Notes under the pieces: generated by a model
Databases searched by the model: none
What the model was told of the DNA's origin: nothing
The model's input: the letters and a program-made list of their open reading frames with translations, nothing else
Shown: positions 1 to 64,000 of the stretch, piece by piece
Layout of the letters: each line of letters opens with the position of its first letter
How positions within the stretch are numbered: position 1 is the stretch's first letter
Translations under genes and position numbers: made by a program
Origin: Candidatus Poribacteria bacterium
GTDB taxonomy: Bacteria > Poribacteria > WGA-4E > JAJDTR01
Direction of reading: 5' to 3'
Length of the DNA stretch: 64,000 bases
Assembly (NCBI GenBank): GCA_022827055.1
Contig: JAJDTR010000062.1
Location: forward strand, 1 to 64,000

Positions 1-591
1 GTGTTCTCTCGCAACAAAGGAGGCAGACATATTTGCGTAATGGACGCCGACGGGGGTAACCAGAACCTGTTAACGCATGTAGGATTCAACACGCTGCCCG
101 CCTGGTCGCCCGATGGGAGACGAATTGCCTTCGTATCCCACGGCAACGCAATAATCGTAATGGATGAGGATGGTACTAATCAAGAAAGGCTCGTCGGAGA
201 AGACTTGCCTTGGGGGTTTCCGGCATGGTCTCCCGACGGTCTACGGATTGCGTACGAATCTAGACGCCAAGATGTGTTTTTTAAAATCTCTGTCGTGCAA
301 ACCAATGGCAGCGGTGGAATAAAAAGACTAACACGCGACCGACCAGATAAAAGGCGTCCCGCATGGTCCCCCGACGGCGACACGATTGCCTACGTCCAAA
401 CCGGTCCCAAGAACAAGACGAGGATTCATTTGATGACAGCGCGCGGGAAACACCTCAAACAGCTCGGTGAGGACCACGAAGGCAGTGATACCGGTCCTGA
501 TTGGATTGACGCGGCAGGGTGGTCGGTGTCTCCCGGCGCGAATTATGTCACTACCTGGGGCAAAATCAAAGAGTCGACATCCGGTCGATGA
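1..591 (+). CDS. PD40/TolB-like beta-propeller protein, array gene 1 (5' end outside window)
   Basis: This is the C-terminal 196 residues of a secreted beta-propeller; about 125 residues are cut off by the window start. Three clear blades with the W-S-P-D-G signature are visible (AWSPDGRRIAF, AWSPDGLRIAY, AWSPDGDTIAY), then the family tail PDWIDAAGWSVSP and WGKIKESTSGR. The W-G-E/K-I-K tail puts it in subfamily B. Only 54 bases separate its stop from the start of gene 2. Molecular role unknown; PD40 propellers usually bind proteins. Confidence 0.85.
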   Translation: MFSRNKGGRHICVMDADGGNQNLLTHVGFNTLPAWSPDGRRIAFVSHGNAIIVMDEDGTNQERLVGEDLPWGFPAWSPDGLRIAYESRRQDVFFKISVVQTNGSGGIKRLTRDRPDKRRPAWSPDGDTIAYVQTGPKNKTRIHLMTARGKHLKQLGEDHEGSDTGPDWIDAAGWSVSPGANYVTTWGKIKESTSGR

Positions 592-645
592 TGATGCGTG
601 CGGCGCGATCGAAATGTCGGCGCGTATTCAAGCAAGGAGGAACAG

Positions 646-1626
646 ATGTCTTTCAACGTTGGGCGATTCTTCGTCGCTTCGCTTGTCATGTCTCTGCTGA
701 TCCAGATGCAGCTTGCGGAAAACGGTTACGCCTTTCGCAGAACCAAGATTGCCTTCGCCTCTGCGCGTGACGGGAATTTGGATATTTATGTCATGGACGG
801 CGACGGGGGAAACCAGAGAAGAGTAACGGTGAATCCGGCAAGGGACGAATCTCCGGCATGGTCGCCCGACGGCAAGAAGATTGCCTTTGTTTCCAATAGA
901 AACAATGTAAACAAGGGTCACAGGCAAATTTGGGTGATCGACGGCGACGGGAAGAACCCGATTAGACTGACGGACGGGTTGGTGGACACTTATCCGGACT
1001 GGTCGCCCGAAGGCACGAAAATTGTGTACGACGCCCATCTTGTTCCAGAGGACCATCATCTAGCGCCCGGTGGGATTGTCGTGATGGATGCGGATGGGAA
1101 GGACAAGAGGTTAATTCGGAGGAGAGGCTTACATCCGTCGGGGTCGCCCGATGGCAAAAAGATTGCCTTTGTTTCCAATAGAAACAAAGATCACATGCAA
1201 ATCTGGGTGATCGACGCCGACGGACGACATCGGACCCAGTTAACGCAGGAGTTTGTGCACAAACGTTTGCCATCATGGTCACACGACGGGAAGCACGTCG
1301 CGTATGTGGGCGATAACGTGATTTGGGTGGTGGATAGCGACGGAAAGAATCCGAGGCAACTCACGAAGTTAGCTTCGGATTCAAACCCTACATGGTCACC
1401 GGACAGTGAATCCATAGCGTTTACCTCTTTTGGAAGGGATCCTGGAATTGTCGGGATTTACACGGTGGATGTGACTAACTTCGCTATCGACGCTTTGGAA
1501 CGTGGTCCCGACTTCCATCATTACCAACCGGATTGGCTTTATCCGGGAGAGCTCTCCGTTTCTCCGGCGGGCAGCCGGATTACAATGTGGGGGAGGTTGA
1601 AAAGATTCGCGTCCAGTCTTCGTTGA
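646..1626 (+). CDS. PD40/TolB-like beta-propeller protein, array gene 2 (subfamily A1)
   Basis: A 326-residue protein that shows the plan of the whole array. A signal peptide ([20 protein letters not shown] to about residue 28, NGYA) is followed by about six PD40 blades, each with a strand [15 protein letters not shown] and a turn [10 protein letters not shown], and then a tail [16 protein letters not shown]...LR. The start at 646 is chosen because AAGGAGG lies 5 bases upstream; the frame is open further upstream but without a ribosome site. Three turns have drifted (SGSPDG, WSHDG, WSPEG). A long loop [16 protein letters not shown] in blade 3 marks the A1 type. It is probably periplasmic or surface-exposed. 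It is not TolB itself: the TolB N-terminal domain and tol-pal neighbours are missing. Confidence 0.9.
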   Translation: MSFNVGRFFVASLVMSLLIQMQLAENGYAFRRTKIAFASARDGNLDIYVMDGDGGNQRRVTVNPARDESPAWSPDGKKIAFVSNRNNVNKGHRQIWVIDGDGKNPIRLTDGLVDTYPDWSPEGTKIVYDAHLVPEDHHLAPGGIVVMDADGKDKRLIRRRGLHPSGSPDGKKIAFVSNRNKDHMQIWVIDADGRHRTQLTQEFVHKRLPSWSHDGKHVAYVGDNVIWVVDSDGKNPRQLTKLASDSNPTWSPDSESIAFTSFGRDPGIVGIYTVDVTNFAIDALERGPDFHHYQPDWLYPGELSVSPAGSRITMWGRLKRFASSLR

Positions 1627-2073
1627 AGCGATGTGCATGGCGGGCGGAAGTTAACCTTGTCTGAACTGTGATTTATGGGATTACCTTGATTGTAGGCGTT
1701 AAGCTGCCGGTCAAGAGGCGACTATTCTGCATCGTAAAGCCACTAGGATTTAGGGGAGAAATCGAGTCTTTAAGAATAAAATCTCTATCGGTCGCTTGAA
1801 CGAATATTTTGGACAATAGAAGGGGAATGGTGGGCAGTGCCCACCCTACAGTTTTGACTTTGGAGCGCGACCGAAAAGCATCTGCACTTAGAATGCGCAA
1901 ACTAACAGATCAAGCGAGTGGATAGCGAAAAGGATGGGCTATCGCGCTCGTTATTAGGATCTCTATCGCGCTCGCTTTCCACTCGCTTGATCCCTTGCGG
2001 TAAAAAAACAGCGGCGCCCCTCTGGAATCCTATAAGCCGAAACTTGGGGCATCCATTACTATAGGAGGAGATG
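1627..2073. repeat. Duplicated spacer with hairpin elements
   Basis: No gene seen. Bases 1650-1905 are a copy of a long spacer repeat that recurs after genes 4, 5, 13 and 15. It begins GTCTGAACTGTGATTTATG and contains the hairpin TGGTGGGCAGTGCCCACC plus CTACA at 1828-1850. Bases 1908-1993 hold two opposed copies of the CTATCG...CTTGATC repeat. The ribosome site for gene 3 lies at 2063-2068. Confidence 0.75.
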
Positions 2074-3036
2074 ATGGTTTTCAAAGCTAAACGATACTTG
2101 ACAGCAGCGCTTGTCTTCTCACTGTTAATCCAGATGCAAATTGCGAATAACGGATTCACCGCGCCTCAAGCCAAGATCGCATTCACATGCGTGTACAAGG
2201 AGAATGACGAGGCGAATTTCAATATCTGCGTTATGGATGAAGACGGACGCAATCAGATAAGATTAACGGATGACACGGCATGGGACTCTCATCCGTCGTG
2301 GTCTCCCGATGGCGATAGGATTGCGTTTAGTAAAAATAACTCCGCTATCTACGTTATGGATTCCGATGGACGGAATCCGGTGAGACTAACCGGCGGTAGG
2401 GAACCTGCGTGGTCTCCCGACGGAACAAAGATTGCGTTCACTCGATTCAAAGCGTTGAAATATCAGATCTGGATAATGGACGCCGACGGGGGTAACGAGG
2501 TACAGTTAACGAACTGGGGAGACAACTATAAACCTGCGTGGTCGCCTGATGGGGTTCGAATCGCATTCGTATCCGCCGAGAGGCACGGTGGACCTGAGAT
2601 CTACGTTATGGACAGCGACGGGGACAATCAGGTTAGGATCACCCACGATTTGAGACACAAGGATAATCCGTCGTGGTCTCCAGACGGTCGATGGATTGCG
2701 TATGACGAGAGTCTCCGAACTTGGCTTTCTCAAATCTATGTGGTGGAAGCCGAGAGCGAGGGGCGCACAAAAAGACTAACGGACAGCTCACCCACGAAAT
2801 GGGAACCCGCCTGGTCCCCTTCCGGCGACACGATTGCATACGTGGCATGGGAGAAGCCCGTTGCTTGGATCGACTCGATGACTCCCGATGGTATACACTT
2901 AAAACAACTCACCGGGGACGACGGAATTAATCGTTACGATCCCGATTGGTTTGACCCGTTTGGTCGGCCCGTGTCTCCAGCCGCCAACTTCGTCACTATC
3001 TGGGGGGAGATTAAAATGCCGAAGACGGGTCGTTGA
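2074..3036 (+). CDS. PD40/TolB-like beta-propeller protein, array gene 3 (subfamily B)
   Basis: 320 residues with signal peptide MVFKAKRYLTAALVFSLLIQ. Two adjacent ATGs occur; the second (2074) is preferred because it leaves 5 bases to AGGAGG and aligns M-x-F-K with the sister genes. Blade 1 carries a cysteine pair (FTC ... ICVMD) also found in genes 8, 9 and 18, which could form a disulfide outside the cytoplasm. One turn is WSPSG. The tail is PVSPAANFVTIWGEIKMPKTGR in pieces typical of subfamily B. Its stop is 106 bases before gene 4. Confidence 0.9.
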   Translation: MVFKAKRYLTAALVFSLLIQMQIANNGFTAPQAKIAFTCVYKENDEANFNICVMDEDGRNQIRLTDDTAWDSHPSWSPDGDRIAFSKNNSAIYVMDSDGRNPVRLTGGREPAWSPDGTKIAFTRFKALKYQIWIMDADGGNEVQLTNWGDNYKPAWSPDGVRIAFVSAERHGGPEIYVMDSDGDNQVRITHDLRHKDNPSWSPDGRWIAYDESLRTWLSQIYVVEAESEGRTKRLTDSSPTKWEPAWSPSGDTIAYVAWEKPVAWIDSMTPDGIHLKQLTGDDGINRYDPDWFDPFGRPVSPAANFVTIWGEIKMPKTGR

Positions 3037-3142
3037 AGATGTGCACGGCACGATTGGGAAACGCCTCGAAACCGAGTTTTTTCCTGAAAACTTGGTTTCT
3101 TCCGATGAAAAACCCGGGTTACCGGCGTCAAAGGGGGAAAAG

Positions 3143-4117
3143 ATGTCAATCACAGCTAGACGATTCTTGGCGGCAGCGCTTGTCTTCTCTCTGTTAATCC
3201 AGATGCACATTGCGGAAAACGGTTACGCCTCTCGCGGAACAAAAATTGCCTTCGCCTCTACGCGTGACGGGAATTATGAAATTTATGTCATGGATGGCGA
3301 CGGGAAAAACCAGAGAAGAGTAACGGTGCATCCAAACATTGATCATTATCCGACATGGTCGCCGGACGGGAAAAAGATTGCGTTTGTTTCCAATAGAAAC
3401 GGGGGCCGCATTCAAATCTGGGTGATTGACGCCGATGGGAAGAACACGATTAGACTGACGGATGGCGTGTCGGACCAACATCCGGACTGGTCTCCGGACG
3501 GGACGAAGATCGCGTACGACTTCCTTCTCAATCCATGGGACAATGACAATTGGAAGCGCACCATCTATGTGATCGATTCGGACGGAACAAACAACAGGCA
3601 ACTGATTAAGAAACCGGAGTGGGAGACAGATCCGTCGTGGTCACCCGACGGGAGGAAGATTGCTTTTAGATCTCACAGTCATGAGAGGCCTGACGAGATT
3701 TACGTGATGGACGCCGACGGAGGAGACATTGAGCGTATAACGCATGGCGGCGCATCGAAAGCCATGCCGGCATGGTCGCCGGATGGGAGCCGCATCGCGT
3801 ATTGCACCAACGCTCACATTTGGGTGATGGACAGCGACGGAAAGAATCAGAGACTAATCACCGGAAATGGATGGCACAGGCATCCGACATGGTCGCCGGA
3901 CAGCGAAACCATTGCATTTCAATCTCACGTCGAGCATTCGTTTTCAATATTCACGGTCGACGCTGAGGACGGCGGCATGGATACGCTCCTCCAAGTTCAG
4001 GATCAGGACGATTCAAACCCTGATTGGTTCCATCCCGGGGGGCTATCGGTTACTCCGGCGGCAAGCCGTATTACGATCTGGGGGCGGTTGAAGAGCATCG
4101 GGGCGGCTCTCCGGTGA
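3143..4117 (+). CDS. PD40/TolB-like beta-propeller protein, array gene 4 (subfamily A2)
   Basis: 324 residues, signal peptide MSITARRFLAAALVFSLLIQ. The frame is open upstream into gene 3, but the ATG at 3143 has AAGGGGG just before it and matches the family N-terminus. It has the A2 loop DFLLNPWDNDNWKRTIYVID in place of the A1 loop. The last two blades and the tail (SIFTVDAEDGGMD, SVTPAASRITIWGRLK, GAALR) are almost the same as in gene 15, about 14 kb away, although the N-terminal halves differ. This suggests gene conversion. Confidence 0.9.
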   Translation: MSITARRFLAAALVFSLLIQMHIAENGYASRGTKIAFASTRDGNYEIYVMDGDGKNQRRVTVHPNIDHYPTWSPDGKKIAFVSNRNGGRIQIWVIDADGKNTIRLTDGVSDQHPDWSPDGTKIAYDFLLNPWDNDNWKRTIYVIDSDGTNNRQLIKKPEWETDPSWSPDGRKIAFRSHSHERPDEIYVMDADGGDIERITHGGASKAMPAWSPDGSRIAYCTNAHIWVMDSDGKNQRLITGNGWHRHPTWSPDSETIAFQSHVEHSFSIFTVDAEDGGMDTLLQVQDQDDSNPDWFHPGGLSVTPAASRITIWGRLKSIGAALR

Positions 4118-4485
4118 AGCGTGCGCGCGGCGGGCGGCAGTTAACACTGTCTGAACTGTGATTTACGTGATTATGGGATTACCTTGATTGCAGCCGTTGA
4201 GTTGCCGGTCATGAGCCGGCTATTCCGCATCGTGAAGCCTCTAGGAATTAGGGAGAAATCTAGTCTTTAAGAATAAAATCTCTATCGGTCGCTTGAACGA
4301 ATATTTTGGACAATAGAAGGGGAATGGTGGGCAGTGCCCACCCTACAGTTTTGACTTTGGAGCGCGACCGAAAAGCATCTGCACTTGGAATGCGCAAACT
4401 GACAGTTTGCGGTACAAAAACCGGCGGCGGCTGTCCGGAATCCTGTGAACCGAAGGTTGATTTAGATATGATTCAGGTCGTTAAA
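4118..4485. repeat. Duplicated spacer, second copy
   Basis: Bases 4138-4400 repeat the spacer after gene 2 nearly base for base, including the TGGTGGGCAGTGCCCACC hairpin at 4325-4347. Bases 4437-4485 are the leader GGAATCCTGT...GATTTAGATATGAT shared with genes 12, 13 and 14. So spacers and leaders were copied together with genes. No gene seen. Confidence 0.75.
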
Positions 4486-5469
4486 ATGTCATTCAAAGTT
4501 GGACGCTTGTTTACAACAGTATTTGTCATCTCACTGTTCATCCTGATAGACATTGCGGAAAATGGTTACGCCGACGGCAGAACCAAGATAGCCTTCTCCT
4601 CTAACAGAGACGGGAATTATGAAATTTATGTCATGGACGGCGACGGGAATAACCAGAGAAGAGTAACGGTACATCCGAGGGTGGACGAATATCCATCATG
4701 GTCTCCCGACGGCAAAAAGATTGCCTTTGCTTCCAATAGAAACAATGTGAACAAAGGTCACAGGCAAATTTGGGTGATCGACGCCGACGGGAAGAACCCG
4801 ATTAGGTTGACGGACGGGGTGGTGGACACTTATCCAGACTGGTCGCCAGACGGCACGAAAATTCTGTACGACGCCCATCTTGTTCCGGAGGACCATGATT
4901 TGGCGCCCGGCGGGATTATCCTGATGGATGCGGACGGGAAGGACAAGAGACTGCTTACGCCAAATGGCGGGCATCCGTCGTGGTCACCCGATGGAAAACG
5001 AATAGCATTTATCGCCGCTAGAAATGCCGGTGACGACCATCACATTTATCTAATGGATGCCGACGGTCGAAATAGGACCCAGTTAACGCATGACTTTGTG
5101 CACAAACGTTTTCCATCATGGTCGCCCGACGGGAAGCGCATCGCGTATGTGGGCGAAAACGTGATCTGGGTGGTGGATAGCGACGGCGAGAATCCGAGGC
5201 AACTCACGGGGCTGGTTACGGGAGAACACCCCACATGGTCGCCGGACAGTGAATTCATCGCGTTTCACTCTTTTGGAAAAGATCGTGGAATTTCCGGGAT
5301 TTACACGGTGGATGTAACTGACGGCGCTATCGCCGCTTTGCAAGTCGATCCCGCGTTCTTCAGTCTCGATCCGGATTGGCTTTATTCCGAAGGACTCTCC
5401 GTTTCGCCGGAGGGGGGCCGGATTACAATGTGGGGCAGGTTGAAGAATTTGGTGTCCGACCTCCGGTGA
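4486..5469 (+). CDS. PD40/TolB-like beta-propeller protein, array gene 5 (subfamily A1)
   Basis: 327 residues. The start at 4486 ([20 protein letters not shown]) is aligned with the sister genes; its ribosome site is a drifted CAGGTCGT where genes 12 and 13 have AAGGAGG, so translation may be weaker. An alternative in-frame ATG at 4468 would add six residues. Six W-S-P-D turns are intact. The A1 loop [16 protein letters not shown] is present. Blade 4 has the long form ([15 protein letters not shown]). The tail ends [12 protein letters not shown]. Confidence 0.9.
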
Positions 5470-5958
5470 ATCATGCGTGGGCGGGCGGTGAACATTGTCT
5501 GAACTGTGATTTATGTGATTACGGGATTACCTTGATTGTAGGCGTTGAGTTGCCGGTCATGAGCCGACTATTCCGCATCGTAAAGTCACTAGGTTCTGTT
5601 GACATTTGAAAATTGAGCCAATTTCCGTAGGGGTTGGGTTTCCCAACCCGCTGGGCGAGGAGACCTCGCCCCTACGATAGAGACTCATCGGCGAATTATG
5701 GATAAGCCTTACATAAATGTCAACACGCCCCATTAGGATTTAGGGGAGAAATCTAGTCTTTAAGAGTAAAGATCTTTATCGGTCACTTGAACGATTATTT
5801 AGGACGATGGAAGGCGAATGGTGGGCAGGGGAATTCTATCGCGGTCGTTAGCCACTCCCTTGATCACTCGTTATTCACTCGCTTGATCTCAGTTAATCCT
5901 ATTCGGTCGCTTGATGGCAATTTAGGTATTCAGTAAATCGACAACCTTGGAGGAACAG
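5470..5958. repeat. Duplicated spacer interrupted by a MITE-like insertion
   Basis: Bases 5489-5593 and 5734-5830 are the two halves of the long spacer repeat seen after genes 2 and 4; the insertion at 5594-5737 splits them. Bases 5834-5915 hold degenerate CTATCG...CTTGATC repeats. The leader GATGGCAATTTAG at about 5911 is shared with gene 15. The ribosome site TTGGAGG lies at 5947-5953. No gene seen. Confidence 0.7.
5594..5737. mobile_element. MITE-like insertion, about 144 bp, with GTTGACATTT terminal repeats
   Basis: The inverted ends are GTTGACATTT (5598-5607) and AAATGTCAAC (5715-5724). The sister spacers at 1740 and 4245 run straight through this point, giving the empty site; TAGG appears on both sides (5590-5593 and 5734-5737) and may be the target duplication. 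Inside, CGTAGGGG/CCCCTACG encloses two smaller hairpins (GTTGGGTTTCCCAACC and GGCGAGGAGACCTCGCC). No coding capacity. Confidence 0.65.
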
Positions 5959-6927
5959 ATGTCATTCAAAGTTGGACGCACCTTCGCGACAGCGCTTGTC
6001 ATCTCCCTGTTTATCCAGATGCAAATTGCAGAAAATGGTTACGCCTTTCGCAGAACCAAGATAGCCTTCACCTCTATGCGTGACGACAATATTGATATTT
6101 ATGTCATGGACGTCGACGGGAGAAACCAAAGAAGAGTAACGGTAAATCCGGCAAGGGACGAATATCCGGCATGGTCTCCCGACGGCAAAAAGATTGCCTT
6201 TGTTTCCAATAGAAACAATGAAAACACAGATCACAAGCAAATCTGGGTGATCGACGCCGACGGGAAGAACCCGATTAGACTGACGGACGGGTTGGTGGAC
6301 ACTTATCCGGACTGGTCGCCGGACGGCACGAAAATCCTGTACGACGCCCATCTTGTTCCAGAGGACCATGATTTAGCGCCCGGTGGGATTGCCGTGATGG
6401 ATGCGGATGGGAGCAACAAGAGCCTAGTTAATAATGCAAGAGGCTTGCATCCGACCTGGTCGCCCGATGGCAAAAGGATAGCATTTATCTCCGGTAGAAG
6501 AATTTACGTAATGAATGTCGACGGACGAAATCGGAGGCGGTTAACGCGTGACGTTGTGCACAAACGTTTGCCATCATGGTCACCCGACGGGAAGCGCATC
6601 GCGTATGTGGGCGATAACGTGATTTGGGTGGTGGATAGCGACGGAAAGAATCCGAGGGAACTCACGGAGCATGTTACGGAAGAACACCCAACATGGTCAC
6701 CGGACAGTGAATTTATCGCGTTTACCTCTTTTGGAAGGGATCCTGGATACATTGGGATTTACACGGTGGATGTAACTGACGGCACGGTCGACGCTTTGCT
6801 ACGTGATCCCGATTCCTTGAATCTCGACCCGGATTGGCTATATCCCAGAGGACTCTCCGTTTCGCCGGAGGGCAGCGGAATTACAATATGGGGGAGGCTG
6901 AAGAATTTGGCGTCCAGCCTTCGATGA
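5959..6927 (+). CDS. PD40/TolB-like beta-propeller protein, array gene 6 (subfamily A1)
   Basis: 322 residues, signal peptide MSFKVGRTFATALVISLFIQ. The start is the ATG at 5959 with GGAGG five bases upstream; an in-frame TTG at 5947 overlaps that ribosome site and is rejected. It is the closest relative of genes 2 and 5, but blade 4 is shortened to ISGRRIYVMNVDG. The last blade [18 protein letters not shown] resembles gene 2. The tail ends WGRLKNLASSLR. Confidence 0.9.
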   Translation: MSFKVGRTFATALVISLFIQMQIAENGYAFRRTKIAFTSMRDDNIDIYVMDVDGRNQRRVTVNPARDEYPAWSPDGKKIAFVSNRNNENTDHKQIWVIDADGKNPIRLTDGLVDTYPDWSPDGTKILYDAHLVPEDHDLAPGGIAVMDADGSNKSLVNNARGLHPTWSPDGKRIAFISGRRIYVMNVDGRNRRRLTRDVVHKRLPSWSPDGKRIAYVGDNVIWVVDSDGKNPRELTEHVTEEHPTWSPDSEFIAFTSFGRDPGYIGIYTVDVTDGTVDALLRDPDSLNLDPDWLYPRGLSVSPEGSGITIWGRLKNLASSLR

Positions 6928-7143
6928 ATGTTGTGCATGGCGAGCGGTAAGAGGAGGAATTGGTGATTAGGCGGACCCCGGGTGCCGGCGCATTATGGAT
7001 ATGTTTCGTGCAAGTAATGAGGTCGCGACCTGGAGATCGCTCCTACAGGAAATAGTGCATGATTCCTCACGCAAAAAAACGGTGATGGGTGTCTAGAATT
7101 TTGTAAGCCGTAAATTGCTCTTGCTATGATTAAGGAGGAGATG

Positions 7144-8112
7144 ATGGTATTCAAAGCTAGACGATACCTGGCGGCGGCGGTTGTCGTTTCCCTGTTTATC
7201 CAGATGCACATTGCAACGATGGGTTACTCTGCGGCCCCAGCCAAGATTGTATTCACATCGATGAGAGATGGAAACTATGAAATCTACGTGATGGATAGTA
7301 ACGGAGGCAACCAGGTAAATCTAACGAATGACCCGGCGGTTGACTGGTCTCCGACGTGGTCTCCCGACGGCGATAGGATTGCGTTTGTTTCCAGTAGACG
7401 TACGTATTCTCATATCTACGCCATGGATTCCGACGGACGGAATTTGATACAACTAACGAAAGAGTCGAATGATTCGGATCCGGCGTGGTCGCCCGACGGG
7501 GCGAAGATCGCGTTCACTCGGCCCATAGAGGGGAAGAATCAGGTTTGGGTAATGGACGCCGACGGGGGCAACCCGGTACAGTTGACGCATATAGGGTCGA
7601 ACCAATTTCCAGCGTGGTCGCCTAGCGGCAATAGGTTGGCCTTCGTAACTTGGAAAAGACACCGGGGAACTGAAATCTACCTCATCGATCGGAATGGCAA
7701 CAATGAGCAAAGGCTTACACAAGATTTGGCGACCAAAACCATTCCTTCGTGGTCTCCCGACGGACAACTGATTGCTTACAGCGGGCTTAGAAACGAGGTT
7801 TTTCAGATTTATACCGTCAAAACCGATGGCAGCGGTCTGGCAGAAAGACTAACGCACCATCTACCGAATAAATCAAGCCCGGCATGGTCCCCCGACGGCG
7901 GCATGATTTCATACACGTCATGGAGTTCCGGCGTTCCCGCGACGATTCACCTGATGACTCCCGATGGACAGCACCTTAAGCAACTCAGCGAGGAGCGCGG
8001 CTACGATTTCGAATCCGACTGGTTTGATCCGGTGGGACCGCGTGTGTTTCCCGCAGCGAAATATGCCACTATCTGGGGCGCGGTCAAACAGCCAACGTCT
8101 GACGTTCGATGA
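7144..8112 (+). CDS. PD40/TolB-like beta-propeller protein, array gene 7 (subfamily B)
   Basis: 322 residues, signal peptide MVFKARRYLAAAVVVSLFIQ. AAGGAGG at 7132-7138 favours the second of two ATGs. Subfamily B features: blades ending in LTHxxxxKxxPxWSPDG, a histidine-rich stretch LTHHLPNKSSP, and the tail WGAVKQPTSDVR. Six blades are visible, one with WSPSG. The 216-base spacer before it has the hairpin GTCGCGACCTGGAGATCGC plus TCCTACAG near 7020-7048. Confidence 0.9.
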   Translation: MVFKARRYLAAAVVVSLFIQMHIATMGYSAAPAKIVFTSMRDGNYEIYVMDSNGGNQVNLTNDPAVDWSPTWSPDGDRIAFVSSRRTYSHIYAMDSDGRNLIQLTKESNDSDPAWSPDGAKIAFTRPIEGKNQVWVMDADGGNPVQLTHIGSNQFPAWSPSGNRLAFVTWKRHRGTEIYLIDRNGNNEQRLTQDLATKTIPSWSPDGQLIAYSGLRNEVFQIYTVKTDGSGLAERLTHHLPNKSSPAWSPDGGMISYTSWSSGVPATIHLMTPDGQHLKQLSEERGYDFESDWFDPVGPRVFPAAKYATIWGAVKQPTSDVR

Positions 8113-8163
8113 TGTGAATGGCGCACTTGAGGAATCTCGCTACTTTCAACCGAGGAGGAAACG

Positions 8164-9111
8164 ATGTTTTTCAAAGCTGGACGATGCTTGACGGCGGCGC
8201 TTGCGGTCTCTTTGATAGTACAGATACACTATGCAAAAAACGGTTACGCTTCTCGCGTGCCCAAGATTGCCTTCACCTGTGCGCAAGACTTTGATTTCGA
8301 TATCTGCGTTATGGATGGCGACGGAGGCAATCTGATCAGATTAACGGATGGCCCGGGGTTTGACACGGAACCGTCGTGGTCTCCCGACGGCAGACGGATT
8401 GCGTTCAGTAGAAATAACTCCGCTATCTGCGTTATGGATTCCGATGGGCGGAATTTGACGATACTGACGAGCGGCAGGGATCCTGCGTGGTCTCCCGACG
8501 GAACAAAGATTGCGTTCACTCGATTCAAAGCGTTGAAAAAACAGGTTTGGCTAATGGACGCCTACGGGGGTAACGAGGAACAGTTAACTGATTGGGGGCA
8601 AAACTATAGTCCGGCGTGGTCGCCTTACGGGGTTCGAATTGCCTTCGTGAACACGGATAGGCAAGGGGGGCCTGAAATCTACGTAATGGATCGGAATGGC
8701 AACAATCAGGAGCGGCTTACGCACGATCTGGAGGAAAAAGACAATCCATCGTGGTCACCGGACGGTCAATTGATAGCGTATGACTCGCACAGAAACCGGG
8801 AATTTCAGATTTTTGTCGTGAGGACAGACGGCAGCGGTTTTACGAGATTACTATCGCGCCAACCGCCGAATAATTCGAGCCCTGCCTGGTCCGCCGACGG
8901 CATCACGATTGCATACGTGGCATGGGGCTTAGATTTTTCGACGATCAACCTGATTACTCGGGGCGGGATTCACGTAAAGCAACTCACTGACGAGGGTTTC
9001 TATAGCGCCGATCCGGATTGGTTTGAACCGCCAGCATGGTCGGTGTCTCCAGCCGCGAACTTCGCCACGATTTGGGGCGACATCAAAATGCCAACATCGG
9101 GTCGCCGGTGA
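8164..9111 (+). CDS. PD40/TolB-like beta-propeller protein, array gene 8 (subfamily B, cysteine pair)
   Basis: 315 residues, the shortest complete copy, with signal peptide MFFKAGRCLTAALAVSLIVQ and GAGGAGG five bases before the start. Blade 1 has the FTC...ICVMD cysteine pair and blade 2 a further SAICVMD. Two turns have drifted (WSPYG, WSADG). It is closest to genes 3 and 9, sharing FTRFKALK in blade 3. The tail ends WGDIKMPTSGRR. The spacer to gene 9 is 51 bases. Confidence 0.9.
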   Translation: MFFKAGRCLTAALAVSLIVQIHYAKNGYASRVPKIAFTCAQDFDFDICVMDGDGGNLIRLTDGPGFDTEPSWSPDGRRIAFSRNNSAICVMDSDGRNLTILTSGRDPAWSPDGTKIAFTRFKALKKQVWLMDAYGGNEEQLTDWGQNYSPAWSPYGVRIAFVNTDRQGGPEIYVMDRNGNNQERLTHDLEEKDNPSWSPDGQLIAYDSHRNREFQIFVVRTDGSGFTRLLSRQPPNNSSPAWSADGITIAYVAWGLDFSTINLITRGGIHVKQLTDEGFYSADPDWFEPPAWSVSPAANFATIWGDIKMPTSGRR

Positions 9112-9162
9112 TGCACGCGGCGCGATTGGAACTTTCCCTTGATTGCAAACGAGGAGTAAAAA

Positions 9163-10122
9163 ATGTCATTCAACGTTGGACGCTTTATCGCAGCAGCGCT
9201 TACCGTGACCGTGTTTATGCAGATGCAAATTGCTGAAAACGGTTACGCCGCTTTCGTGGCTAAGATTGCTTTCACCTGCTTGCGAGACGGAAATCGCGAT
9301 ATCTGCGTTATGGATAGTGACGGAGGCAATCAGATTAGAATAACGGATGACCCGGTCTTTGACGCTGAACCGTCGTGGTCTCCCGATGGCAAAAGGATTG
9401 CGTTCAATAGAGGTCACGATATCTACATCATGGATTCCGATGGGGGTAATTTGATGCAACTGACAGAAAGATATACAGATCGGGAACCGGCGTGGTCTCC
9501 TGACGGAGAGAAGATAGCGTTCAATCGCTTCACCGCGCTGAAACATCAGATTTGGATAATGGACGCCGACGGGGGTAACCAGATACAGTTAACTAACTGG
9601 GGAGAGAACTATAAACCAGCGTGGTCGCCTGATGGGGTTCGAATTGCCTTCGTAAACATTGATAGGCAAGGGGGGCCTGAAATCTACGCGATGGACAGCG
9701 ACGGCAACAATCAGCAGAGGCTAACGCAAGATTTGAGAATGAAGGATAATCCGTCGTGGTCTCCCGATGGGCAATGGATTGTGTATAACGCGCGCAGAGG
9801 CGGGGTAGATCAAATCCATGTCGTGAAGTCAGACGGCAGCGGCATGACAAGAAGACTGACGCGCAATCGACCGCATAAAGAGTATCCCGCATGGTCTCCT
9901 GACGGCGGCATGATTGCATACACGGAATATGAACGCGGCCTTCATTGGAACATGCATTTGATGACTGCCGAAGGAGAATATCTTAAACAACTCAGTGGGG
10001 ACGACGGTGGCATTGATTTCGATCCCGATTGGTTTGATCCGAGGGCATGGTCGGTGTCTCCCGCCGCGAACTTCATTACCCTATGGGCCGAGATTAAAGG
10101 GCCAAAATCGGGGCGTCGATGA
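9163..10122 (+). CDS. PD40/TolB-like beta-propeller protein, array gene 9 (subfamily B, cysteine pair)
   Basis: 319 residues, signal peptide [20 protein letters not shown], the same as gene 10. The 50-base leader (GATTGCAAACGAGGAG) is also shared with gene 10. Blade 1 has the FTC...ICVMD pair. Five W-S-P-D-G turns are intact. The tail is LWAEIKGPKSGRR. A second, isolated copy of this 3' end lies at 10411, between this gene and gene 10. Confidence 0.9.
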   Translation: MSFNVGRFIAAALTVTVFMQMQIAENGYAAFVAKIAFTCLRDGNRDICVMDSDGGNQIRITDDPVFDAEPSWSPDGKRIAFNRGHDIYIMDSDGGNLMQLTERYTDREPAWSPDGEKIAFNRFTALKHQIWIMDADGGNQIQLTNWGENYKPAWSPDGVRIAFVNIDRQGGPEIYAMDSDGNNQQRLTQDLRMKDNPSWSPDGQWIVYNARRGGVDQIHVVKSDGSGMTRRLTRNRPHKEYPAWSPDGGMIAYTEYERGLHWNMHLMTAEGEYLKQLSGDDGGIDFDPDWFDPRAWSVSPAANFITLWAEIKGPKSGRR

Positions 10123-10503
10123 TGTGTAGGGGATCGGCTATCGCGCGGGTAGCTCTGTCCGATGTCTTGTCCCTCCGGGAGTATTAGGATTTGGGCAAGC
10201 AGCAGGCCGCGATTCAGAGATCGCTCCTACAGCAAAAGTGCGAGGGTTCGCGCTTTACATGAAACTCGCCGGGGCAAGGGGAGCTCTATCGATCAAGTGA
10301 GTGAATAACGAACGCGATAGTTCATCCTGCTCACTATTCGCTCGTTTGATTCCCGCCTACCAACAGTAGGTGGAAACTTTAAGGAATGGTGGGCAGTGCC
10401 CACCCTACAACTGTGGGCCGAGATTAAAGTGCCAAAATCGGCTCGTCGATGATGCGCGCGGCGCGTTTGGATCTTTCCCTTAATTGCAAACGAGGAGGAA
10501 AAA
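10123..10503. repeat. Spacer with hairpins and a relic gene end
   Basis: It contains the hairpin GCGATTCAGAGATCGC plus TCCTACAG (10206-10232), an inverted then direct CTATCG/CTTGATC repeat pair (10286-10350), the hairpin TGGTGGGCAGTGCCCACC plus CTACAA (10387-10410), and directly after it an orphan propeller gene end (10411-10452). No intact gene. Confidence 0.7.
10411..10452 (+). pseudogene. Relic 3' end of a PD40 propeller gene
   Basis: These 42 bases translate to L-W-A-E-I-K-V-P-K-S-A-R-R-stop, nearly identical to the last 13 residues of gene 9, and are followed by the same downstream leader. The rest of the gene is missing: the homology stops exactly at a TGGTGGGCAGTGCCCACC-type hairpin. 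This is the scar of a deleted array copy. Confidence 0.75.
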
Positions 10504-11469
10504 ATGTCATTCAACGTTGGACGCTTTATCGCAGCAGCGCTTACCGTGACCGTGTTTATGCAGATGCAATTTGCGCCGAGCGGTTACGCCGCCCGCGCGC
10601 TGCCCGGGATTGCCTTCACCTCCACGAGAGACGGAAACAGCGAAATCTACGTGATGGACAGTGACGGAGGCAATCAGGTAAGACTGACGTATGATCCGGC
10701 ACGTGACTATCAGCCGGCGTGGTCTCCCGACGGCGATCGGATCGCGTTTGTCTCTGACAGAGATGATGGACATAAATGTATCTTCGTGATGGATTCCAAC
10801 GGGCGGAATTTGACGCAAATCACAAGAGAATCGCATGACTTGGAACCGGCTTGGTCTCCCGACGGGGCAAAGATTGCCTTCACTCGCAACAAAGGCGGGA
10901 GACAGATTTGGGTAATGGACGCCGACGGGGGTAACCAGACGCGGTTAACGACCGTAGGAGGTAACTATCAGCCGGTCTGGTCGCGCGATGGAGAACGAAT
11001 TACCTTCACCTCCCATGTTGGAGGTAGCGGAATATTCGCCATGGATGAGAAGGGTGAAAACCGGGAAAAACTTGTGCGGGATTGGGCGGCTAGCCATCCA
11101 TCGTGGTCGCCCGACGGTCGATGGATGACGTACGAATCTTGGCAACAGGGGCAGTTTCTTCAAATCTATGCTTCGAGAATCGATGGCAGCGGTTTTACCA
11201 AAAGACTAACACGCGACGGGCCGCATAAAAGGTATCCCGTCTGGTCTCCCGAAGGGGACGCGATTGCGTACGTATCGGTGCCCGCCTTTGAAAACACGAC
11301 GATTCAGTTGATTACCGCCGACGGAGACCACATTAAACAACTGAGCGAGGAGCATTTTGGCTCGGATACCGATCCCGCTTGGTTCGCTCCGGTAGGATGG
11401 TCGGTGTCGCCATCCGCGAGTTTCATTACGATGTGGGGTGAGATTAAAGAGCCAAAATCGGGGCGTTGA
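10504..11469 (+). CDS. PD40/TolB-like beta-propeller protein, array gene 10 (subfamily B)
   Basis: 321 residues with the gene 9 signal peptide and GAGGAGG upstream. Blade 1 is [15 protein letters not shown], without the cysteine pair, so only the N-terminus follows gene 9. The middle ([20 protein letters not shown]) resembles gene 1. One turn is WSRDG and the last WSPEG. The tail ends [11 protein letters not shown]. Good example of a mosaic copy. Confidence 0.9.
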
Positions 11470-12627
11470 TGATTTGGAGGAGATCTCTATGGGCATTCTA
11501 TGGAAGTTCTATCGCGGTCGTTATTAAGATTTCTATCGCGCTCCCTAATCGGTCGCTTGATCTAATCGTTCCCTTGATTCCATGGTTCTATCCAATCCGC
11601 GGCGTTAATCAAACTACTTTCCAACGAACCTAGTCAAAATTCGTTCCTCCGAGTTGGCTATTTAGCATTTTCCCCAGATTTTTTCATTCGGACATAACTT
11701 CCAATCCACATGGTGTGGTCTAAACAGTAGAGGCGCCCTTGCTTTCATTTTAGTTGTAGGGTGGGCACTGCCCACCATTCCTTGTATGGCGCAATCAAGC
11801 GACTGGATAAGGAGTGCGATAGAGATTTTCAATGTCGAGTGTTACTTGAGAGCATGCCATTATCCCTGTCGGAATAATTCATTCAGCAAGTAACACTCAT
11901 TTTTCGTTCTATGACAGGTTTTGAAAAAGCGTTCCTACGTAGAATAGTTTCACTCCAGAGGAGTGAGATGTCAATAGAGCACGATTCCCCATCGCGTCTG
12001 CACTCCAGAGGAGTGCAATGTCGAGTGTTACTTGAGAGGATTACACGGATTGAAATCGCCTCATTGTTCGTTATCCGAGAAAAGGTCGGAGGGTGATAAG
12101 AGGGGAAATCGGGAATTCTCGATCTGGGTGCGTTATTCTCTGAGGTGAACATTGCGCTCCTCTGGAGCGCTGGGAATTGGGCGTATCACGCTCTATTGAC
12201 ATGTCGCTCCGCTGGAGCGTTACGATGGATTCTATCTGGAAGCATGCGTAACTTGCGGCACGAATTTTCCGCCAAGAATAATAAGTGCTGTAGGCACACA
12301 GAATCTCAATCGTGCGGGGTTAGGGATTGCGCGTGTTCGGACGGATTCGGGGCAAGAAGATTTACTATCGCACTCACTATTCGTTCGTTTGATCTTGCTT
12401 GATCTCCTTATTCAGTCGCTTGATGCTCAGCCCTACGGGGGTTAAACGCACGTGGACTCGATGACATATTCGGGCGAGGGGGGTTCTCTATGGGAACTCT
12501 ATCGCGTTCGTTATTCACTCACTTGATCCCTTACGACTACGAACGGATTGATGGGTGTCTTTGCGATTTTCGATGGGAACTGTATTGCACGCAGAAACTT
12601 GGGATACCCATGACTACGGAGGACATG
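11470..12627. repeat. 1.16-kb repeat-rich spacer
   Basis: No gene supported. Contents: CTATCG...CTTGATC repeats at 11503-11580, 11791-11830, 12362-12425 and 12492-12530; a reversed GTAGGGTGGGCACTGCCCAC hairpin at 11755-11777; an inverted pair GAGTGTTACTTG/CAAGTAACACTC (11837-11848, 11887-11898); a direct repeat TGTCGAGTGTTACTTGAGAG (11833, 12019); and four short palindromes of the CTCC-ag/tc-GGAG type at 11951, 12000, 12154 and 12205. Confidence 0.7.
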
Positions 12628-13605
12628 ATGTTTTTCAAAGCCAGACGCATTCTCGGAGCGGCGCTTGTCATCTCGTTGTTGATCCAGATGCAGATTGCGG
12701 AAAACGGTTACGCCTCTCGCAGAACCAAGATCGCCTTCGCCTCTAGCAGGGACGGGAATTATGAAATTTATGTCATGGACGGCGACGGGAAAAACCAGAG
12801 AAGAGTAACGGTGCATCCAAACGTTGACCGGTATCCGACATGGTCGCCGGACGGGAAAAAGATTGCGTTTGTTTCCAATCGAAACGGAGGCCACATTCAG
12901 ATCTGGGTGATTGACGCCGACGGGAAGAACCCGAATAGACTTTCGGATGGCCTGTGGGACCAAAATCCGGCCTGGTCTCCCGACGGGACGAAGATTGCGT
13001 ACGATGTCCTTCTTAATCCATGGGACAATGACAAATGGAACCGGACCATCTACGTGATGGACTCGGACGGACAAAACTACAGGAAACTGATTAACAGACC
13101 GAAGTGGGACATACATCCGTCGTGGTCGCCCGATGGGAATAGGATAGTATTTTCCTCCGGTAAAACCGCCCCCCAGCATGAAATTCATGTAATTGATGCC
13201 GATGGACGACATTCTCGGCAGTTAACGAAGAACGACGGACACAGACGTATGCCGTCTTGGTCGCCCGACGGGGGGCACATCGCTTATGTGAGATATGCCC
13301 GGATTTGGGTGATGGACAGCGACGGAAAGAATCAGAGACGACTTACGAATATAGTGGGGGACGAATTTCCTACATGGTCTCCGCAGAGTGATGCCATTGC
13401 GTTTGAATCCTACGGAAGGGGTGATGGACACGGCATCTACCTGGTGGATATAACTACCGGAGCCGTCAACAGGATGCAGCATGACCCCGGGTTCTGGGAT
13501 GTACATCCGGATTGGCTTTATCCGGGAGGGCTCTCGGTTTCGGCTGAGGGCAGCCGGATTACCATGTGGGGGAGGCTGAAGAATGCCGCGTCTAGCCTTC
13601 GATAA
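12628..13605 (+). CDS. PD40/TolB-like beta-propeller protein, array gene 11 (A2/A1 mosaic)
   Basis: 325 residues, signal peptide MFFKARRILGAALVISLLIQ. The second of two ATGs is chosen for spacing to GGAGG (12618-12622). The N-terminal half, with loop DVLLNPWDNDKWNRTIYVMD, is A2 type like genes 13-14. The C-terminal third (LTNIVGDEFPTWSPQSDAIAF, GIYLVDITTGAVN, MQHDPGFWD) matches gene 12, whose middle is A1. The break in similarity lies between blades 4 and 5. The last turn is WSPQS. Confidence 0.9.
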   Translation: MFFKARRILGAALVISLLIQMQIAENGYASRRTKIAFASSRDGNYEIYVMDGDGKNQRRVTVHPNVDRYPTWSPDGKKIAFVSNRNGGHIQIWVIDADGKNPNRLSDGLWDQNPAWSPDGTKIAYDVLLNPWDNDKWNRTIYVMDSDGQNYRKLINRPKWDIHPSWSPDGNRIVFSSGKTAPQHEIHVIDADGRHSRQLTKNDGHRRMPSWSPDGGHIAYVRYARIWVMDSDGKNQRRLTNIVGDEFPTWSPQSDAIAFESYGRGDGHGIYLVDITTGAVNRMQHDPGFWDVHPDWLYPGGLSVSAEGSRITMWGRLKNAASSLR

Positions 13606-13854
13606 GGGATGCATATGCCGGGCGGTAGGAGAGGATTTTTTAGTCTTTGTCTGAATCACAGATTACACGGATTAGGTTTCGCCTAGAGACATACGTCGTA
13701 GAGTCGGGCTAGAAGCCCGACCTACAGAAGTTGAAGACCGAGCATATTGTGTTGGGTGCAGGTGCGGTTAGAAACCGCACCTGCCGGTGTTAGTGGTAGA
13801 TGCCTGGAATCCTGTCGGTCTCAGATTGATTTAGATATGACTAAGGAGGTTAAA
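13606..13854. repeat. Spacer with two hairpin elements
   Basis: Two different stems carry the same CCTAC-type end: GTCGGGCTAGAAGCCCGAC plus CTACAG (13703-13727) and GGTGCGGTTAGAAACCGCAC plus CTGCC (13759-13785). The second recurs before gene 14 at 16344. The leader GGAATCCTGT...TTAGATATGACTAAGGAGG precedes gene 12. Confidence 0.7.
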
Positions 13855-14835
13855 ATGTCATTCAAAGTTGGACGCACCTTCGCGGCGGCGCTTGCCGTCT
13901 CCCTGCTGATCCAGATGCAGCTTGCGGAAAACGGTTACGCCGACCGCAGAACCAAGATTGCCTTCACCTCTATGCGTGACGGGAATATTGAAATTTACGT
14001 CATGGACGGCGACGGGAAGAACCAGAGAAGAGTAACGATGCATCCAAACATTGATCAGTATCCGACATGGTCGCCTGACGGGAAAAAGATTGCCTTTGTT
14101 TCCAATAGAAACAATGTAAACCAAGCTCACAAGCGAATCTGGGTGATTGACGTCGACGGGAAGAACCCGATTAAATTGACGGACGGTGTGTCGGACTCAT
14201 ATCCGGACTGGTCGCCTGACGGGAAAACAATATTGTACGTCGCCGGTCATGTTCCGAAGGAGCATGACCTCGCGCCCGGCGGGATTGTAGCCATGGATGC
14301 GGATGGGAAGGACAAGAGACTGCTTAAGAATAGAGGCGGCATACACCCGTCGTGGTCGCCCGATGGGGATAGGATAGCATTTATCTCCGGCAACATTGGC
14401 CGGGACACTCAGGTTCATGTAATGGATGCCGATGGAGGAAATCCGCGGCAGCTAACGAGGGACACGGAACACAAACATACCCCGTCTTGGTCGCCCGACG
14501 GCAGGCACATCGCATATGAAAGCGATGGTCGGATTTGGGTGATGAGCAGCGACGGAAAGAATCAGAGAAGACTTACGAATATAGTCGGGGACGAACATCC
14601 GACATGGTCGCCGCAGAGTGATGCCATTGCGTTTCACGCCGAGCGAAAGGGTGGTGGGCGCGGTATCTACCTGGTGGATGTAACCAACGGCGCCGTCAAC
14701 GCGATGCAACATGACCCCGGGTTCTGGGATGAACAACCGGATTGGCTTTATCCGGGAGAGCTCTCCGTTTCGCCGGAGGGCAGCCGGGTTACAATGTGGG
14801 GGAGGCTGAAGAATGCCGCGTCTAGCCTTCGATGA
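13855..14835 (+). CDS. PD40/TolB-like beta-propeller protein, array gene 12 (A1, C-terminus shared with gene 11)
   Basis: 326 residues, signal peptide MSFKVGRTFAAALAVSLLIQ, with a strong AAGGAGG site before 13855. It carries an A1-like loop (YVAGHVPKEHDLAPGG) and an extended blade 4 (SGNIGRDTQVHVMD). From LTNIVGDEHPTWSPQSDAIAF to the end it is almost identical to gene 11. The tail ends WGRLKNAASSLR. Confidence 0.9.
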   Translation: MSFKVGRTFAAALAVSLLIQMQLAENGYADRRTKIAFTSMRDGNIEIYVMDGDGKNQRRVTMHPNIDQYPTWSPDGKKIAFVSNRNNVNQAHKRIWVIDVDGKNPIKLTDGVSDSYPDWSPDGKTILYVAGHVPKEHDLAPGGIVAMDADGKDKRLLKNRGGIHPSWSPDGDRIAFISGNIGRDTQVHVMDADGGNPRQLTRDTEHKHTPSWSPDGRHIAYESDGRIWVMSSDGKNQRRLTNIVGDEHPTWSPQSDAIAFHAERKGGGRGIYLVDVTNGAVNAMQHDPGFWDEQPDWLYPGELSVSPEGSRVTMWGRLKNAASSLR

Positions 14836-15109
14836 AGCGTTGCGCATGGCGAGGCGGTGGAACGGTTGTCGGTGATTCGAGGAATGCCGGTTGCTCGCGC
14901 CCTACCTGAAACTGGGCGGGGCAAGGGGATTTACTATGGGATTTTTACCGCCTTCGCTGTCCACTTAGTTGCTCCCTCGTTATTCACTCGGTTAATCCTA
15001 CAAGAAATGGTGGGCAGTGCCCACCCTACGACTGTAGGTGGAAAACGGTTGCGGCTGTCTGGAATCATGTGAGCCGCAGATTGATTTAGATTTGGCCAAG
15101 GAGGGAAAA
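14836..15109. repeat. Spacer with hairpin and CTTGATC-type repeat
   Basis: A degenerate CTATCG...CTTGATC unit at about 14945-15000 is followed by the hairpin TGGTGGGCAGTGCCCACC plus CTACGA (15007-15031). The shared leader (GGAATCATGT...GATTTAGATTTGG) and an AAGGAGG site precede gene 13. No gene seen. Confidence 0.65.
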
Positions 15110-16084
15110 ATGTCATCCAAAGTTGGACGCACCTTCGCGGCGACGCTTGCCATCTCCCTGTGCATCCAGATGCACATTGCGGAAATCGGTTACGCCTCTC
15201 GCAAAACCAAGATTGCCTTCGCCTCCACGAGAGACGGGAATGCAGAAATTTATGTCATGGATGGCGACGGGAGAAACCATAAAAGGTTAACGGTAAATCC
15301 AACAATGGACCGCTATCCGGCATGGTCTCCCGACGGGAAGAAGATTGCATTTGTTTCCAATCGAAATAAGGGTTACATCCAAATCTGGGTCATTGACGCC
15401 GATGGCGGGAATCCGATTAGACTGACGGATGGCGTGTGGGACAACAATCCGGATTGGTCTCCGGACGGGAGGAAGATCGTGTACGACTTCCTTCTTAATC
15501 CGTGGGACAATGATAAATGGAACCGTACCATCTACGTGATGGACTCAGATGGAAGAAATAGCAGGCAACTGATTGAGAAACCGGGGTGGGACACAAATCC
15601 GTCGTGGTCGCCCGACGGCGAAAAGATTGCTTTTGCATCTTACAGAGACAGACCTATCGAAATTTACGTCATGGACGCCATCGGGCGAGACATAGAGCGT
15701 ATAACGCATGACTTCACGGCGAAATACAAGCCAACATGGTCGCCCGATGGGAGCCGGATCGCGTATTACACCAACGATTACATTGGCGTAATGGATAGCA
15801 ACGGAGAGAATCAGAAACGACTCACGAAGAATGGATTGCATCGGCATCCGACATGGTCGCCGGACGGCGGCAGTATTGCGTTTCATTCTTGGGACAAGAA
15901 CAGAGGCGAATTTACGATTGTCACGGTAGGCGCCGAGGGCGGTGCCGTCAACCCGATCGGCCAGGTTCAGCACCATGATTTTGAGCCTGATTGGCTATAT
16001 CCCGGAGAGTTGTCCGTTTCGCCGGAGGGCAGCCGGATTACAATGTGGGGGAGGCTGAAGAATGCCGGGGCTAGCCTTCGGTGA
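15110..16084 (+). CDS. PD40/TolB-like beta-propeller protein, array gene 13 (subfamily A2)
   Basis: 324 residues, signal peptide MSSKVGRTFAATLAISLCIQ; the cysteine in the hydrophobic core is unusual for the family, but no lipobox is formed. The loop DFLLNPWDNDKWNRTIYVMD is identical to that of gene 14. Blade 5 reads YYTNDYIGVMDSNGENQ. Six W-S-P-D turns are intact. The tail ends WGRLKNAGASLR. Confidence 0.9.
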   Translation: MSSKVGRTFAATLAISLCIQMHIAEIGYASRKTKIAFASTRDGNAEIYVMDGDGRNHKRLTVNPTMDRYPAWSPDGKKIAFVSNRNKGYIQIWVIDADGGNPIRLTDGVWDNNPDWSPDGRKIVYDFLLNPWDNDKWNRTIYVMDSDGRNSRQLIEKPGWDTNPSWSPDGEKIAFASYRDRPIEIYVMDAIGRDIERITHDFTAKYKPTWSPDGSRIAYYTNDYIGVMDSNGENQKRLTKNGLHRHPTWSPDGGSIAFHSWDKNRGEFTIVTVGAEGGAVNPIGQVQHHDFEPDWLYPGELSVSPEGSRITMWGRLKNAGASLR

Positions 16085-16439
16085 GGGATGCTCATGACGG
16101 GCGGCAGTTAACACTGTCTGAAGAACTGTGATTTATGTGATTACCTTGATTGTAGGCGTTGAGTTGCCGGTCATGAGCCGACTATTCCGCGTCGTAAAGT
16201 CACTAGGAATTAGGGGAAAAACCTAGTCTTTAAGAAAAAAAGATCTTTATCGGTCACTTGAACGAATGTTAAGGACGATGGAAGGCGAATGGCGGCGAGG
16301 GGTGTCCACCCTACGACTGGATATTTAGTGTAAGTGTTGGGCGTAGGTGCGGTTAGAAACCGCACCTACCGGTGTTAGTGGTAGATGTCTGGAATCCTGT
16401 AAGTCTCAGATTGATTTAGATATGATGAACGAGGAAAAA
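16085..16439. repeat. Duplicated spacer, fourth copy, with hairpin
   Basis: Bases 16096-16312 repeat the spacer of genes 2, 4 and 5, without the hairpin found in the first two. The hairpin GGTGCGGTTAGAAACCGCAC plus CTACC lies at 16344-16370, followed by the leader GGAATCCTGT shared with genes 5, 12 and 13. No gene seen. Confidence 0.7.
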
Positions 16440-17420
16440 ATGTCATTCAAAGTTGGACGCATTCTCGGAGCGGCGCTTGTTATCTCGTTGTTTGTCCAGA
16501 TGCACATTGCCACAGATGGTTACGCCTCTCGCGGAACAAAGATTGCCTTCACCTCTACGCGTGACGGGAATTTGGAAATTTATGTCATGGACGGCGACGG
16601 GAAAAACCAGAGAAGAGTAACGGTGCACCAAAACGTTGATCGGTATCCGACATGGTCGCCGGACGGGAAAAAGATTGCGTTTGTTTCCAATCGAAACGGG
16701 GGTCGCATTCAGATCTGGGTGATTGACGCCGACGGGAAGAACACGATTAGACTGACGGATGGCGTGTCGGACCAGAATCCGGACTGGTCGCCGGACGGGA
16801 CGAAGATCGCGTACGACTTCCTTCTAAATCCATGGGACAACGATAAATGGAACCGTACCATCTACGTGATGGACTCAGATGGAAGAAACAGTAGACAACT
16901 GATTGAAAAACCGGAGTGGGACACAAATCCGTCGTGGTCACCCGACGGAGGGAAGATTGCTTTTAGATCTAACAATCACGAGATGTCTGCTGAGATTTAC
17001 GTGATGGACTCCGACGGAGGAGACATTGAGCGTCTAACGCGTGGCGGCTTTTCGAAATACATGCCGGCATGGTCGCCGGATGGGAGCCGCATCGCGTATT
17101 GCACCAGCGATCACATTTGGGTGATGGACAGCGACGGAAAGAATCAGAGAATACTCACGAATAGAGGGTGGCACGAGCATCCGACATGGTCACCGGACAG
17201 CCAGAAAATCGCATTTCAGTCTTGGAACGGGGCCCGTCGTGCTTTTTCAATTTTCACGGTAGACGCCATCGGTGGCGCCGTTAACCAGATTGACCAGGTT
17301 CATGAAAAGGGGGATACCGATCCTGATTGGTTCAACCCCGGACAGCTCTCCGTTTCGCCGGAGGGCAGCCGGATTACAATGTGGGGGAGGTTGAAGAAAT
17401 TCGCGTCCGACCTCCGGTGA
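16440..17420 (+). CDS. PD40/TolB-like beta-propeller protein, array gene 14 (subfamily A2)
   Basis: 326 residues, signal peptide MSFKVGRILGAALVISLFVQ, ending ATDGYA as in gene 15. The ribosome site is the weak GAGGAAAAA. Blades 1-3 are nearly identical to genes 4 and 15. The sixth blade (FQSWNGARRAFSIFTVDAIGGAVN) is its own. The tail ends WGRLKKFASDLR. Confidence 0.9.
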   Translation: MSFKVGRILGAALVISLFVQMHIATDGYASRGTKIAFTSTRDGNLEIYVMDGDGKNQRRVTVHQNVDRYPTWSPDGKKIAFVSNRNGGRIQIWVIDADGKNTIRLTDGVSDQNPDWSPDGTKIAYDFLLNPWDNDKWNRTIYVMDSDGRNSRQLIEKPEWDTNPSWSPDGGKIAFRSNNHEMSAEIYVMDSDGGDIERLTRGGFSKYMPAWSPDGSRIAYCTSDHIWVMDSDGKNQRILTNRGWHEHPTWSPDSQKIAFQSWNGARRAFSIFTVDAIGGAVNQIDQVHEKGDTDPDWFNPGQLSVSPEGSRITMWGRLKKFASDLR

Positions 17421-17812
17421 AGTGTGCGCGGTTGGCGGGCGGCAAGAGGAAGAATCAGTTGTTCGACGATTGAAGGTTCCAACCTGCAGAACGGATATGT
17501 TTCGTGCAAATAATGAGGCCGCGACATCAAGAGAATCTATTTACGGATACCGTGCACATGGCGCTCCTCTGGAGCGCTTTGGAGATAAATGCGGCCCTTC
17601 TATCAACATGGCGCACCTCTGGTGCAAAGAGAGAGCGTAGGTGGATGGAGGGATTTCTATCGCAGGATTGGCTATCGCGTTCATTATCCATTCACTTGAT
17701 CTCCTTATTCAGTCGCTTGATCCTATAAGAAATGGTGGGCAGTGCCCACCCTACAACTATGAACTTGATGGCAATTTAGATATTCGGTATGTCGACAATC
17801 TAGGAGGAAAAT
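17421..17812. repeat. Spacer with palindromes and hairpin
   Basis: No gene seen. It contains two CTCC/GGAG-type palindromes following ACATGG or CATGG (17561-17577 and 17610-17623), a CTATCG...CTTGATC unit pair (17656-17725), and the hairpin TGGTGGGCAGTGCCCACC plus CTACAA (17732-17756). The leader GATGGCAATTTAGATATTC and TAGGAGG precede gene 15. Confidence 0.65.
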
Positions 17813-18787
17813 ATGTCATTCAAAGTTGGACGCACCTTCGCGGCAGCGCTTGTTATCTCGTTGTTTGTCCAGATGCACATTGCAACAGACGGTTACGCCT
17901 CTCGCGGGACCAAGATTGCCTTCGCCTCTACGCGTGACGGGAATTATGAAATTTATGTCATGGACGGCGACGGGAAAAACCAGAGAAGAGTAACGGTGCA
18001 TCCAAACATTGACGAGGATCCGGCATGGTCGCCGGACGGGAAAAAGATTGCATTTGTTTCCAATCGAAACGGGGGTCGCATTCAAATCTGGGTGATCGAC
18101 GCCGACGGGAAGAACACGATTAGACTGACGGATGGCGTGTCGGACCAGAATCCGGACTGGTCGCCGGACGGGACGAAGATCGCGTACGACTTCCTTCTAA
18201 ATCCATGGGACAATGAGAATTGGAAGCGTACCATATATGTGATCGATTCGGACGGAACAAACAACAGGCAACTGATTAAGAAACCGGAGTGGGAGACATA
18301 TCCGTCGTGGTCACCCGACGGGAGGAAGATTGCTTTTAGATCCCACAGTCACGTGAGGCCTGATGAGATTTACGTGATAGACGCCGACGGAGGAGACATC
18401 GAGCGTCTAACGCGCGGCGGCTTTTCGAAATACATGCCGGCATGGTCGCCGGACGGTGAGCACATCGCTTATGTGAGCAATCACCGTATTTGGGTGATGG
18501 ACAGCGACGGAAAGAAACAGAGACCAATCTCGGAAAATGGAAGTCACACGCATCCGACATGGTCGCCGGACAGCGGGACCATTGCATTTCAATCTCGGGT
18601 CGGGCATTCGTTTTCAATTTTCACGGTCGACGTTGAGGCCGGCGGCATGGATCCGCTCCTCGAGGTTCTCGATCAGGACGATTCAAACCCTGATTGGTTT
18701 CATCCGGGGCAGCTGTCGGTTACTCCGGTGGACAGCCGTATTACGATCTGGGGGCGGTTGAAGAGCATCGGGGCGGCTCTCCGATGA
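17813..18787 (+). CDS. PD40/TolB-like beta-propeller protein, array gene 15 (A2, mosaic of genes 14 and 4)
   Basis: 324 residues. The signal peptide and blade 1 follow gene 14 (LFVQMHIATDGYASRGTKIAF). Blades 3 and 6 and the tail follow gene 4 (YVIDSDGTNNRQLIKKPEWE, DQDDSNPDWFHPG, SVTPVDSRITIWGRLK). Blade 5 (HIAYVSNHRIWVMDSDGKKQ) differs from both. The ribosome site is TAGGAGG. Confidence 0.9.
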   Translation: MSFKVGRTFAAALVISLFVQMHIATDGYASRGTKIAFASTRDGNYEIYVMDGDGKNQRRVTVHPNIDEDPAWSPDGKKIAFVSNRNGGRIQIWVIDADGKNTIRLTDGVSDQNPDWSPDGTKIAYDFLLNPWDNENWKRTIYVIDSDGTNNRQLIKKPEWETYPSWSPDGRKIAFRSHSHVRPDEIYVIDADGGDIERLTRGGFSKYMPAWSPDGEHIAYVSNHRIWVMDSDGKKQRPISENGSHTHPTWSPDSGTIAFQSRVGHSFSIFTVDVEAGGMDPLLEVLDQDDSNPDWFHPGQLSVTPVDSRITIWGRLKSIGAALR

Positions 18788-19897
18788 ACTATGCGCGGGC
18801 GGGCGGCGGTTAACAATGTCTGAACTGTGATTTATGTGATTACGGGATTACCTTGATTGTAAGTGTTTAGAGCCTGTTTGATAAGTTGATAGCAAAGCTA
18901 TTTTGGGTCATTTGAAGGCTGCTTTTTCGATGTTTGAATAATTGCCCGTTATATACCTGTCGCCCCGCTGGGTCTTGGGTTCACGGAGCTTTTGCACTTC
19001 TATACACCTTCAAGAGCTCTATCGCACTCGCTATTCGCTCATTTGATCCCCTCTGGGCTTTTGAAGGCTGGTGCGCAGTGCGCACCCTACAAACGTATTT
19101 TTCAAACAGGCTCTTAGTTACGAGCCTTGAGCTGACTATTCCGCATCTTGAAGCCATTAGGATTTAGGGAAGAAATCTAGTCCTTAAGAAAAAAGATGTC
19201 TATCAATCACACGAACGAATATTTAGGACGGTAGAAGTCGAATAGTGGGCGGGGGACTTACTATCGCGCTCCCTGTTCAGTCGCTTGATCTCAGTTGATC
19301 TATTCGTTCGTTTGATCTCGCTTGATGGTTCATCGCAACTTACGAATATGACAGGGTAATTCCATAATTTGCACCGTGCAGGGCAGCGGACATTAGATGC
19401 TTGACCGGTTCCGTGCACCGGCGCCGCGAAAACCGTTTGGGGGAGCGGGATGATTCGGTTTTCCACTGGCACGGATGTTGCGCTTTGGGCGAATCGTACA
19501 CTTCTATCCGAGACTTGCGCACCATGCCTTGATACATAGCGCACGTTGTTGCTTACAAGATCGTAGTCATGGACCGTCGTTTTTAATTCAGAAATGGAGC
19601 GTGAGTGTTGCGGACGGTAGGAGGAATCAAGCGAGTGGATAGATCAACTGACCGAATAGGGAAGGCGATAGGGATCTTAGTGCGATAGAAAATCCTTCCG
19701 ATTCCCGACCGTCGCGATTCGGAGAAAATCTCTATCGCAGGACTAGCTATCGCGGTCGCTATCCGCTCCCTTGATCTCATTATCCATTCGCTTGATTGAA
19801 AGAACTCCCTGCCGTCAGTTTGCGCCAAAAATGCGGTGATGTGTGCTTGATTTCTTGCAATCGGAAACCTTGGGTATCCATGAAGGAGGAGGGACCG
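18788..19897. repeat. 1.1-kb spacer: split spacer repeat, MITE-like insertion, other repeats
   Basis: Bases 18807-18866 and 19117-19255 are the two halves of the long spacer repeat, split by the element at 18870-19113. CTATCG...CTTGATC units lie at 19255-19330, 19625-19690 (reversed) and 19733-19797. Bases 19330-19580 show no repeat and no convincing gene. AAGGAGG precedes gene 16. Confidence 0.7.
18870..19113. mobile_element. MITE-like element, 244 bp, GAGCCTGTTTGA ends, TTA target duplication
   Basis: The ends are GAGCCTGTTTGA and TCAAACAGGCTC, a perfect 12-base inverted repeat. TTA flanks both sides (18867-18869 and 19114-19116). The sister spacers at 1700, 4190, 5540 and 16160 lack the insert. 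Ends starting GAGCCTG with a 3-base T-N-A duplication suggest mobilisation by an IS5-family (IS1031/ISL2-like) transposase; that is inference. A CTATCG...TTTGATC unit and a TGGTGCGCAGTGCGCACC hairpin lie inside. No transposase gene. Confidence 0.8.
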
Positions 19898-20899
19898 ATG
19901 TTATTCAAAGTTAGACGCCTGCTCGGAGCGGCGCTTATCGTGTCCGTATTCATCCAGATGCACATCGCGAATAGCGGTTACGCCACAGGGAGACCCAAGA
20001 TTGCTTTCAGCTCCACGAGAGACGGAGACAGTGAAATTTACATGATGGATATCGACGGAGGCAATCAGGTAAGACTGACGATTAACCCGGCGCGAGACTA
20101 TGATCCGTCGTGGTCCGCCGACGGCGATAGGATAGCGTTTGTCTCGAACAGAAACAGAGGAATTGAACAGATCTTCGTGATGGATGCCGATGGGGGTAAT
20201 GTCACGGAACTGACGACGCAATGGATACATCAGCAACCGGCCTGGTCCCCCATAGCAGAAAGGATTGCCTACGTTCGCAACCGAGGAGGTCGGCAGGTTT
20301 GGGTAATGGACGCCGACGGGGGTAACCAGAGACGTTTGACTCAAGATGGAAAGAACGAACTGCCAACCTGGTCGCCCGACGGTAAACGAATTGCGTTCCT
20401 ATCCACCAGGGAACCGGGAAGCCACCTCTACCTCATGGACGAGAATGGAGAGAATCAGGAAAGCCCTACGCAAGACATGCTGCCCAAGGACGCCCCCTCG
20501 TGGTCGCCCGACGGTCAATGGATTGCGTATTCAGCGATTGATGACAGACACATTATTCAAATCTATGCGGTTAGAGTCGTTGGCGTCCCGCATTTGAAAA
20601 AACTTACACGCGACGGTCCGTACAAATTGCAGCCGGCGTGGTCACCGGACGGGAACACGATCACATACACGTCATGGGAATTTAAATGGGATTTTGATCT
20701 CAATCGTGTCAAACGTGAGCAGAAGACGATTCACGTGATGACTTCCGAGGGAAAGCACCTAAAACAACTCAGTGAGAACCACGGCGGCAATGATACCGAT
20801 CCCGATTGGTTAAATCGGAAAGCATGGTCTGTGTCTCCAGCGGAGAACTTCGCCACGACTTGGGGCGAGATTAAAAGGGAACCGGCCGGTAGTCGATGA
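19898..20899 (+). CDS. PD40/TolB-like beta-propeller protein, array gene 16 (subfamily B)
   Basis: 333 residues, the longest copy, signal peptide MLFKVRRLLGAALIVSVFIQ. An in-frame ATG at 19880 contains the AAGGAGG site and is rejected. It is nearly identical to gene 17 through six blades (both read [20 protein letters not shown]), but has about seven extra residues in the last blade (EFKWDFDLNRVKREQ). One turn has become WSPIA. This pair is the most recent duplication in the array. Confidence 0.9.
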   Translation: MLFKVRRLLGAALIVSVFIQMHIANSGYATGRPKIAFSSTRDGDSEIYMMDIDGGNQVRLTINPARDYDPSWSADGDRIAFVSNRNRGIEQIFVMDADGGNVTELTTQWIHQQPAWSPIAERIAYVRNRGGRQVWVMDADGGNQRRLTQDGKNELPTWSPDGKRIAFLSTREPGSHLYLMDENGENQESPTQDMLPKDAPSWSPDGQWIAYSAIDDRHIIQIYAVRVVGVPHLKKLTRDGPYKLQPAWSPDGNTITYTSWEFKWDFDLNRVKREQKTIHVMTSEGKHLKQLSENHGGNDTDPDWLNRKAWSVSPAENFATTWGEIKREPAGSR

Positions 20900-20949
20900 T
20901 GTGTTCAGGGCGCTTGAAACTTCAGATATTTCCAAAAACGGAGGCAAAA

Positions 20950-21927
20950 ATGTCGTTCAAAGTTAGACGATGCTTGACTACCGTGGTTGTCTTCTCCCTG
21001 CTGATCCAGGTGCAATTCGCCGTGAACGGTTACGCCACATGGAAATCCAAGATTGCTTTCAGCTCCACGAGAGACGGAGACAGCGAAATCTACGTGATGG
21101 AAATCGACGGAAGCAATCAGGTAAGACTAACGATTAACCCGGCGCGAGACTATGATCCGTCGTGGTCTGCCGACGGCGATAGGATCGCGTTCGTCTCCAA
21201 CAGAAACAGAGGAATTGAACAGATCTTCGTGATGGATGCCGATGGGGGTAATGTCACGGAACTGACAACGCAATGGACACATCAGCAACCGGCGTGGTCT
21301 CCCAAAGCAGAAAAGATTGCCTACGTTCGCAACCGAGGAGGTCGGCAGGTTTGGATAATGGACGCCGACGGGGGTAACCAGAGACGTTTGACTCAAGATG
21401 GAAAGAACGAGCTGCCAACCTGGTCGCCTGACGGTAAACGAATTGCGTTCCTATCCACCAGGGAACCGAGAAGCCACCTCTACGTCATGGACGAGAATGG
21501 AGAGAATCAGGAAAGCCCTACGCAAGACATGCTGCCGAAGGACGCTCCCTCGTGGTCGCCCGACGGTCAATGGATCGCGTATGCAGCGACTGACGAAACA
21601 CACATTATTCAAATCTATGCTGTTAGAGTCGTTGGCGTCCCGCATTTAGAAAAACTAACACGCGACGGCCCGCGCAAATTGCAGCCGGCGTGGTCACCGG
21701 ACGGGAACACGATCGCATACACGTCGTGGGTATTCAATCTCAAACGCGATCAGAAGACGATTCATGTGATGACTTCCGAGGGAAAGCACCTGAAACAACT
21801 CAGTGAGAACCACCGCGGCAATGATACCGATCCCGATTGGTTAAATCGGAAAGGATGGTCTGTGTCTCCAGCCGCAAACGTCGTCACTATCTGGGGCGAG
21901 ATAAAAAAGCCGCCAACGGGTCGTTGA
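20950..21927 (+). CDS. PD40/TolB-like beta-propeller protein, array gene 17 (subfamily B)
   Basis: 325 residues, signal peptide MSFKVRRCLTTVVVFSLLIQ, start supported by CGGAGG. The signal peptide and leader differ from gene 16, but the mature part is almost the same, so the duplication or conversion tract covered only the propeller. One turn is WSPKA. The tail ends WGEIKKPPTGR. Confidence 0.9.
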   Translation: MSFKVRRCLTTVVVFSLLIQVQFAVNGYATWKSKIAFSSTRDGDSEIYVMEIDGSNQVRLTINPARDYDPSWSADGDRIAFVSNRNRGIEQIFVMDADGGNVTELTTQWTHQQPAWSPKAEKIAYVRNRGGRQVWIMDADGGNQRRLTQDGKNELPTWSPDGKRIAFLSTREPRSHLYVMDENGENQESPTQDMLPKDAPSWSPDGQWIAYAATDETHIIQIYAVRVVGVPHLEKLTRDGPRKLQPAWSPDGNTIAYTSWVFNLKRDQKTIHVMTSEGKHLKQLSENHRGNDTDPDWLNRKGWSVSPAANVVTIWGEIKKPPTGR

Positions 21928-21981
21928 AGATGTGCACGGCACGCTTGAATCATAAGCTCATGGGCAAAATAGGAGGAACAC

Positions 21982-22293
21982 ATGTCATTCAAAACGAGAC
22001 GATTATTGACGGCAGTGTTTGTCCTCTCTCTATTCATCCAGATCCACATTGCGGGTTACGGTTACGCTTCGCCTCGAGCCAAGATTGCTTTTACCTGCTT
22101 TCCAGACGGGAATTACGAAATATGCGTTATGGACATTGACGGAGGAAATGAGGTAAGGCTCACGGATGATCCTGCAAAGGACCATGAACCGTCGTGGTCG
22201 CCCGACGGACGAACGATTGGATATGTGTCTTCTAAAGACCTAAAACCGTCCCGCTCCCCAACCAACTTCAAGGCGACAATTACTGATTTCTAA
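21982..22293 (+). pseudogene. Truncated PD40 propeller, array gene 18
   Basis: The start is intact (TAGGAGG, MSFKTRRLLTAVFVLSLFIQ, blade 1 FTCFPDGNYEICVMD, turn SWSPDGRTIGYVSS), but after about residue 83 similarity ends and about 20 unrelated residues run to a stop. The break is followed by AT-rich DNA carrying hicBA. The fragment has one and a half blades and cannot fold as a propeller. Confidence 0.85.
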
Positions 22294-22404
22294 GTAGGGA
22301 CTATAGGTTGAGATTGCTAGATACGGACGATGTCACGGTTGATTAATTATCCTCTGCTTTTTCCGATATGAAAGGTTATCATTAACTAAACTAAACAATC
22401 TGCA

Positions 22405-22434
22405 TCCACGTCTACTTGCGCAAGTAGACGTGGA
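22405..22434. promoter_or_regulatory. 30-bp perfect palindrome before hicBA
   Basis: The left half TCCACGTCTACTTGC is followed immediately by its exact reverse complement. It lies 47 bases upstream of the hicB -35 box. It could be an operator, a terminator stem with no T-run, or one end of the inserted DNA. Confidence 0.5.
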
Positions 22435-22480
22435 CGTCCATAATTTCAGAAAAATTGGAACAAGAGGGGCAACTTTTTTG

Positions 22481-22509
22481 TTGTTTACTCGTGTGGGTTT
22501 ACGTATAAT
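22481..22509 (+). promoter_or_regulatory. Promoter of hicBA copy 1
   Basis: TTGTTT, 17 bases, TATAAT, about 80 bases upstream of the hicB start. The spacing is ideal for the housekeeping sigma factor and the -10 box is perfect. Confidence 0.6.
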
Positions 22510-22589
22510 TGAATAGCATCCAATGAAAGTGACATCACCACAATCCAAGAGTAACTAAAAGGAAAACTCAAAATGGGGATGTTTTTACC

Positions 22590-22931
22590 ATGGAATTATC
22601 TTTTGCCATAACCTTAATTGTGGAAGAACAGATTAATGGCTATTACATAGCCACTTGTGAAGAACTTCCAGAATTTCTTACTGGCGGTGAAACCTTCGAG
22701 GAAGTAAGGGAAAACGTGCTTGATGCGTTTATTTCCACTTTGGAAATATATCAGCATTCAAACCGAAAATTGCCAGAAGGCATTATTGTAAAAGGTATTG
22801 AATTGTCCAAACCAAGATTTGCAACAATAACGCCCAAGCGCACAGTTGAGAATGATTTGGATGATTTTTGGTTCAGAGCCAATCTGCCCAGTCCACCTAA
22901 TATTGATGTACCAATCCCTGTATATGCATGA
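22590..22931 (+). CDS. hicB: HicB-family antitoxin, copy 1
   Basis: 113 residues. The N-terminal partial RNase H-like fold of HicB is recognisable at residues 1-55 (LIVEEQINGYYIATCEELPEF and GGETFEEVRENVLDAFISTLEIY). The C-terminal 50 residues are unlike the usual DNA-binding domain. HicB neutralises the HicA mRNA interferase and normally represses its own operon. Its stop overlaps the hicA start as ATGA, the usual sign of coupled translation. The module is more AT-rich than the array around it, consistent with transfer. Confidence 0.85.
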   Translation: MELSFAITLIVEEQINGYYIATCEELPEFLTGGETFEEVRENVLDAFISTLEIYQHSNRKLPEGIIVKGIELSKPRFATITPKRTVENDLDDFWFRANLPSPPNIDVPIPVYA

Positions 22932-23155
22932 AATACCGAGAGGTAGTCAAGAGAATGAAAAGGAAGGGATATTCCTGCTATGAGATAAACCGTGGCAACA
23001 GGGGTTCTCATAGAAGTTGGTATAACCCTGAAACAGGGAAGTATTCTATGCTTCCGTATCACGGCAATAAGGACATAGACAAAGGGCTTCTTTGTAGTTT
23101 GATTAAAGCCAAGGGTGAAATATCTCTTGGCTTTTTTTATTCATTCAGAGGAAAA
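22928..23155 (+). CDS. hicA: HicA-family toxin, copy 1, without its own stop codon
   Basis: HicA is a double-stranded-RNA-binding-like mRNA interferase. Residues 1-62 fit the family: a helix MKYREVVKRMKRKGY, the catalytic histidine in RGSHRSWYNPETGK, and PYHGNKDIDKGLLCSLIKAKG. The reading frame does not stop. It passes through a terminator-like hairpin and enters propeller gene 19 in frame at 23156, giving a potential 397-residue fusion. Either the native 3' end was lost at the insertion point or a stop was mutated. Translation of gene 19 probably starts at its own ATG. Confidence 0.75.
23106..23138 (+). terminator. Terminator-like hairpin at the hicA/gene 19 joint
   Basis: The stem AAGCCAAG/CTTGGCTT with a 12-base loop is followed directly by a run of T. 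It lies inside the joined frame, 18 bases before the gene 19 start, so it would stop hicBA transcripts before gene 19. Confidence 0.65.
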
Positions 23156-24121
23156 ATGTCAATCAAAGTTGGACGGTGCTTGACGACGGTGATAGTCTTC
23201 TCCTTGTTAATCCAGATGCAATTTACAGTGAACGGTTACGCCGCCCGCGGCACCAAGATCGCGTTCACCTCTACGAGGCATAACGGGTTCAGTGAAATCT
23301 ACATTATGGACGGTGACGGAGGCAACCAGGTGAGACTAACGTATCACGCGGGGCGTGACGGAGGCGCGTCATGGTCGCCCGACGGCAGAAGGATCGCGTT
23401 TGTCTCCAACCGAGATCGCGGATATGACCGCATCTACGTCATGGATGCCGACGGACAGAATATGAAGAGACTAACAAAGGATTCGACCAATCGACATCCG
23501 GCGTGGTCGCCCGACGGAGGAAGGATTGCGTTCACTCGCAATACCCAGATTTGCGTCATGGACACCGACGGGAAAAACCTCGTACCGTTAACGCATATAG
23601 GATACAACAGTCAGCCAGCTTGGTCGCCCGATGGAACAAGAATCGCCTTCGTATCCCATCGAGACGGAGGCCCCGAAATCTACGTCATGGATGAAAATGG
23701 TGACAATCAGGAAAGACGAACCGGCAATAAGGCGGTCAAAAGCGCTCCCGCGTGGTCGCCCGACGGTCGATGGATCGCGTATTCCTCTCTTGATCTACAA
23801 AGGGTTTTTCAAATCTACGTCGTGAGATCCGAAGGGGTTCCTCTAAAAAAGAAGCTAACGCGCAAACCGCCGGATAAATTTCATCCCGTATGGTCGCCGG
23901 ACGGCGATACGATCGCATACACGTCAGCGGTCGCCTTCGGGAATACAAGGATTCACCTGATGAGTGACAAGGGAATTTTCCTCAAACAGTTCCGTGAGGT
24001 CGGCAATGGATCGGACTTGAGTCCCGATTGGGTTGACCCTGCCGCATGGTCGGTGCCGCCGGCCGAAAACGTTGTCACTAGCTGGGGAAAGATTAAAAAG
24101 CCAAGATCGGCTCTTCAATGA
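23156..24121 (+). CDS. PD40/TolB-like beta-propeller protein, array gene 19 (subfamily B)
   Basis: 321 residues, signal peptide MSIKVGRCLTTVIVFSLLIQ. The start is the ATG at 23156 with GAGG upstream and family alignment. The leader normally found before array genes is gone, replaced by hicA. All six turns read WSPDG, the best preserved set in the array. The last lines SVPPAENVVTSWGKIKKPRSALQ diverge slightly, and the final residue is Q instead of R. Confidence 0.88.
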   Translation: MSIKVGRCLTTVIVFSLLIQMQFTVNGYAARGTKIAFTSTRHNGFSEIYIMDGDGGNQVRLTYHAGRDGGASWSPDGRRIAFVSNRDRGYDRIYVMDADGQNMKRLTKDSTNRHPAWSPDGGRIAFTRNTQICVMDTDGKNLVPLTHIGYNSQPAWSPDGTRIAFVSHRDGGPEIYVMDENGDNQERRTGNKAVKSAPAWSPDGRWIAYSSLDLQRVFQIYVVRSEGVPLKKKLTRKPPDKFHPVWSPDGDTIAYTSAVAFGNTRIHLMSDKGIFLKQFREVGNGSDLSPDWVDPAAWSVPPAENVVTSWGKIKKPRSALQ

Positions 24122-24173
24122 CGCGACCGACACGCGTGAGAGATTCCGCTGAATGTCAGTCACGGAGGAACGG

Positions 24174-25166
24174 ATGCTAATCAAGCGTCAAATCTCGCTG
24201 CTCATGGGATTATGTGTCGTGTTCGCTAACGCAGAGCCGCTGATGAGAAACGGCGGCGCCGCGAACAGTGCACGGATCGCGTTCGTTTCGACGAGAAGCG
24301 GGAATCCGGATATCTATGTCATGGACTCCGACGGAAACCTCCGGAGCACGGTCACAACACACGACGCAGAGGATACCCAACCAACATGGTCGCCCGACGG
24401 GGAGAAGATTGCGTTTGTTTCCAATCGAAACGGGGGTAATATTCAGATCTGGGTGATCGACGCCGATGGCAGGAACCCAATCAGGCTGACGGACGGTACG
24501 TGGGACAATCATCCGGACTGGTCTCCCGATGGCAATAAGATAGCGTATCAAGCCAGTCGTAAGAAGGCATTAAACATTGAAAAATGGAATTATGAAATAC
24601 ACGTGATGGGCGCCGACGGAAGCAACAAGAAACCTCTCACGGACCACCCGGCGTATGACTGCCATCCGGCTTGGTCGCCCGATGGAAGAAAGATTGCCTT
24701 TGCATCTAACAGGGAAGAGAAACTTATGGAGGTTTATGTGATGGATGCAGATGGGCGAAATGTGAAGAGAATAACACACAACTTCCATGATCAAGAGGAT
24801 AAATTCATGCCAACGTGGTCGCCCGGCGGGAGGCGCATCGCGTATGTTTGGAACTTGCAGATTTACGTGATGGATCGCAACGGAGAGAATCAGAGAAGGC
24901 TTACGGAGAGAGGAGAGGGAAGATACCCGACATGGTCGCCGGACGGTGGTGCCATCGCGTATGAATCGTGGGAAGGATTCGGATCGCCGCATGGAATCTA
25001 CACGGCGGGCGTCCGGAGCGGCGCCGTCACTTTGATTAGCGAGGTTCACAGGAAGGGCGATTTCCAGCCTGACTGGTTTAATCCCTGGGAGCTCCCGGTT
25101 TCTCCGGCGGGAAACCGTATCACAATGTGGGGAAGGGTGAAGAATGCTGCCGCGAGCCTGCGATGA
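24174..25166 (+). CDS. PD40/TolB-like beta-propeller protein, array gene 20 (divergent, subfamily A2)
   Basis: 330 residues. It has its own signal peptide (MLIKRQISLLMGLCVVFANA), unlike the M-S-F-K-V-G-R type. The start at 24174 follows CGGAGG; an upstream in-frame ATG at 24153 overlaps that site. A2 features remain (WDNHPDWSPDGNKIAY, IYVMDRNGENQ), with blade turn WSPGG in one place. The tail reads WGRVKNAAASLR. It is the last array member and the most distant, perhaps the oldest copy. Confidence 0.9.
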   Translation: MLIKRQISLLMGLCVVFANAEPLMRNGGAANSARIAFVSTRSGNPDIYVMDSDGNLRSTVTTHDAEDTQPTWSPDGEKIAFVSNRNGGNIQIWVIDADGRNPIRLTDGTWDNHPDWSPDGNKIAYQASRKKALNIEKWNYEIHVMGADGSNKKPLTDHPAYDCHPAWSPDGRKIAFASNREEKLMEVYVMDADGRNVKRITHNFHDQEDKFMPTWSPGGRRIAYVWNLQIYVMDRNGENQRRLTERGEGRYPTWSPDGGAIAYESWEGFGSPHGIYTAGVRSGAVTLISEVHRKGDFQPDWFNPWELPVSPAGNRITMWGRVKNAAASLR

Positions 25167-25660
25167 TGTGAACGAAGGACGGCAGCAGTCTGAACTGTGA
25201 TTTACGGGATTGTTATCGAGGCGGCACGGGGGCGGGAACCGCGCCCCTACGGTGGTTGAACGCAAGTAGTTTCCTCGACGTGTTCGGGCGAGGGGGAACT
25301 CTATCGTAGGATTGGCTATGGGACTTCTATCGCCTTAGGATTTCTATCGCGCTCCTTGTCCAGTCGTTTGATCTATTCGCTCAGTTGATCACTCGTTTCA
25401 TCTCATTATCCATTCGCTTGATCGCCGCTACTACAGGGTTTGAACGCAAGTGGTGTCCGTGGCATTTTCGGGCGCGGGAACCGCGCCCCTACGGGTTGGT
25501 TGAGGAATCCCTATCGCGGTCGTGAACTGTCGGGGCAAGATGCCCCTCCCACGAGCTATAGGCGAGGTGTCTATCGCAATCAACAAAGACCGGAGGGTTG
25601 GCGGGGGAGGGTGGTGAAGAGCGGTGAACCCACGTATTGGGATAAACAGGGTTGCGGATG
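25167..25660. repeat. Repeat-rich spacer ending the array
   Basis: It contains hairpins GGGCGGGAACCGCGCCCC plus TACGG (25228-25252), GGGCGCGGGAACCGCGCCCC plus TACGG (25470-25494) and GTCGGGGCAAGATGCCCCTC plus CCACG (25529-25552), and several CTATCG...CTTGATC units (25299-25422). No gene supported. Confidence 0.65.
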
Positions 25661-26047
25661 CTACGGCAGAACTGAAACTGAAAACAACATTTCGTATCTT
25701 TTGATGAGTCTGTCCAATTTTCGACGCACCTTCCGTTGTCTATCCGACCAAGTGGGGTCCGGAGGTTGAGCCGGCGTGAAATCATTGAACAGTGTGGGAT
25801 ACAACTCGCGGGCATCGTCCGAACGGCCCCCGCGAATTGCGGCGCGCTCGGCAGGGGATAGCGTCGCGTAGAACTCTTCGCTCAGAGCGTTTAACTCCCG
25901 CATCACTTCGTCAAATTCCGCTTCGTACCCCCACATTTTTGCCGTATGATCCTGCCACGTCATGGGTCGGCTCCAGATCGAGACATAAGCGATTAGTCCG
26001 AGCATGATAAACGCAATACAGTGCCAAGGTTTTATGCGGAACGGCAT
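25661..26047 (-). CDS. Membrane-anchored hypothetical protein
   Basis: 128 residues from MPFRIKPWHC; AGGGAGG lies 8 bases upstream of this ATG. One N-terminal membrane segment (CIAFIMLGLIAYVSIW) is followed by an about 100-residue helical, charged domain (EAEFDEVMRELNALSEEFYATLSPAERAAIRG). The layout of one TM segment plus a short helical domain resembles the genes at 29000-32371. No family recognised. Transcribed alone. Confidence 0.65.
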   Translation of the reverse strand: MPFRIKPWHCIAFIMLGLIAYVSIWSRPMTWQDHTAKMWGYEAEFDEVMRELNALSEEFYATLSPAERAAIRGGRSDDARELYPTLFNDFTPAQPPDPTWSDRQRKVRRKLDRLIKRYEMLFSVSVLP

Positions 26048-26466
26048 GGCGGCGCCTCCCTTCAATCAACGTTATTGGCGAGGAACGGGTATGGCTATTG
26101 TGCGGACTGATCCATGCGGGAATCTTGGTCCTTCATGCACGTATCACAAATTTTACAGGAGTGCCTCGTGCCGGAGCATTACGCGTAGACCGCCACTGCG
26201 TTTGGATCGGCAGACGGAATTCTAATCCATATTGACCGCTGCGGCGTCATACCCTGCGACAGGGAGGTCTCCGGCGGCGGACGGGTTTATCGGGATTTGA
26301 AAGGTGGACGCCGCCGTGAAAGCTGTATACGCCTCCCTCAAAAAGTCCCGCTATTGTGCACTTGATCGCAACCGGCGGGACTAGTATAGCAAATGCGGCG
26401 CGCATTGAAAAGCCATTGTTTCTAGCGGGTGTCAGTATTTTAGTTACGTAAATGGAGGGTCATATC
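26048..26466. other. Spacer between divergent small genes
   Basis: No gene, hairpin family member or promoter convincingly seen. From about 26425 it becomes part of the tandem duplication that also covers 27164-27667. Confidence 0.4.
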
Positions 26467-26778
26467 ATGACTTGGAAAAGGGCGTTGTCATACATCGCCG
26501 TAGCAATCGCCAGTTGTATTTTAACGGTACTTGTAATACAAATTGTGATTGCCGGATTGGCAGGTTACTATTTGGCAGAACAAACTGAGGAGTTTCGAGA
26601 TTTGGTGGGGGCTGAAGTATTGAAAGCAAAAGATCCGCCGCTGCCAAAGGTTAGAAAGCCTGGCAGCGTAGAAGCATCAACTACAACAGTCATCGATGTA
26701 ACTAGCCTGACCGACGAACAGAGAGCGAGGCTTGACAAATTCATGCAAGAATTGATAGCAGAACAGATAGCTGAATGA
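26467..26778 (+). CDS. Small single-TM protein, copy 1
   Basis: 103 residues from MTWKRALSYIAVAIASCILT; GGAGG precedes by 8 bases. One long N-terminal membrane segment (about residues 7-38) precedes an acidic and helical part. The last 37 residues (GSVEASTTTVIDVTSLTDEQ and so on) are the same in copy 2, while the membrane segments differ, so selection acts on the tail. No family recognised. Confidence 0.65.
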   Translation: MTWKRALSYIAVAIASCILTVLVIQIVIAGLAGYYLAEQTEEFRDLVGAEVLKAKDPPLPKVRKPGSVEASTTTVIDVTSLTDEQRARLDKFMQELIAEQIAE

Positions 26779-27205
26779 TTCTGAACGAAGGTTATCGTGT
26801 CCAGGTCAAGTTTTATAAACCTATGTAGGTGGGTAGTATACCTTACCTACGGACTTGTTGGAGGATGGTCGCGACCTGGAGAAGATCTCTATCGCACTCA
26901 TTATTCATTCGCTTAATCTCCTACGTGACGAATTGCTATCGGATCTAAGTCGGGTTTCACTGTGATTCTCGTGGATTGAGCCCGATGGAGCAACGGAAAT
27001 TGGGTGGAACCCCGGAGACTTTATGGTTGGTGACGTTCAACCCAACCTACGGACTGATTAAATACGTGTATTTTGGGTGAGAATATTTGGTAGGGTATGG
27101 GGTGAGGGCAGCAGAATGTCATTGCCCCTTGGCAGGTCAGACACTGGTAGCACATAGTTAATCTTTGCTATCAGTATTTTACTATCGTAATTGGAGGGTC
27201 ATATC
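26779..27205. repeat. Spacer between the two copies
   Basis: It starts with the duplicated 3' flank (to about 26928) and includes a CTATCG...CTTAATC unit at 26887-26922 and the half-element ACGTTCAACCCAACCTACGG at 27038-27057. No gene seen. Confidence 0.5.
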
Positions 27206-27517
27206 ATGACTTGGAAACGGGCGTTGCCATACATCGCCGTTGCGATTGCCAGTTGTGTCTTAACGATAGTTGTATTAATGATAGTGATGTTCGTAACTGC
27301 CGCTAACTATTTGGCAGACGAAATTGAGGAATTTCCAGATTTGGTGGGGGCTGAAGTCTTGAAAGCAGACGATCCGCCGCTACCAATGGTTAGAAAGCCT
27401 GGCAGCGTAGAAGCATCAACTACAACTGTCATTGATGTAACTAGCCTGACGGACGAACAAAGAGCCAGGCTTGACAAATTCATGCAAGAATTGATAGCAG
27501 AACAGATAGCTGAATGA
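27206..27517 (+). CDS. Small single-TM protein, copy 2
   Basis: 103 residues from MTWKRALPYIAVAIASCVLT, same ribosome site as copy 1. The membrane segment (VVLMIVMFVTAANYLAD) has diverged and the C-terminal 37 residues are unchanged. Changes are concentrated in the membrane part and the first soluble residues. Confidence 0.65.
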   Translation: MTWKRALPYIAVAIASCVLTIVVLMIVMFVTAANYLADEIEEFPDLVGAEVLKADDPPLPMVRKPGSVEASTTTVIDVTSLTDEQRARLDKFMQELIAEQIAE

Positions 27518-27737
27518 TTCTGAACGAAGGTTATCGTGTCCAGGTCACGTTTTATAAACCTATGTAGGTGGGTAGTATACCTTACCTACGGACTTGTTGG
27601 AGGATGGTCGCGACCTGGAGAAGATCTCTATCGCACTCACTATTCGTTCGTTTGATCTCCTACAAGGGGGGATTGGCATCAGATCTCCGTTGGGTAGGAC
27701 ACCGGGAGTCCCTATGGTTGGCGCCGCTTAACCCGAC

Positions 27738-28103
27738 CTACGGGCTAACGTCCCTGACTTTGGAAAATGCCATAACGCCTCCGACTAACGTCCCCGCCAG
27801 AAGACCCAAGGCGACTGGGAGCGGGTTCACGGTCGGAACAGCGGAGTCAAATACAAGAATGAACAAAAATCCCGCGGCTAGGCCCAGGATAAACCGCAGC
27901 CGCGCCGGCTTGTGTTTGATCGCCCATATCAATCCGGCGAATATGCCATAGAGCGCGCCACTGACAGCGGCAACCGGCATTTCACCAAGGTCCGCACTTT
28001 CCCCCGACATAACGATATCATGGACGCGATCCATAAGCCTGAGGACCACCCCCAAAACCGTGCACGTGATGATTCTGAGAATTACCGGACTCAGATTACT
28101 CAT
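27738..28103 (-). CDS. Multi-TM hypothetical protein
   Basis: 121 residues from MSNLSPVILRIITC; GGAGG lies 9 bases upstream. Four hydrophobic segments are visible (IITCTVLGVVLRLMD, VAAVSGALYGIFAGLIWAI, FILGLAAGFLFILVF, VALGLLAGTLVGGVMAF). It is the last gene of the first minus-strand membrane cluster. No family recognised. Confidence 0.6.
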   Translation of the reverse strand: MSNLSPVILRIITCTVLGVVLRLMDRVHDIVMSGESADLGEMPVAAVSGALYGIFAGLIWAIKHKPARLRFILGLAAGFLFILVFDSAVPTVNPLPVALGLLAGTLVGGVMAFSKVRDVSP

Positions 28104-28302
28104 GCCAAACTTCCTCCGCGCCCCCCACATCCGCACCTAAATTCTCGCGCCTCAATTTGACGCGATCAACACGCCGAGAGCCGGGTTATTCACAATAATT
28201 TTCCCTCTTATACAAGCATTCGAGAAATAAACCCATCGCATTACACTTCCTACTTTCACACGCATTGGCAGTTGAGAAAAGACAGATTCGCAGGTTTCCG
28301 GT

Positions 28303-28608
28303 TTACTTCTGAGGATTCGACGGGGCGTTGCGGCGGAACACAAACCGGAGGAGACGTTTGAAACCTTCGTGAAACAGGTCATCCCACCAGCTGCGATCTG
28401 CGCTGTACACAATCATCACAACGACCCCGATACCAAGCACCAAGCTCTCGAAATGCATAGCCACCAACCCAAAATAGAATACAAATGATAAATCCGACGC
28501 TCGCCTAAACACGGTCGATATGCGTTTCCCGTGTGTCCCCTTTTCGCCGAATACACTAATACCAATGCAGGCAACTGCGATACACATGAGTATGAGTGGT
28601 TTAGACAT
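28303..28608 (-). CDS. Two-TM hypothetical protein
   Basis: 101 residues from MSKPLILMCIAVACIG with GGAG 8 bases upstream. Two or three membrane segments are followed by a basic C-terminus (WWDDLFHEGFKRLLRFVFRR). A decayed paralogue lies at 36082-36345, sharing RxISxVFRRASxLSFVF and the C-terminal NAPSNPQ. Confidence 0.65.
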   Translation of the reverse strand: MSKPLILMCIAVACIGISVFGEKGTHGKRISTVFRRASDLSFVFYFGLVAMHFESLVLGIGVVVMIVYSADRSWWDDLFHEGFKRLLRFVFRRNAPSNPQK

Positions 28609-28999
28609 TTTATTCACTCCACCTTTAATGGTTCTCTCGGTAAGTAAATATGATTAAGTGTTGGGTGCCGGTAGTTCACATTGTCTGAACTGTGATTTAT
28701 TGGATCTCTATGGGATCTCTATCGCAGTCGCTATCCGCTCCCTTGATCACTCGCTATTCACTCGCTTAATGGATTTTTGTGATTACCTTGATTGCATGTG
28801 GCAAGTTGCCGGTGATGAGCCGGCTAGATCGTTATCTTGAGGTCAATAGGATTCAGGGAAGAAACCAAGTTTTCAAGAAAACACTTGGTTTCGAGTATGT
28901 GTTAAATTCTTAGCGAATAGGCCATTTAATAAGCCATAATCGAAGTCAAGGGCATAGTAGTTATCGCAAGTATCAAGATTGAGGAAACCACAAATCGTC
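28609..28999. repeat. Diverged copy of the array spacer repeat
   Basis: Bases 28675-28880 are related to the array spacer (TTGTCTGAACTGTGATTTAT, ATTACCTTGATTG, GTTGCCGGTGATGAGCCGGC), interrupted by CTATCG...CTTGATC units at 28705-28770. This is the only long copy outside the array. No gene seen. Confidence 0.6.
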
Positions 29000-29680
29000 T
29001 CATGGCAACACCCCTTCCTTCCTTAACGCATCTTTGAGATGAACAGGGAAATAATCCTGAGTTATAGCACGATAATCTTCGGCAGTCATGGTGGGATCTT
29101 CTTTCATAAACTGAACCATCAATCTGGCTTCTTCTAGAGTGAGCGATTTCATAGACTCTCGCATCTGTCGATCAATGAATTCGCCAAGTCTATCAACCAT
29201 CTCGATAAACTCTTCCGACACAATGTTAACTTTCGGATTGAAGGGAAGTACACTTGTCATCAATTCCATTTGCGATTGAGTCATGCCATTGGACTCCATT
29301 AACTCGCCAAGAGTCATTGAAAACTCAGGCTCATCCGTGTCGGCAGGCAAGTCTTCCATCTCGCCAATCTCATCTTGTTGTGATTCGACGACAGGATTGT
29401 TGTTGACGGATTCCTTCGCCATTTGCGTTGCAACCTCATCGACGAAGCGTTCGGTAGGCTTATGTTCCTTTGCATCAACAAGGAACCCCTTATCCGAGTG
29501 TAGGGACGTTCCGAGCGGAGCAGAACGGCCGGCATTGACTTCGGCATCGCCAGTCCGTACCGGCATCGCATAGGTTTTCACCGGTTCATCAACCTTGTTG
29601 TTCGATTGATAAAGTATCAAACCTGAAATCGCAATCAGCATGACGCCCAATGTAGTTGCAGCGTACAATTTGGTTTTCAT
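29000..29680 (-). CDS. Membrane-anchored hypothetical protein
   Basis: 226 residues. One N-terminal membrane segment (TTLGVMLIAISGLILYQ) is followed by a low-complexity acidic linker (ESQQDEIGEMEDLPADTDEPE) and a helical C-terminal domain (LTLEEARLMVQFMKEDPTMTAEDYRAITQDYF). The start codon is followed upstream by the sequence CTTAAATCTCGTCATTTGCT, a relic of which also occurs at 45203, next to the PhyH gene. No family recognised. Confidence 0.6.
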   Translation of the reverse strand: MKTKLYAATTLGVMLIAISGLILYQSNNKVDEPVKTYAMPVRTGDAEVNAGRSAPLGTSLHSDKGFLVDAKEHKPTERFVDEVATQMAKESVNNNPVVESQQDEIGEMEDLPADTDEPEFSMTLGELMESNGMTQSQMELMTSVLPFNPKVNIVSEEFIEMVDRLGEFIDRQMRESMKSLTLEEARLMVQFMKEDPTMTAEDYRAITQDYFPVHLKDALRKEGVLP

Positions 29681-29730
29681 GACTTAAATCTCGTCATTTG
29701 CTGTCTAAAGGTTGGGGTTAAGTTCAATCC

Positions 29731-30339
29731 CTATTCGTCGGCGGGGACAGATAGGGACTCCAGCAATTGATTTACATAATCGTCAATGCCGCCGTGCGGA
29801 TCTACGACACGCCTGACCGAATTGTAGGTGGCAAACGCCTCTTCAATCTGGGTGAGAACGGTTTCGGCGTCCTCGCCGAACGCCTCGTCAACGTCCGCAC
29901 GCACCGAAGCCGGAAGGGAGTTCTCGATAGTGAACGGTTCCGGGCCTTTTTCGTGGGTTTCTAGAGCGGCTATGAAAACTTCGTTTACAGCTATCCTTTT
30001 ATTGAGGTATGCGCTTCGGCGCTGTAAAGCGGCACGGCGAACTTGTTCTACGGCAGGCGAATCACCGAGTTTTTTGACGCTTTCGGAAATCCGTTTCATC
30101 GCCCGGTAACTGTCATCCTGAGTCCATTCGTCCGGGTCGGTAGGCAATCCATCCTTTTCAGCAGCCAGACGTGTAAAGTCGGGGTCTTGTAAAATCTCGT
30201 CCACGGAATTGCCCGCCTCAATGAGCCTTTTGATAGCCAGGTCCATTTCGCTGTGTCGAATCGCGTTCGTCCAAAAAACAGAGATTCCTACGAGCAGCAC
30301 GACGATGAAAATAAAAATCGGACCTTCTATCCTGCGCAT
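29731..30339 (-). CDS. Paralogous single-TM protein, family M200 copy 1
   Basis: 202 residues from MRRIEGPIFIFIVVLLVG; the start has GGGGGG upstream. One membrane segment (residues 5-23), then motif 1 LIEAGNSVDEILQDPDFTRL, a variable helical part, and motif 2 EPFTIENSLPASVRADVDEA followed by FGEDAETVLTQIEEAF and GGIDDYVNQLLES. Three paralogues lie in this window (31763, 39641, 41816); M200 is my own label. Role unknown. The soluble part is probably outside the cytoplasm, with the positive residues before the TM inside. Confidence 0.7.
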   Translation of the reverse strand: MRRIEGPIFIFIVVLLVGISVFWTNAIRHSEMDLAIKRLIEAGNSVDEILQDPDFTRLAAEKDGLPTDPDEWTQDDSYRAMKRISESVKKLGDSPAVEQVRRAALQRRSAYLNKRIAVNEVFIAALETHEKGPEPFTIENSLPASVRADVDEAFGEDAETVLTQIEEAFATYNSVRRVVDPHGGIDDYVNQLLESLSVPADE

Positions 30340-30390
30340 GGTTCTCAACCCCCCTTTTATAGGAGTTTAGTTTTACGGCTGGGGTTGCTC

Positions 30391-30759
30391 TCAGGTTTTC
30401 CGTATTACCTCTACGAAGAAGAAAATGGCGGCGGCGGCGAAGAAAAAGGTCGCTCCTGTAATCAGTGGAAGAAAACTACCGGTTATCCCGGCGAGCATTA
30501 AACTTCCGCTTATCACTACAACAAAACATGCCAGTAGGAAGTAGTGCAAAACCATCATGAAACCCTTCAGCGGTTTCCTATCGCTTGGCTGTTTTCGCTT
30601 CTCGATCAAACAATTGGACGCATAAATTACGGCAACCAAAAAACCCATGGGAGCGGAAAATGTTACGAATGCATTGTCGACTTCAACCGTAAGCGCAGCA
30701 AAGAACAATCCGAGCACCACGATGCCGCATACAGCAACAAGAATGTGCAAGAATGACAT
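30391..30759 (-). CDS. Small multi-TM protein, family cTM copy 1
   Basis: 122 residues with four membrane segments. The core motif FVTFSAPMGFLVAVIYASNC, EKRKQPSDRKPLKGFMMVLHYFLL is shared with 38781, 39160, 40290 and 40792 (cTM is my own label). It lies just upstream of an M200 gene on the same strand; a comparable cTM/M200 mix recurs in the second cluster. No known family recognised. Confidence 0.65.
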   Translation of the reverse strand: MSFLHILVAVCGIVVLGLFFAALTVEVDNAFVTFSAPMGFLVAVIYASNCLIEKRKQPSDRKPLKGFMMVLHYFLLACFVVVISGSLMLAGITGSFLPLITGATFFFAAAAIFFFVEVIRKT

Positions 30760-30917
30760 AGTATTGTTCTCCAGTGAAACATTGACCGTTTAAGGCACCA
30801 TGTCATACCGCGGGGGCCTGAACCATGCTATGGCGGGGGTGCAGTAGGGAACCCCCCCGGCTTCAACCCGATGCGTTTTTGCATACCCCTATTTGTCAGC
30901 GGAGGCGGATCGGATTA

Positions 30918-31268
30918 TCAGAATTCCGGCTGTGGTTCGTCTGCATCCTTTTCCTTCGCCTTTTCGGCCTCGTATTCGGCTATGCTCGCTTTCATCTCTT
31001 CAATAGACTGCCGCCATTCGGGATCGGAAATCCCTCGCTCTTCATCGGAGGCGGCGATTTCTTCGTAGAGCTCTATCGTTTTCGGCAAATCTTTTGTATA
31101 ATAATCCTCTATCATTTTATCGATGTAAGCGTCTTTCTCCTCGGTTGTCATCATGTGCAATCGCGGCTGGCCGTAATACCGAGACATAAGGAGATAGGTT
31201 ATCAAGGATGCCGATAAAGCGCTAAGGATCAAAAGGCTAATACACTTCCAGCTGGCAAGGTTTATCAT
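30918..31268 (-). CDS. Single-TM protein, tandem pair member 1
   Basis: 116 residues. One membrane segment (ISLLILSALSASLITYLLM) is identical in most positions to the neighbour at 31355. The soluble part shares DYYTKDLPxTxxLYEEI and DEERG. Both genes have the same leader CCCGGAGAGATTC before the ATG. The rest is rich in E and K, helical. No family recognised. Confidence 0.65.
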   Translation of the reverse strand: MINLASWKCISLLILSALSASLITYLLMSRYYGQPRLHMMTTEEKDAYIDKMIEDYYTKDLPKTIELYEEIAASDEERGISDPEWRQSIEEMKASIAEYEAEKAKEKDADEPQPEF

Positions 31269-31354
31269 GAATCTCTCCGGGAAAGAATCGCACCGGGCAT
31301 CAACCCGACGCGTTTTGGCATATTTCTATACGTCAGCAGGGGCGGATTGGACTC

Positions 31355-31705
31355 TCAGAATTTCCGCTGTATGTCATCTGCATCCTTTTTCCTTGGATGT
31401 TCGGCGTTGTATGTGGCTATGTCCTCTTGCATCCTTACAATAGATTCGAGCAAATAGGGACTGGAAGTTCCCCGCTCTTCATCGTCGGCGACAATTTCCT
31501 CGTAGAGCGCTAATGTTTCCGGCAAATCCTTTGTATAATAATCCTCTTGCTGTTTTTCAAGGTAGGCATATTGCTCCTCGACCGTCAATTCGTGAAATCC
31601 TGGCTCGGCGTAATACCGAGCCAGAATGAGATAGGTTATTAAGGATGCCGATAAAGCGCTAAGGATCAAAAGGCTAATATACTGCCATCGGGCGACGTTC
31701 ATCAT
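31355..31705 (-). CDS. Single-TM protein, tandem pair member 2
   Basis: 116 residues, 437 bases from its paralogue, in the same orientation. The membrane segment and the leader are conserved, but the cytoplasmic-side start (MMNVARWQY) and the C-terminal third differ. The spacers on both sides repeat GGGCATCAACCCG and GCGTTTT, evidence of tandem duplication. Confidence 0.65.
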   Translation of the reverse strand: MMNVARWQYISLLILSALSASLITYLILARYYAEPGFHELTVEEQYAYLEKQQEDYYTKDLPETLALYEEIVADDEERGTSSPYLLESIVRMQEDIATYNAEHPRKKDADDIQRKF

Positions 31706-31762
31706 GAATCTCTCCGGGAAAGAAACGCTCCGGGCATCAACCCGGTGCGTTTTTGCACATTC

Positions 31763-32371
31763 CTATTCGTCAACAGTGCCAGATTGGGACTCTACCAAGC
31801 GGTTTACATAAGCTTTAAGGCCGCCGTCCGACTCGAATACACGCATGGAAATATCATGGGTGGCAAACGCCTCTTCAATCTGCAAAAGCACGGGATCGGC
31901 GTCCTCGCCGAACCCCTTTTCAACCTTCGTTCGTACGGCTGCGGGAAGCGAGTTCTTGATAGTGAACGGTTCCGCGCCTTCCCGGTGGGCTTCTTGAGCG
32001 GCTAAGATAACTTTCTGTACAGCTATCTTTTTCTTGAGGTACGCGCTTCGGCGCTGTGAAGCGTCCTGGCGAACCTGTTCTACGGCAGGTGAACCACCGA
32101 GTTTTTCGGCGCTTTCGGAAATCCGTTTCATCGCCCGGTAACTGTCATCCTGAGTCCATTCGTCCGGGTTGGTAGGCAACCCATCCTTTTCAGTAGCCAG
32201 ACGTGTAAAGTCGGGGTCTTGTAAAATCTCGTCCACGGAATGGCCCGCCTCAATGAGCCTTTTGAGAGCCAGGTCGAATTCGCTGTGTCGATTGGAGATC
32301 ATCTTAAAAACAACAATACCCGCAAGCAAAACGACGAGGAAGATTAATACCGCATCTTTTATCTTGCGCAT
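31763..32371 (-). CDS. Paralogous single-TM protein, family M200 copy 2
   Basis: 202 residues from MRKIKDAVLIFLVVLL, with AAGGAG upstream. Its motif 1 (LIEAGHSVDEILQDPDFTRL) and the stretch DEWTQDDSYRAMKRISES are nearly identical to copy 1 at 29731. Motif 2 is EPFTIKNSLPAAVRTKVEKG. It is probably the first gene of the first membrane cluster. Confidence 0.7.
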   Translation of the reverse strand: MRKIKDAVLIFLVVLLAGIVVFKMISNRHSEFDLALKRLIEAGHSVDEILQDPDFTRLATEKDGLPTNPDEWTQDDSYRAMKRISESAEKLGGSPAVEQVRQDASQRRSAYLKKKIAVQKVILAAQEAHREGAEPFTIKNSLPAAVRTKVEKGFGEDADPVLLQIEEAFATHDISMRVFESDGGLKAYVNRLVESQSGTVDE

Positions 32372-33209
32372 GATTCTTGATGAGCTCCTTTCGTGCGATT
32401 TTGTGATTCGGTTAGCGCGGTTTTCCCGATTTCGGCAGAATGTGTAACCGCAGCAACCAACGGTTCAGGCAACTATTCCAAGTGAGGCTTTAAGCGATAC
32501 GGATAGTATAGCGCACTTTGCGGGGATTCGCAATACTTGCCTTTCGGGGATACAGGGGAAACGCATCTAATTGCAGAAGAGGTCTCATGGTGGCAGAACA
32601 TACGATTACTGTTGGGTTTCACTCGAATTTTGGCGCGTTCAAGCGAGATAGACACTCGAAAACTGTTACGAGATTAGCGATTACTAACGAATTTCCGTTC
32701 AACCCAACCTACGAGTGCCAAAATAGTGTCACAAACTTAGCCCGATTTTCTATTTTGTGATGCAGAAAATTTAGATGCGTTTCCCCTGTTCGGGGGAAAT
32801 GGCATGGAATTCAGGGGCTGCAAGGTCGGGCTGCGTGGTGTGACCGGTCCGGGAGAATGCGGCGGCTGTAGTTGGACAGAGCGGCAGAAATCTTTCGCGC
32901 GCCCCGGCAAAACTACACCTATGGCGCTCCTCCGGAGCGCATAAACCGGACACAACTTCTTTCTCTAGACATGCCGTGGGATTTACTATCGCGCGAAGAT
33001 CTCTGTGGGATTTCTATCACGGTGTGAATCGATTGAAGGAATTTTCTATCGCACCACACAAATACGGAATGATATGATGAGAAGTGGATCGAAATCGCGC
33101 TGGAGACTCTATCGGGATTCACTATCGTACTCAACCTCCATTCGCTTGATCCGTAAAGGAGACGGCGGAATGTGTCCGCGAAAACAGGTTCGGGAGAGGA
33201 AGCATTCAC
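32372..33209. repeat. Spacer with TIR element, palindrome and repeats
   Basis: It contains the terminal-inverted-repeat element at 32553-32788, a GGCGCTCCTCCGGAGCGC palindrome (32923-32940), and CTATCG...CTTGATC fragments at 32985-33155. No gene supported. Confidence 0.6.
32553..32788. mobile_element. MITE-like element, 236 bp, 18-bp perfect terminal repeats
   Basis: CAGGGGAAACGCATCTAA (32553-32570) and its exact reverse complement (32771-32788) bound the element. Inside lies a full TGTTGGGTTTCAC...CCGTTCAACCCAACCTACG unit (32610-32714), the same unit that occurs at 34987-35211 and four times near 61-63 kb. No coding capacity and no clear target duplication. Confidence 0.65.
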
Positions 33210-34916
33210 ATGAAAACTGTTCTTATTTCACTGATTCTTTTCAGCATTCATTCCGTCAACACCGTTGCTCAAGATACTTCTCGATTGGGGTTGCCCGAGG
33301 GCGCCAAGGCGCGACTCAGCATCGGCGAAGGTAGAATCTTTGATGTTGAGTATTCTCCTGGCGGCACACGTTTGGCGGCGGCGAGCAGCAGCGGCGTTTG
33401 GCTCTTTGATTTGGACACCGGTGCCGTGGTCCCCCTAAAGAGAAATGAAAATTCGTCAAGCGCATCTGATGTAGCCTTTAGCCCGGATGGCCGCACGATT
33501 GCCGCTGCCGCCGATAAGATTATTAGTCTATGGGATGCGGAGACGCGTGAAGAGAAGCGCGAGCTGTCTCCGAAATTTTATACGGCGAGCCGCGTAGCCT
33601 TCAGTCCGGACGGCCGCACGATTGCCGGCGGTGGTGACGAAATTGTCCATCTTTGGGATGCGGCGACCGGCACGCGAAAACGCACCATGCGGAGCGAGCG
33701 CCTTGCTACGGTCATAAGCATCTCCGTTAGCCCTGATGGTCGGACACTTGCCAGTGGACACCGGTCGACTACGGTGTCGCACACCGTTTCGAACGGTACA
33801 ATCCACCTGTGGGATGCGGCGACGGGTGAACTCAAAGATGTACTGGGCGGGGAGTTAGGTTTGCCTAAGGGGCTGGCTTTCAGCCCCGACGGTCGGACAC
33901 TTGCCACCGGTCATCTTGATGGCGCGCCAGGGATCGGGACGTGGGGATGGGTCACGCTGCGGGACGCGAAGACGCTGGAATCCAAACACCTACTGGGCGT
34001 ACGTCCGAGTGGTCTGGGGAATTTCGATGGTGTCCAGAGCGTCGCGTTCAGCCCCGGTGGGAGCATGCTTGCCGTTGGGCGGTCGGCCGACACTTACGGT
34101 CCAGGCGATCCCGGTACGGTGCGGCTTTGGGATGCAGCGACCGGGGCGCTCCTCCGCGCGCTTGAAGGGCATACAGGGGATATCCATAGCGTTACGTTCA
34201 GTCCGGATGGAAGCACGCTTGCAGGTGGGAGCAGCGACGGCACGGTGACACTGTGGGAAATCAACCCTGAAGTTGATGCCCGGGAAGACGGTGTACTCTC
34301 ACAAGTGACACCCGACGTGAACGAGGACGGGGGTGTGGACATTAGAGACCTATTGTTGGTTGTGGGGCGTTTGGGCAAATCCGCGGAAAACCGCTCGGAC
34401 GTGAACGGGGATGGGACCGTGAACACTCTGGATCTGGTGCTTGTAGCGGGGATGGCGAACGATTCAACGGTTGCACTCCCCATATTTTCCAACGGTGCTA
34501 TGATGCTTCGGACAACCCGAGTCAGAGAGTGGCTGGCGGAAGCGCGGCGGTTAGATTTGGCGGACCCGGCGATTCCGAGGGGTATCGAGTATCTGGAGCG
34601 TCTATTGGAGGCGTTGACGCCGGAACGGACGGCGTTGCTGCCGAACTACCCGAACCCGTTTAATCCGGAGACATGGATACCCTACCGGCTGGCAGCCGAT
34701 TCCGAAGTCGACATCTCGATTTATGACGGAAGAGGGATCTTGGTGCGGCAGTTGGATATCGGGCGTCAATCGGCGGGGCATTACATCGACAGAGGACGTG
34801 CGGCATACTGGGATGGTAGGAACGAACATGCCGAAACGGTGGCGAGCGGCGTATACTTCTACCAGCTCAGTGCGGCGGATTTTTCGCAGATGCGACGGAT
34901 GGTGGTTGTCAAGTAG
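33210..34916 (+). CDS. Secreted WD40 protein with dockerin-like repeats and C-terminal FlgD/sorting-type domain
   Basis: 568 residues. Signal peptide 1-20 (MKTVLISLILFSIHSVNTVA). WD40-type propeller at about 40-352, with repeats FSPDGRTIA...LWDA. Two dockerin-like calcium-binding repeats at 368-413 (DVNEDGGVDIRDLLLV, DVNGDGTVNTLDLVLV). A C-terminal domain at 477-568 opens with LLPNYPNPFNPETWIPY and ends SGVYFYQLSAADFSQMRRMV; this FlgD-like fold resembles C-terminal sorting domains of secreted proteins. The order propeller, dockerin, tail is typical of poribacterial secreted proteins, to my knowledge. GGGAGAGGAAG precedes the start. Confidence 0.88.
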   Translation: MKTVLISLILFSIHSVNTVAQDTSRLGLPEGAKARLSIGEGRIFDVEYSPGGTRLAAASSSGVWLFDLDTGAVVPLKRNENSSSASDVAFSPDGRTIAAAADKIISLWDAETREEKRELSPKFYTASRVAFSPDGRTIAGGGDEIVHLWDAATGTRKRTMRSERLATVISISVSPDGRTLASGHRSTTVSHTVSNGTIHLWDAATGELKDVLGGELGLPKGLAFSPDGRTLATGHLDGAPGIGTWGWVTLRDAKTLESKHLLGVRPSGLGNFDGVQSVAFSPGGSMLAVGRSADTYGPGDPGTVRLWDAATGALLRALEGHTGDIHSVTFSPDGSTLAGGSSDGTVTLWEINPEVDAREDGVLSQVTPDVNEDGGVDIRDLLLVVGRLGKSAENRSDVNGDGTVNTLDLVLVAGMANDSTVALPIFSNGAMMLRTTRVREWLAEARRLDLADPAIPRGIEYLERLLEALTPERTALLPNYPNPFNPETWIPYRLAADSEVDISIYDGRGILVRQLDIGRQSAGHYIDRGRAAYWDGRNEHAETVASGVYFYQLSAADFSQMRRMVVVK

Positions 34917-34986
34917 CGCGGGAGCGGTTGCCAAGCCTAGCGAGATGCGCATATAGTGGATTCGGCGATTGTCGATGAAAAGTCAT

Positions 34987-35211
34987 GTAGGTTGGGTTGA
35001 ACGGTCACTCACGAATACGTGTCAACGCAAAAGAGAACCCTACTTACGATAACGCCGTCGCGCGGGAAGAAAGCGTGAAACCCAACACCCATGTTTCCTG
35101 AACTGTGTCTTTGTTGGGTTTCACTATGCTTTGTGAGATTTTAGCGTGATCGAGCATCGGAGCTAGATGGAAATCCCGGCGTTTTCTGGTTGGCCGTTCA
35201 ACCCAACCTAC
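34987..35211. repeat. Head-to-head pair of TGTTGGGTTT...AACCCAACCTAC units
   Basis: The outer ends GTAGGTTGGGTTGAACGG (34987-35004) and CCGTTCAACCCAACCTAC (35194-35211) are a perfect 18-base inverted repeat. Inner GTGAAACCCAACA and TGTTGGGTTTCAC face each other. Each half is one copy of the unit seen singly at 32610 and 61054. The remaining spacer 34917-35254 shows nothing else. Confidence 0.7.
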
Positions 35212-35254
35212 GGACTGGGCGGCGTGTTCCCGGCATGGTTGCCCATTTTAATGT

Positions 35255-35656
35255 CTAGTCAAGTATTTCAAACCGCAATGGTTCCGAGAAACCGGACGGT
35301 GGATTAGGATACCTATCTATACGTTTTCCCATCAACGTTTGGGGTTTATTTTTCTCGGCATGTATTAGCATATCTTCAAACTCTTTAAATCTAACTATGT
35401 GGCGACTTGCTAGGGCAAACTGAACACAATAATCTGGGTGATAATCATCATAATAAAAGGCAACGATAAACTGATGCTTTATCGCATCTTTATAGCCAAG
35501 TCGTTGTTTTATGGCCGTTTGAAACACGCCGTACGTGTCTTCATGGTTGTTATCTTCCCAATCTTTATAGCAATATTCAAATGTATCAAATAATACCTTC
35601 AACTCTTGGGTTGTCATAGCCAATTCGCTAGCCAATCGAATCGTGTGATTGCTCAT
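35255..35656 (-). CDS. Hypothetical soluble protein
   Basis: 133 residues, no signal peptide or membrane segment. Start supported by AGAGGAT upstream. Aromatic and acidic composition (FYYDDYHPDYCVQFALASRH), C-terminal proline-rich stretch DRYPNPPSGFSEPLRFEILD. Distinctly AT-rich compared with its neighbours, suggesting transfer. No family recognised; transcribed alone. Confidence 0.6.
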   Translation of the reverse strand: MSNHTIRLASELAMTTQELKVLFDTFEYCYKDWEDNNHEDTYGVFQTAIKQRLGYKDAIKHQFIVAFYYDDYHPDYCVQFALASRHIVRFKEFEDMLIHAEKNKPQTLMGKRIDRYPNPPSGFSEPLRFEILD

Positions 35657-36081
35657 TTTGATCCTCTTTTTAATACCTTCGTTCTCAAAGCGAATTTCAA
35701 GTATTGTTACGATGCCATTTGATGCAATTAGATTCCAGATAGTCTATACGTATAATGATCGTATTGTCAAATGTATTTTTGATTTCTACTAAGCGGTAGG
35801 AATGGGAAGTATGAAACTTTTGAACTGAAATTCAGCAGGAAGGGAAATTGAAGTGATATAATTATGGCGTAAGTTGCCAAGAGAGGGTCTTGAGGTCAGG
35901 ATCAATTCTCGTGTTGCCCCTGTCGCAATACCTCCTAGCAACTTATGCCATTTCAATTATACGCTTGGTGGTGCACAAATACAAGTGTTATATTTGCTTG
36001 CGCACTTGCTAAACAAACTTGAAAAAATGGATGAAATTAAATCACTGATAGAAAGCTACTAACTACTAGCCGCCTTCCGAA
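35657..36081. repeat. AT-rich spacer with an about 115-bp inverted-repeat element
   Basis: ATATAATT, ATGGCGTAAGTTGC (35852-35874) and the reverse complement of TATAATTGAAATGGCATAAG (35939-35961) form imperfect terminal repeats. The right-hand side reads as promoter-like TATAAT plus TAGGAGG on the minus strand. No convincing gene inside. Elsewhere in this stretch I see nothing. Confidence 0.5.
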
Positions 36082-36345
36082 TTACCTCTGAGGGTTTGAC
36101 GGGGCATTGCGCCAGAACACATAGCGGACGAAACGCCTGAAGCCTCTGCGGAACAGATCATCCTACTCGCTGCAAGCGGCATAATATACAATTAGCGCGA
36201 CGCCCACCATTCCAAAAAGGAATACAAAAGATAACTCCGACGCTCGCCTAAACACGGAAGATATTGATTTCCCGCGGGTACCGTATTCACCGAGAACGCT
36301 TGTTGAAAGGCCGGCAATTCCAATAAAATTAACGCACCTAGTCAT
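36082..36345 (-). pseudogene. Decayed paralogue of the two-TM protein at 28303
   Basis: 60 residues (MTRCVNFIGIAGLSTSVLGE ... VYYAACSE) end at TAG, yet the same frame continues as DDLFRRGFRRFVRYVFWRNA and PSNPQR to a TAA at 36082. Both parts match the intact gene, where the codon is TGG, so one nonsense change (W to stop) broke it. A stretch of about 10 residues is also missing before the stop. Confidence 0.75.
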
Positions 36346-36495
36346 CTCCGACTTCTCAATGGGGTGTTCCCTACAACTAGCTAGCTATTGTCTATTAGGT
36401 GCATGGGAATATATTTGAATGTAAAGTGAAAGATGCAGAATGAGGGCGGGAATGTTACTTGAAAATGTGACTACGACATCTCAAAATTACAATGG

Positions 36496-36825
36496 CTAGA
36501 TTTTGGCTCGCCACGTCTTTATTAAGTCTATGAATTTATCTACTACCTTAATTCCAATCAACTTTATTGCTGACAACAATGCTATAACTGAAAACGCAGT
36601 TCTAACTACATTTGACGGATCAATATAAGGTATCTTTATCGTTTGCGAAGACACAATTATTGAAGAGATTATAAATATGTACCAGGTTCGGTTAGATTCT
36701 TTTGAATCATCTGATACTGACTTTGCGATAAGAGCTGCGGCTTCGAGTATTTCTCTATTTGATCTTCCCTTATCAGATTGCCTAGCCAATCTATCTTTGA
36801 TTGCATTAGTTGTCTTCTGTTCCAT
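36496..36825 (-). CDS. Two-TM protein, candidate Panacea-partner toxin
   Basis: 109 residues. The N-terminal 45 residues are charged and helical (DRLARQSDKGRSNREILEAA), then two membrane segments (TWYIFIISSIIVSS, VRTAFSVIALLSAIKLIGI) and a basic end. Its start lies inside the last 20 bases of the Panacea gene, so the two are translationally coupled. Panacea antitoxins are known to be paired with many unrelated toxins, some of which are membrane proteins; the toxin role here is inferred from position only. It is not related to the cTM or M200 families. Confidence 0.65.
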   Translation of the reverse strand: MEQKTTNAIKDRLARQSDKGRSNREILEAAALIAKSVSDDSKESNRTWYIFIISSIIVSSQTIKIPYIDPSNVVRTAFSVIALLSAIKLIGIKVVDKFIDLIKTWRAKI

Positions 36826-37291
36826 TCAACTTTTCCAGATAGTATAGTCGAATAAGTTCATTTGGTATTGTTTGAATCTTTAATTCATAGACTGCCTTAT
36901 ACCAAGGAGATCCCTCCTCATGAGTTATGGCAGATAAACCGAACGCATCATAATCGTTGTACACTTCCCATATTCTATCTAGGAAATCAGTAAGATTTTC
37001 TTCATCACGAGGAGGAAGTTTCGCTTCTACTCTTTTAATTCCCCTCCACTCCATTGCTTTGCTACCAATTGGACGACCACCCCAAATCTTGAACTCATGA
37101 TACAGAACTTCTATCACGGGACCATAATCCCATGCTTGCACAGGCTCTACGATTAAAGGTTTTCCCTCTATTGCTAAATGCCACCCATGAGCTAGAAACA
37201 CGAGTTTGTTTATCATCATTGGAGTGATACCTATATTGTCTTCATCACCCCTACCAAGAAAACAATTGGCTATGGCTTTGGAAGTGTGCAT
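36806..37291 (-). CDS. panA: Panacea-domain (DUF4065) antitoxin-like protein
   Basis: 161 residues. The Panacea/DUF4065 signature is plain at residues 25-75: INKLVFLAHGWHLAIEGKPL followed by VEPVQAWDYGPVIEVLYHEF. The family includes SocA and phage GepA-type proteins and acts as a general antitoxin domain. It overlaps the two-TM gene downstream by 20 bases. The region (35.2-37.8 kb) is AT-rich, consistent with a transferred module. A promoter is proposed at 37388-37416. Confidence 0.82.
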   Translation of the reverse strand: MHTSKAIANCFLGRGDEDNIGITPMMINKLVFLAHGWHLAIEGKPLIVEPVQAWDYGPVIEVLYHEFKIWGGRPIGSKAMEWRGIKRVEAKLPPRDEENLTDFLDRIWEVYNDYDAFGLSAITHEEGSPWYKAVYELKIQTIPNELIRLYYLEKLNGTEDN

Positions 37292-38085
37292 AATTCACTC
37301 CTTTTTTCTAGGGTTTATCCGATAGGTGACTATGTGTCAAATTTTCCAAATGCAATTCCTTTCAACATCAGACAATAAACCGGTAAAATTATACTACATT
37401 ACATATGTTAACGCAAAGCGAAAAGAACATCGTCTCTTCGCTTTTATAAAATCAATGAATTAATACAAATCTCCGACGAAATGCTAACACTGCGGTTGGG
37501 TGTGACCAGCGTCAAATGTCCAAAAGTAAGTGTGAAATTGACAACACATCGAAAAATGTCATGTTCCTGTCATACGCTAAAAACTCAGTGGTAATCTGGC
37601 ATTTTTGCGATACACCACATAATGCTGTATGACAGTATCGTCTTCGAATGACGGGTGAATTCGTCACTCCGCAATTTAGTGCAGACCTACCGATGAAATA
37701 CCTATTGCTAGTAATTTCCCTAATCATCGCCTGTGGTGAAATTCCACATGTTCACAACAATAGCAAGTTATTCTGCACTTACAGCTTAACCAACGTTCTG
37801 AATAGATGAGAATGGTTACTGTGGGGTTAGTAGACAACGGCTGGTATGCTAATTGCGCAGGAGCGCACCAGTCGGCGGGGACTACGTGCGAAAATTAATA
37901 AGGGTTGGTTTGGACATCCTTCACACTCCTTGAGTTACGGAATGCTGGCTCAGCGGCGCCGGTTTGAGATGGCGCTGCAGTCAGCTGTGCTTTTTTCATT
38001 TCGGCCTGTTATTGATGCTGCTCAATCTGCGCTGCATTCGTCCACAAATACACGTATGGACGCATCAAGGCTAAGAAACGGCCCG
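37292..38085. other. AT-rich spacer upstream of the Panacea pair
   Basis: Apart from the promoter at 37388-37416 I see no supported feature. Short open frames at 37512 and 37846 have no ribosome site, composition or similarity to support them. Confidence 0.4.
37388..37416 (-). promoter_or_regulatory. Promoter of the Panacea pair with TAACATATGTA spacer
   Basis: On the minus strand: TTGCGT, 17 bases, TATAAT. The spacer starts TAACATATGTAATGTAG, strikingly like the spacers of the promoters at 61382 and 63835. It lies about 95 bases before the gene. Confidence 0.5.
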
Positions 38086-38352
38086 TTATGTTATCCACTT
38101 TATTAACGGAATGATTAAGATCGCGACGCCGACGGCTAACGGAACGATGCCAACCGAGTGATAGAAAAGTCTGTGCTTGCCGGTTTTATTTCTTGATTTC
38201 CGTAAAATGAAACATCCGACAGTTGCCGAGATACTTGCTACACTAAACTCTTGGACGATTGTCCACGAGTCTAAGCGAGGCTGGAGATACACTGTTATTG
38301 CCCCGATGATCAAACCCCATATAAAGTAGGTAATGTATTCGATGACAACCAT
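38086..38352 (-). CDS. Small multi-TM hypothetical protein
   Basis: 88 residues from MVVIEYITYFIWGLIIG, or 98 if a TTG at 38382 is used, which would overlap the gene upstream. Three or four membrane segments (YFIWGLIIGAITVYL, ASISATVGCFIL, VGIVPLAVGVAILIIPLI). Last gene of the second membrane cluster. No clear ribosome site; it is probably coupled to 38370. No family recognised. Confidence 0.5.
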   Translation of the reverse strand: MVVIEYITYFIWGLIIGAITVYLQPRLDSWTIVQEFSVASISATVGCFILRKSRNKTGKHRLFYHSVGIVPLAVGVAILIIPLIKWIT

Positions 38353-38369
38353 TTTTACCACAGGCGGTG

Positions 38370-38672
38370 TTAATACAACCAATCGAAAAAGGCATTTGTC
38401 AAGATTGCTACCCCGATTCCCGTGAAGACAGCTGCGATTGCTACACAGTAAAAGACAGATTTACAGCGTTTGTATCTGATCTCTCCGAGCGCGAAAATGC
38501 CACTGAACGTGAGCACGGCGCCGAAAATGTGGAGCGCGTCAGCGTTAATGTGCGCGCCGATGAGCAGAGCAGAAATGCCCGCCATTATCACAACGGCGAA
38601 TGGAACCGGCATACCTCTACGGGAATCTGGCGCTCTGTCCGGGAAATTCATTGAGTAAGGACGATGTTTCAT
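38370..38672 (-). CDS. Small multi-TM hypothetical protein
   Basis: 100 residues, four hydrophobic segments (VPFAVVIMAGISALLIG, ADALHIFGAVLTFSGIFAL, VFYCVAIAAVFTGIGVAILT). Same size and layout as its downstream neighbour, with GxGVAIL shared near the C-terminus, so the two may be distant paralogues. Function unknown. Confidence 0.55.
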   Translation of the reverse strand: MKHRPYSMNFPDRAPDSRRGMPVPFAVVIMAGISALLIGAHINADALHIFGAVLTFSGIFALGEIRYKRCKSVFYCVAIAAVFTGIGVAILTNAFFDWLY

Positions 38673-38780
38673 AACTCAATCTCCTCAACTATCACGCTTT
38701 GGCATCTAGGGTATGTCTTGCGAGGGAGCGACGTACAGTTTGGAGTGCCCATGTCCCTACTCACGCCGGAATGCCTGTCG

Positions 38781-39083
38781 CTATCGGACCTTCTTTGCCC
38801 GCCCCCACAGCAGTACCGCGGTCACAGCCAATCCGTTAGCGAACACCGGAATCGAGTTTTGCGGGTTGCCGGTTTCTAACATCACAGCAATTCCCATGCA
38901 TGCACCAAATACAAACGCTATCGGGTAAACGTAGAGGAAAAATGTAACGAACCCGCCCAACGGTGTTCTCTGCTCGGGCACTCTTCTCTTCTCCCGCAGA
39001 TAGAGGCACATGAAGGTTATGGCACTCAAAAGACCCATGAGTGTAATCAGTAGAAGGCTGGTGTCGTCACTCAAATTCAACAT
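38781..39083 (-). CDS. Small multi-TM protein, family cTM copy 2
   Basis: 100 residues. The core MGLLSAITFMCLYLREKRRV, PLGGFVTFFLYVYPIAFVFG aligns with 30391 and 39160, but the N-terminal membrane segment is shorter. GGTGATGC precedes the ATG. It ends in a basic tail (WGRAKKVR). Confidence 0.6.
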   Translation of the reverse strand: MLNLSDDTSLLLITLMGLLSAITFMCLYLREKRRVPEQRTPLGGFVTFFLYVYPIAFVFGACMGIAVMLETGNPQNSIPVFANGLAVTAVLLWGRAKKVR

Positions 39084-39159
39084 TGCATCACCTTTCCGAT
39101 TGATCGACTACCTCCACACCTGATACACATGGACGGTGCGCTTTCACTTCCGCGTTTAT

Positions 39160-39573
39160 CTAACCATGATTTTCGGTTGGTTGCTTTTCGCCTTTCTCAA
39201 TGGATGCGCCTTTCCGCTTTTCCTCTACGTAGAAAAACACGGCGGAAAGGGCTGAGAAAAAGGTCAGTCCTGTAATCAGGGGTAGAAAACTGTCTTCAAT
39301 CCCAGCCATAAACAAACTTGCGCCTACTCCTAGAATAAAACCCCCTAGTAGGAAGTAGTGAAGAACCATCATGAAACCCTCCAACGGCTTCTTTTCGCTT
39401 GGAGGTTTTCGCTTCTCGTCCAGATAAAGGCACGCATAAGTTATGGCAGACAAGAAACCCATGGGTGCACAGAATGTTACAAATTCGTTGTCGACATCAA
39501 ATTTTACTAATGGGAACAGTAAACCGATATTCAAGACCGAACATACAACAGCGAGTGTGCGAAAGAATGACAT
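39160..39573 (-). CDS. Small multi-TM protein, family cTM copy 3
   Basis: 137 residues, the closest relative of 30391: EFVTFCAPMGFLSAITYACL, EKKPLEGFMMVLHYFLLGGF, FLPLITGLTFFSALSAVFFY. It has a longer charged C-terminus (EEKRKGASIEKGEKQPTEN). The M200 copy 3 gene ends 67 bases upstream. Confidence 0.65.
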   Translation of the reverse strand: MSFFRTLAVVCSVLNIGLLFPLVKFDVDNEFVTFCAPMGFLSAITYACLYLDEKRKPPSEKKPLEGFMMVLHYFLLGGFILGVGASLFMAGIEDSFLPLITGLTFFSALSAVFFYVEEKRKGASIEKGEKQPTENHG

Positions 39574-39640
39574 TGTACTGTTCTCCCGATTAACATTCAG
39601 TGTTCAAGGCAATCAATCAAACCGCGGCTTTTACATGTCA

Positions 39641-40237
39641 CTATTCGTCGGAGGCGAAGGGTTGGGACTTTACCAAGTGGTTTACATATCCTTCAATGCC
39701 ACCATCCGACTCAAAAACATGCGTAAAGGCATCGTGGGTGGCGAACGCCTCTTCAATTTGCGAGAGTACAGCATTGGCGGCGTCGCCGAACGCCTCTTCA
39801 ACGTCCGCACGCACCGAAGCGGGAAGCGAGCTCTTGATAGTGAATGGTTCCTGTCCTTCCCCGTGAGTTTCCTGAGCGGCACGTATAACTTCGTACACGA
39901 CTAATCTTTTTTTACGGCGGTCTAATAGATGTCCATAAGCATCACTACGAACATTTGTTGCGGCACGCGCGGGCGGCAGCGTTTCGATGTGATCCTGTGC
40001 GCGCTGGAGGTCATCTTTGGTCCATTCGTCTAGGCTAGGAAACAATCCGGGGTTCTTACGGTTTATGCGTGCAACGTCAGGATGGTGTAAAATCTCTTCT
40101 ATGGTATAGCCTGCCTCAATGAGCCTTTCCAGTGTTGGAGTGACATCGTCGTGTTGAATGGTGCTCATCCAAAAAACAAAAATGCCTAAAAGTAATACGA
40201 CGATGAAGATTACCGCCAGACCCTCTAATCTGTGCAT
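39641..40237 (-). CDS. Paralogous single-TM protein, family M200 copy 3
   Basis: 198 residues from MHRLEGLAVIFIVVLLLG. The first ATG is preceded by TTG-AAA-ACC just as copy 1 is by TTG-AGA-ACC, so the leader is homologous. Motif 1 is changed (LIEAGYTIEEILHHPDVARI); motif 2 is conserved (EPFTIKSSLPASVRADVEEA, FGDAANAVLSQIEEAFATHD). The middle (residues 55-110) is unrelated to copies 1 and 2. Confidence 0.7.
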   Translation of the reverse strand: MHRLEGLAVIFIVVLLLGIFVFWMSTIQHDDVTPTLERLIEAGYTIEEILHHPDVARINRKNPGLFPSLDEWTKDDLQRAQDHIETLPPARAATNVRSDAYGHLLDRRKKRLVVYEVIRAAQETHGEGQEPFTIKSSLPASVRADVEEAFGDAANAVLSQIEEAFATHDAFTHVFESDGGIEGYVNHLVKSQPFASDE

Positions 40238-40289
40238 GGTTTTCAATCCAATCTTACGTTACGGTTTTTTAATACGGCTGGCAATGCTC

Positions 40290-40679
40290 TCAGGATTTCC
40301 GCTTTTCCTCTAAGTAGAAGAACACCGCGACGACGGCGCAGGAATAGGTCACTGCCGGGAGCAGCAGCAGTACATTACCATCCATCCCGATTTTCATCAA
40401 ATATGCACATATCTGTATGATAAAATACACCAATAAAAAACAGTCAAGAAACTTTATGACATCATTCCACGGCTTCTTCTCGCTTGGACGTTTTCGCTTC
40501 TCCGACAAACATCGGCAGGTATAATGTATGCAGAACAGGAATCCCATGGGAGAATAGATGATCACAACTCTTCTGTTCTCAGATCCATATCTGTTTTCTA
40601 ATTCATATTGTACTGCTAGAACCACCAGACCGATCACCAGGAGGATGCATATTCCGGCGAGTATGTTCAAGAACGACAT
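40290..40679 (-). CDS. Small multi-TM protein, family cTM copy 4
   Basis: 129 residues. Shares IYSPMGFLFCIHYTCRCLSE, KRKRPSEKKPW, and the C-terminal AVTYSCAVVAVFFYLEEKRK. It has an extra charged stretch (ENRYGSENRRVV) after the first membrane segment. The spacer of 52 bases to the M200 gene repeats the arrangement in the first cluster. Confidence 0.65.
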   Translation of the reverse strand: MSFLNILAGICILLVIGLVVLAVQYELENRYGSENRRVVIIYSPMGFLFCIHYTCRCLSEKRKRPSEKKPWNDVIKFLDCFLLVYFIIQICAYLMKIGMDGNVLLLLPAVTYSCAVVAVFFYLEEKRKS

Positions 40680-40791
40680 TGTAGGTATCTCCGGAAAACG
40701 TCAAGTGGTCTATGTAACATCACAAATCGCGGCTGTTTCACACATGTGTGCCGACGCATGCGGTTTGTTCGTGTTTTTTCATGCCGCTTGA

Positions 40792-41183
40792 TTAAGAAGC
40801 TTGATTTTTCTCTCCCATGTTGTGTGGAGATTTCAGCCTCTCTTCCAAATAGGCGCAGGCGGCGGCCGCCGCAAGAATGTTAGACAAGCCCGTAGCCAAC
40901 GACGACAACTCGCGGTGATCGTAAACCCGCATAATACCAAAATACTAGCTGCTATAAATAGCATAGTCATGAGTTTCTCAAATAGATTGATTGGTTGTTT
41001 CTTGGCGTCCGGGGTTGTCTTGCTGATTCGCCATAGGCAAGTATACGACACGGCAATCAATAGCCCAGTCGGTACTCCATATGCTACGAACTTATCTTCA
41101 ATGTCCGTTTTGATACTGAGGACAATGTAAAAAACCACTAACCCGAATGCGATGGTGAAGATAATCCAAGCAATCTTTGACAT
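40792..41183 (-). pseudogene. Small multi-TM protein, family cTM copy 5, frameshifted
   Basis: The frame from 41183 gives a normal N-terminal part (VAYGVPTGLLIAVSYTCLWR, FEKLMTMLFIAASILVLCG) but then an arginine-rich end (SCRRWLRACLTFLRRPPPAP) that does not fit. Shifting frame near 40905-40915 gives LSSLATGLSNILAAAACAYL, EERLKSPHNMGEKNQAS, stop at 40792, which matches the family C-terminus. A single indel explains this; a sequencing error is also possible. Confidence 0.7.
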
Positions 41184-41309
41184 TGCATCTCCTTCTTGAT
41201 GGATATGCCGGACTCTGGTTGATTCACGTGGATAGCGCGATTTTGCCTTCGCAAATGACAGAAATCGAGATAAGCTGACATCGCTCGTGTCAACACGCCG
41301 AGAGGTAAG

Positions 41310-41738
41310 TTATTCGAAATAGACTCCCCTTTCTTTCATGTCCTTGATAAAATCATCAATTATTGGGGCGACACGGTCATCATAACCAACTTCATGGAGT
41401 TCTTCCGTCAAACGCGTCCTATAATCCTTGAGGAATTGTTGACGTTTCTCCAGGGATAGACCAGACAAATATTTAGCGGTTTTTGTGCGTCCATCTTCAC
41501 GAAACGGCGCGGTAATCCACTCAAACACCTTTGCTCGGAGTTCATTCACCGTCGAAAATACCGGTATTTCGGATACGGGTATCTTCAGTACCGGTATCTC
41601 GGGTACTGAAATTTCGGGTACTGGTATTTCGAGGATCGGAGTGTCGGCTTTAAACAGCGCGAGTACGCCGAGCTGGAGTACACACAGCACAATAACGAGT
41701 GGTAAGGTGAATCGCAGGATTTTCTGAGCGTAAGACAT
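41310..41738 (-). CDS. Single-TM protein with five-residue repeats
   Basis: 142 residues. N-terminal membrane segment (LRFTLPLVIVLCVLQLGVLAL), then about five tandem copies of a P-x-x-E-I/K-I pentamer (PVPEISVPEIPVLKIPVSEI), encoded by 15-base DNA repeats at 41562-41636, then a helical domain (LSLEKRQQFLKDYRTRLTEE). The proline-rich repeat looks like a rigid stalk holding the domain away from the membrane. It is the second gene of the cluster. No family recognised. Confidence 0.65.
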   Translation of the reverse strand: MSYAQKILRFTLPLVIVLCVLQLGVLALFKADTPILEIPVPEISVPEIPVLKIPVSEIPVFSTVNELRAKVFEWITAPFREDGRTKTAKYLSGLSLEKRQQFLKDYRTRLTEELHEVGYDDRVAPIIDDFIKDMKERGVYFE

Positions 41739-41815
41739 AGATACATCTCCCGTTCAGGCAGTGTGGTCCGCGGCGACAAGCGCCGGGTACCGTACCGGAC
41801 CGTTTTTCGGTATCC

Positions 41816-42460
41816 CTATTCCGCAGAGGGGGCGAATCGGACATCCACCAAGTAATTCACAAATCCTTCAGGGCCTCCGTGTGATTCCAAGGCACGCGCG
41901 CGAGCATCGTCGGTGGAATATGCCTTTTCGATTTCCAAGAGTAAGGCATCGGCGTCACCGCCGAACGCCTCCTCGACCCTCATACGCACCGAGGCGGGAA
42001 GGGAGTTCTCGATAGTGAACGGTTCCTCGCCTTCCACGTGGGTTTCAAGAGCGGCAATGATAACTTTGTGCACGGCTAACTTTTTGACCATGGGCGCGTT
42101 TCGGAGTTCCCGTTCTATACTTTCTGCCACACTTTCCGCATACGATATTTTTAACTGTTCGAGTCCTTGATCGATCACGGCGAGTACTGCGCCTACGAAC
42201 CGCGCGTCGGATTTAGTCCAGTCGTCCGGATCAGGAGGCACTGCGTTGGTAGGAAATCGGATTTCTCCGCGGGTAAGACGCGCAATCTCGGGGTGTTGCG
42301 CTATCTCTTCGGGAGAATAACCCTCGGCAATAAGCCATTGGATTGTGTGGCTGAATCCGACGCCTCGAATCGTAGGCCGCCAGAAATCAGCGAGACTTAT
42401 GACCAAACTGACGCCGAGAATTGATGCGGTTATGAGTAAGAGTTTGTGCAAGATTCTCAT
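41816..42460 (-). CDS. Paralogous single-TM protein, family M200 copy 4
   Basis: 214 residues from MRILHKLLLITASILG. The most divergent copy: motif 1 is LIAEGYSPEEIAQHPEIARL, followed by an extra insert (TRGEIRFPTNAVPP). Motif 2 is intact (EPFTIENSLPASVRMRVEEA, FGGDADALLLEIEKAYSTDD, GGPEGFVNYLVD). It is probably the first gene of the second membrane cluster; the same position is taken by an M200 gene in the first cluster. Ribosome site weak. Confidence 0.68.
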   Translation of the reverse strand: MRILHKLLLITASILGVSLVISLADFWRPTIRGVGFSHTIQWLIAEGYSPEEIAQHPEIARLTRGEIRFPTNAVPPDPDDWTKSDARFVGAVLAVIDQGLEQLKISYAESVAESIERELRNAPMVKKLAVHKVIIAALETHVEGEEPFTIENSLPASVRMRVEEAFGGDADALLLEIEKAYSTDDARARALESHGGPEGFVNYLVDVRFAPSAE

Positions 42461-42963
42461 ACGATCTTGTGTCCCGGTTATGTGAATTGGATTGCGCGGG
42501 AATCCGGGTTTTCGCATAATGGGTGAATGCGAACGTCAACCGTTGAGATTACGATTTCTTGAGAAGACATCAAGCGGCACGGATAGTATAGCGCATTTCT
42601 CGGCGATTGTAAAATTCTAACGTATGTTGGTGATAACATCGACGCCGGTAATCCTTCATCCGGAGTCAGCGACGGAAATGGTGGGCAGAGGATCTCTATC
42701 GCGCTCAATATCCATTCGCTTGATTCCACCCTACGGATTGTTGATTTTTGTCGAAAATAGACGGGCGCGGGGATCGTGGTGTGGTGGGCGAGGACGGCAG
42801 GAGGCAAAATCGGTGCGTTGATTACGAAAGGCTGGTGGGCAGTGCCCACCCTACAACGGCGGCGTTTTGACGAATAAGAACGGGCGCGGGAACCGCGCAC
42901 ATACGGAGGCAATGGTGCGGTTGGTTGAGTGCTCTATGGAAAGGCTCTAGAGGAGGACGATTC
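42461..42963. repeat. Spacer with hairpins before the sialidase-like gene
   Basis: It holds a CTATCG...CTTGATT unit (42692-42727), the hairpin TGGTGGGCAGTGCCCACC plus CTACAA (42834-42857), and GGGCGCGGGAACCGCGC plus ACATACGG (42883-42906). AGGAGG at 42951-42956 is the ribosome site of the next gene. No gene seen. Confidence 0.6.
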
Positions 42964-43908
42964 ATGATGTATTGCGCTGGAAAGATTTTTGAACCGATTC
43001 CGAACTTCCCGTCTTGTCACGGGTCAACGATCGCCGAGCTGCCCGACGGTGATCTTCTTGCCGCGTGGTATGCCGGATCGCGGGAAGGGGCGAAAGATGT
43101 GGCTATCTTCACCTCAAGAAAGCGACAAGGCAGCGATCGCTGGATGTACCCGAAAATGATCGTGAACACGCCGAACTGCTCGGAGGGGAACCCGGTGTTG
43201 TTTGTCGATGCGAATGGTCAAATCTGGCTATTCTACGTTACGATGTACGGCGAACGATGGACGGAGTGCAAGGTGTATTACCGAAAATCGAATACGATGG
43301 GACGTAATTGGGGCGAGAGGAGTATTCTCCGCGACGAGTTGGGGTGGATGACGCGCAACAAGCCGCTTTATCTCTCAAACGGCGATATCTTGCTGCCGGT
43401 CTATGACGAATGCAGTTGGAGTTCCATGGTGATGATTTCCGGCGATGGGGGCGAGACGTGGAACACTTACGGCGATTTGTTTAGCCCGAAGGGAGTAATC
43501 CAGCCAACGGTTGTTCAGCGGGAAGACGGTAGTCTGCTGATGCTGATGCGCAGCCGGGATGGCGAGATTTGGCGTTCAACCTCGGATGATTCGGGACGGA
43601 CTTGGAAGGCGGCGCACCCGACGGAATTGCCGAATCCGAACTGCGGCGTCGATATGGCCCGCCTGCACAGTGGAAACATCGCACTCGTCTACAATGACAC
43701 GCCGCACGGGCGAACGCCTTTGACTGTCGCGCTATCGATCGACGAGGGGGAAACGTGGGGATACAAAAGGGATCTCGAAACGGAGGAGGGGGAATATTCC
43801 TATCCCGCGGTTATCCAAACGCGTGACGGCGGTATCCATGTCACGTACACCTACCGGCGGGTCAGCATCATGCACGTAGAAATCGATGAGGCGTGGATTC
43901 GGGGATAG
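42964..43908 (+). CDS. Sialidase-like (BNR/Asp-box) six-bladed propeller protein
   Basis: 314 residues from MMYCAGKIFEPIPNFPS, with AGGAGG 7 bases upstream. Asp-box motifs S-x-D-x-G-x-T-W at 159-166 (SGDGGETW), 207-214 (SDDSGRTW) and 258-265 (SIDEGETW), with a degenerate one at 109-116. The start region (CHGSTIAELPDGDLLAAWYA, GSREGAKDVAIFTSRK) matches the exo-alpha-sialidase-like family found widely in sugar-degrading bacteria. No signal peptide is seen, so it probably acts in the cytoplasm or is exported by another route. Catalytic competence cannot be judged; a cryptic glycosidase or carbohydrate-binding role is equally possible. Confidence 0.8.
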   Translation: MMYCAGKIFEPIPNFPSCHGSTIAELPDGDLLAAWYAGSREGAKDVAIFTSRKRQGSDRWMYPKMIVNTPNCSEGNPVLFVDANGQIWLFYVTMYGERWTECKVYYRKSNTMGRNWGERSILRDELGWMTRNKPLYLSNGDILLPVYDECSWSSMVMISGDGGETWNTYGDLFSPKGVIQPTVVQREDGSLLMLMRSRDGEIWRSTSDDSGRTWKAAHPTELPNPNCGVDMARLHSGNIALVYNDTPHGRTPLTVALSIDEGETWGYKRDLETEEGEYSYPAVIQTRDGGIHVTYTYRRVSIMHVEIDEAWIRG

Positions 43909-44136
43909 GGTTGTTTCGCCATTTGTCCGAAATACGAGTGCACAAATGGTAATATTGGAACAAATAATATTAGGTGACTTGAAGTTAGCAACTTGTTATA
44001 AGCCACTAGCTAACCATCGCTTTAGATAATTGAGCAAGTTAATATACGAGGGGTGATTTCTACTAAGGTGGGCAGTTACGAATGCGATCGCACTCACCAA
44101 CCTAAAATTCTGTCACGGAATGAGTTGCATAGAATC

Positions 44137-44352
44137 TTAAGCGTCCATAAAATCTTCCCATTCTATTCCGAGTTGTTTCACTATCTTTTTTACAGTGTGA
44201 ACTGCAAACTCATTGGAATTATAGGATATGACTGTAGATTTATCCGGTAATGATGGGTTTCTCCATTTATAATGAGAACCACTATTGCGCTTTTCCAATT
44301 CTATGCAACCTAGAGCATTGAGTTTTTTCAAAATAATACGGCGTTTCGCTAT
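44137..44352 (-). CDS. hicA: HicA-family toxin, copy 2, without a standard start codon
   Basis: About 71 residues. The HicA signature is clear: KKLNALGCIELEKRNSGSHY with catalytic H, KWRNPSLPDK, and a C-terminal VKKIVKQLGIEWEDFMDA. Where copy 1 and copy 4 have ATGA overlapping the hicB stop, this locus has ATAG, so the expected start is ATA. The first usable codon is TTG at 44331, which would remove the first half of helix 1. Toxin output may be low or absent. Confidence 0.7.
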   Translation of the reverse strand: MAKRRIILKKLNALGCIELEKRNSGSHYKWRNPSLPDKSTVISYNSNEFAVHTVKKIVKQLGIEWEDFMDA

Positions 44353-44687
44353 GCTTGAAGATACACTTCTCTAGGCGGAGTATTCAGTTCATTTAAGTTA
44401 AGGGACACAAGAGAAGAGGTCTTCCGAGCACGAAATGTACTCCTGTTTTTACTGTACTGATGAAGTTTCTTCTCAGCATAAATTGACTCCGGTAATTCTT
44501 TCCCTAAGTCTTCATACAATTCTAAAACTGACACAAATGCATCAATTGTATTGTCTAATGCATCATCTATGGTTTTACCTTCCGTTATAAGTTCTGGAAG
44601 TTCCTTACAAGTAACAGTATAAACTTGCTCTGGCTGATATTCCAAAATCACAGTCAATACGAAGTGGACTGTAACTTGATTTTTCAC
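44349..44687 (-). CDS. hicB: HicB-family antitoxin, copy 2
   Basis: 112 residues starting at GTG, with AGGAGA 9 bases upstream. The HicB fold covers residues 8-60 (FVLTVILEYQPEQVYTVTCK, ELPELITEGKTIDDALDNTI, DAFVSVLELYEDLGK). The C-terminus is basic (KLHQYSKNRSTFRARKTSS), which could bind DNA. Organisation hicB then hicA, as in copies 1 and 4. The region is AT-rich. Confidence 0.85.
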   Translation of the reverse strand: MKNQVTVHFVLTVILEYQPEQVYTVTCKELPELITEGKTIDDALDNTIDAFVSVLELYEDLGKELPESIYAEKKLHQYSKNRSTFRARKTSSLVSLNLNELNTPPREVYLQA

Positions 44688-44724
44688 AGCTATGTATCTC
44701 CTAAATATTATTTATCAAAGTTAG

Positions 44725-44744
44725 TGATACGCAAAATCGTATCA
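44725..44744 (-). promoter_or_regulatory. Candidate HicB operator
   Basis: TGATACG and CGTATCA face each other across 6 bases, 38-57 bases upstream of the hicB copy 2 start. A small palindrome here fits autoregulation by HicB, but binding is inferred only from position. Confidence 0.45.
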
Positions 44745-44952
44745 GTGTAATTTTGTAGCCTCATTAAGTATATTATATACTTTCTAGATGCACAATTCAA
44801 CCCTCTATCATGCAGGGGCACTGGTTCTTTCCTATAATTACCCCCAAAATCTAGACAGTTAAATAAGAGATCTTTTCGACTAGAAAAATGGTCATCATCT
44901 GAGCGAAAATTAGACTCGGAAACGCCAAGAAAAAGAAAGGAGTTTCTCCACC

Positions 44953-45160
44953 ATGTCCCTTAGAAAACAGCGTGATGGCCGATTCAAAGCGCAAGTGGCT
45001 CTTGAAGCTATCAAGAACCAGCAGACTATCAGTCAGACTGCCAGTGAATACGGTGTCAATCCGGCACAGGTTAGCCAATGGAAAAAAGGGTTTTGAGGAA
45101 TTACCTGCACTGTTTGCGAATGGACGTTCAAAAACCGCTTCCGAGGTGTATTTCCAATAA
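44953..45160 (+). pseudogene. IS3-family orfA relic
   Basis: MSLRKQRDGRFKAQVALEAI, QTISQTASEYGVNPAQVSQW and KK is the helix-turn-helix start of an IS3-family OrfA. The frame hits TGA at AAAAAAGGGTTTTGA; one extra base there moves the rest (GFEELPALFANGRSKTASEV) into the +1 frame, ending at 45160. No orfB or inverted repeats remain. The shift is in the wrong direction for the usual -1 programmed slippage. Confidence 0.8.
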
Positions 45161-45189
45161 CTTCAGGCGTTTGAGTTTGACCAGGTTGA

Positions 45190-45246
45190 GTCGGATTTCA
45201 TTACTTAAATCTTGTCATTTACTGTCTAAAGGATGGGGGTAAGTTA
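45190..45246 (-). repeat. Leader relic of the 29000-29680 gene
   Basis: Minus-strand reading of 45203-45246 matches 29682-29725 closely (AACTTAACCCC..., TAGACAG, AATGACGAGATTTAAG in part), followed by the ATG position of that gene. Only the 5' flank and first codon area survive here, next to the IS3 relic. Confidence 0.5.
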
Positions 45247-45254
45247 TCCTACTA

Positions 45255-46049
45255 TTATCGGTATTCATCCGCGACGGGGACGTATTCGGGAAAGATTTTC
45301 GGAAAAAACTGACCGGTCGTCTCCCGGTAGGTTGCCGCATCGACGTAGCATACGCTGAACGCCCGCCGAGGACGGTTCGTGGTGTTGACCTCCGAGCGGT
45401 GCAGCGTCCAATTGTGGAGCAGCACGACCTCTCCCATCTCCATCTCCAGATACAGCCGCTTTTCGTCGGGCGCGTGTATGGCACGCTCCTCCGGTGACAA
45501 CAGGTCGCCTTTCTCGGGGATCATGGTTTTGTGCGAGCCCGGAATAATCTGTAGACAACCGTTGGCAACGCTCGTGGGATCGAGCGCGGTCCAGATGGTT
45601 ACCTTGGGCGGAATGCTTAACCTCCAGCCGCCCGCGCCGTCCTGATGCCAATTGATGGGTACCCCCTGCCTCGCGGGCTTGTTGAAGAACATCGTCCGAA
45701 AGGCGGAGACCTCGTCGCCGATGATCTTTTGTGTGATGTCCCGAAACAGCGGGTGCTGTATGTATGGGAGAAACAACGGGTCCTGTTCAAGGTCTTGCAC
45801 TTTGCGGTATTTGAGCGTGGAACCTTTGAACACCTTCGTCTGCGTCGACAATTCGGGTTTGCCGGCCGACGGGCACAACTGCATCAGCATGTTGTCGTAG
45901 CGGATCTTTCCCAGCATGATGTCGTCGATGCGTTGGCAGAGCGCATGAATCTCGTCGTCGGGCGCGACTTTGCCCAAACACACGTAGCCGTGTTCGTGGT
46001 ATGCGGCGAGTTCGGCGTCGGTCAATTCGGGCGCGTGAAGGTTGGTCAT
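45255..46049 (-). CDS. Phytanoyl-CoA dioxygenase (PhyH) family enzyme
   Basis: 264 residues from MTNLHAPELTDAELAAYHEH; AGGAGA lies 7 bases upstream. Non-haem Fe(II)/2-oxoglutarate oxygenase of the PhyH family. Iron ligands are visible in NWHQDGAGGW (H and D); the distal histidine is probably in HNWTLHRSEVNTT, with R in NRPRRAFSVCYVD binding 2-oxoglutarate. The N-terminal FxxxGYVCLGKV pattern is typical. Substrate unknown; members oxidise many small molecules. PhyH genes are expanded in poribacterial genomes, to my knowledge. Transcribed alone. Confidence 0.9.
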   Translation of the reverse strand: MTNLHAPELTDAELAAYHEHGYVCLGKVAPDDEIHALCQRIDDIMLGKIRYDNMLMQLCPSAGKPELSTQTKVFKGSTLKYRKVQDLEQDPLFLPYIQHPLFRDITQKIIGDEVSAFRTMFFNKPARQGVPINWHQDGAGGWRLSIPPKVTIWTALDPTSVANGCLQIIPGSHKTMIPEKGDLLSPEERAIHAPDEKRLYLEMEMGEVVLLHNWTLHRSEVNTTNRPRRAFSVCYVDAATYRETTGQFFPKIFPEYVPVADEYR

Positions 46050-46103
46050 CGTGCGGTCTCCTGAAATAGGGAAGTCGGTAACATTATAGCAATTTGCATT
46101 CAA

Positions 46104-46336
46104 TGTTGCAAATCGTGAGGGCCGTAGGTGAGGGGACCTGGGATTTCTATGGGATCTCTACCGCGTTCGCTATTCACTCACTTGCTGGAGTTCTATCGCG
46201 CTCGCTATCCACTCGCTTGATCAGTCATTATTCATGTCCCTTGATTCCACCCTACAAATAAAACGGTCGTTTGATCCCACCGCACCAAGACATAAAGGCT
46301 GGTGGGCAGTGCCCACCCTACAAGAACTTCATGGCG
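46104..46336. repeat. Repeat cluster between two minus-strand genes
   Basis: CTATCG...CTTGATC units fill 46142-46255. The hairpin TGGTGGGCAGTGCCCACC plus CTACAA lies at 46299-46322, immediately after the stop of the WD40 gene, where it may also end its transcript. Confidence 0.6.
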
Positions 46337-48238
46337 TTAGTTGGAGTAGTCCCACAACAGGATCGTGCCGTCGAGGCTGCCGCTCACCAGCGTGCTGCCG
46401 TCCGGGGTAAAAACGAGGCTGCGAACCCACGCAGTGTGCCCCTCCAGCGCCCGCTGTTGCACGCCGGTTTTGGCGTCCCAAAAATCGATGCTGCCGTTGG
46501 ATCCCCCGGTTACGACTTCGCCGCCATTCGGGGTGAAAACCACACTCATGGCACCCATTTCCGGTTGAAGGGTGTGGCGAACCGCGCCCGTCTTCGTGTC
46601 CCAGAGCCGCACGGTCTTGTCGCCGCTAACGCTTGCCAGCGCGCCGCCGGTGGGACTGAAGGCGACGCTAATGATGTCCAATTCATGCCCCTTCAGTGTA
46701 TGAAGAGGGGTGCCCTCCGCCGTATCAAATAGGCGAATCGTATAGTCGTCGCTGCCGCTCGCCAGCATTCTCCCGTCCGGGCTGAACGCGAGACTGGTGC
46801 GTACGGGTCGATATATGGTCATCGGGACAGGAGCGGTTTCCCATGTGAGCGATTTCAGTTTCGCCCCGGTTTTTGCGTCCCACAGCGTGGCGGAACTGAC
46901 AGCATCGCCGCTCGCGAACATGGAGCCGTCCGCGCTGTACGCGAAGACAACGTCATCTCCGGCATCTTTCACCACGCTGCGCAATTCGCGGCCTGTCAAC
47001 ACATCCCATAGTCTGATGCTGTGGTAATCGTCGCCTCTCACCAGCGTCCGACCGTCCGGTCGAAAGACGAAATTGGGCGACAGCGAATTATCGCTATCAA
47101 GCGAACGCTTGTATGCCCCCGTGACGGTATCCCACACGCGAATGGGTTGTCTCGATCCCTCGCTTGCCAACGTGGCGCCGTCGGGGCTGATAGCCACAAA
47201 ATCTACATGATCGAAATGACCTTCTATGCCCCACAGTCGTGCTGCGGTCTTCGAGTTCCACACACGGACGGAAGTATCCGCGGTTGCCAGCCACCCGCCA
47301 TCTGGGCTAAATGCGATCGCGATGACGGAATCAAAATTGAACGCGGCAAAGGTGTGGGTAAGTCCACCCAGTGTTCGCAGCGGTTCCCCAGTCTCGGTAT
47401 GCCAGATTCGGGTGGACCCATATCTGTCGCCGCACGCCAGCGTAACACCATCCGGATTAAAACCCACGCATGCAACTCCGGTCTCCGTGTCCTCCAGATG
47501 GCGCAGAAATTCGCCGGTACCGACATCCCACAGACGGGTACTTTCGCGCCAACTTCCACTTGCCAACATCGATCCATCCGAGCTGAAAGCTACGCTCGAG
47601 ACGTTCTCCGTGTGACCCTTGAAGGTGCGAAGATGTTCTCCCGTGGATGCATCCCATAGGTCAATGTCGGTGCTGGCAAAACTCCAAACCGCAAGCGTCG
47701 AGCTATCCGGGCCAAACACGGCGCCTACACCCCTTTGCGCCATACCTTCCTCCGTCCGTGCAACGAATGAGCGCCGCAGCTCACCCATCACAGTATCCCA
47801 AAAGTGGACGGCGTTGACATCATCTACACTTGCGAGGGTGGCGCCGTCTCGGTTAAAAGCCACGTCGATGATTCTCGACGTGTGACCTTCCAACGTCCGC
47901 AAAAGGTCTCCCGTTGAAGCATTCCAGAGACGAATCTTGTTATCCCAACCTCCGCTCGCCAATACACTGCCATCCGGGCTAAAGGTTAGACACCAGACGA
48001 CGCCCTCGTGGGCGGCGAACAGGGCAGGTTCGCTGCGCTTCGCCGTGTCGTAGATCCAGATACCGATGCCCGTTGCAACGGCGAGTCGAGCGCCGTCGGG
48101 CGAATACTGCATCCGGGTGATCTTCCCGTTTCCGAGGCGCAACTTGGCCCCGTCAGGCAGGCCCGATTGAGGGAATTTTTGAGCGGCGCCAAGTGGGGAG
48201 AGCATAACAAGCAACAGGGTGGTCACAAGTATTTTCAT
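46337..48238 (-). CDS. Secreted WD40 protein, about 14 repeats
   Basis: 633 residues. Signal peptide MKILVTTLLLVMLSPLGAAQ. The conserved start GLPDGAKLRLGNGKITRMQY resembles GLPEGAKARLSIGEGRIFDV at 33210, so the two are relatives. About 14 WD repeats follow (HEGVVWCLTFSPDGSVLASG, GHTSRIIDVAF, GHELDIISVAFSPTGGALAS), enough for two seven-bladed propellers. Unlike 33210 it stops after the last repeat and has no dockerin or C-terminal sorting domain, so it should not be anchored the same way. Confidence 0.88.
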   Translation of the reverse strand: MKILVTTLLLVMLSPLGAAQKFPQSGLPDGAKLRLGNGKITRMQYSPDGARLAVATGIGIWIYDTAKRSEPALFAAHEGVVWCLTFSPDGSVLASGGWDNKIRLWNASTGDLLRTLEGHTSRIIDVAFNRDGATLASVDDVNAVHFWDTVMGELRRSFVARTEEGMAQRGVGAVFGPDSSTLAVWSFASTDIDLWDASTGEHLRTFKGHTENVSSVAFSSDGSMLASGSWRESTRLWDVGTGEFLRHLEDTETGVACVGFNPDGVTLACGDRYGSTRIWHTETGEPLRTLGGLTHTFAAFNFDSVIAIAFSPDGGWLATADTSVRVWNSKTAARLWGIEGHFDHVDFVAISPDGATLASEGSRQPIRVWDTVTGAYKRSLDSDNSLSPNFVFRPDGRTLVRGDDYHSIRLWDVLTGRELRSVVKDAGDDVVFAYSADGSMFASGDAVSSATLWDAKTGAKLKSLTWETAPVPMTIYRPVRTSLAFSPDGRMLASGSDDYTIRLFDTAEGTPLHTLKGHELDIISVAFSPTGGALASVSGDKTVRLWDTKTGAVRHTLQPEMGAMSVVFTPNGGEVVTGGSNGSIDFWDAKTGVQQRALEGHTAWVRSLVFTPDGSTLVSGSLDGTILLWDYSN

Positions 48239-49608
48239 CTCAATACTCCTTACATTTTAAGGATTACGGGAGATTGTCAAATACCCGATTATTTCGGGTC
48301 AGCCTACATACGGTCTGAGTCGGCAAATCAGACCATCAGTTCTGGCCAATAGGCATCAACCGAGATCGAACGGGCGGCGGCGGAAGATTTCTGCCGCGCG
48401 GGATTTACTGTCCGGTCGATTGATCCTTCCCCGGTCATTCGATAGGTCAGTTTACCCCCACGCGGGACGAGCGCATGAAAATGGCGATACATCTCAAAAT
48501 ACAGCAAAACCATTTGCGAGTCAATAGTCAAGTATCGATGCAAAAGGAAGTTTGGAACGGATGGAACCGGACCGCCAGCGAAGTTCTGGGTAGAGATTCC
48601 CGAGTATAGTCAGAGGGAAACTGGTTCAATACGTTCCAGTTCATGCTAAACGGTAGGGAGAGGAACCCATTCGGCGAAAACTCATCCGTAGGGATGAACC
48701 TAATGACGGGGGGCATTCGGGAGACGTCGCCGGGACGAGAGGAACGTAAGGAACGGTGTTTTTCTAGAACTTCTTTGCAAGTTCTGTATATGGAAGGTTA
48801 AAGAAAAATGGGTTCCATCCGTTCCATTTCTCCGTAAAATAGGGGATGCAGCTAGTCCTGGCGCGGCTTTGACGAATGGAACGCATCAGTCGGAGCGGAG
48901 CGGGGCAAGGGGACCCCTATCGCACTCGCTGTTCACTCGTTTGATTCCCGCCTACAGAGGTTCTATTGGCATAGGGGATCTCTATCGATCAAGTGAGTGA
49001 ATAGCGAGTGATCAAGGGAGTGGTTAACGACCGCGATAGAGTTCCCATAGCCTATCTTTCTCATTGTCCATTTGCTTGATCTGTGCCGCAGCGTAAAGGC
49101 GGACCTGCAGTTTGTCGGAGGTAAGGAGGAATGGTAGTCGATGAATCTCTAAGGGAGTTCTATTAAAGGGGATTGGGCGCGGGAACCTAGGATTTCTAGC
49201 GCGGTCGTTATCAAGATCCCTATCGCAGGGAATCTCTATCGCCTTCGCTATTCGCTCAGTTGATCTATCCGTTCGGTTGACATACCGCTCCGCTGGAGCG
49301 GGGAGTCGCGACCTGGAGATCGTTCCTACAGGAATTCGTTGTGTCTGATCTTCTACTGTCGGGGCAAAGGGATCTCTATTGCGGTCATTATCCGTTCCCT
49401 TGATCCCGACCTACGAACTATAGTAATTTGCATCCAATTTTTCGCATCGGGCGGTCCACGGGCGAGGAAACCTCGCCCCTACGTGATCGTCGCGATTCGG
49501 AGAAGATTTCTATCGTTCTTGTTATTCACTCGGTTGATCTCCTACAGATCGGTTGTGTGATACTGCGATAGCTCGACCGGAAGGGAGATTTCTATCGCGC
49601 CGTACACT
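48239..49608. repeat. 1.37-kb spacer: TIR element and dense repeats
   Basis: A TIR element lies at 48553-48826. CTATCG/CTTGATC units occur at 48917-48945, 48980-49080 (opposed pair), 49205-49265, 49371-49405 and 49508-49545. A CCGCTCCGCTGGAGCGG palindrome lies at 49285-49301, hairpin GTCGCGACCTGGAGATCG plus TTCCTACAG at 49305-49331, and GGCGAGGAAACCTCGCC plus CCTACG at 49461-49483. No gene supported. Confidence 0.65.
48553..48826. mobile_element. MITE-like element, 274 bp, 16-bp perfect terminal repeats
   Basis: TGGAACGGATGGAACC (48553-48568) and its exact reverse complement (48811-48826) bound the element. A weaker internal pair (CTGGTTCAATACGTTCCAG) sits at about 48628. No open frame inside matches a transposase and no target duplication is evident. 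Confidence 0.6.
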
Positions 49609-50781
49609 CTAGAACCGCTGCAGATCCCCGTCACGAACAACCAAGACGACTGGATCGTATTCGGCGTCGCCGACGGCGTCATATGAGAACGCCCCGAGTA
49701 CGGTCTCAAAATCGCTTGTCGCAGCCAACGCCTCCCGGATCGCTTCCGAATCGGTTGACCCCGCTTCGGAAATAGCATTCACCAGAAGCTGCACCGATGT
49801 GTACGCCAATGCGGTGTACACCGTCGGATGTTCGCCGTATCTCGCGGTATAGTTCCGTACAAACGCCTGGCTGGCGGGCGTCTCCGCCGTGCTCGTCCAT
49901 GCCGCGAACGTAATCGCCCCCTCCGCGGCGGCGCCTGCCTGCTGCACCTGGCCCAAACCCAACGCCGGTACGATGAAGGGTACATCGTCCGGAATCCCCA
50001 CTTCGCGCCCCTGTATGAGAACCGTTGGCTGGTCAAACGAATTTGCGGCGACAAGAACGGCGTCCGGTTCCAAATCCCGTATCCTGCTTAATTGGGTGCG
50101 GATATCCTCGGCGTGGGAGGGGAAGGTTTCCGTGGTCAAGACCTCGATGTCGAGTTCGGCGAGGATTTCGGAATACACGGCGGCGGCGCTGCGGGAAAAC
50201 ACATCGATGTCATCAGCCAGTATGGCGACGTTCTGATAGCCGAGTGTTGCGTTTGTAAGATGTAACCCGGGCGGAATCCGTTTCTCCACGGTCAAGTTCA
50301 CGCGGAAAACAAAGTCGCCAAGGGCGCTGAGTCCCTGCGCCGCGGATGACGGCGCAATTGCCACGATCCGATTTTCTTCCGCCAACGGGAATGCAATCTC
50401 GGTTAGGGTCGAGGCCGCGGGACCTAGCAGCGCGACCACGCCGTCCTCGTGGATCAGCTTGTTGTAGGCGGCAATCGCTCCCTCGGGGGTGCTCTTGTTG
50501 TCCTCGAGGATGAAGCGGATGCGCGGCGGTGCAAGTTGCGCGTTGTTAATCTCGTCGCGCGCCATATAAAAACCGTTGATGTACCTGACGATGTTCGGGT
50601 CGTCGGGACCGTCGACGTAGGCGCCGGATTGCGGCATCACCAAGCCGATGAGGAGCTCATCCGGAAGCGGCGAAGGAGGCTCGCCCTCGGAAAGTATGGA
50701 AACCAATTCGTCGCAGCCGTAAAGCCCGGAGATGAGCGCGGCACCGACAATCAATAGACAGATTTTTTGGATAGGATTCAC
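49609..50781 (-). CDS. Branched-chain-amino-acid-type ABC substrate-binding lipoprotein, copy 1
   Basis: 390 residues, GTG start with AAGGAGG 9 bases upstream. Lipoprotein signal with lipobox L-Y-G-C (Cys 23). Type I periplasmic binding fold (LivJ/Peripla_BP_6): IGLVMPQSGAYVDGPDDP, FYMARDEINNAQLAPPRIRF, LIHEDGVVALLGPAASTLTE, and a C-terminal ATSDFETVLGAFSYDAVGD. No permease or ATPase gene lies nearby, so it either serves a distant transporter or acts as a sensor. Copy 2 at 52201 is nearly identical. Confidence 0.9.
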   Translation of the reverse strand: MNPIQKICLLIVGAALISGLYGCDELVSILSEGEPPSPLPDELLIGLVMPQSGAYVDGPDDPNIVRYINGFYMARDEINNAQLAPPRIRFILEDNKSTPEGAIAAYNKLIHEDGVVALLGPAASTLTEIAFPLAEENRIVAIAPSSAAQGLSALGDFVFRVNLTVEKRIPPGLHLTNATLGYQNVAILADDIDVFSRSAAAVYSEILAELDIEVLTTETFPSHAEDIRTQLSRIRDLEPDAVLVAANSFDQPTVLIQGREVGIPDDVPFIVPALGLGQVQQAGAAAEGAITFAAWTSTAETPASQAFVRNYTARYGEHPTVYTALAYTSVQLLVNAISEAGSTDSEAIREALAATSDFETVLGAFSYDAVGDAEYDPVVLVVRDGDLQRF

Positions 50782-51036
50782 TAGGTTAGACCTCCTTAAT
50801 TCGTTTAAGTTGGTTGTATGTATTCCTCGCTGCGGAAATGGGTTAGTTACTCGCCTTGAACGCGGGTATTGTATCCGACTCGGAGGCGTTATTCAAGCCC
50901 GATGTAATTCCCGCTGAACTACATCGTGCGGGACGTCCGCTGCCTTCCCGGTGTTGAATGGGGGTAATTGCCATTTCTGATCGGAGTTCGAGCCCACTTC
51001 GCATTCCATGTTAGATGCGGTATAATTTAGGCAGTT
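50782..51036. other. Divergent spacer, duplicated at 53374-53700
   Basis: The sequence (GTATTGTATCCGACTCGG, ATTCAAGCCCG, TAATTCCCGCTGAAC) matches the spacer of the second binding-protein copy. The -10 box TATAAT at 51021-51026 belonged to the DUF433 gene. No intact gene. Confidence 0.55.
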
Positions 51037-51239
51037 CATCAAGACATTTGCAATGGCCGGCCTGTTATTGCCGTTCTCGGATCCGCGTTCAAACGATCAT
51101 GGAGTTATTGGGGGCGTGCGATTCCATAGACGAGGTGCTTGAAGCCTATCTTTCTCTCAAGCGGGAGGATATATATGCCCGCATCCGATTCGCCGCCAAG
51201 TTAATGGCGAATCATTATCAAGTCGAAACATTTGTATGA
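51037..51239 (+). pseudogene. DUF433 gene, decayed copy
   Basis: Compared with the intact copy at 53701, the ribosome site, start codon and first seven codons were deleted between two TCATC repeats, and one base is missing near 51074, shifting the frame. The C-terminal half is clean (SIDEVLEAYLSLKREDIYAR, IRFAAKLMANHYQ). An open frame from 51015 starts inside the promoter and is not the gene. Confidence 0.75.
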
Positions 51240-51316
51240 TTTGACGAGTCCGATCAATCTCGAATCTCTTCTTTGGTGCCTTGACAATTCCATTCCCCGT
51301 CATGGTGTAATTCCCG

Positions 51317-51346
51317 TTGCGTATTGTCCCAAAATCCTGTTATACT
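51317..51346 (+). promoter_or_regulatory. Promoter of hicBA copy 4
   Basis: TTGCGT, 18 bases, TATACT, 55 bases before the hicB start codon. Confidence 0.5.
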
Positions 51347-51400
51347 GTGCATAATGATTGAGTTGACGAATCCCCTATCAACTGAGAGTGCGGTGTCCCC

Positions 51401-51646
51401 ATGAGTTCTCAAAATGGATACAAACAGTGTTATACCGCCTATATTGCACAAGAGGATGGTTGGTGGATCGGATGGATTCAAGGGGTTCGCGGTGTAAATT
51501 GCCAGGAGAGAACCAGAGAGGAACTTCTTGACTCCTTGAGAGTTACGCTTCCAGAGATTTTAGAGTATGATAAGAAAGGATACAATCAGATCGGTTGTAT
51601 CCGTACTCCCGAGCCTCATTTTGAGCCGGTAACGATTCGGCTATGA
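51401..51646 (+). CDS. hicB: HicB-family antitoxin, copy 4
   Basis: 81 residues, compact single-domain HicB: YTAYIAQEDGWWIGWIQGVR, GVNCQERTREELLDSLRVTL, PEILEYDKKG. There is no added DNA-binding domain. No good ribosome site is visible. Its stop overlaps the hicA start as ATGA. The antitoxin is intact while its toxin carries two stops. Confidence 0.82.
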   Translation: MSSQNGYKQCYTAYIAQEDGWWIGWIQGVRGVNCQERTREELLDSLRVTLPEILEYDKKGYNQIGCIRTPEPHFEPVTIRL

Positions 51647-51828
51647 AACGGCGGAATCTTGAACAGCATCTCAGAAAACACGGATGTGTTCTGGAAAGAG
51701 AAAGTTAACATGCCATTTGGAAGAATCCGACATTTAATGTCATCAGTGCAATGCCACGACACGCCGAAATACCTAGGTGAACAGTCAGGGCGATCTGCCG
51801 TGATTTAAGAATTCCCAGTCCCTTCTAA
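51643..51828 (+). pseudogene. hicA: HicA toxin, copy 4, broken by two in-frame stops
   Basis: In one frame: MKRRNLEQHLRKHGCVLERE-S, TAA (51706), HAIWKNPTFNVISAMPRHAE-I-P-R, TGA (51778), TVRAICRDLRIPSPF, TAA. This is a full HicA with the catalytic histidine in H-A-I-W, interrupted only by the two stops. Toxin activity must be lost, leaving an orphan antitoxin. Confidence 0.85.
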
Positions 51829-52200
51829 AGCCCATCATGCCACTGATATTTCCTTAGGTTAACAAGTGAATAAGACAGTGCCGATTGTCGCGTGGGATTC
51901 ACCATCGGAAATAGCCATGGGATTGCCATCGGGATTTGCTATGGAATCTCCATCAATCAGGTGTTTCTATCCAGTCGCTTGATTCCAGCTTACAACCGCT
52001 AAAAGCTGGTGCGCGAGGGATTTCTATGGGAGCTCTATTGGAGTTCTAGCGCCTTCCCTATCCGGTCAGTTGCTCATTCGCTATTCACTCAGTTGCCGGA
52101 TCTCTATCGATCAAGTGAGTGAATAACGAACGCGATAGTCCATCCTACTCCTTATCCACTCGCTTGATTGCACCCTACAGTCCGTAATCGCGCCCACGAA
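51829..52200. repeat. Repeat spacer inside the segmental duplication
   Basis: It contains CTATCG...CTTGATC type units (51955-51985, 52040-52170), one inverted as GATCAAGTGAGTGAATAACG. No gene seen. The hairpin family is absent here. Confidence 0.5.
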
Positions 52201-53373
52201 CTAGAACGGCTGGAATGCACCGTCTCGCACAACCAAGATGATGGAATCGTAATCGGCGTCGCCGACGGCGTCGAATGAAAACCCCCCGAGAACGGTCTCA
52301 AAATCGCTTGTGGCAGCCAACGCCTCCCGAATCGCATCCGAATCGGTTGAACCCGCCGTTGAGATCGCGTTCACCAAAAGCTGTACGGATGTGTATGCCA
52401 GCGCGCTGAAGACCGACGGCTCCAAATCGTATGCGTCGATGAAGTCCCGGACGAACGCCTGATTGCCGGGCGTGTCCGCCGCGCTCGTCCACGCCGTAAT
52501 CGAAATCGCCCCCTCCGCCGCCGCGCCCGCATGCTGCACCTCGCCCACGCTCATCAGCGGCACGATGAAGGGCACATCGTCCGGAATCCCCACTTCGCGT
52601 CCCTGAACGAGGATTGCTGGAGTGTCAAACGAATTCGCCGCGACAAGAACGGCGCCCGGCTGCAGATCCCGAATCCGCGTCAATTGGGGGCGGAGATCCG
52701 CATCGAGCGTGGAGAAGGTTTCCGTCGTCAAGAGCTTGACATCAATCGATTCGAGGGTTTCCGCGTACACCTCGTTAGCGCTGCGGGAGAATGCATCAAG
52801 GGTGTCGACTATAATTGCCACGCTTTGATACCCCAGCTTTTCCTGCGTGACCCGCACGCCGTGCGGAATTAGTTTGTCCACGGTCAGGTTGACGCGAAAT
52901 ACAAAATCCCCGAGCGCGCTCAGGCCGTGCGACGCGGATGTCGGCGCAATCGCCACGATCCGGTTTTCTTCCGCCACCGGGAAGGCTGCCCCGGTTAGAG
53001 TCGATGTCGCGGGACCTAGCAGCGCGACCACCCCGTCCTCGTGGATCAGTTTGTTGTAGGCGGCTATCGCTCCCTCCGCGGTGCTCTTGTTGTCCTCTAG
53101 GATAAAGCGGATTCGCGGCGGCGCGAGTTGTGCGTTGTTAATTTCGTCGCGCGCCAAATAGAAGCCATTCAGATACCTGACGATGTCCGGGTCGTCCGGT
53201 CCATCAACGAAAGCGCCGGACTGTGGCATCACCAGACCGATAAGGAGTTCATCCGGAAGCGGCGACGGCGGCTCGCTCTCGGAGAGGATGGAAACCAATT
53301 CATCGCAGCCGTAAAGCCCGAAGACGAGTACGGCGCCGACGGCCAATAGACAGAGTTTTTGGATAGTATTCAC
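52201..53373 (-). CDS. Branched-chain-amino-acid-type ABC substrate-binding lipoprotein, copy 2
   Basis: 390 residues from a GTG at 53373 (V-N-T-I-Q-K) with GGGAGG 9 bases upstream; the frame is open for 96 more codons upstream, but that part is spacer also found before copy 1. Lipobox L-Y-G-C. Same length as copy 1; most changes cluster in one stretch around VRVTQEKLGYQSVAIIVDTL and the C-terminal lobe, which may alter ligand choice. No transporter partners nearby. Confidence 0.9.
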   Translation of the reverse strand: MNTIQKLCLLAVGAVLVFGLYGCDELVSILSESEPPSPLPDELLIGLVMPQSGAFVDGPDDPDIVRYLNGFYLARDEINNAQLAPPRIRFILEDNKSTAEGAIAAYNKLIHEDGVVALLGPATSTLTGAAFPVAEENRIVAIAPTSASHGLSALGDFVFRVNLTVDKLIPHGVRVTQEKLGYQSVAIIVDTLDAFSRSANEVYAETLESIDVKLLTTETFSTLDADLRPQLTRIRDLQPGAVLVAANSFDTPAILVQGREVGIPDDVPFIVPLMSVGEVQHAGAAAEGAISITAWTSAADTPGNQAFVRDFIDAYDLEPSVFSALAYTSVQLLVNAISTAGSTDSDAIREALAATSDFETVLGGFSFDAVGDADYDSIILVVRDGAFQPF

Positions 53374-53700
53374 TAGGTTAGACCTCCCTGATTTAGTGCA
53401 GTGCGTTCTATGTATTCCTTGTTGTGGGGATGGACGACCTGCTCGCCCTCGAACGCCCGTATTGTATCCGACTCGGGGTCGTAATTCAAGCCCGTTGTAA
53501 CTCCCGCTGAACGACATCGCGGTTTGACATATGATGCTGTTGGCGGATATGATCGATCGAGTGAATAGTGAGTTTGATAAAGGCAGTTGCCGTTTCTGAT
53601 TGGAGTTCGAGCACACTACGCTTTCCATGTGAGATATGGTATAATTTAGGCAGGTCATCAAGAAAACGGAAAATTATCCTAGGGGCATCGGAGCAACGTT
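53374..53700. promoter_or_regulatory. Divergent control region of SBP copy 2 and DUF433
   Basis: The DUF433 gene has an extended -10 box TGGTATAAT (TATAAT at 53640-53645) with no good -35. The stretch repeats the one before the first SBP. A reversed CTATCG...CTTGATC remnant (GATCGATCGAGTGAATAG) lies at 53551-53570. Confidence 0.5.
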
Positions 53701-53925
53701 ATGGCTAAGCGGATAGATATTCATCCTGACATTTGCAACGGGCGGCCTGTTATTGCCGGGACTCGCATTCTCGTTCAATCTATCATGGAATTTCTGGGCG
53801 CGGGAGATTCCATAGACGAGGTGCTTGAAGCATATCCTTCCCTCGAAAGAGAGGATGTTTATGCCTGTATCCAATTCGCCGCCAAGTTAATGGCGAATCA
53901 TTACCAAATAAAAAAAATTGCATGA
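53701..53925 (+). CDS. DUF433-family protein, likely antitoxin
   Basis: 74 residues: MAKRIDIHPDICNGRPVIAG, TRILVQSIMEFLGAGDSIDE, VLEAYPSLEREDVYACIQFA. This is the DUF433 helix-turn-helix family, commonly paired with DUF5615 PIN-like toxins. Its stop overlaps ATG of a DUF5615 start at 53922 (ATGA), but that toxin is cut off after about 18 residues. Confidence 0.85.
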   Translation: MAKRIDIHPDICNGRPVIAGTRILVQSIMEFLGAGDSIDEVLEAYPSLEREDVYACIQFAAKLMANHYQIKKIA

Positions 53926-53993
53926 ATGGCTTTTTGTTTGATGAAAACCTACCCTTGAACATCGGATTGAAACCAGGCGCGACGGAGGTATAG
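53922..53993 (+). pseudogene. DUF5615 PIN-like toxin, N-terminal remnant
   Basis: The 23 residues MNGFLFDENLPLNIGLKPGA-T-E-V start with the DUF5615 hallmark F-L-F-D-E-N-L-P, whose acidic residues form part of the PIN-like active site. The rest is gone; the stop is three bases before the HicB-HicA fusion start and the remnant contains GGAGG, the ribosome site of that gene. A deletion therefore joined two toxin-antitoxin modules. Confidence 0.7.
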
Positions 53994-53995
53994 CA

Positions 53996-54517
53996 ATGGA
54001 TAGCAACCTAAGCGTGAATTTGGCAGAGCAACCGGAGGGCGGTTATACGCTAACCAGCAACGACCTGCCCGAACTCGTGACCGAAGGGGATTCGGTAGAG
54101 GAGGCGATGGAGAATCTGAAGGATGCGTACGCCGCGGCGCTTGAACTGTATGAGGATTTGGGGCGTCCCGCACACGCTGGCGGGGAGAAGCCCCCCGAGG
54201 GAGGCCCACGGTTTGCGGCATTTCCGCTCGAATCGCGGATTGATTCCGATGCAGATGTGCCCCCGGATAACGGTCAGCTTCGGTTTGAGGCAACGCTCTG
54301 CGAGTATGAATTGAGGCTGCCTGCACGAAAGCTGAGGGCGCTGGGGTGTGAGGAACAATTGAGGCGGGAGCGTGTATCGCACCGGATATGGCGAAACCCC
54401 CTTACCGGGGGTTCGGCGGTCGTGCCGGATTACGGGAGCCGTGATTTGAGGGTCGGGACGATTCGGGCGGTGCTGCGGAATCTGGGGGTTGGATGGGAGG
54501 AGTTTTTGAGGGGATGA
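53996..54517 (+). CDS. HicB-HicA single-chain fusion, copy 3
   Basis: 173 residues. Residues 1-60 are a HicB fold (VNLAEQPEGGYTLTSNDLPE, LVTEGDSVEEAMENLKDAYA, AALELYEDLG). Residues 61-103 are a linker that replaces the HicB C-terminus. Residues 104-173 are HicA-like: LPARKLRALGCEEQLRRERV, SHRIWRNPLTGGSAVVPDYG, VGTIRAVLRNLGVGWEEFLR. The catalytic histidine is kept (V-S-H-R), although the usual G before S-H is V. The domain order is the same as gene order hicB-hicA in copies 1, 2 and 4, so loss of the hicB stop is a simple origin. Activity unknown. Confidence 0.8.
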   Translation: MDSNLSVNLAEQPEGGYTLTSNDLPELVTEGDSVEEAMENLKDAYAAALELYEDLGRPAHAGGEKPPEGGPRFAAFPLESRIDSDADVPPDNGQLRFEATLCEYELRLPARKLRALGCEEQLRRERVSHRIWRNPLTGGSAVVPDYGSRDLRVGTIRAVLRNLGVGWEEFLRG

Positions 54518-54853
54518 TATGGTATAAAGGGGGCACTCGTTCAAAAAGGAGAAGGATTTTCATGGCGACAGAGAAGGAGAAGATTGACAAGGCGCCCGCT
54601 ATCGACTCAACGGCGGGCCGAACAGCGGGAGCATACGGCGAGTGGGATGAAACTTAAGCGTTGCTTGATGATCCTGTCTTTATGAAAAGCCATGCGAGGG
54701 CGGAGAAGGACAGGGCAGATGGAATTTCAAGGAAGTTTGCGGAAATCAGAAGAATTTAGTTGCTTATTAGATGAATCTCAGACACACCAGAGAATGTAGC
54801 GGAGTCGTTGTTTGGGATTATGACAACGGGAAACCTATCACGAAAAAATGGGC
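54518..54853. other. Spacer with a broken small gene
   Basis: Apart from the pseudogene at 54562-54759 nothing is seen. TGATATGGTATAAAG at 54516-54530 resembles an extended -10 box for it. Confidence 0.4.
54562..54759 (+). pseudogene. Small acidic protein, possibly antitoxin, with in-frame TAA
   Basis: AAGGAGAAGG precedes the ATG. The frame reads MATEKEKIDKAPAIDSTAGR, TAGAYGEWDET, TAA (54655), then ALLDDPVFMKSHARAEKDRA, DGISRKFAEIRRI, TAG. Both halves look like one 65-residue helical protein; the L-L-D-D-P-x-F-M end resembles antitoxins of the Phd type, but I cannot assign it firmly. Confidence 0.5.
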
Positions 54854-54884
54854 AATAAAAAAGCCGAGAACAGTTGCTCTCGGC
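54854..54884 (-). terminator. Terminator of the DUF2335 operon
   Basis: On the minus strand, GCCGAGAGCAACTGTTCTCGGC is followed by TTTTTTATTG. Perfect 7-base stem, 28 bases after the DUF2335 stop. Confidence 0.8.
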
Positions 54885-54911
54885 AGTAAATATCAGATGG
54901 TGTCAGCTAAC

Positions 54912-55379
54912 TTACTCCTGATGATTTTTTTGTTTCCTTTTACTTCCATAGATGAATGCACTAACAAGACCAATAATTGACGTGGTGCCAATAAACCCGC
55001 CATAGATCTCAGCACCATTTAGAGCGGCATATAAGGCAGAACCTATAGCAACAACACCAATGATTAAACCGGATATTTGGCCCATTCGTACTTCACTATG
55101 AGAATTAGATAGTCTCTGTTTTTCCAAGGATAGTGATTGTTGTTCCATTGATTGCCTATGCGCGGTCTGGCTTTCTGCTCTTTTCAATATCCGGTCTGCC
55201 GATCCCTCCAAGACTTTTTCGTAAGCTTCCAAAAGACCGGGTGGGGGAATAGGTCCGGCAAATTTGATTTCCTGCGATATTACTTCTTTTGAATCGTCAT
55301 CGTTCTCGGAAAGTGTTGTCGAATCTTGCGAATCTTCCGACTGAGACTTGGGTGCTATAGGTTTAGATTCGTCAGTCAT
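54912..55379 (-). CDS. DUF2335 family predicted membrane protein
   Basis: 155 residues. An acidic low-complexity N-terminus (SEDSQDSTTLSENDDDSKEV) is followed by the DUF2335 core FAGPIPPPGLLEAYEKVLEG, ADRILKRAESQTAHRQSMEQ and two membrane segments (GQISGLIIGVVAIGSALYAA, GGFIGTTSIIGLVSAFIYG), then a basic end. The helical part before the membrane is predicted to coil. Known from phages and mobile islands; role unknown. It is 5 bases downstream of 55385, same operon. Confidence 0.82.
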   Translation of the reverse strand: MTDESKPIAPKSQSEDSQDSTTLSENDDDSKEVISQEIKFAGPIPPPGLLEAYEKVLEGSADRILKRAESQTAHRQSMEQQSLSLEKQRLSNSHSEVRMGQISGLIIGVVAIGSALYAALNGAEIYGGFIGTTSIIGLVSAFIYGSKRKQKNHQE

Positions 55380-55384
55380 CGAAA

Positions 55385-55663
55385 CTAACCTCTTTCACGA
55401 AACGCCTTATGATATTTCTTGAATAACTCTTCAGCTTCTGGCATGTCAGCCCCGACAATAACTTGTGACATGTCATTCCCAATAGCTAACCAGTCAGATT
55501 TGAGGGCATCATAATCAGACCAATCATTGTCTGCGCTAACAAAGTCGCCACGTTGACTTAAACTTTGAGTGCCAAACAGATCGACCACGCTACCAATTCC
55601 AATTATTATATTTCGTAATGAATTGGTAAGCTTCATGTCATTGTATGCTACAGGTAATGTCAT
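55385..55663 (-). CDS. Hypothetical protein, first gene of the DUF2335 operon
   Basis: 92 residues, soluble, acidic C-terminal half (DWSDYDALKSDWLAIGNDMS, EAEELFKKYHKAFRERG). Small proteins of this kind commonly precede DUF2335 genes, so the two may form a functional pair. A possible ribosome site AAGGATAAGG lies upstream. No family recognised. Confidence 0.65.
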   Translation of the reverse strand: MTLPVAYNDMKLTNSLRNIIIGIGSVVDLFGTQSLSQRGDFVSADNDWSDYDALKSDWLAIGNDMSQVIVGADMPEAEELFKKYHKAFRERG

Positions 55664-55864
55664 CGCCTTATCCTTTCATATGCAAGGGGTAAAAATCTAT
55701 TCACGTTTAAATTAAACGTTATAGTCAATAACGCAGGTATACTTCCCCTTAAACAAAAGAACATCACATAAAGTTGCTTTTTTCACTAAAAACAATTATA
55801 TCTTTACCGCAAAACGGTGTCAACTAAATATCCGCTGAATTGAATATATTGTAATTGCGCTAAT

Positions 55865-56446
55865 TTGTTGAGTGCCAACTTCATTTTCTTCGACACGGCG
55901 CTATTGAATATAATCCCCTTTTCGAGACCGGAAAAATCGGGACGCATTGCCGTATTTCGTCACGCACTCGAATTTGCCCAAGCTCATTTTGCTAACAATG
56001 ATGATTTGGTTAGTAACACTTCTTTGCAAGTATCCGAAGCAGCACCAAAGTCGCGAGTTGGGTTGCAGGCTGTGGGTTATTTTGTTTGGGCGTTCCGTAG
56101 GCTCTTTGAGCGCGGCGAAGAGCGGAATGTGGGTTATCTATGGCGCTCTTTTCGGTTGGTACAGGACATTGACGATAGACGGGAAACAGGGCAGGGCATG
56201 AATTACACAAAAAAGCCGCTTAACGCGGCGGCTTTGAAGTGGCGAAAAGAGAATAGAGAGCCAGGGATATCGCATTGCGCGAACCGCGGCCCGGCAATCA
56301 CACGGCGTGCAGCCGAATTTTGTCCCTGGCAACGGTCATATTATGGACGCGAAGGGTGCGAATGTCAAGTAATCTCTACACGCGGCAATGTTTCACTGGG
56401 GCGATTCTTCGGAATCGCCGGATTGAAGGAAAGAAGAAATGACTGA
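55865..56446 (+). pseudogene. DUF3800-like C-terminal fragment
   Basis: Residues about 27-128 of this open frame resemble the end of DUF3800 proteins: ALEFAQAHFANNDDLVSNTS, SRVGLQAVGYFVWAFRRLFE, RGEERNVGYLWRSFRLVQDI, MNYTKKPLNAAALKW. The N-terminal catalytic half and a proper start are missing. Beyond about 56245 the frame no longer looks coding, but it stays open and ends by overlapping the HEPN start (ATG 56439). DUF3800 genes are common in defence and mobile islands. Confidence 0.55.
56212..56234. terminator. Hairpin AAGCCGC/GCGGCTT
   Basis: The stem AAGCCGC...GCGGCTT with loop TTAACGCG has six T on the minus-strand side and only three on the plus side. It could end transcription from the right on the minus strand, but no minus-strand gene is seen there; perhaps a relic of the DUF3800 locus. 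Confidence 0.45.
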
Positions 56447-57860
56447 GGAAAGAAAGCAGGAACTGAGGCAGTTGTTAGGCGAAGCGGTGGCAACAGAGAA
56501 CTTGAAAATACTATATAAGCATGGGAGGGGAAAAATCTATGAGTATTGGTTACCTATCCCTGCAAGCGAATATCAGAGGTACTTACAGCAACGCTGGGCA
56601 GCCTATTCAGCAGAGCCGTCATGGTTTTTCTTTTCTGTCAAGCCTCATATTGTAAATGAGGTTACAGAATCGAGACTTCTGGGTTTCATTCGAGAGGAGT
56701 TGGCTCCATTTATTGAAAAAGACAGCGTTTACTTTGACAGTCACGCTATAGAAGGTAATACTGCCAGTGGACTTCGTTTGCAGCCTATTCGAGGCGGAGT
56801 TCTTATGTTAGATGTCTGTCTCGATCACCTTTTGAAAATTGCAATTGTTAGCGGAATAGAAAACGCAGTGTCGATTTTTGCTAGGTTCAGTTGCACCGAA
56901 GGTGCACACGGTTATTTTCAATCTATTGCATTACTTGAAGGAATCTCGCTAGAAGCTGAAATACAGGTTTTTAAGGGAGTACGGCTTTTCACTCTGCCCG
57001 ATGCTGACTCGGAACGTCCGCCATCACAGCTCGCGACACTGTTTTTCGATATGCGAGAGGGACGTTCGTTACGTGGAAAAACTGTGCTCGCCATTGACCG
57101 TCCTGTCTATTCCATATTTAGCAAGCGTTCCCAAGAGGCATTTCTAGATGGAGTTCCGATAGACAATCTCCCATTTCAATTTAAGTTGGATGGCGAAAAA
57201 TTTACTGATAGCAAGGCAGTTAATTCCTTCGGGAATCTTTTTTGCCAAGCACTCTCTATTGCTTGTGATTCCGCAGTTCAAATCTCCGGTACCGGGTGGC
57301 TCTTGGAGGAGGGTAAATTTTTCCATCCTGGTAACGGCGGGGTTCGACCGAGTCGTTACCGTGGTCTATTTGGAAAAACTAAAAAGGTGGGGCCGGATGA
57401 AATAGATGAAGCTAAGCGTCTGTACCACATCTTGGACAAGAATCCAGTTATTAGAAAAGACCTACGGATACCGATCGATAGATGGATAAAGTCAAAGGCG
57501 TCTGGAAGCGAGGTTGATAAAATCATTGACTTGGGGATAGCACTTGAAGCTCTTTATGTGACACGAAAAGATAGCATTGTCAAGCAACTCTGTCATCGTG
57601 CCTCCTTGTATCTGGGAGAAAATTCAGTGAATCGGATGACATTAGAGCAAGAACTCGAAGCAATCTATGACTACCGTTCAGATGTTGTCCATAACAGAGG
57701 GCCAGGAAAGGAAGTTGAAATCGAAACGAAGGTTTATTCAGTTTCCGACTTGGTCAAGACAGCTCAGAACTTATGTAGGAAATCAATCCTGAAGATTATA
57801 CAAGACGGCGGATTTCCCGATTGGAGCAGGTTGAGACAATGGGCGCAACATTCCTCGTAA
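56439..57860 (+). CDS. Apea-like HEPN domain protein
   Basis: 473 residues, no signal or membrane segment. Residues 1-330 are of unknown fold. Residues about 368-440 match the Apea-like HEPN domain (DKIIDLGIALEALYVTRKDS, LCHRASLYLGENS, IYDYRSDVVHNRGPG). R413-S-D-V-V-H418 is an R-x4-H motif, the catalytic signature of HEPN ribonucleases. HEPN proteins of this layout act in abortive phage defence or RNA cleavage; the target here is unknown. It follows the DUF3800 fragment with overlap, and the DUF2335 operon lies close by, so this may be a small defence island. AT-rich. Confidence 0.78.
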   Translation: MTEERKQELRQLLGEAVATENLKILYKHGRGKIYEYWLPIPASEYQRYLQQRWAAYSAEPSWFFFSVKPHIVNEVTESRLLGFIREELAPFIEKDSVYFDSHAIEGNTASGLRLQPIRGGVLMLDVCLDHLLKIAIVSGIENAVSIFARFSCTEGAHGYFQSIALLEGISLEAEIQVFKGVRLFTLPDADSERPPSQLATLFFDMREGRSLRGKTVLAIDRPVYSIFSKRSQEAFLDGVPIDNLPFQFKLDGEKFTDSKAVNSFGNLFCQALSIACDSAVQISGTGWLLEEGKFFHPGNGGVRPSRYRGLFGKTKKVGPDEIDEAKRLYHILDKNPVIRKDLRIPIDRWIKSKASGSEVDKIIDLGIALEALYVTRKDSIVKQLCHRASLYLGENSVNRMTLEQELEAIYDYRSDVVHNRGPGKEVEIETKVYSVSDLVKTAQNLCRKSILKIIQDGGFPDWSRLRQWAQHSS

Positions 57861-58497
57861 GCGGTTAAACCCTAAATAGGGCAACCCGCCAGATGGTTTG
57901 ACGTTGGCGGTTGGGATATTGGTGCGACGCGGGAGATGCTTGCTAGGTGGTAGCAAAAGGTGTTAAACCAGAGTCAAAGGCTGGAGGGCAGGAGATTTGC
58001 TATCGATCAACTGAGCGTATGGCTAAGGCGATAACAAATCCTCATCATTGTCCAGTCGCTTGATGGTCGCGACCCGGAGAGCATCTCTATGGGAGCTCTA
58101 TCGTGTTTGTCATTCGCTCTCTTGATCACTCGCTATTCACTTGCTTGACGGCTCCTACAGAGAGAAAAGAGGGCGATCATGCTCTGTATTTCACATAGCG
58201 CTCCTCCGGAGCGCGTGAATTGACGAATTTCCATTCTATTGACATGCCGCTCCTCTGGAGCGGCGAGTTGCAATAGATTGATGGCGCCGGCGGGGACAGC
58301 GGAGCAAGATGCTCCGCCTACGGTTTGCGTGGAAGCGGGATTTGGAGCATAGCGTTTCTATTAGCATGGCGAACCAAGGGTGCAGGGAGTCGCGATTCGG
58401 AAATCGCTCCTACAGAGCGGAAGGCGTAACTCCTGAATGTATGAGTTCAGTTTCAATGATTATAACAAACAACAAATAAGGAGAGTTAATACTAAAG
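57861..58497. repeat. Repeat-rich spacer
   Basis: CTATCG/CTTGATC units at 57995-58060 and 58088-58150; palindromes GCGCTCCTCCGGAGCGC (58198-58214) and CCGCTCCTCTGGAGCGG (58247-58263), the latter after ATTGACATG; hairpins CGGAGCAAGATGCTCCG plus CCTACGG (58299-58322) and GTCGCGATTCGGAAATCGC plus TCCTACAG (58389-58415). No gene seen. Confidence 0.65.
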
Positions 58498-58611
58498 ATG
58501 ATAAGTATTAAGAAATCCGTGTTTGTAACTGCAATGGCTGCATTGATTATTGGAATTTCCGGCTGCGATCAGTTGAAGGGAACGACAACATCAGAGCGCC
58601 GTTACACGTAG
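58498..58611 (+). CDS. Short lipoprotein, probably a remnant of a binding-protein gene
   Basis: 37 residues: MISIKKSVFVTAMAALIIGI, SGCDQL, then KGTTTSERRYT and a stop. AAGGAG lies upstream. The lipobox I-S-G-C-D is the same as in the binding protein 1.1 kb downstream (ISGCDRL), so it may be the leftover signal peptide of a fourth copy. A genuine small lipoprotein is the alternative. Confidence 0.55.
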   Translation: MISIKKSVFVTAMAALIIGISGCDQLKGTTTSERRYT

Positions 58612-58619
58612 CCCATTTC

Positions 58620-58928
58620 TTATTTCCCCTTATATTGATTATTCAGACTATTGTAGGCATTTGCGATATTTTTTCTACTACCATAAGCAACCATTTTATC
58701 TGAAGTTTGGGAGGAATGTTCAACCTTAAATTCAACCATCAAATGTGCAGAGTCTCTATTTGATATGTAATTAACCCAGAAACCTTTGACTTCGCTAACA
58801 TTTAAGCTTACCATAATTCCTACGTGATCGTTATCATAGGAGATTATCCTGTCTTTTTTGCAAATCCACTCACGTAACTTTGAAATCCACTTGGGCGAGG
58901 ATTTCACTATTGTTTCCTCTAATCCCAT
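58620..58928 (-). CDS. Hypothetical soluble protein
   Basis: 102 residues from MGLEETIVKSSPKWISKLRE; GGAAGGA lies upstream of this ATG. Mixed composition, no membrane segment, tryptophan and tyrosine rich (WICKKDRIISYDNDHVGIMV, VKGFWVNYISNRDSAHLMVE). AT-rich, likely transferred. No family recognised. Confidence 0.55.
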   Translation of the reverse strand: MGLEETIVKSSPKWISKLREWICKKDRIISYDNDHVGIMVSLNVSEVKGFWVNYISNRDSAHLMVEFKVEHSSQTSDKMVAYGSRKNIANAYNSLNNQYKGK

Positions 58929-59604
58929 TTTTTTATTCCTTCCGTTGTACATTCTACACTACACGAGATGTCTTATGCGCTTCACCATAGTGACATCCGT
59001 AAATTCGCTATAAGTTTCAGTGAGTCAGTTTGCGTCGGGCAAACCAGAAAAGTAGTGGGGCTTCGCCGACGTCTCACATATCATTTATACACTACGAAAT
59101 GTACGTTTGTCAAAAGCATTCATCTGAAAATGCACCTCCACATTTTTAGGCAATTACTAATCGCCGAATATAGGTAGAATACACCTAAGGACCCTTGTAT
59201 TAACCTATATTTCCAAGGGATTAGTAGCTAATTGCTTTAGAAAAATAGCAACGGCCAATCGCTTTTTTGTTGAGGTGGTCATGGCTGCTGGCGGGAACAC
59301 ACTGGATTGTGCCGATGTCCATGCCCCAAAGGCAACGACGTTTGACGAGATTCATTGCCGAAACATCTTTGTCTACAATAATTCGAGTTTGAAACGCGTT
59401 TGGCTGGAGGTTCAGCTCACTCAGCGCGGGCACGTTAGGCTAAACCCATCTGTCGTTGATGTACGATAATCCGAACACAAGTCTGAAAAGAAACGAAGTT
59501 CCATTCGAATCCTACAAAGACGGCATAAACGTTACGAAATCCATACCCGATTAAGGGGAGGGAGCGCGACAAAACTCCCAGTAAAAGAAGGCTCAAGACT
59601 AAAA
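58929..59604. other. Spacer with one large hairpin
   Basis: AATATAGGTAGAATACA and TGTATTAACCTATATT form an imperfect 17-base stem around a 12-base loop at 59167-59212. Otherwise no gene or known repeat is seen. Confidence 0.45.
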
Positions 59605-60795
59605 ATGCTACGCATCAATAAATTGGTGTTGGCATTTGCGATGACTGTCTTGGTTATTGAGATCTCCGGCTGCGATCGGCTGCTGGATATTATTTCCGAC
59701 GGCGATATGCCCCGAATGGACGGCGAGATTCCTCAATTCGAAGGTCTGCATGGCGAGATATCTATCGGCGTTGTATACCCCAGCCCGGTAGGGAATTTCG
59801 AGCCGGTCCGTACACGACTTGAACACGGTTTGGAGTTGGCGCTTGAAGAAATCAATAATGCCCAGCTGGGCGATGCGAGAATCCGGCTTATCGCGGAGGA
59901 GGATGGCAACGACGTCGATGGAGCGGTTGAAGCCTTCAACAAACTGATTCATGAAGACGGTGTGCCCGCCATCATTGGCCCCCTGACCTCAAGCCAGTCC
60001 GAAGCGGTGTTTCCGATTGCCCAAGAGAATCGGGTGGTAGCCTTCAGTTCCACCTCGTTCTCCACCGGTCTCAGCGCCATTGGCGGTGTCATCTTCCGTG
60101 TCAGCTTGACCTCGGATGCGCTAATTCCTCATCTCGTCGAAGTGACGCATGCGAGATTCGGTTACCAGCGCGCGGCGATCATAACTGACGAAACCGACCT
60201 AGTCTCACAGACAGGCGACCGGGCGTTTCGTGACGCGCTAAGCGAGAACGGCGTGACGATAGTGAGCCGGGAAGGCAGGCGACCCGGCGAATCCGACCTT
60301 GAGGCGCATTTAACTCGAATCCAGGAATCGGATCCCCAAGTCGTCTTTATCGCAACGGTACCGAACGACATGCCCGAAATCATGGTTAAGGGGCGCGAAC
60401 TTGAACTCCCCTCCTCTGTCCCCTATATTGTCGCCCAAGTGAGCAAAGACGAAGTTCAAGACGCCGGCGGTGCTGCCGAGGGGCTGTTCTCCACCTCAAA
60501 CTGGATGAGCACGACCTCTACGCCCAGGAATCAAGCCTTCATCACGAATTATCGTGCGAAGTACGGGCGCGAGCCGAATGTGTGGGCGGCGCAATCCTAT
60601 GCGACGCTTTATATCCTGGCTGAGGCGATCGCGAATGCCCAATCAACGGATTCAGAATCTATTCGGGATGTGCTGGCGAATATCAAGGATTTGGATACTG
60701 TACTGGGATTGTTCTCTTTTGACGCGGTTGGGGATGCGCACTACGACCCGACGATAATAACCGTGGAGAACGGGGAGCTTACGAGGTTGGAGTAG
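59605..60795 (+). CDS. Branched-chain-amino-acid-type ABC substrate-binding lipoprotein, copy 3
   Basis: 396 residues. Lipobox I-S-G-C (Cys 23), then an acidic linker (DGDMPRMDGEIPQFEGLHGE). The type I fold matches copies 1 and 2 (EEINNAQLGDARIRLIAEED, KLIHEDGVPAIIGPLTSSQS, LDTVLGLFSFDAVGDAHYDP) but is clearly more distant. Plus-strand orientation and no duplicated flank. No transporter genes nearby. A terminator follows at 60988. Confidence 0.9.
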   Translation: MLRINKLVLAFAMTVLVIEISGCDRLLDIISDGDMPRMDGEIPQFEGLHGEISIGVVYPSPVGNFEPVRTRLEHGLELALEEINNAQLGDARIRLIAEEDGNDVDGAVEAFNKLIHEDGVPAIIGPLTSSQSEAVFPIAQENRVVAFSSTSFSTGLSAIGGVIFRVSLTSDALIPHLVEVTHARFGYQRAAIITDETDLVSQTGDRAFRDALSENGVTIVSREGRRPGESDLEAHLTRIQESDPQVVFIATVPNDMPEIMVKGRELELPSSVPYIVAQVSKDEVQDAGGAAEGLFSTSNWMSTTSTPRNQAFITNYRAKYGREPNVWAAQSYATLYILAEAIANAQSTDSESIRDVLANIKDLDTVLGLFSFDAVGDAHYDPTIITVENGELTRLE

Positions 60796-60987
60796 GTCTG
60801 CCGTTACACAATTGGTCAATTGCCCAATGTCAGAATATTCAACGGTGAAGCCGATTTGAGTCTGATGGCTCTTTGCGATCGTGTGATCGAGATGATTCAG
60901 GTAATCAATATCGCTATGTCATTTCGGATTCACGCGCGCGATGTGAGGTCGTAAATAGCATCAGATGGATTGAAGATGTGTTAGGGA

Positions 60988-61022
60988 AGCCGGGTTTCTT
61001 CTTGGGAACTCGGCTTTTTTTT
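60988..61022 (+). terminator. Terminator, unit 1 of the 61-63 kb repeat
   Basis: AGCCGGGTTTC and GAACTCGGCT form a stem with a 7-base loop, followed by eight T. It lies about 190 bases after the binding-protein stop, and recurs in each unit of the tandem repeat at 62 kb. Confidence 0.75.
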
Positions 61023-61053
61023 GCGATTAACGTCATGGGGTGGCACAGTTTGA

Positions 61054-61155
61054 TGTTGGGTTTCACTCAGTTTTCGAGGATGCAAGGCAATTCGAGAGTG
61101 CTATATATCTTTTACATGTACAGTTTTTTCAAGAGGACCGTTCAACCCAACCTAC
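61054..61155. repeat. TGTTGGGTTT...AACCCAACCTAC unit
   Basis: Single 102-base copy bounded by TGTTGGGTTTCAC and CCGTTCAACCCAACCTAC; GTTGGGTT and AACCCAAC can pair. It sits 31 bases after the terminator, in the same order as in the later tandem units. The spacer 60796-61381 holds nothing else. Confidence 0.65.
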
Positions 61156-61381
61156 ATACTGCCGATTGAATCGTTTGCGGTATTTCCTCTTTCATCTCCA
61201 CACCTCCTACAGCTCTGTGGCGCGCCGCGGTGTAATACTTCATACGAGGTGCACCTGCGGAGGTATGGTTGCGGGCACTGTAGAGAGAATCGAATGGGGT
61301 ATAGGAACTCCTTTTCAGACTAGGATATCAGACCCATTTTCCATTTTCGTTCGCCCTCCTCATTTTTTTTGCAAAATTTTT

Positions 61382-61410
61382 TTGACAGCGTAACGCATGT
61401 ATAGTATAAT
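61382..61410 (+). promoter_or_regulatory. Consensus promoter with TAACGCATGTATAG spacer
   Basis: TTGACA, 17 bases, TATAAT: a perfect housekeeping promoter. The -10 side ATGTATAGTA is mirrored by TACTATACAT at 61419-61428, giving a palindrome over the start site that could be an operator. Confidence 0.7.
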
Positions 61411-61479
61411 ACCCCGAATTTACTATACATATGTTAATCGCCCGGCTCGAATTGCCCTAACGATAGGAGGTGCGGCTTT

Positions 61480-61569
61480 ATGCGTTGGCTTTCCCTTGTT
61501 TTCGTGATTCTGCTCGGAATCGCCGCCGGGAGTTGGTTTTCCCATTGGCTCGCGCTGGCGTACATGTAA
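61480..61569 (+). CDS. 29-residue membrane peptide
   Basis: ATG with AGGAGG 7 bases upstream: MRWLSLVFVILLGIAAGSWF, SHWLALAYM, stop. One membrane segment, W at both ends. The perfect promoter at 61382 points to it with a 65-base leader. Size and layout resemble type I toxin peptides or small membrane regulators; function is not assigned. Confidence 0.65.
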   Translation: MRWLSLVFVILLGIAAGSWFSHWLALAYM

Positions 61570-61723
61570 ACCGAGGGGATAACCGTATGAAGAATGCGAT
61601 GTGTGTTAGGAACAAAACCCGCGTCGGCGGGGTGCGCTATTGATAGAGCCTATCCGCGGCGCTCGGAGCATTTGTTCGATTCATGCTCGGCAAATCAACC
61701 ATGATGAGAAAGGAGAAACCAAG

Positions 61724-61981
61724 ATGACTAAGTACGACATTGAGATGTATCAACACGGCGAATGCACCAGGATGGCTCCGTGTTGGACGAATTCCATCCC
61801 CGCCGCCAAGAACTATGCCACACGGTGGGCGCTCCGTGTCTGCAAGCTGCCGTTGAACAAGCGCCGCCACTGGACGCCGCTGCAGAACGCCGTGCACGAG
61901 GTCATCGGGTATACGAGAGATTTCGTGAACTGCGAGATTGTGTTGAAAGAGTCGAAGCGGAGACTGCGAAACAGTGTCTAG
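61724..61981 (+). CDS. Hypothetical basic protein
   Basis: 85 residues from MTKYDIEMYQHGECTRMAPC with AAGGAG 8 bases upstream. Basic and helical C-terminal half (NKRRHWTPLQNAVHEVIGYT, ESKRRLRNS). Longer open frames overlap it in two other frames, but this one has the ribosome site. No family recognised. Confidence 0.5.
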   Translation: MTKYDIEMYQHGECTRMAPCWTNSIPAAKNYATRWALRVCKLPLNKRRHWTPLQNAVHEVIGYTRDFVNCEIVLKESKRRLRNSV

Positions 61982-62045
61982 CGGAGATGACGCACCAGAT
62001 GTTGAACGAGAAACAGCATCAGGTGAATAAAAGATGTGTAAGGAA

Positions 62046-62079
62046 AGCCGGGTTTCTTTTAGGGAACTCGGCTTTTTTT
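62046..62079 (+). terminator. Terminator, tandem unit 2
   Basis: AGCCGGGTTTC/GAACTCGGCT stem followed by seven T. Confidence 0.7.
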
Positions 62080-62381
62080 GTGCAATTTGATTCATGGGAC
62101 AGCAAAGTCGGGTGTTGGGTTTCACTTAGAATTCGGCGACATGAGGCGATGCGAGAATACTACGTCCCTTTCACATTTACAGTTTTTTCAGAAGAACCGT
62201 TCAACCCAACCTACGAAATCGGGCGCAACGAATTTGCTATTGCGCCAGCAATCGGGCGAGGAAACTTCGCCCCTACGGAATACGAAGTGATTTAGGAAAT
62301 CGATATCGCTTTGGCATCGCGGATTGACGCGGCAGATATCGAACGAGAAACAACATCAGCTGAACAAAAGATGTGTAAGGA

Positions 62382-62416
62382 AGGTCGGGTTTCTTCTAAG
62401 GAACTCGGCTTTTTTT
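62382..62416 (+). terminator. Terminator, tandem unit 3
   Basis: Same element with a mismatch in the lower stem (AGGTCGGGTTTC), followed by seven T. Confidence 0.6.
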
Positions 62417-62716
62417 GTGCAATTTAACCGAACGTACGGCGGTGGGATGTTGGGTTTCACTCAGTTCTTCGGTACATGAGGTAGTACGAGAGTACCACAT
62501 ACCTTTCACATTTACAGTTTTTTCAGAAGAACCGTTCAACCCAACCTACGAAATCGGGCGCAACGAATTTGCTATTGCGCCAGCAATCGGGCGAGGAAAC
62601 CTGCCCCTACGGAATACGAAGTGATTTAGGAAATCGATATCGATTCGGCAGCGCGGATTGACGCAGGAAATTAATGGCGGGAAACAGCATCAGATGATGT
62701 GAAGATGTGCAATAAG

Positions 62717-62749
62717 AGCCGGTTTTCTTCTGGAGAACTCGGTTTTTTT
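62717..62749 (+). terminator. Terminator, tandem unit 4
   Basis: AGCCGGTTTTC/GAACTCGGTT stem followed by T-run; the last unit of the tandem. Confidence 0.6.
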
Positions 62750-62985
62750 ATGCAATTTAACTCAACGTACGGCGGTGGGATGTTGGGTTTCACTCAGTTT
62801 TTCGGTACATGAGGCAGTACGAGAGTACCACATACCCTTCACATTTAGAGTTTTTACAGAAGGACCGTTCAACCCAACCTACGGACTTAATTGATCTCAG
62901 TTCATCGGTGGTTTGATCCCGCCTTACGGAAATGCCACATGCCGGTGCGCCATGCGTATCCTACAGGTGTCGGTTCATCGCACAG

Positions 62986-63489
62986 CTATATCATTTTAAA
63001 GACGGAGGTGTTATATTCACTGATCAGAGTGAGGGTATCCCCACTTCTGGTCCACGTACCGCTTAAATCCTCTAGCGTTGTAATTCCCTCCGCATCATCT
63101 AATCGTGCAAAGAATCCAGATGCTTCTGATTCTCCGTTTGAGAGCGTATAATTGGAGCCGGAGAGGAAATAAGCCGCAGTGAATCTAATCGAACCAATCT
63201 CTAATGTCCCGACGCTCCCCTGTTTCGGTGCTATCCTTACAGTGATTTCGCCCTCCAGAGATCCGTCGCTATTGAACCTCCAGGTGTTGGCAAGAATGGT
63301 CGCATGTCCATAATACGAATAGTTCTGTTCCATGCTCTGACCATCAATGGTTTCGAGGCTCCATGTACCGACCCACTCATCATTATCCGCCGCGGGCTCG
63401 CTATCACCACAGCCGATGGTTCCGATAGTGAGAATTGCAACAATACTGACCAACCACAAGAACGAACGAGGAATCGCTTGCTTACACAT
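62986..63489 (-). CDS. Lipoprotein with lipocalin-like domain
   Basis: 167 residues. Lipobox I-G-C (Cys 27) after a hydrophobic stretch (LVSIVAILTIGTIG). The mature part begins WVGTWSLETIDGQSMEQNYS and has alternating strands (TWRFNSDGSLEGEITVRI, LSGTWTRSGDTLTLISEYN), the pattern of lipocalin-like small lipoproteins. AAGGAGG upstream. Ligand unknown. Transcribed alone. Confidence 0.78.
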   Translation of the reverse strand: MCKQAIPRSFLWLVSIVAILTIGTIGCGDSEPAADNDEWVGTWSLETIDGQSMEQNYSYYGHATILANTWRFNSDGSLEGEITVRIAPKQGSVGTLEIGSIRFTAAYFLSGSNYTLSNGESEASGFFARLDDAEGITTLEDLSGTWTRSGDTLTLISEYNTSVFKMI

Positions 63490-63649
63490 TCTATCTGGCC
63501 TCCTTTATTGGATAGGACTCAGTGTACATTCGCTTGCGGAGCACAGTGGATATAAAACACCTCTTGCGCCAACTGCCATCCCTGTGCTACTGACGAATCA
63601 ACACCTTCCGTGATGCGGTGATGGCCCCGCTGAATGCGTGCCGGAAATG

Positions 63650-63757
63650 ACGCCGTCCCTCCTCTAACCGACAAACCATTATACCATCTGAATCGAAAAG
63701 CGTCAATGTGGCCTCGGCATTCACAGTCGACTCACAGGGAATCCAAGTCTTCGGGTT
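63650..63757 (-). pseudogene. Relic of a C-terminal sorting/FlgD-like domain
   Basis: NPKTWIPCESTVNAEATLTL, FDSDGIMVCRLEEGRR matches NPETWIPYRLAADSEVDISI, YDGRGILVRQLDIGRQ in the secreted WD40 protein at 33210. The rest of the gene is missing. A secreted protein gene once ended here. Confidence 0.6.
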
Positions 63758-63834
63758 GCACGTGCTGGTCTTTGACTTATTCGCTGCTCCTTCCGCCCTC
63801 CATCCCTTCGGTATATTTCTGATAATTTTTAAGA

Positions 63835-63863
63835 TTGACAACTTAACATATGTATAGTATATT
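63835..63863 (+). promoter_or_regulatory. Promoter with TTAACATATGTATAG spacer
   Basis: TTGACA, 17 bases, TATATT. Spacer and -10 region (TAACATATGTATAGTATA) are shared with 61382 and, in part, 37388. It points to the partial gene at 63944. Confidence 0.6.
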
Positions 63864-63943
63864 TTAGTTTGAAATTGACACCTACGAGGTTTCAATAGGC
63901 GAAATTGGGGATTTAACGAATGTCCGTGACGAGGTGAGGATTT

Positions 63944-64000
63944 ATGGGTACGCCACTTCCGAATAACATTGCATTGAAGGCGGGGCAGAAGGAATCGAGA
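63944..64000 (+). CDS. Unknown protein, 3' end outside window
   Basis: The first 19 residues (MGTPLPNNIALKAGQKESR) follow GAGGTGAGG upstream. Too short to assign. Confidence 0.45.
   Translation, partial: MGTPLPNNIALKAGQKESR

Follow-up and report, generated by a model that had tools for sequence, protein, structure and literature searches.

A hicBA module inside a Poribacteria propeller gene and the probable loss of its toxin end by a 59-bp deletion

In the window analysed here, a stretch of 64,000 nucleotides from a Candidatus Poribacteria bacterium (assembly GCA_022827055.1, contig JAJDTR010000062.1), a hicBA toxin-antitoxin pair lies between a broken and an intact gene for a PD40 propeller protein, and the toxin gene has no stop codon of its own before the intact propeller gene begins. 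The locus raises the question of how the pair came to lie within a propeller array, how its toxin gene came to be open at the end, and whether the long frame that runs from toxin into propeller has a meaning of its own. The window makes up the opening 64 kb of its contig, one of 171 over which the genome (5.57 Mb) is distributed. The comparison relies on one congener, Candidatus Poribacteria RHO2_bin_20, which belongs to the same genus, carries its locus on a contig of 44148 bases (L075 in the coordinates below) and is the sole congener compared. The features discussed are collected in Table 1.

Table 1 Features of the hicBA locus and its propeller neighbours, in window coordinates
Feature	Position	Strand	Description	Evidence
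Gene 17	20896..21927	+	Intact PD40 propeller, left neighbour	ORF; PD40 E 8.1e-41
Gene 18 5' remnant	21982..22293	+	103-aa ORF, interrupted propeller gene
Inserted cassette	22236..23144 (approximate)	+	Low G+C, common to congener	Alignment of orthologous loci
Palindrome	22405..22434	.	Perfect, 30 bp	Congener counterpart 26 bp, L075:5478-5503
Possible promoter	22481..22509	+	TTGTTT-17-TATAAT	By eye; congener has the same two hexamers
hicB antitoxin	22590..22931	+	113 aa	334/342 bases identical in congener
hicA retained core	22928..23110	+	Residues 1-61, with GSH motif and His28	PF07927; alignment with 13 relatives; AlphaFold
59-bp deletion site	23097..23110	+	One remaining copy of a 14-nt sequence, with one mismatch
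Intrinsic terminator of hicBA operon	23105..23138	+	Inside the open hicA frame
Second junction	23144..23148	.	Common sequence stops, gene 19 leader starts
Gene 19	23156..24121	+	Intact propeller, in phase with hicA; ribosome site (AGAGGA) and start codon of its own

The hicBA pair and its place in a propeller gene

The HicB of the window, searched by itself, gave no Pfam match, no DNA-binding domain was found in it by Pfam, and NCBIfam returned nothing useful. A profile built from 16 sequences (the window HicB and 15 relatives) did, however, recover HicB antitoxins of solved structure, 6hpb and 6u0i, with an E value of 5.9e-09. The HicA is recognised directly by HicA_toxin PF07927 (E about 1e-11 to 1.6e-10), and the residues G26, S27 and H28 are invariant in an alignment of 14 HicA sequences, comprising the window and 13 relatives; His28 bears the residue number given for YpHicA3 (PMC11594946). 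The HicA core was modelled by AlphaFold with a mean pLDDT of 74 as a helix, three strands and a helix. An earlier model, built on just two sequences, was of poor quality, with a mean pLDDT of 62, and was set aside. Judged as a type II HicBA pair, the module thus possesses a HicA domain with the GSH motif and, on the strength of the profile match, an adjacent HicB, the two genes overlapping by ATGA; a complete hicA with its own stop is absent in the window and present in the congener. Among the classes described in a survey of HicA (PMC10865869), the module resembles Class 2 in the order hicB-hicA, in its small HicB without a recognised DNA-binding domain and in the usual size of the congener HicA. 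It differs from that class in the length of HicB, which at 113 codons is slightly above the 63-103 of Class 2, and in the window hicA, which lacks its end and stop.

The preliminary description had placed the break in gene 18 after about 83 residues and had taken hicBA for an insertion into a propeller gene, and both statements hold up on comparison. Gene 18 resembles intact propellers only as far as residue 84-86, and the G+C content of 22300-23145 is 38.5% as against 52-53% in genes 17 and 19. The two loci align through gene 17 (orthologue L075:4022-4999; DNA identity 90% over 881 bases), the 5' remnant of gene 18 (L075:5053-5364), hicB, hicA and the terminator, and the congener retains a 3' remnant of the interrupted gene in addition to the 5' one. 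Propeller homology resumes in that 3' remnant near residue 268 of 325, which means a loss of some 180 codons from the interrupted gene. The alignment and composition therefore support a hicBA pair of differing composition seated inside a PD40 propeller gene. Because the left boundary and the gene remnants are common to both loci, the insertion, on this alignment, preceded the divergence of the two species.

The origin of the cassette was sought in several directions. A contig search across genomes found the locus in no genome but the congener, and no copy of the cassette occurs elsewhere in the own genome or in the congener. A tblastn search of HicB against plasmids and phages gave no match, nor did a pattern scan of viral contigs. 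No empty site, that is, a propeller gene without the module, was found, both species compared carrying the module. Upstream of hicB the cassette contains a perfect palindrome, of which neither genome holds a further copy; in the congener its centre is altered at two symmetric positions (GCGC to GTAC) and the symmetry is kept. The possible promoter behind the palindrome was recognised by eye and is not listed by a consensus promoter scan, as it falls below the scan threshold.

Loss of the hicA stop codon

A terminator hairpin had been described as following hicBA. The hairpin itself is well founded, as its stem (23105-23134) is followed by a T run and has a stability of -18.4 kcal/mol (z -5.4), none of 200 shuffles was as stable, and 47 of the 48 bases of 23097-23144 are identical in the congener. 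Its position had been misread, in that it lies inside the open hicA frame and not behind hicA. The congener hicA encodes 71 aa and ends at a normal stop upstream of the same terminator, and its protein covers PF07927 in full (model positions 1-58), as against positions 1-55 for the window protein. In the stretch from the end of hicA to the terminator, the congener exceeds the window by 59 bases. A 14-nt direct repeat stands in the congener at 6166 and 6225 of L075, 59 bp apart, and occurs once in the window (23097), where the sole copy has one substitution relative to both congener copies; the same repeat was scored as a 22-nt repeat of 86% as well. By this alignment, a 59-bp deletion took the last ten HicA residues, the stop codon and a spacer, with the result that the terminator now falls inside the hicA reading frame. 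The flanking repeats suggest slippage or a short-repeat mechanism. The preliminary description had named a normal hicA stop in a relative as the sign of a local mutation, and this is the situation that the congener presents.

A wider comparison of hicA genes points in the same direction. Of 41 hicA loci given, 37 matched the protein query; the four others came from a Pfam search of the own genome and gave no match to that query at E 1e-3. Most of the matched loci (31/37) end at 68-77 aa, another four are short or interrupted, one is cut off by the end of its contig, and the only long hicA among them is that of the window. A loose C-terminal motif of the GI-x-W-x-x-F type is found in 30 of the 31 HicA proteins of 68-77 aa and is absent in the window. 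The prevailing length and the shared C-terminal motif argue that the intact hicA with a stop is the ancestral form.

The sequence common to the two species ends a few bases beyond the T run, the congener continuing into the 3' remnant of gene 18 and the window into the leader of gene 19, whose reciprocal best match lies elsewhere in the congener array (L075 near 13526). With two junctions within about 50 bases of each other, in a repetitive array and a genome of 171 contigs, the deletion or the second junction might be an artefact of assembly that is absent from the organism. We consider this unlikely. Assemblers normally use k-mers longer than 14 nt, so a collapse at a 14-nt repeat is not to be expected, and the substitution in the remaining copy relative to both congener copies speaks against it as well.

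Expected fate of the stopless message

The history that we regard as likely from these comparisons begins with a compact and ordinary hicBA module that entered a tandem PD40 propeller array before the two species split. The lineage of the window would then have lost 59 bp between the 14-nt direct repeats by a slippage-type deletion, and with them the end of hicA and its stop, and a second rearrangement would have set the next propeller gene, gene 19, right behind the terminator, in phase by chance. Most hicBA transcripts would consequently end at the in-frame terminator without a stop codon, ribosomes would stall at the message end, and the HicA product would be tagged by tmRNA/SmpB and degraded, the nonstop message being probably silenced. 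The genome encodes a tmRNA (210.8 bits; tag ADYEELALAA) and, adjoining it, SmpB (E 3.5e-57), and tagging and degradation of a nonstop HicA are therefore to be expected. We infer both the efficiency of termination and the tmRNA tagging at the window hicA from sequence; the anatomy of the locus and the presence of the tmRNA and SmpB genes make it probable that the toxin is either silent or present at a strongly reduced level. As the GSH motif and the core of HicA are kept and the core is modelled as folded, the truncated toxin may still act if it escapes tagging.

The divergence of the module between the two species bears on its present state. From 22598 to 23096, hicBA differs at 11 of 499 positions, whereas the cassette sequence immediately upstream differs at 25 of 261 (p 1.5e-5, two species). 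At third codon positions, hicBA shows 8 differences in 169 and gene 17 shows 44 in 290 (p 6e-4). The dN/dS pairs are 0.015/0.055 for hicB, 0.022/0.065 for hicA and 0.073/0.238 for gene 17, the changes being too few for a test of selection on hicA and the value for gene 17 being perhaps inflated because of its close tandem paralogue, gene 16. Divergence this low is unlike that of a module in long decay, and suggests either that the deletion is recent or that the module is under constraint or has been exchanged; the low value may itself reflect constraint, exchange between the species, or both. It keeps alive the idea that the module of the window still matters.

A comparable arrangement is described for arfA of Escherichia coli, where an in-frame stem-loop is both terminator and RNase III site and the nonstop messages are repressed by trans-translation (PMC10107115). 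The window shares with arfA an intrinsic terminator within an open reading frame and the expectation of a stopless message under tmRNA control. In arfA, however, this is a regulated property, whereas in the window it would have come about through a deletion in a toxin gene of one species. The stopless arrangement is furthermore not conserved, as the stop of the congener is normal and 31 of the 37 matched loci end at 68-77 aa.

By the logic of arfA (PMC10107115), the stopless form could itself be functional, with nonstop HicA kept low by trans-translation and accumulating when ribosome rescue is overloaded. The terminator inside the frame, the encoded tmRNA and SmpB and the low hicBA divergence between the species are all consistent with such a role, and the reported cleavage of tmRNA by E. 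coli HicA (PMC11594946) makes a feedback conceivable. We nevertheless hold this reading to be very unlikely, since the congener and other relatives have the stop and the stopless form is confined to one lineage, the deletion looks like a chance slippage event, and the extension shows no sign of conservation. Its fuller version, a positive feedback loop in which HicA gated by ribosome rescue accumulates on tmRNA overload and then attacks tmRNA, we rate as a shade less probable again; if true, one slippage deletion would have turned HicA into a conditional toxin, gated by ribosome rescue. A literature search on hicA with stop codon and trans-translation found no report, and a search on toxin genes with nonstop mRNA, toxin-antitoxin and tmRNA found none on the subject, as judged by title and the start of the abstract.

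The propeller array, the open frame and the meaning of the locus

The preliminary description had proposed that the unstable propeller array would be stabilised by the module, since its loss would release the toxin, a form of addiction; the array offers this proposal little room. The parallel is with toxin-antitoxin systems proposed as stabilisers of the Vibrio cholerae superintegron (PMC12548467), which the window resembles in having a toxin-antitoxin pair inside an array of related units, in both species. It differs in that the occurrence here is single and the order of the array is not kept, and inspection by eye revealed no integron recombination site. For 11 of the 18 propeller ORFs in the window, the first congener hit is a reciprocal best match. 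Taken in window order, these 11 hits lie at congener positions 21432, 29230, 20005, 18674, 32161, 17684, 37860, 36605, 23998, 3989 and 13367; the array has therefore not been held in order. The right flank of the module has been exchanged in one lineage, the end of the toxin is lost in the window, and among the 41 hicA loci only the two orthologues have at least two PD40 motifs within about 1.5 kb on each side. A stabilising role is in our estimation highly improbable.

Within the same array, the propeller genes 16 and 17 (19796-21927) share their best congener match, L075:4022-4999, at protein identities of 80% and 78%. This points to either tandem duplication or gene conversion within the lineage of the window.

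The preliminary description was right that hicA has no stop ahead of gene 19. An ORF scan found the frame from 22928 free of stops until 24121, which gives 397 aa with HicA_toxin PF07927 at residues 3-60 followed by six PD40 stretches. Such a frame arises easily. When deletions that take away the stop of the congener hicA were enumerated, 1162 of 1792 left the frame free of stops through the whole T run, and between the T run and the ATG of gene 19 none of the three phases contains a stop. With phase agreement at one in three, the chance of an in-frame link between hicA and gene 19 is about 0.2, which is not significant, and the frame thus needs no explanation. On this reckoning, the 397-aa frame is an incidental by-product, in phase by chance, and translation of gene 19 probably begins at its own start. 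That read-through yields a real HicA-signal peptide-propeller protein, as the open frame had suggested, is barely credible, since it would require passage through a strong terminator (z -5.4), gene 19 has an internal start with its own ribosome site, the agreement of phase is at chance level, and there is no obvious sense in placing a cytoplasmic RNase before a signal peptide.

The window holds further hicA loci. An ORF of 173 aa at 53996-54517 joins a HicB-like part to HicA in the order B-A (PF07927 E 2.1e-09 at residues 111-165); it is like the fused proteins that the HicA survey (PMC10865869) places in Class 12, and a similar long frame occurs in the congener (G001:C32:45181-45654). Another hicBA pair is found on the minus strand at 44150-44687, and a decayed hicA with two internal stops at 51652-51810.

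Comparison with one sister genome reduces a striking toxin-propeller frame to an ordinary mutation in two steps. If the stopless hicA still yields toxin when ribosome rescue fails, the locus would link two well-studied systems; otherwise, it would be an example of a chromosomal toxin-antitoxin module that is disarmed at the toxin end and retains its antitoxin intact.

Follow-up and report, generated by a model that had tools for sequence, protein, structure and literature searches.

Gerdes (2024, mBio, PMC10865869) described fourteen contexts of HicA, among which Class 12 comprises monocistronic genes encoding a small HicB fused to HicA. The class was explained as a probable fusion of Class 2 operons, and CapRel-like phage sensing was suggested for it (PMC10865869). 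Synechocystis Slr1999, which combines a HicB and a HicA domain in a single chain, had been reported in 2016 (PMC4963859). The architecture described below, which a preliminary description of this DNA implied to be new, is thus already known as Class 12, with Slr1999 as an earlier case. In the literature that we searched, we found no experimental work on Class 12 fusions, a class catalogued by bioinformatics only, and no earlier report of such a fusion from Poribacteria; the Class 12 member list in the Gerdes supplement lay outside this search.

We analysed a 64,000-nt stretch of DNA (the window) from the draft genome of a sponge-associated Candidatus Poribacteria bacterium. In it, an open reading frame (ORF) at 53996–54517 (+) encodes a protein of 173 aa in one frame with no internal stop. 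Another species of this genus, Ca. Poribacteria JAPPIK01, carries a full-length syntenic orthologue (JAPPIK010000020.1, bin RHO2_bin_20) that is 86–87% identical, contains no stop or indel and keeps all HicA landmarks. In both species, two divergent periplasmic-binding-protein genes lie upstream and a small ORF downstream. A Shine–Dalgarno motif, GGAGG (53984–53988, +), identified from sequence and alignment, precedes the ATG by 7 nt and is common to both species despite differing DNA farther upstream; a strong ribosome site was found 5′ of the fused start only. The homologue search proposed in the preliminary description returned a fused orthologue, and the stop or frameshift between the halves that it had set as a refuting test was seen in neither gene. 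An assembly or sequencing error joining two genes might be suspected, as the window comes from a 171-contig draft genome, the orthologue record is itself a metagenome assembly and the unfused relatives differ by one frame. However, the same frame is open in both species despite 37 synonymous and 26 non-synonymous differences between the two fused genes, and the orthologue refutes such an error in practice, leaving it a negligible probability. The ORF is a real, conserved single-chain HicB–HicA fusion. Canonical type II toxin–antitoxin systems consist of two separate genes; here, a single uninterrupted frame encodes HicB followed by HicA, as in Class 12, in two species.

The HicB core (residues 1–57; 53996–54166, +) has a β-β-β-α topology supported by structure matches, AlphaFold and alignment, and keeps 28 of 34 family-conserved positions. 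Residues 7–53 match the E. coli HicB chains 6hpb and 6u0i at 5e-7, while Pfam HicB-like models matched the N-terminal half weakly (0.009), under the cut-off. In alignments, the long HicBs of related genomes mostly run beyond the core through WFQTMTP-like and LWFQAVLPGSE-like segments, ending where HicA begins. Both segments have counterparts in the fusion. Residues 72–80 (RFAAFPLES; 54209–54235, +), the fourth strand region, are homologous to WFQTMTP/WLETVV of unfused HicBs, and residues 95–104 (LRFEATLCEY; 54278–54307, +), the C-terminal extension, to the LWFQAVLPGSE that ends unfused long HicBs. An AlphaFold run that included these tails predicted strands at 72–76 and 96–101 at low confidence. 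What had been described as a 40-residue linker is therefore mostly HicB C-terminal tail. As read from the alignment, the true inter-domain linker is a few residues, and HicA begins nearly directly after the HicB tail; the opening HicA residues (MKYREV in relatives) are rewritten in the fusion. A Pfam search for DNA-binding domains (HTH, RHH and Phd) gave no match at E values up to 1, or up to 10 for the orthologue. With ~106 aa and no such domain, the HicB part is small in the sense of Class 12, and slightly longer than the 63–103 codons of Class 2 HicBs (PMC10865869).

The C-terminal half is a HicA double-stranded RNA-binding domain (dsRBD)-like RNase domain of α-β-β-β-α topology (residues 110–173; 54323–54514, +), recognized by Pfam, AlphaFold and Foldseek. 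Residues 111–165 match Pfam HicA_toxin (PF07927) at E = 2.1e-9, and the half matches B. pseudomallei HicA (6g26_E) with a Foldseek probability of 0.98. Together with the uninterrupted frame and the HicB structure matches, the Pfam match bears out the earlier proposal that antitoxin and toxin folds lie in one 173-residue protein. The catalytic histidine, to which a role in HicA has been assigned (PMC11594946), is retained as had been stated: His129 (codon 54380–54382, +), conserved in 18 of 18 unfused relatives, is present with Ser128, and the HicA half also keeps Trp132 and most family-invariant positions. The residue before Ser-His in the G-S-H motif (codon 54374–54376, +) is Val127 in the window protein and Gly in the orthologue and in all 18 unfused HicAs, and the conserved Lys131 is replaced by Ile in both fusions. 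Given Val127 adjoining the active site, the toxin half of the window protein may be a weakened RNase.

Comparison of the two fused genes by a Nei–Gojobori count gave a dS of 0.36, a dN of 0.07 and a dN/dS of 0.20. The corresponding ratios were 0.21 and 0.11 for the flanking periplasmic-binding-protein genes and 0.16 for an unfused hicB compared between the two genomes. As its ratio is in the range of these genes, the fused form evolves as an ordinary functional gene; judged from the substitution counts, it is under purifying selection. By segment, dN/dS was 0.12 for the HicB core, 0.34 for residues 59–98, 0.04 for residues 91–108 and 0.23 for HicA, values that rest on small counts from two sequences.

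The locus could also be a recent, functionless fusion in decay, like the broken hicBA copies of the same genome: in contig C137 (locus L002), a TAG replaces the Trp codon of the hicA motif GSHRKW, and contig C150 (locus L014) carries a hicBA locus with frameshifts. Truncation of the small downstream ORF in the window points the same way. By contrast, both species carry the fusion unbroken across the divergence given above, with a low dN/dS and no indels, which largely refutes decay and makes it very improbable. A detoxified, repurposed protein is a further alternative, in which HicA would be permanently neutralised and the protein would serve as a regulator that binds RNA or protein, or its HicB half as a trans antitoxin against the other HicAs of the genome. 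The greater constraint on the HicB core, the Val in place of an otherwise invariant Gly, the Ile at position 131 of both fusions and the several other hicBA loci of the genome are all in its favour. Yet HicA is also under purifying selection and keeps H129, S128, W132 and most family-invariant positions, and the orthologue retains Gly127, and we regard repurposing as unlikely, if worth bearing in mind.

Internal initiation might yield a separate HicA besides the fusion and thereby preserve an ordinary two-protein system. Potential in-frame starts are a GTG at residue 88 in both species and a TTG at residue 106 in the window only, but a clear ribosome-binding site is lacking at both, and the orthologue has CTG as codon 106. 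Translation from the ATGA remaining at 54306–54309 would be out of frame and stop after two codons, and production of two proteins appears extremely improbable. This ATGA looks like a relic of a gene overlap but is one base out of register, and we make no claim for it.

When a profile of the fusion was compared with 85 genomes of the Poribacteria phylum, full-length unbroken matches were obtained in these two genomes only; all other matches were to stand-alone hicB or hicA genes or to loci carrying the two side by side. A scan of genome contigs returned only the JAPPIK01 orthologue and one distant HicB. Among phages, plasmids and viral contigs, we found no fused form and no sign of one borne by a phage or plasmid. 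The unfused hicBA loci examined have the order hicB–hicA, mostly with a 4-nt GTGA or ATGA overlap and hicA in another frame, and the fusion matches this order, in agreement with the ancestral operon order proposed earlier. Because the family elsewhere in the phylum is a two-gene hicBA operon, the fusion is derived, at the level of the genus; because the overlapping genes are in different frames, joining them took one or more indels close to the overlap. Overall, the shift must have moved hicA from offset 2 to the frame of hicB, and the junction DNA is too diverged for the exact event to be reconstructed. Both halves are closest to two-gene loci of sister families (49–63% identity for HicB and 38–60% for HicA, over all loci compared); with the unfused Class 2 relatives in Poribacteria, the halves share 38–65% identity.

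The window genome contains seven further hicB–hicA loci, some of them broken. An unfused hicBA at 44137–44687 (−) has no ATG, GTG or TTG at the expected hicA start, and its overlap is ATAG, not ATGA. At 22590–22931 (+), a normal hicB overlaps a 397-aa ORF (22928–24121) that starts as HicA and then, without a change of frame, encodes a signal-peptide-like stretch and a β-propeller of the PD40/TolB type; in JAPPIK01, the counterpart hicA ends normally at 71 aa. Directly upstream of the fusion, 53701–53993 (+) holds a DUF433 antitoxin-like gene and, via a 4-nt ATGA overlap, a 23-aa stub (MNGFLFDENLP...) ending 2 nt 5′ of the fusion ATG. By eye, the stub resembles the start of a DUF5615-type toxin, with no match in Pfam; gene and stub are absent at this site in JAPPIK01. 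Within 49609–53925, a pair of genes, for a periplasmic binding protein and a DUF433 protein, is duplicated in tandem, with the copies ~2.6 kb apart and 78–88% alike. Downstream, the small ORF at 54562–54759 (+) meets a TAA after 31 aa in the window and encodes 67 aa in JAPPIK01, where a second copy lies beside a remnant of the fusion 3′ end. On inspection by eye, its relatives at other sites resemble small proteins of the antitoxin type; no family was matched. We considered this ORF (54562–54657 in its truncated form) as a third gene of the module and rejected it, as it is cut short in the window, Pfam returned nothing significant for the full-length version and the locus of one relative elsewhere (L051) has no hicBA in its ORF list.

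Two AlphaFold runs predicted the HicB β-β-β-α (residues 7–55) and HicA α-β-β-β-α (residues 110–172) units with fair confidence, and Foldseek matched each half separately to HicB and HicA structures. HicB antitoxins have a partial RNase H fold (β-β-β-α-β); of this, the first three strands and the helix were predicted confidently here and the fourth strand (72–76) at low pLDDT. AlphaFold did not fix the relative placement of the domains (pTM 0.42–0.44), and in the second model the pLDDT of residues 51–106 was below 50. The catalytic His of HicA is buried by HicB in solved complexes of the two (PMC11594946). On account of this masking and of the conserved HicB core, an intramolecular contact of HicB over His129 is the most likely arrangement. 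We favour, at a probability of about 0.6, a Class 12-type fusion of a Class 2-like operon whose HicB half probably masks His129 in cis. Joining at the overlap merged the two cistrons of the former hicB–hicA operon; HicB, still carrying its native C-terminal tail, would probably fold back onto the HicA half, and the protein would be made as an inactive RNase until triggered. To become active, the protein would need its HicB half loosened: the middle region might be cleaved or unfold or, by analogy with CapRel, a ligand or phage protein might bind. The preliminary description, right in its essentials, went too far in calling regulation by proteolysis impossible, as HicA could still be freed by a protease that cleaves within the middle region modelled at low confidence or unfolds HicB. 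The window genome also encodes several separate HicB proteins, which could act in trans. Self-inhibition is plausible, and we infer the intramolecular masking, the RNase activity, the trigger and any defence role. A PADLOC search for defence systems left the fusion unmatched. It is distinctly doubtful, if conceivable, that the fusion is a genus-specific infection sensor of sponge Poribacteria, whose trigger would be set by the extended HicB tail and not by degradation of a free-standing antitoxin, and in which Gly127 and Val127 would tune the strength of the toxin from one species to the other.

Like Class 12, the locus is one gene with HicB N-terminal and HicA C-terminal, without a recognisable DNA-binding domain and resembling Class 2 hicBA operons. 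Unlike the modelled Class 12 example, with HicA at residues 74–127, the Poribacteria fusion has a longer HicB tail with a second conserved segment, and HicA from ~108. Slr1999 likewise combines HicB and HicA in one protein and is considered an auto-regulated product of a former bicistronic operon. Likened here by description and not by sequence, it was reported without a fused homologue, whereas the Poribacteria orthologue pair shows selection on the fused form and offers a clean case of a Class 12-type fusion kept by it. With the Class 2 hicBA operons of Poribacteria, the fusion shares gene order, HicB tail and HicA motifs; those operons differ in having two cistrons in different frames, mostly with a 4-nt overlap, so that the two-gene state preceding the fusion is visible in sister genera. 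CapRel-SJ46 and EzeT, as cited in PMC10865869, also hold toxin and antitoxin in one chain, with the antitoxin part inhibiting in cis; as presented there, their toxin folds are unrelated and their trigger or cis-inhibition was shown experimentally, whereas the fusion is known from its sequence. The natural Gly/Val variants before the catalytic Ser-His provide material on how a toxin unable to leave its antitoxin is held and released. Overall, the Poribacteria fusion is a well-supported new example of Class 12 in which the HicB tail is longer.
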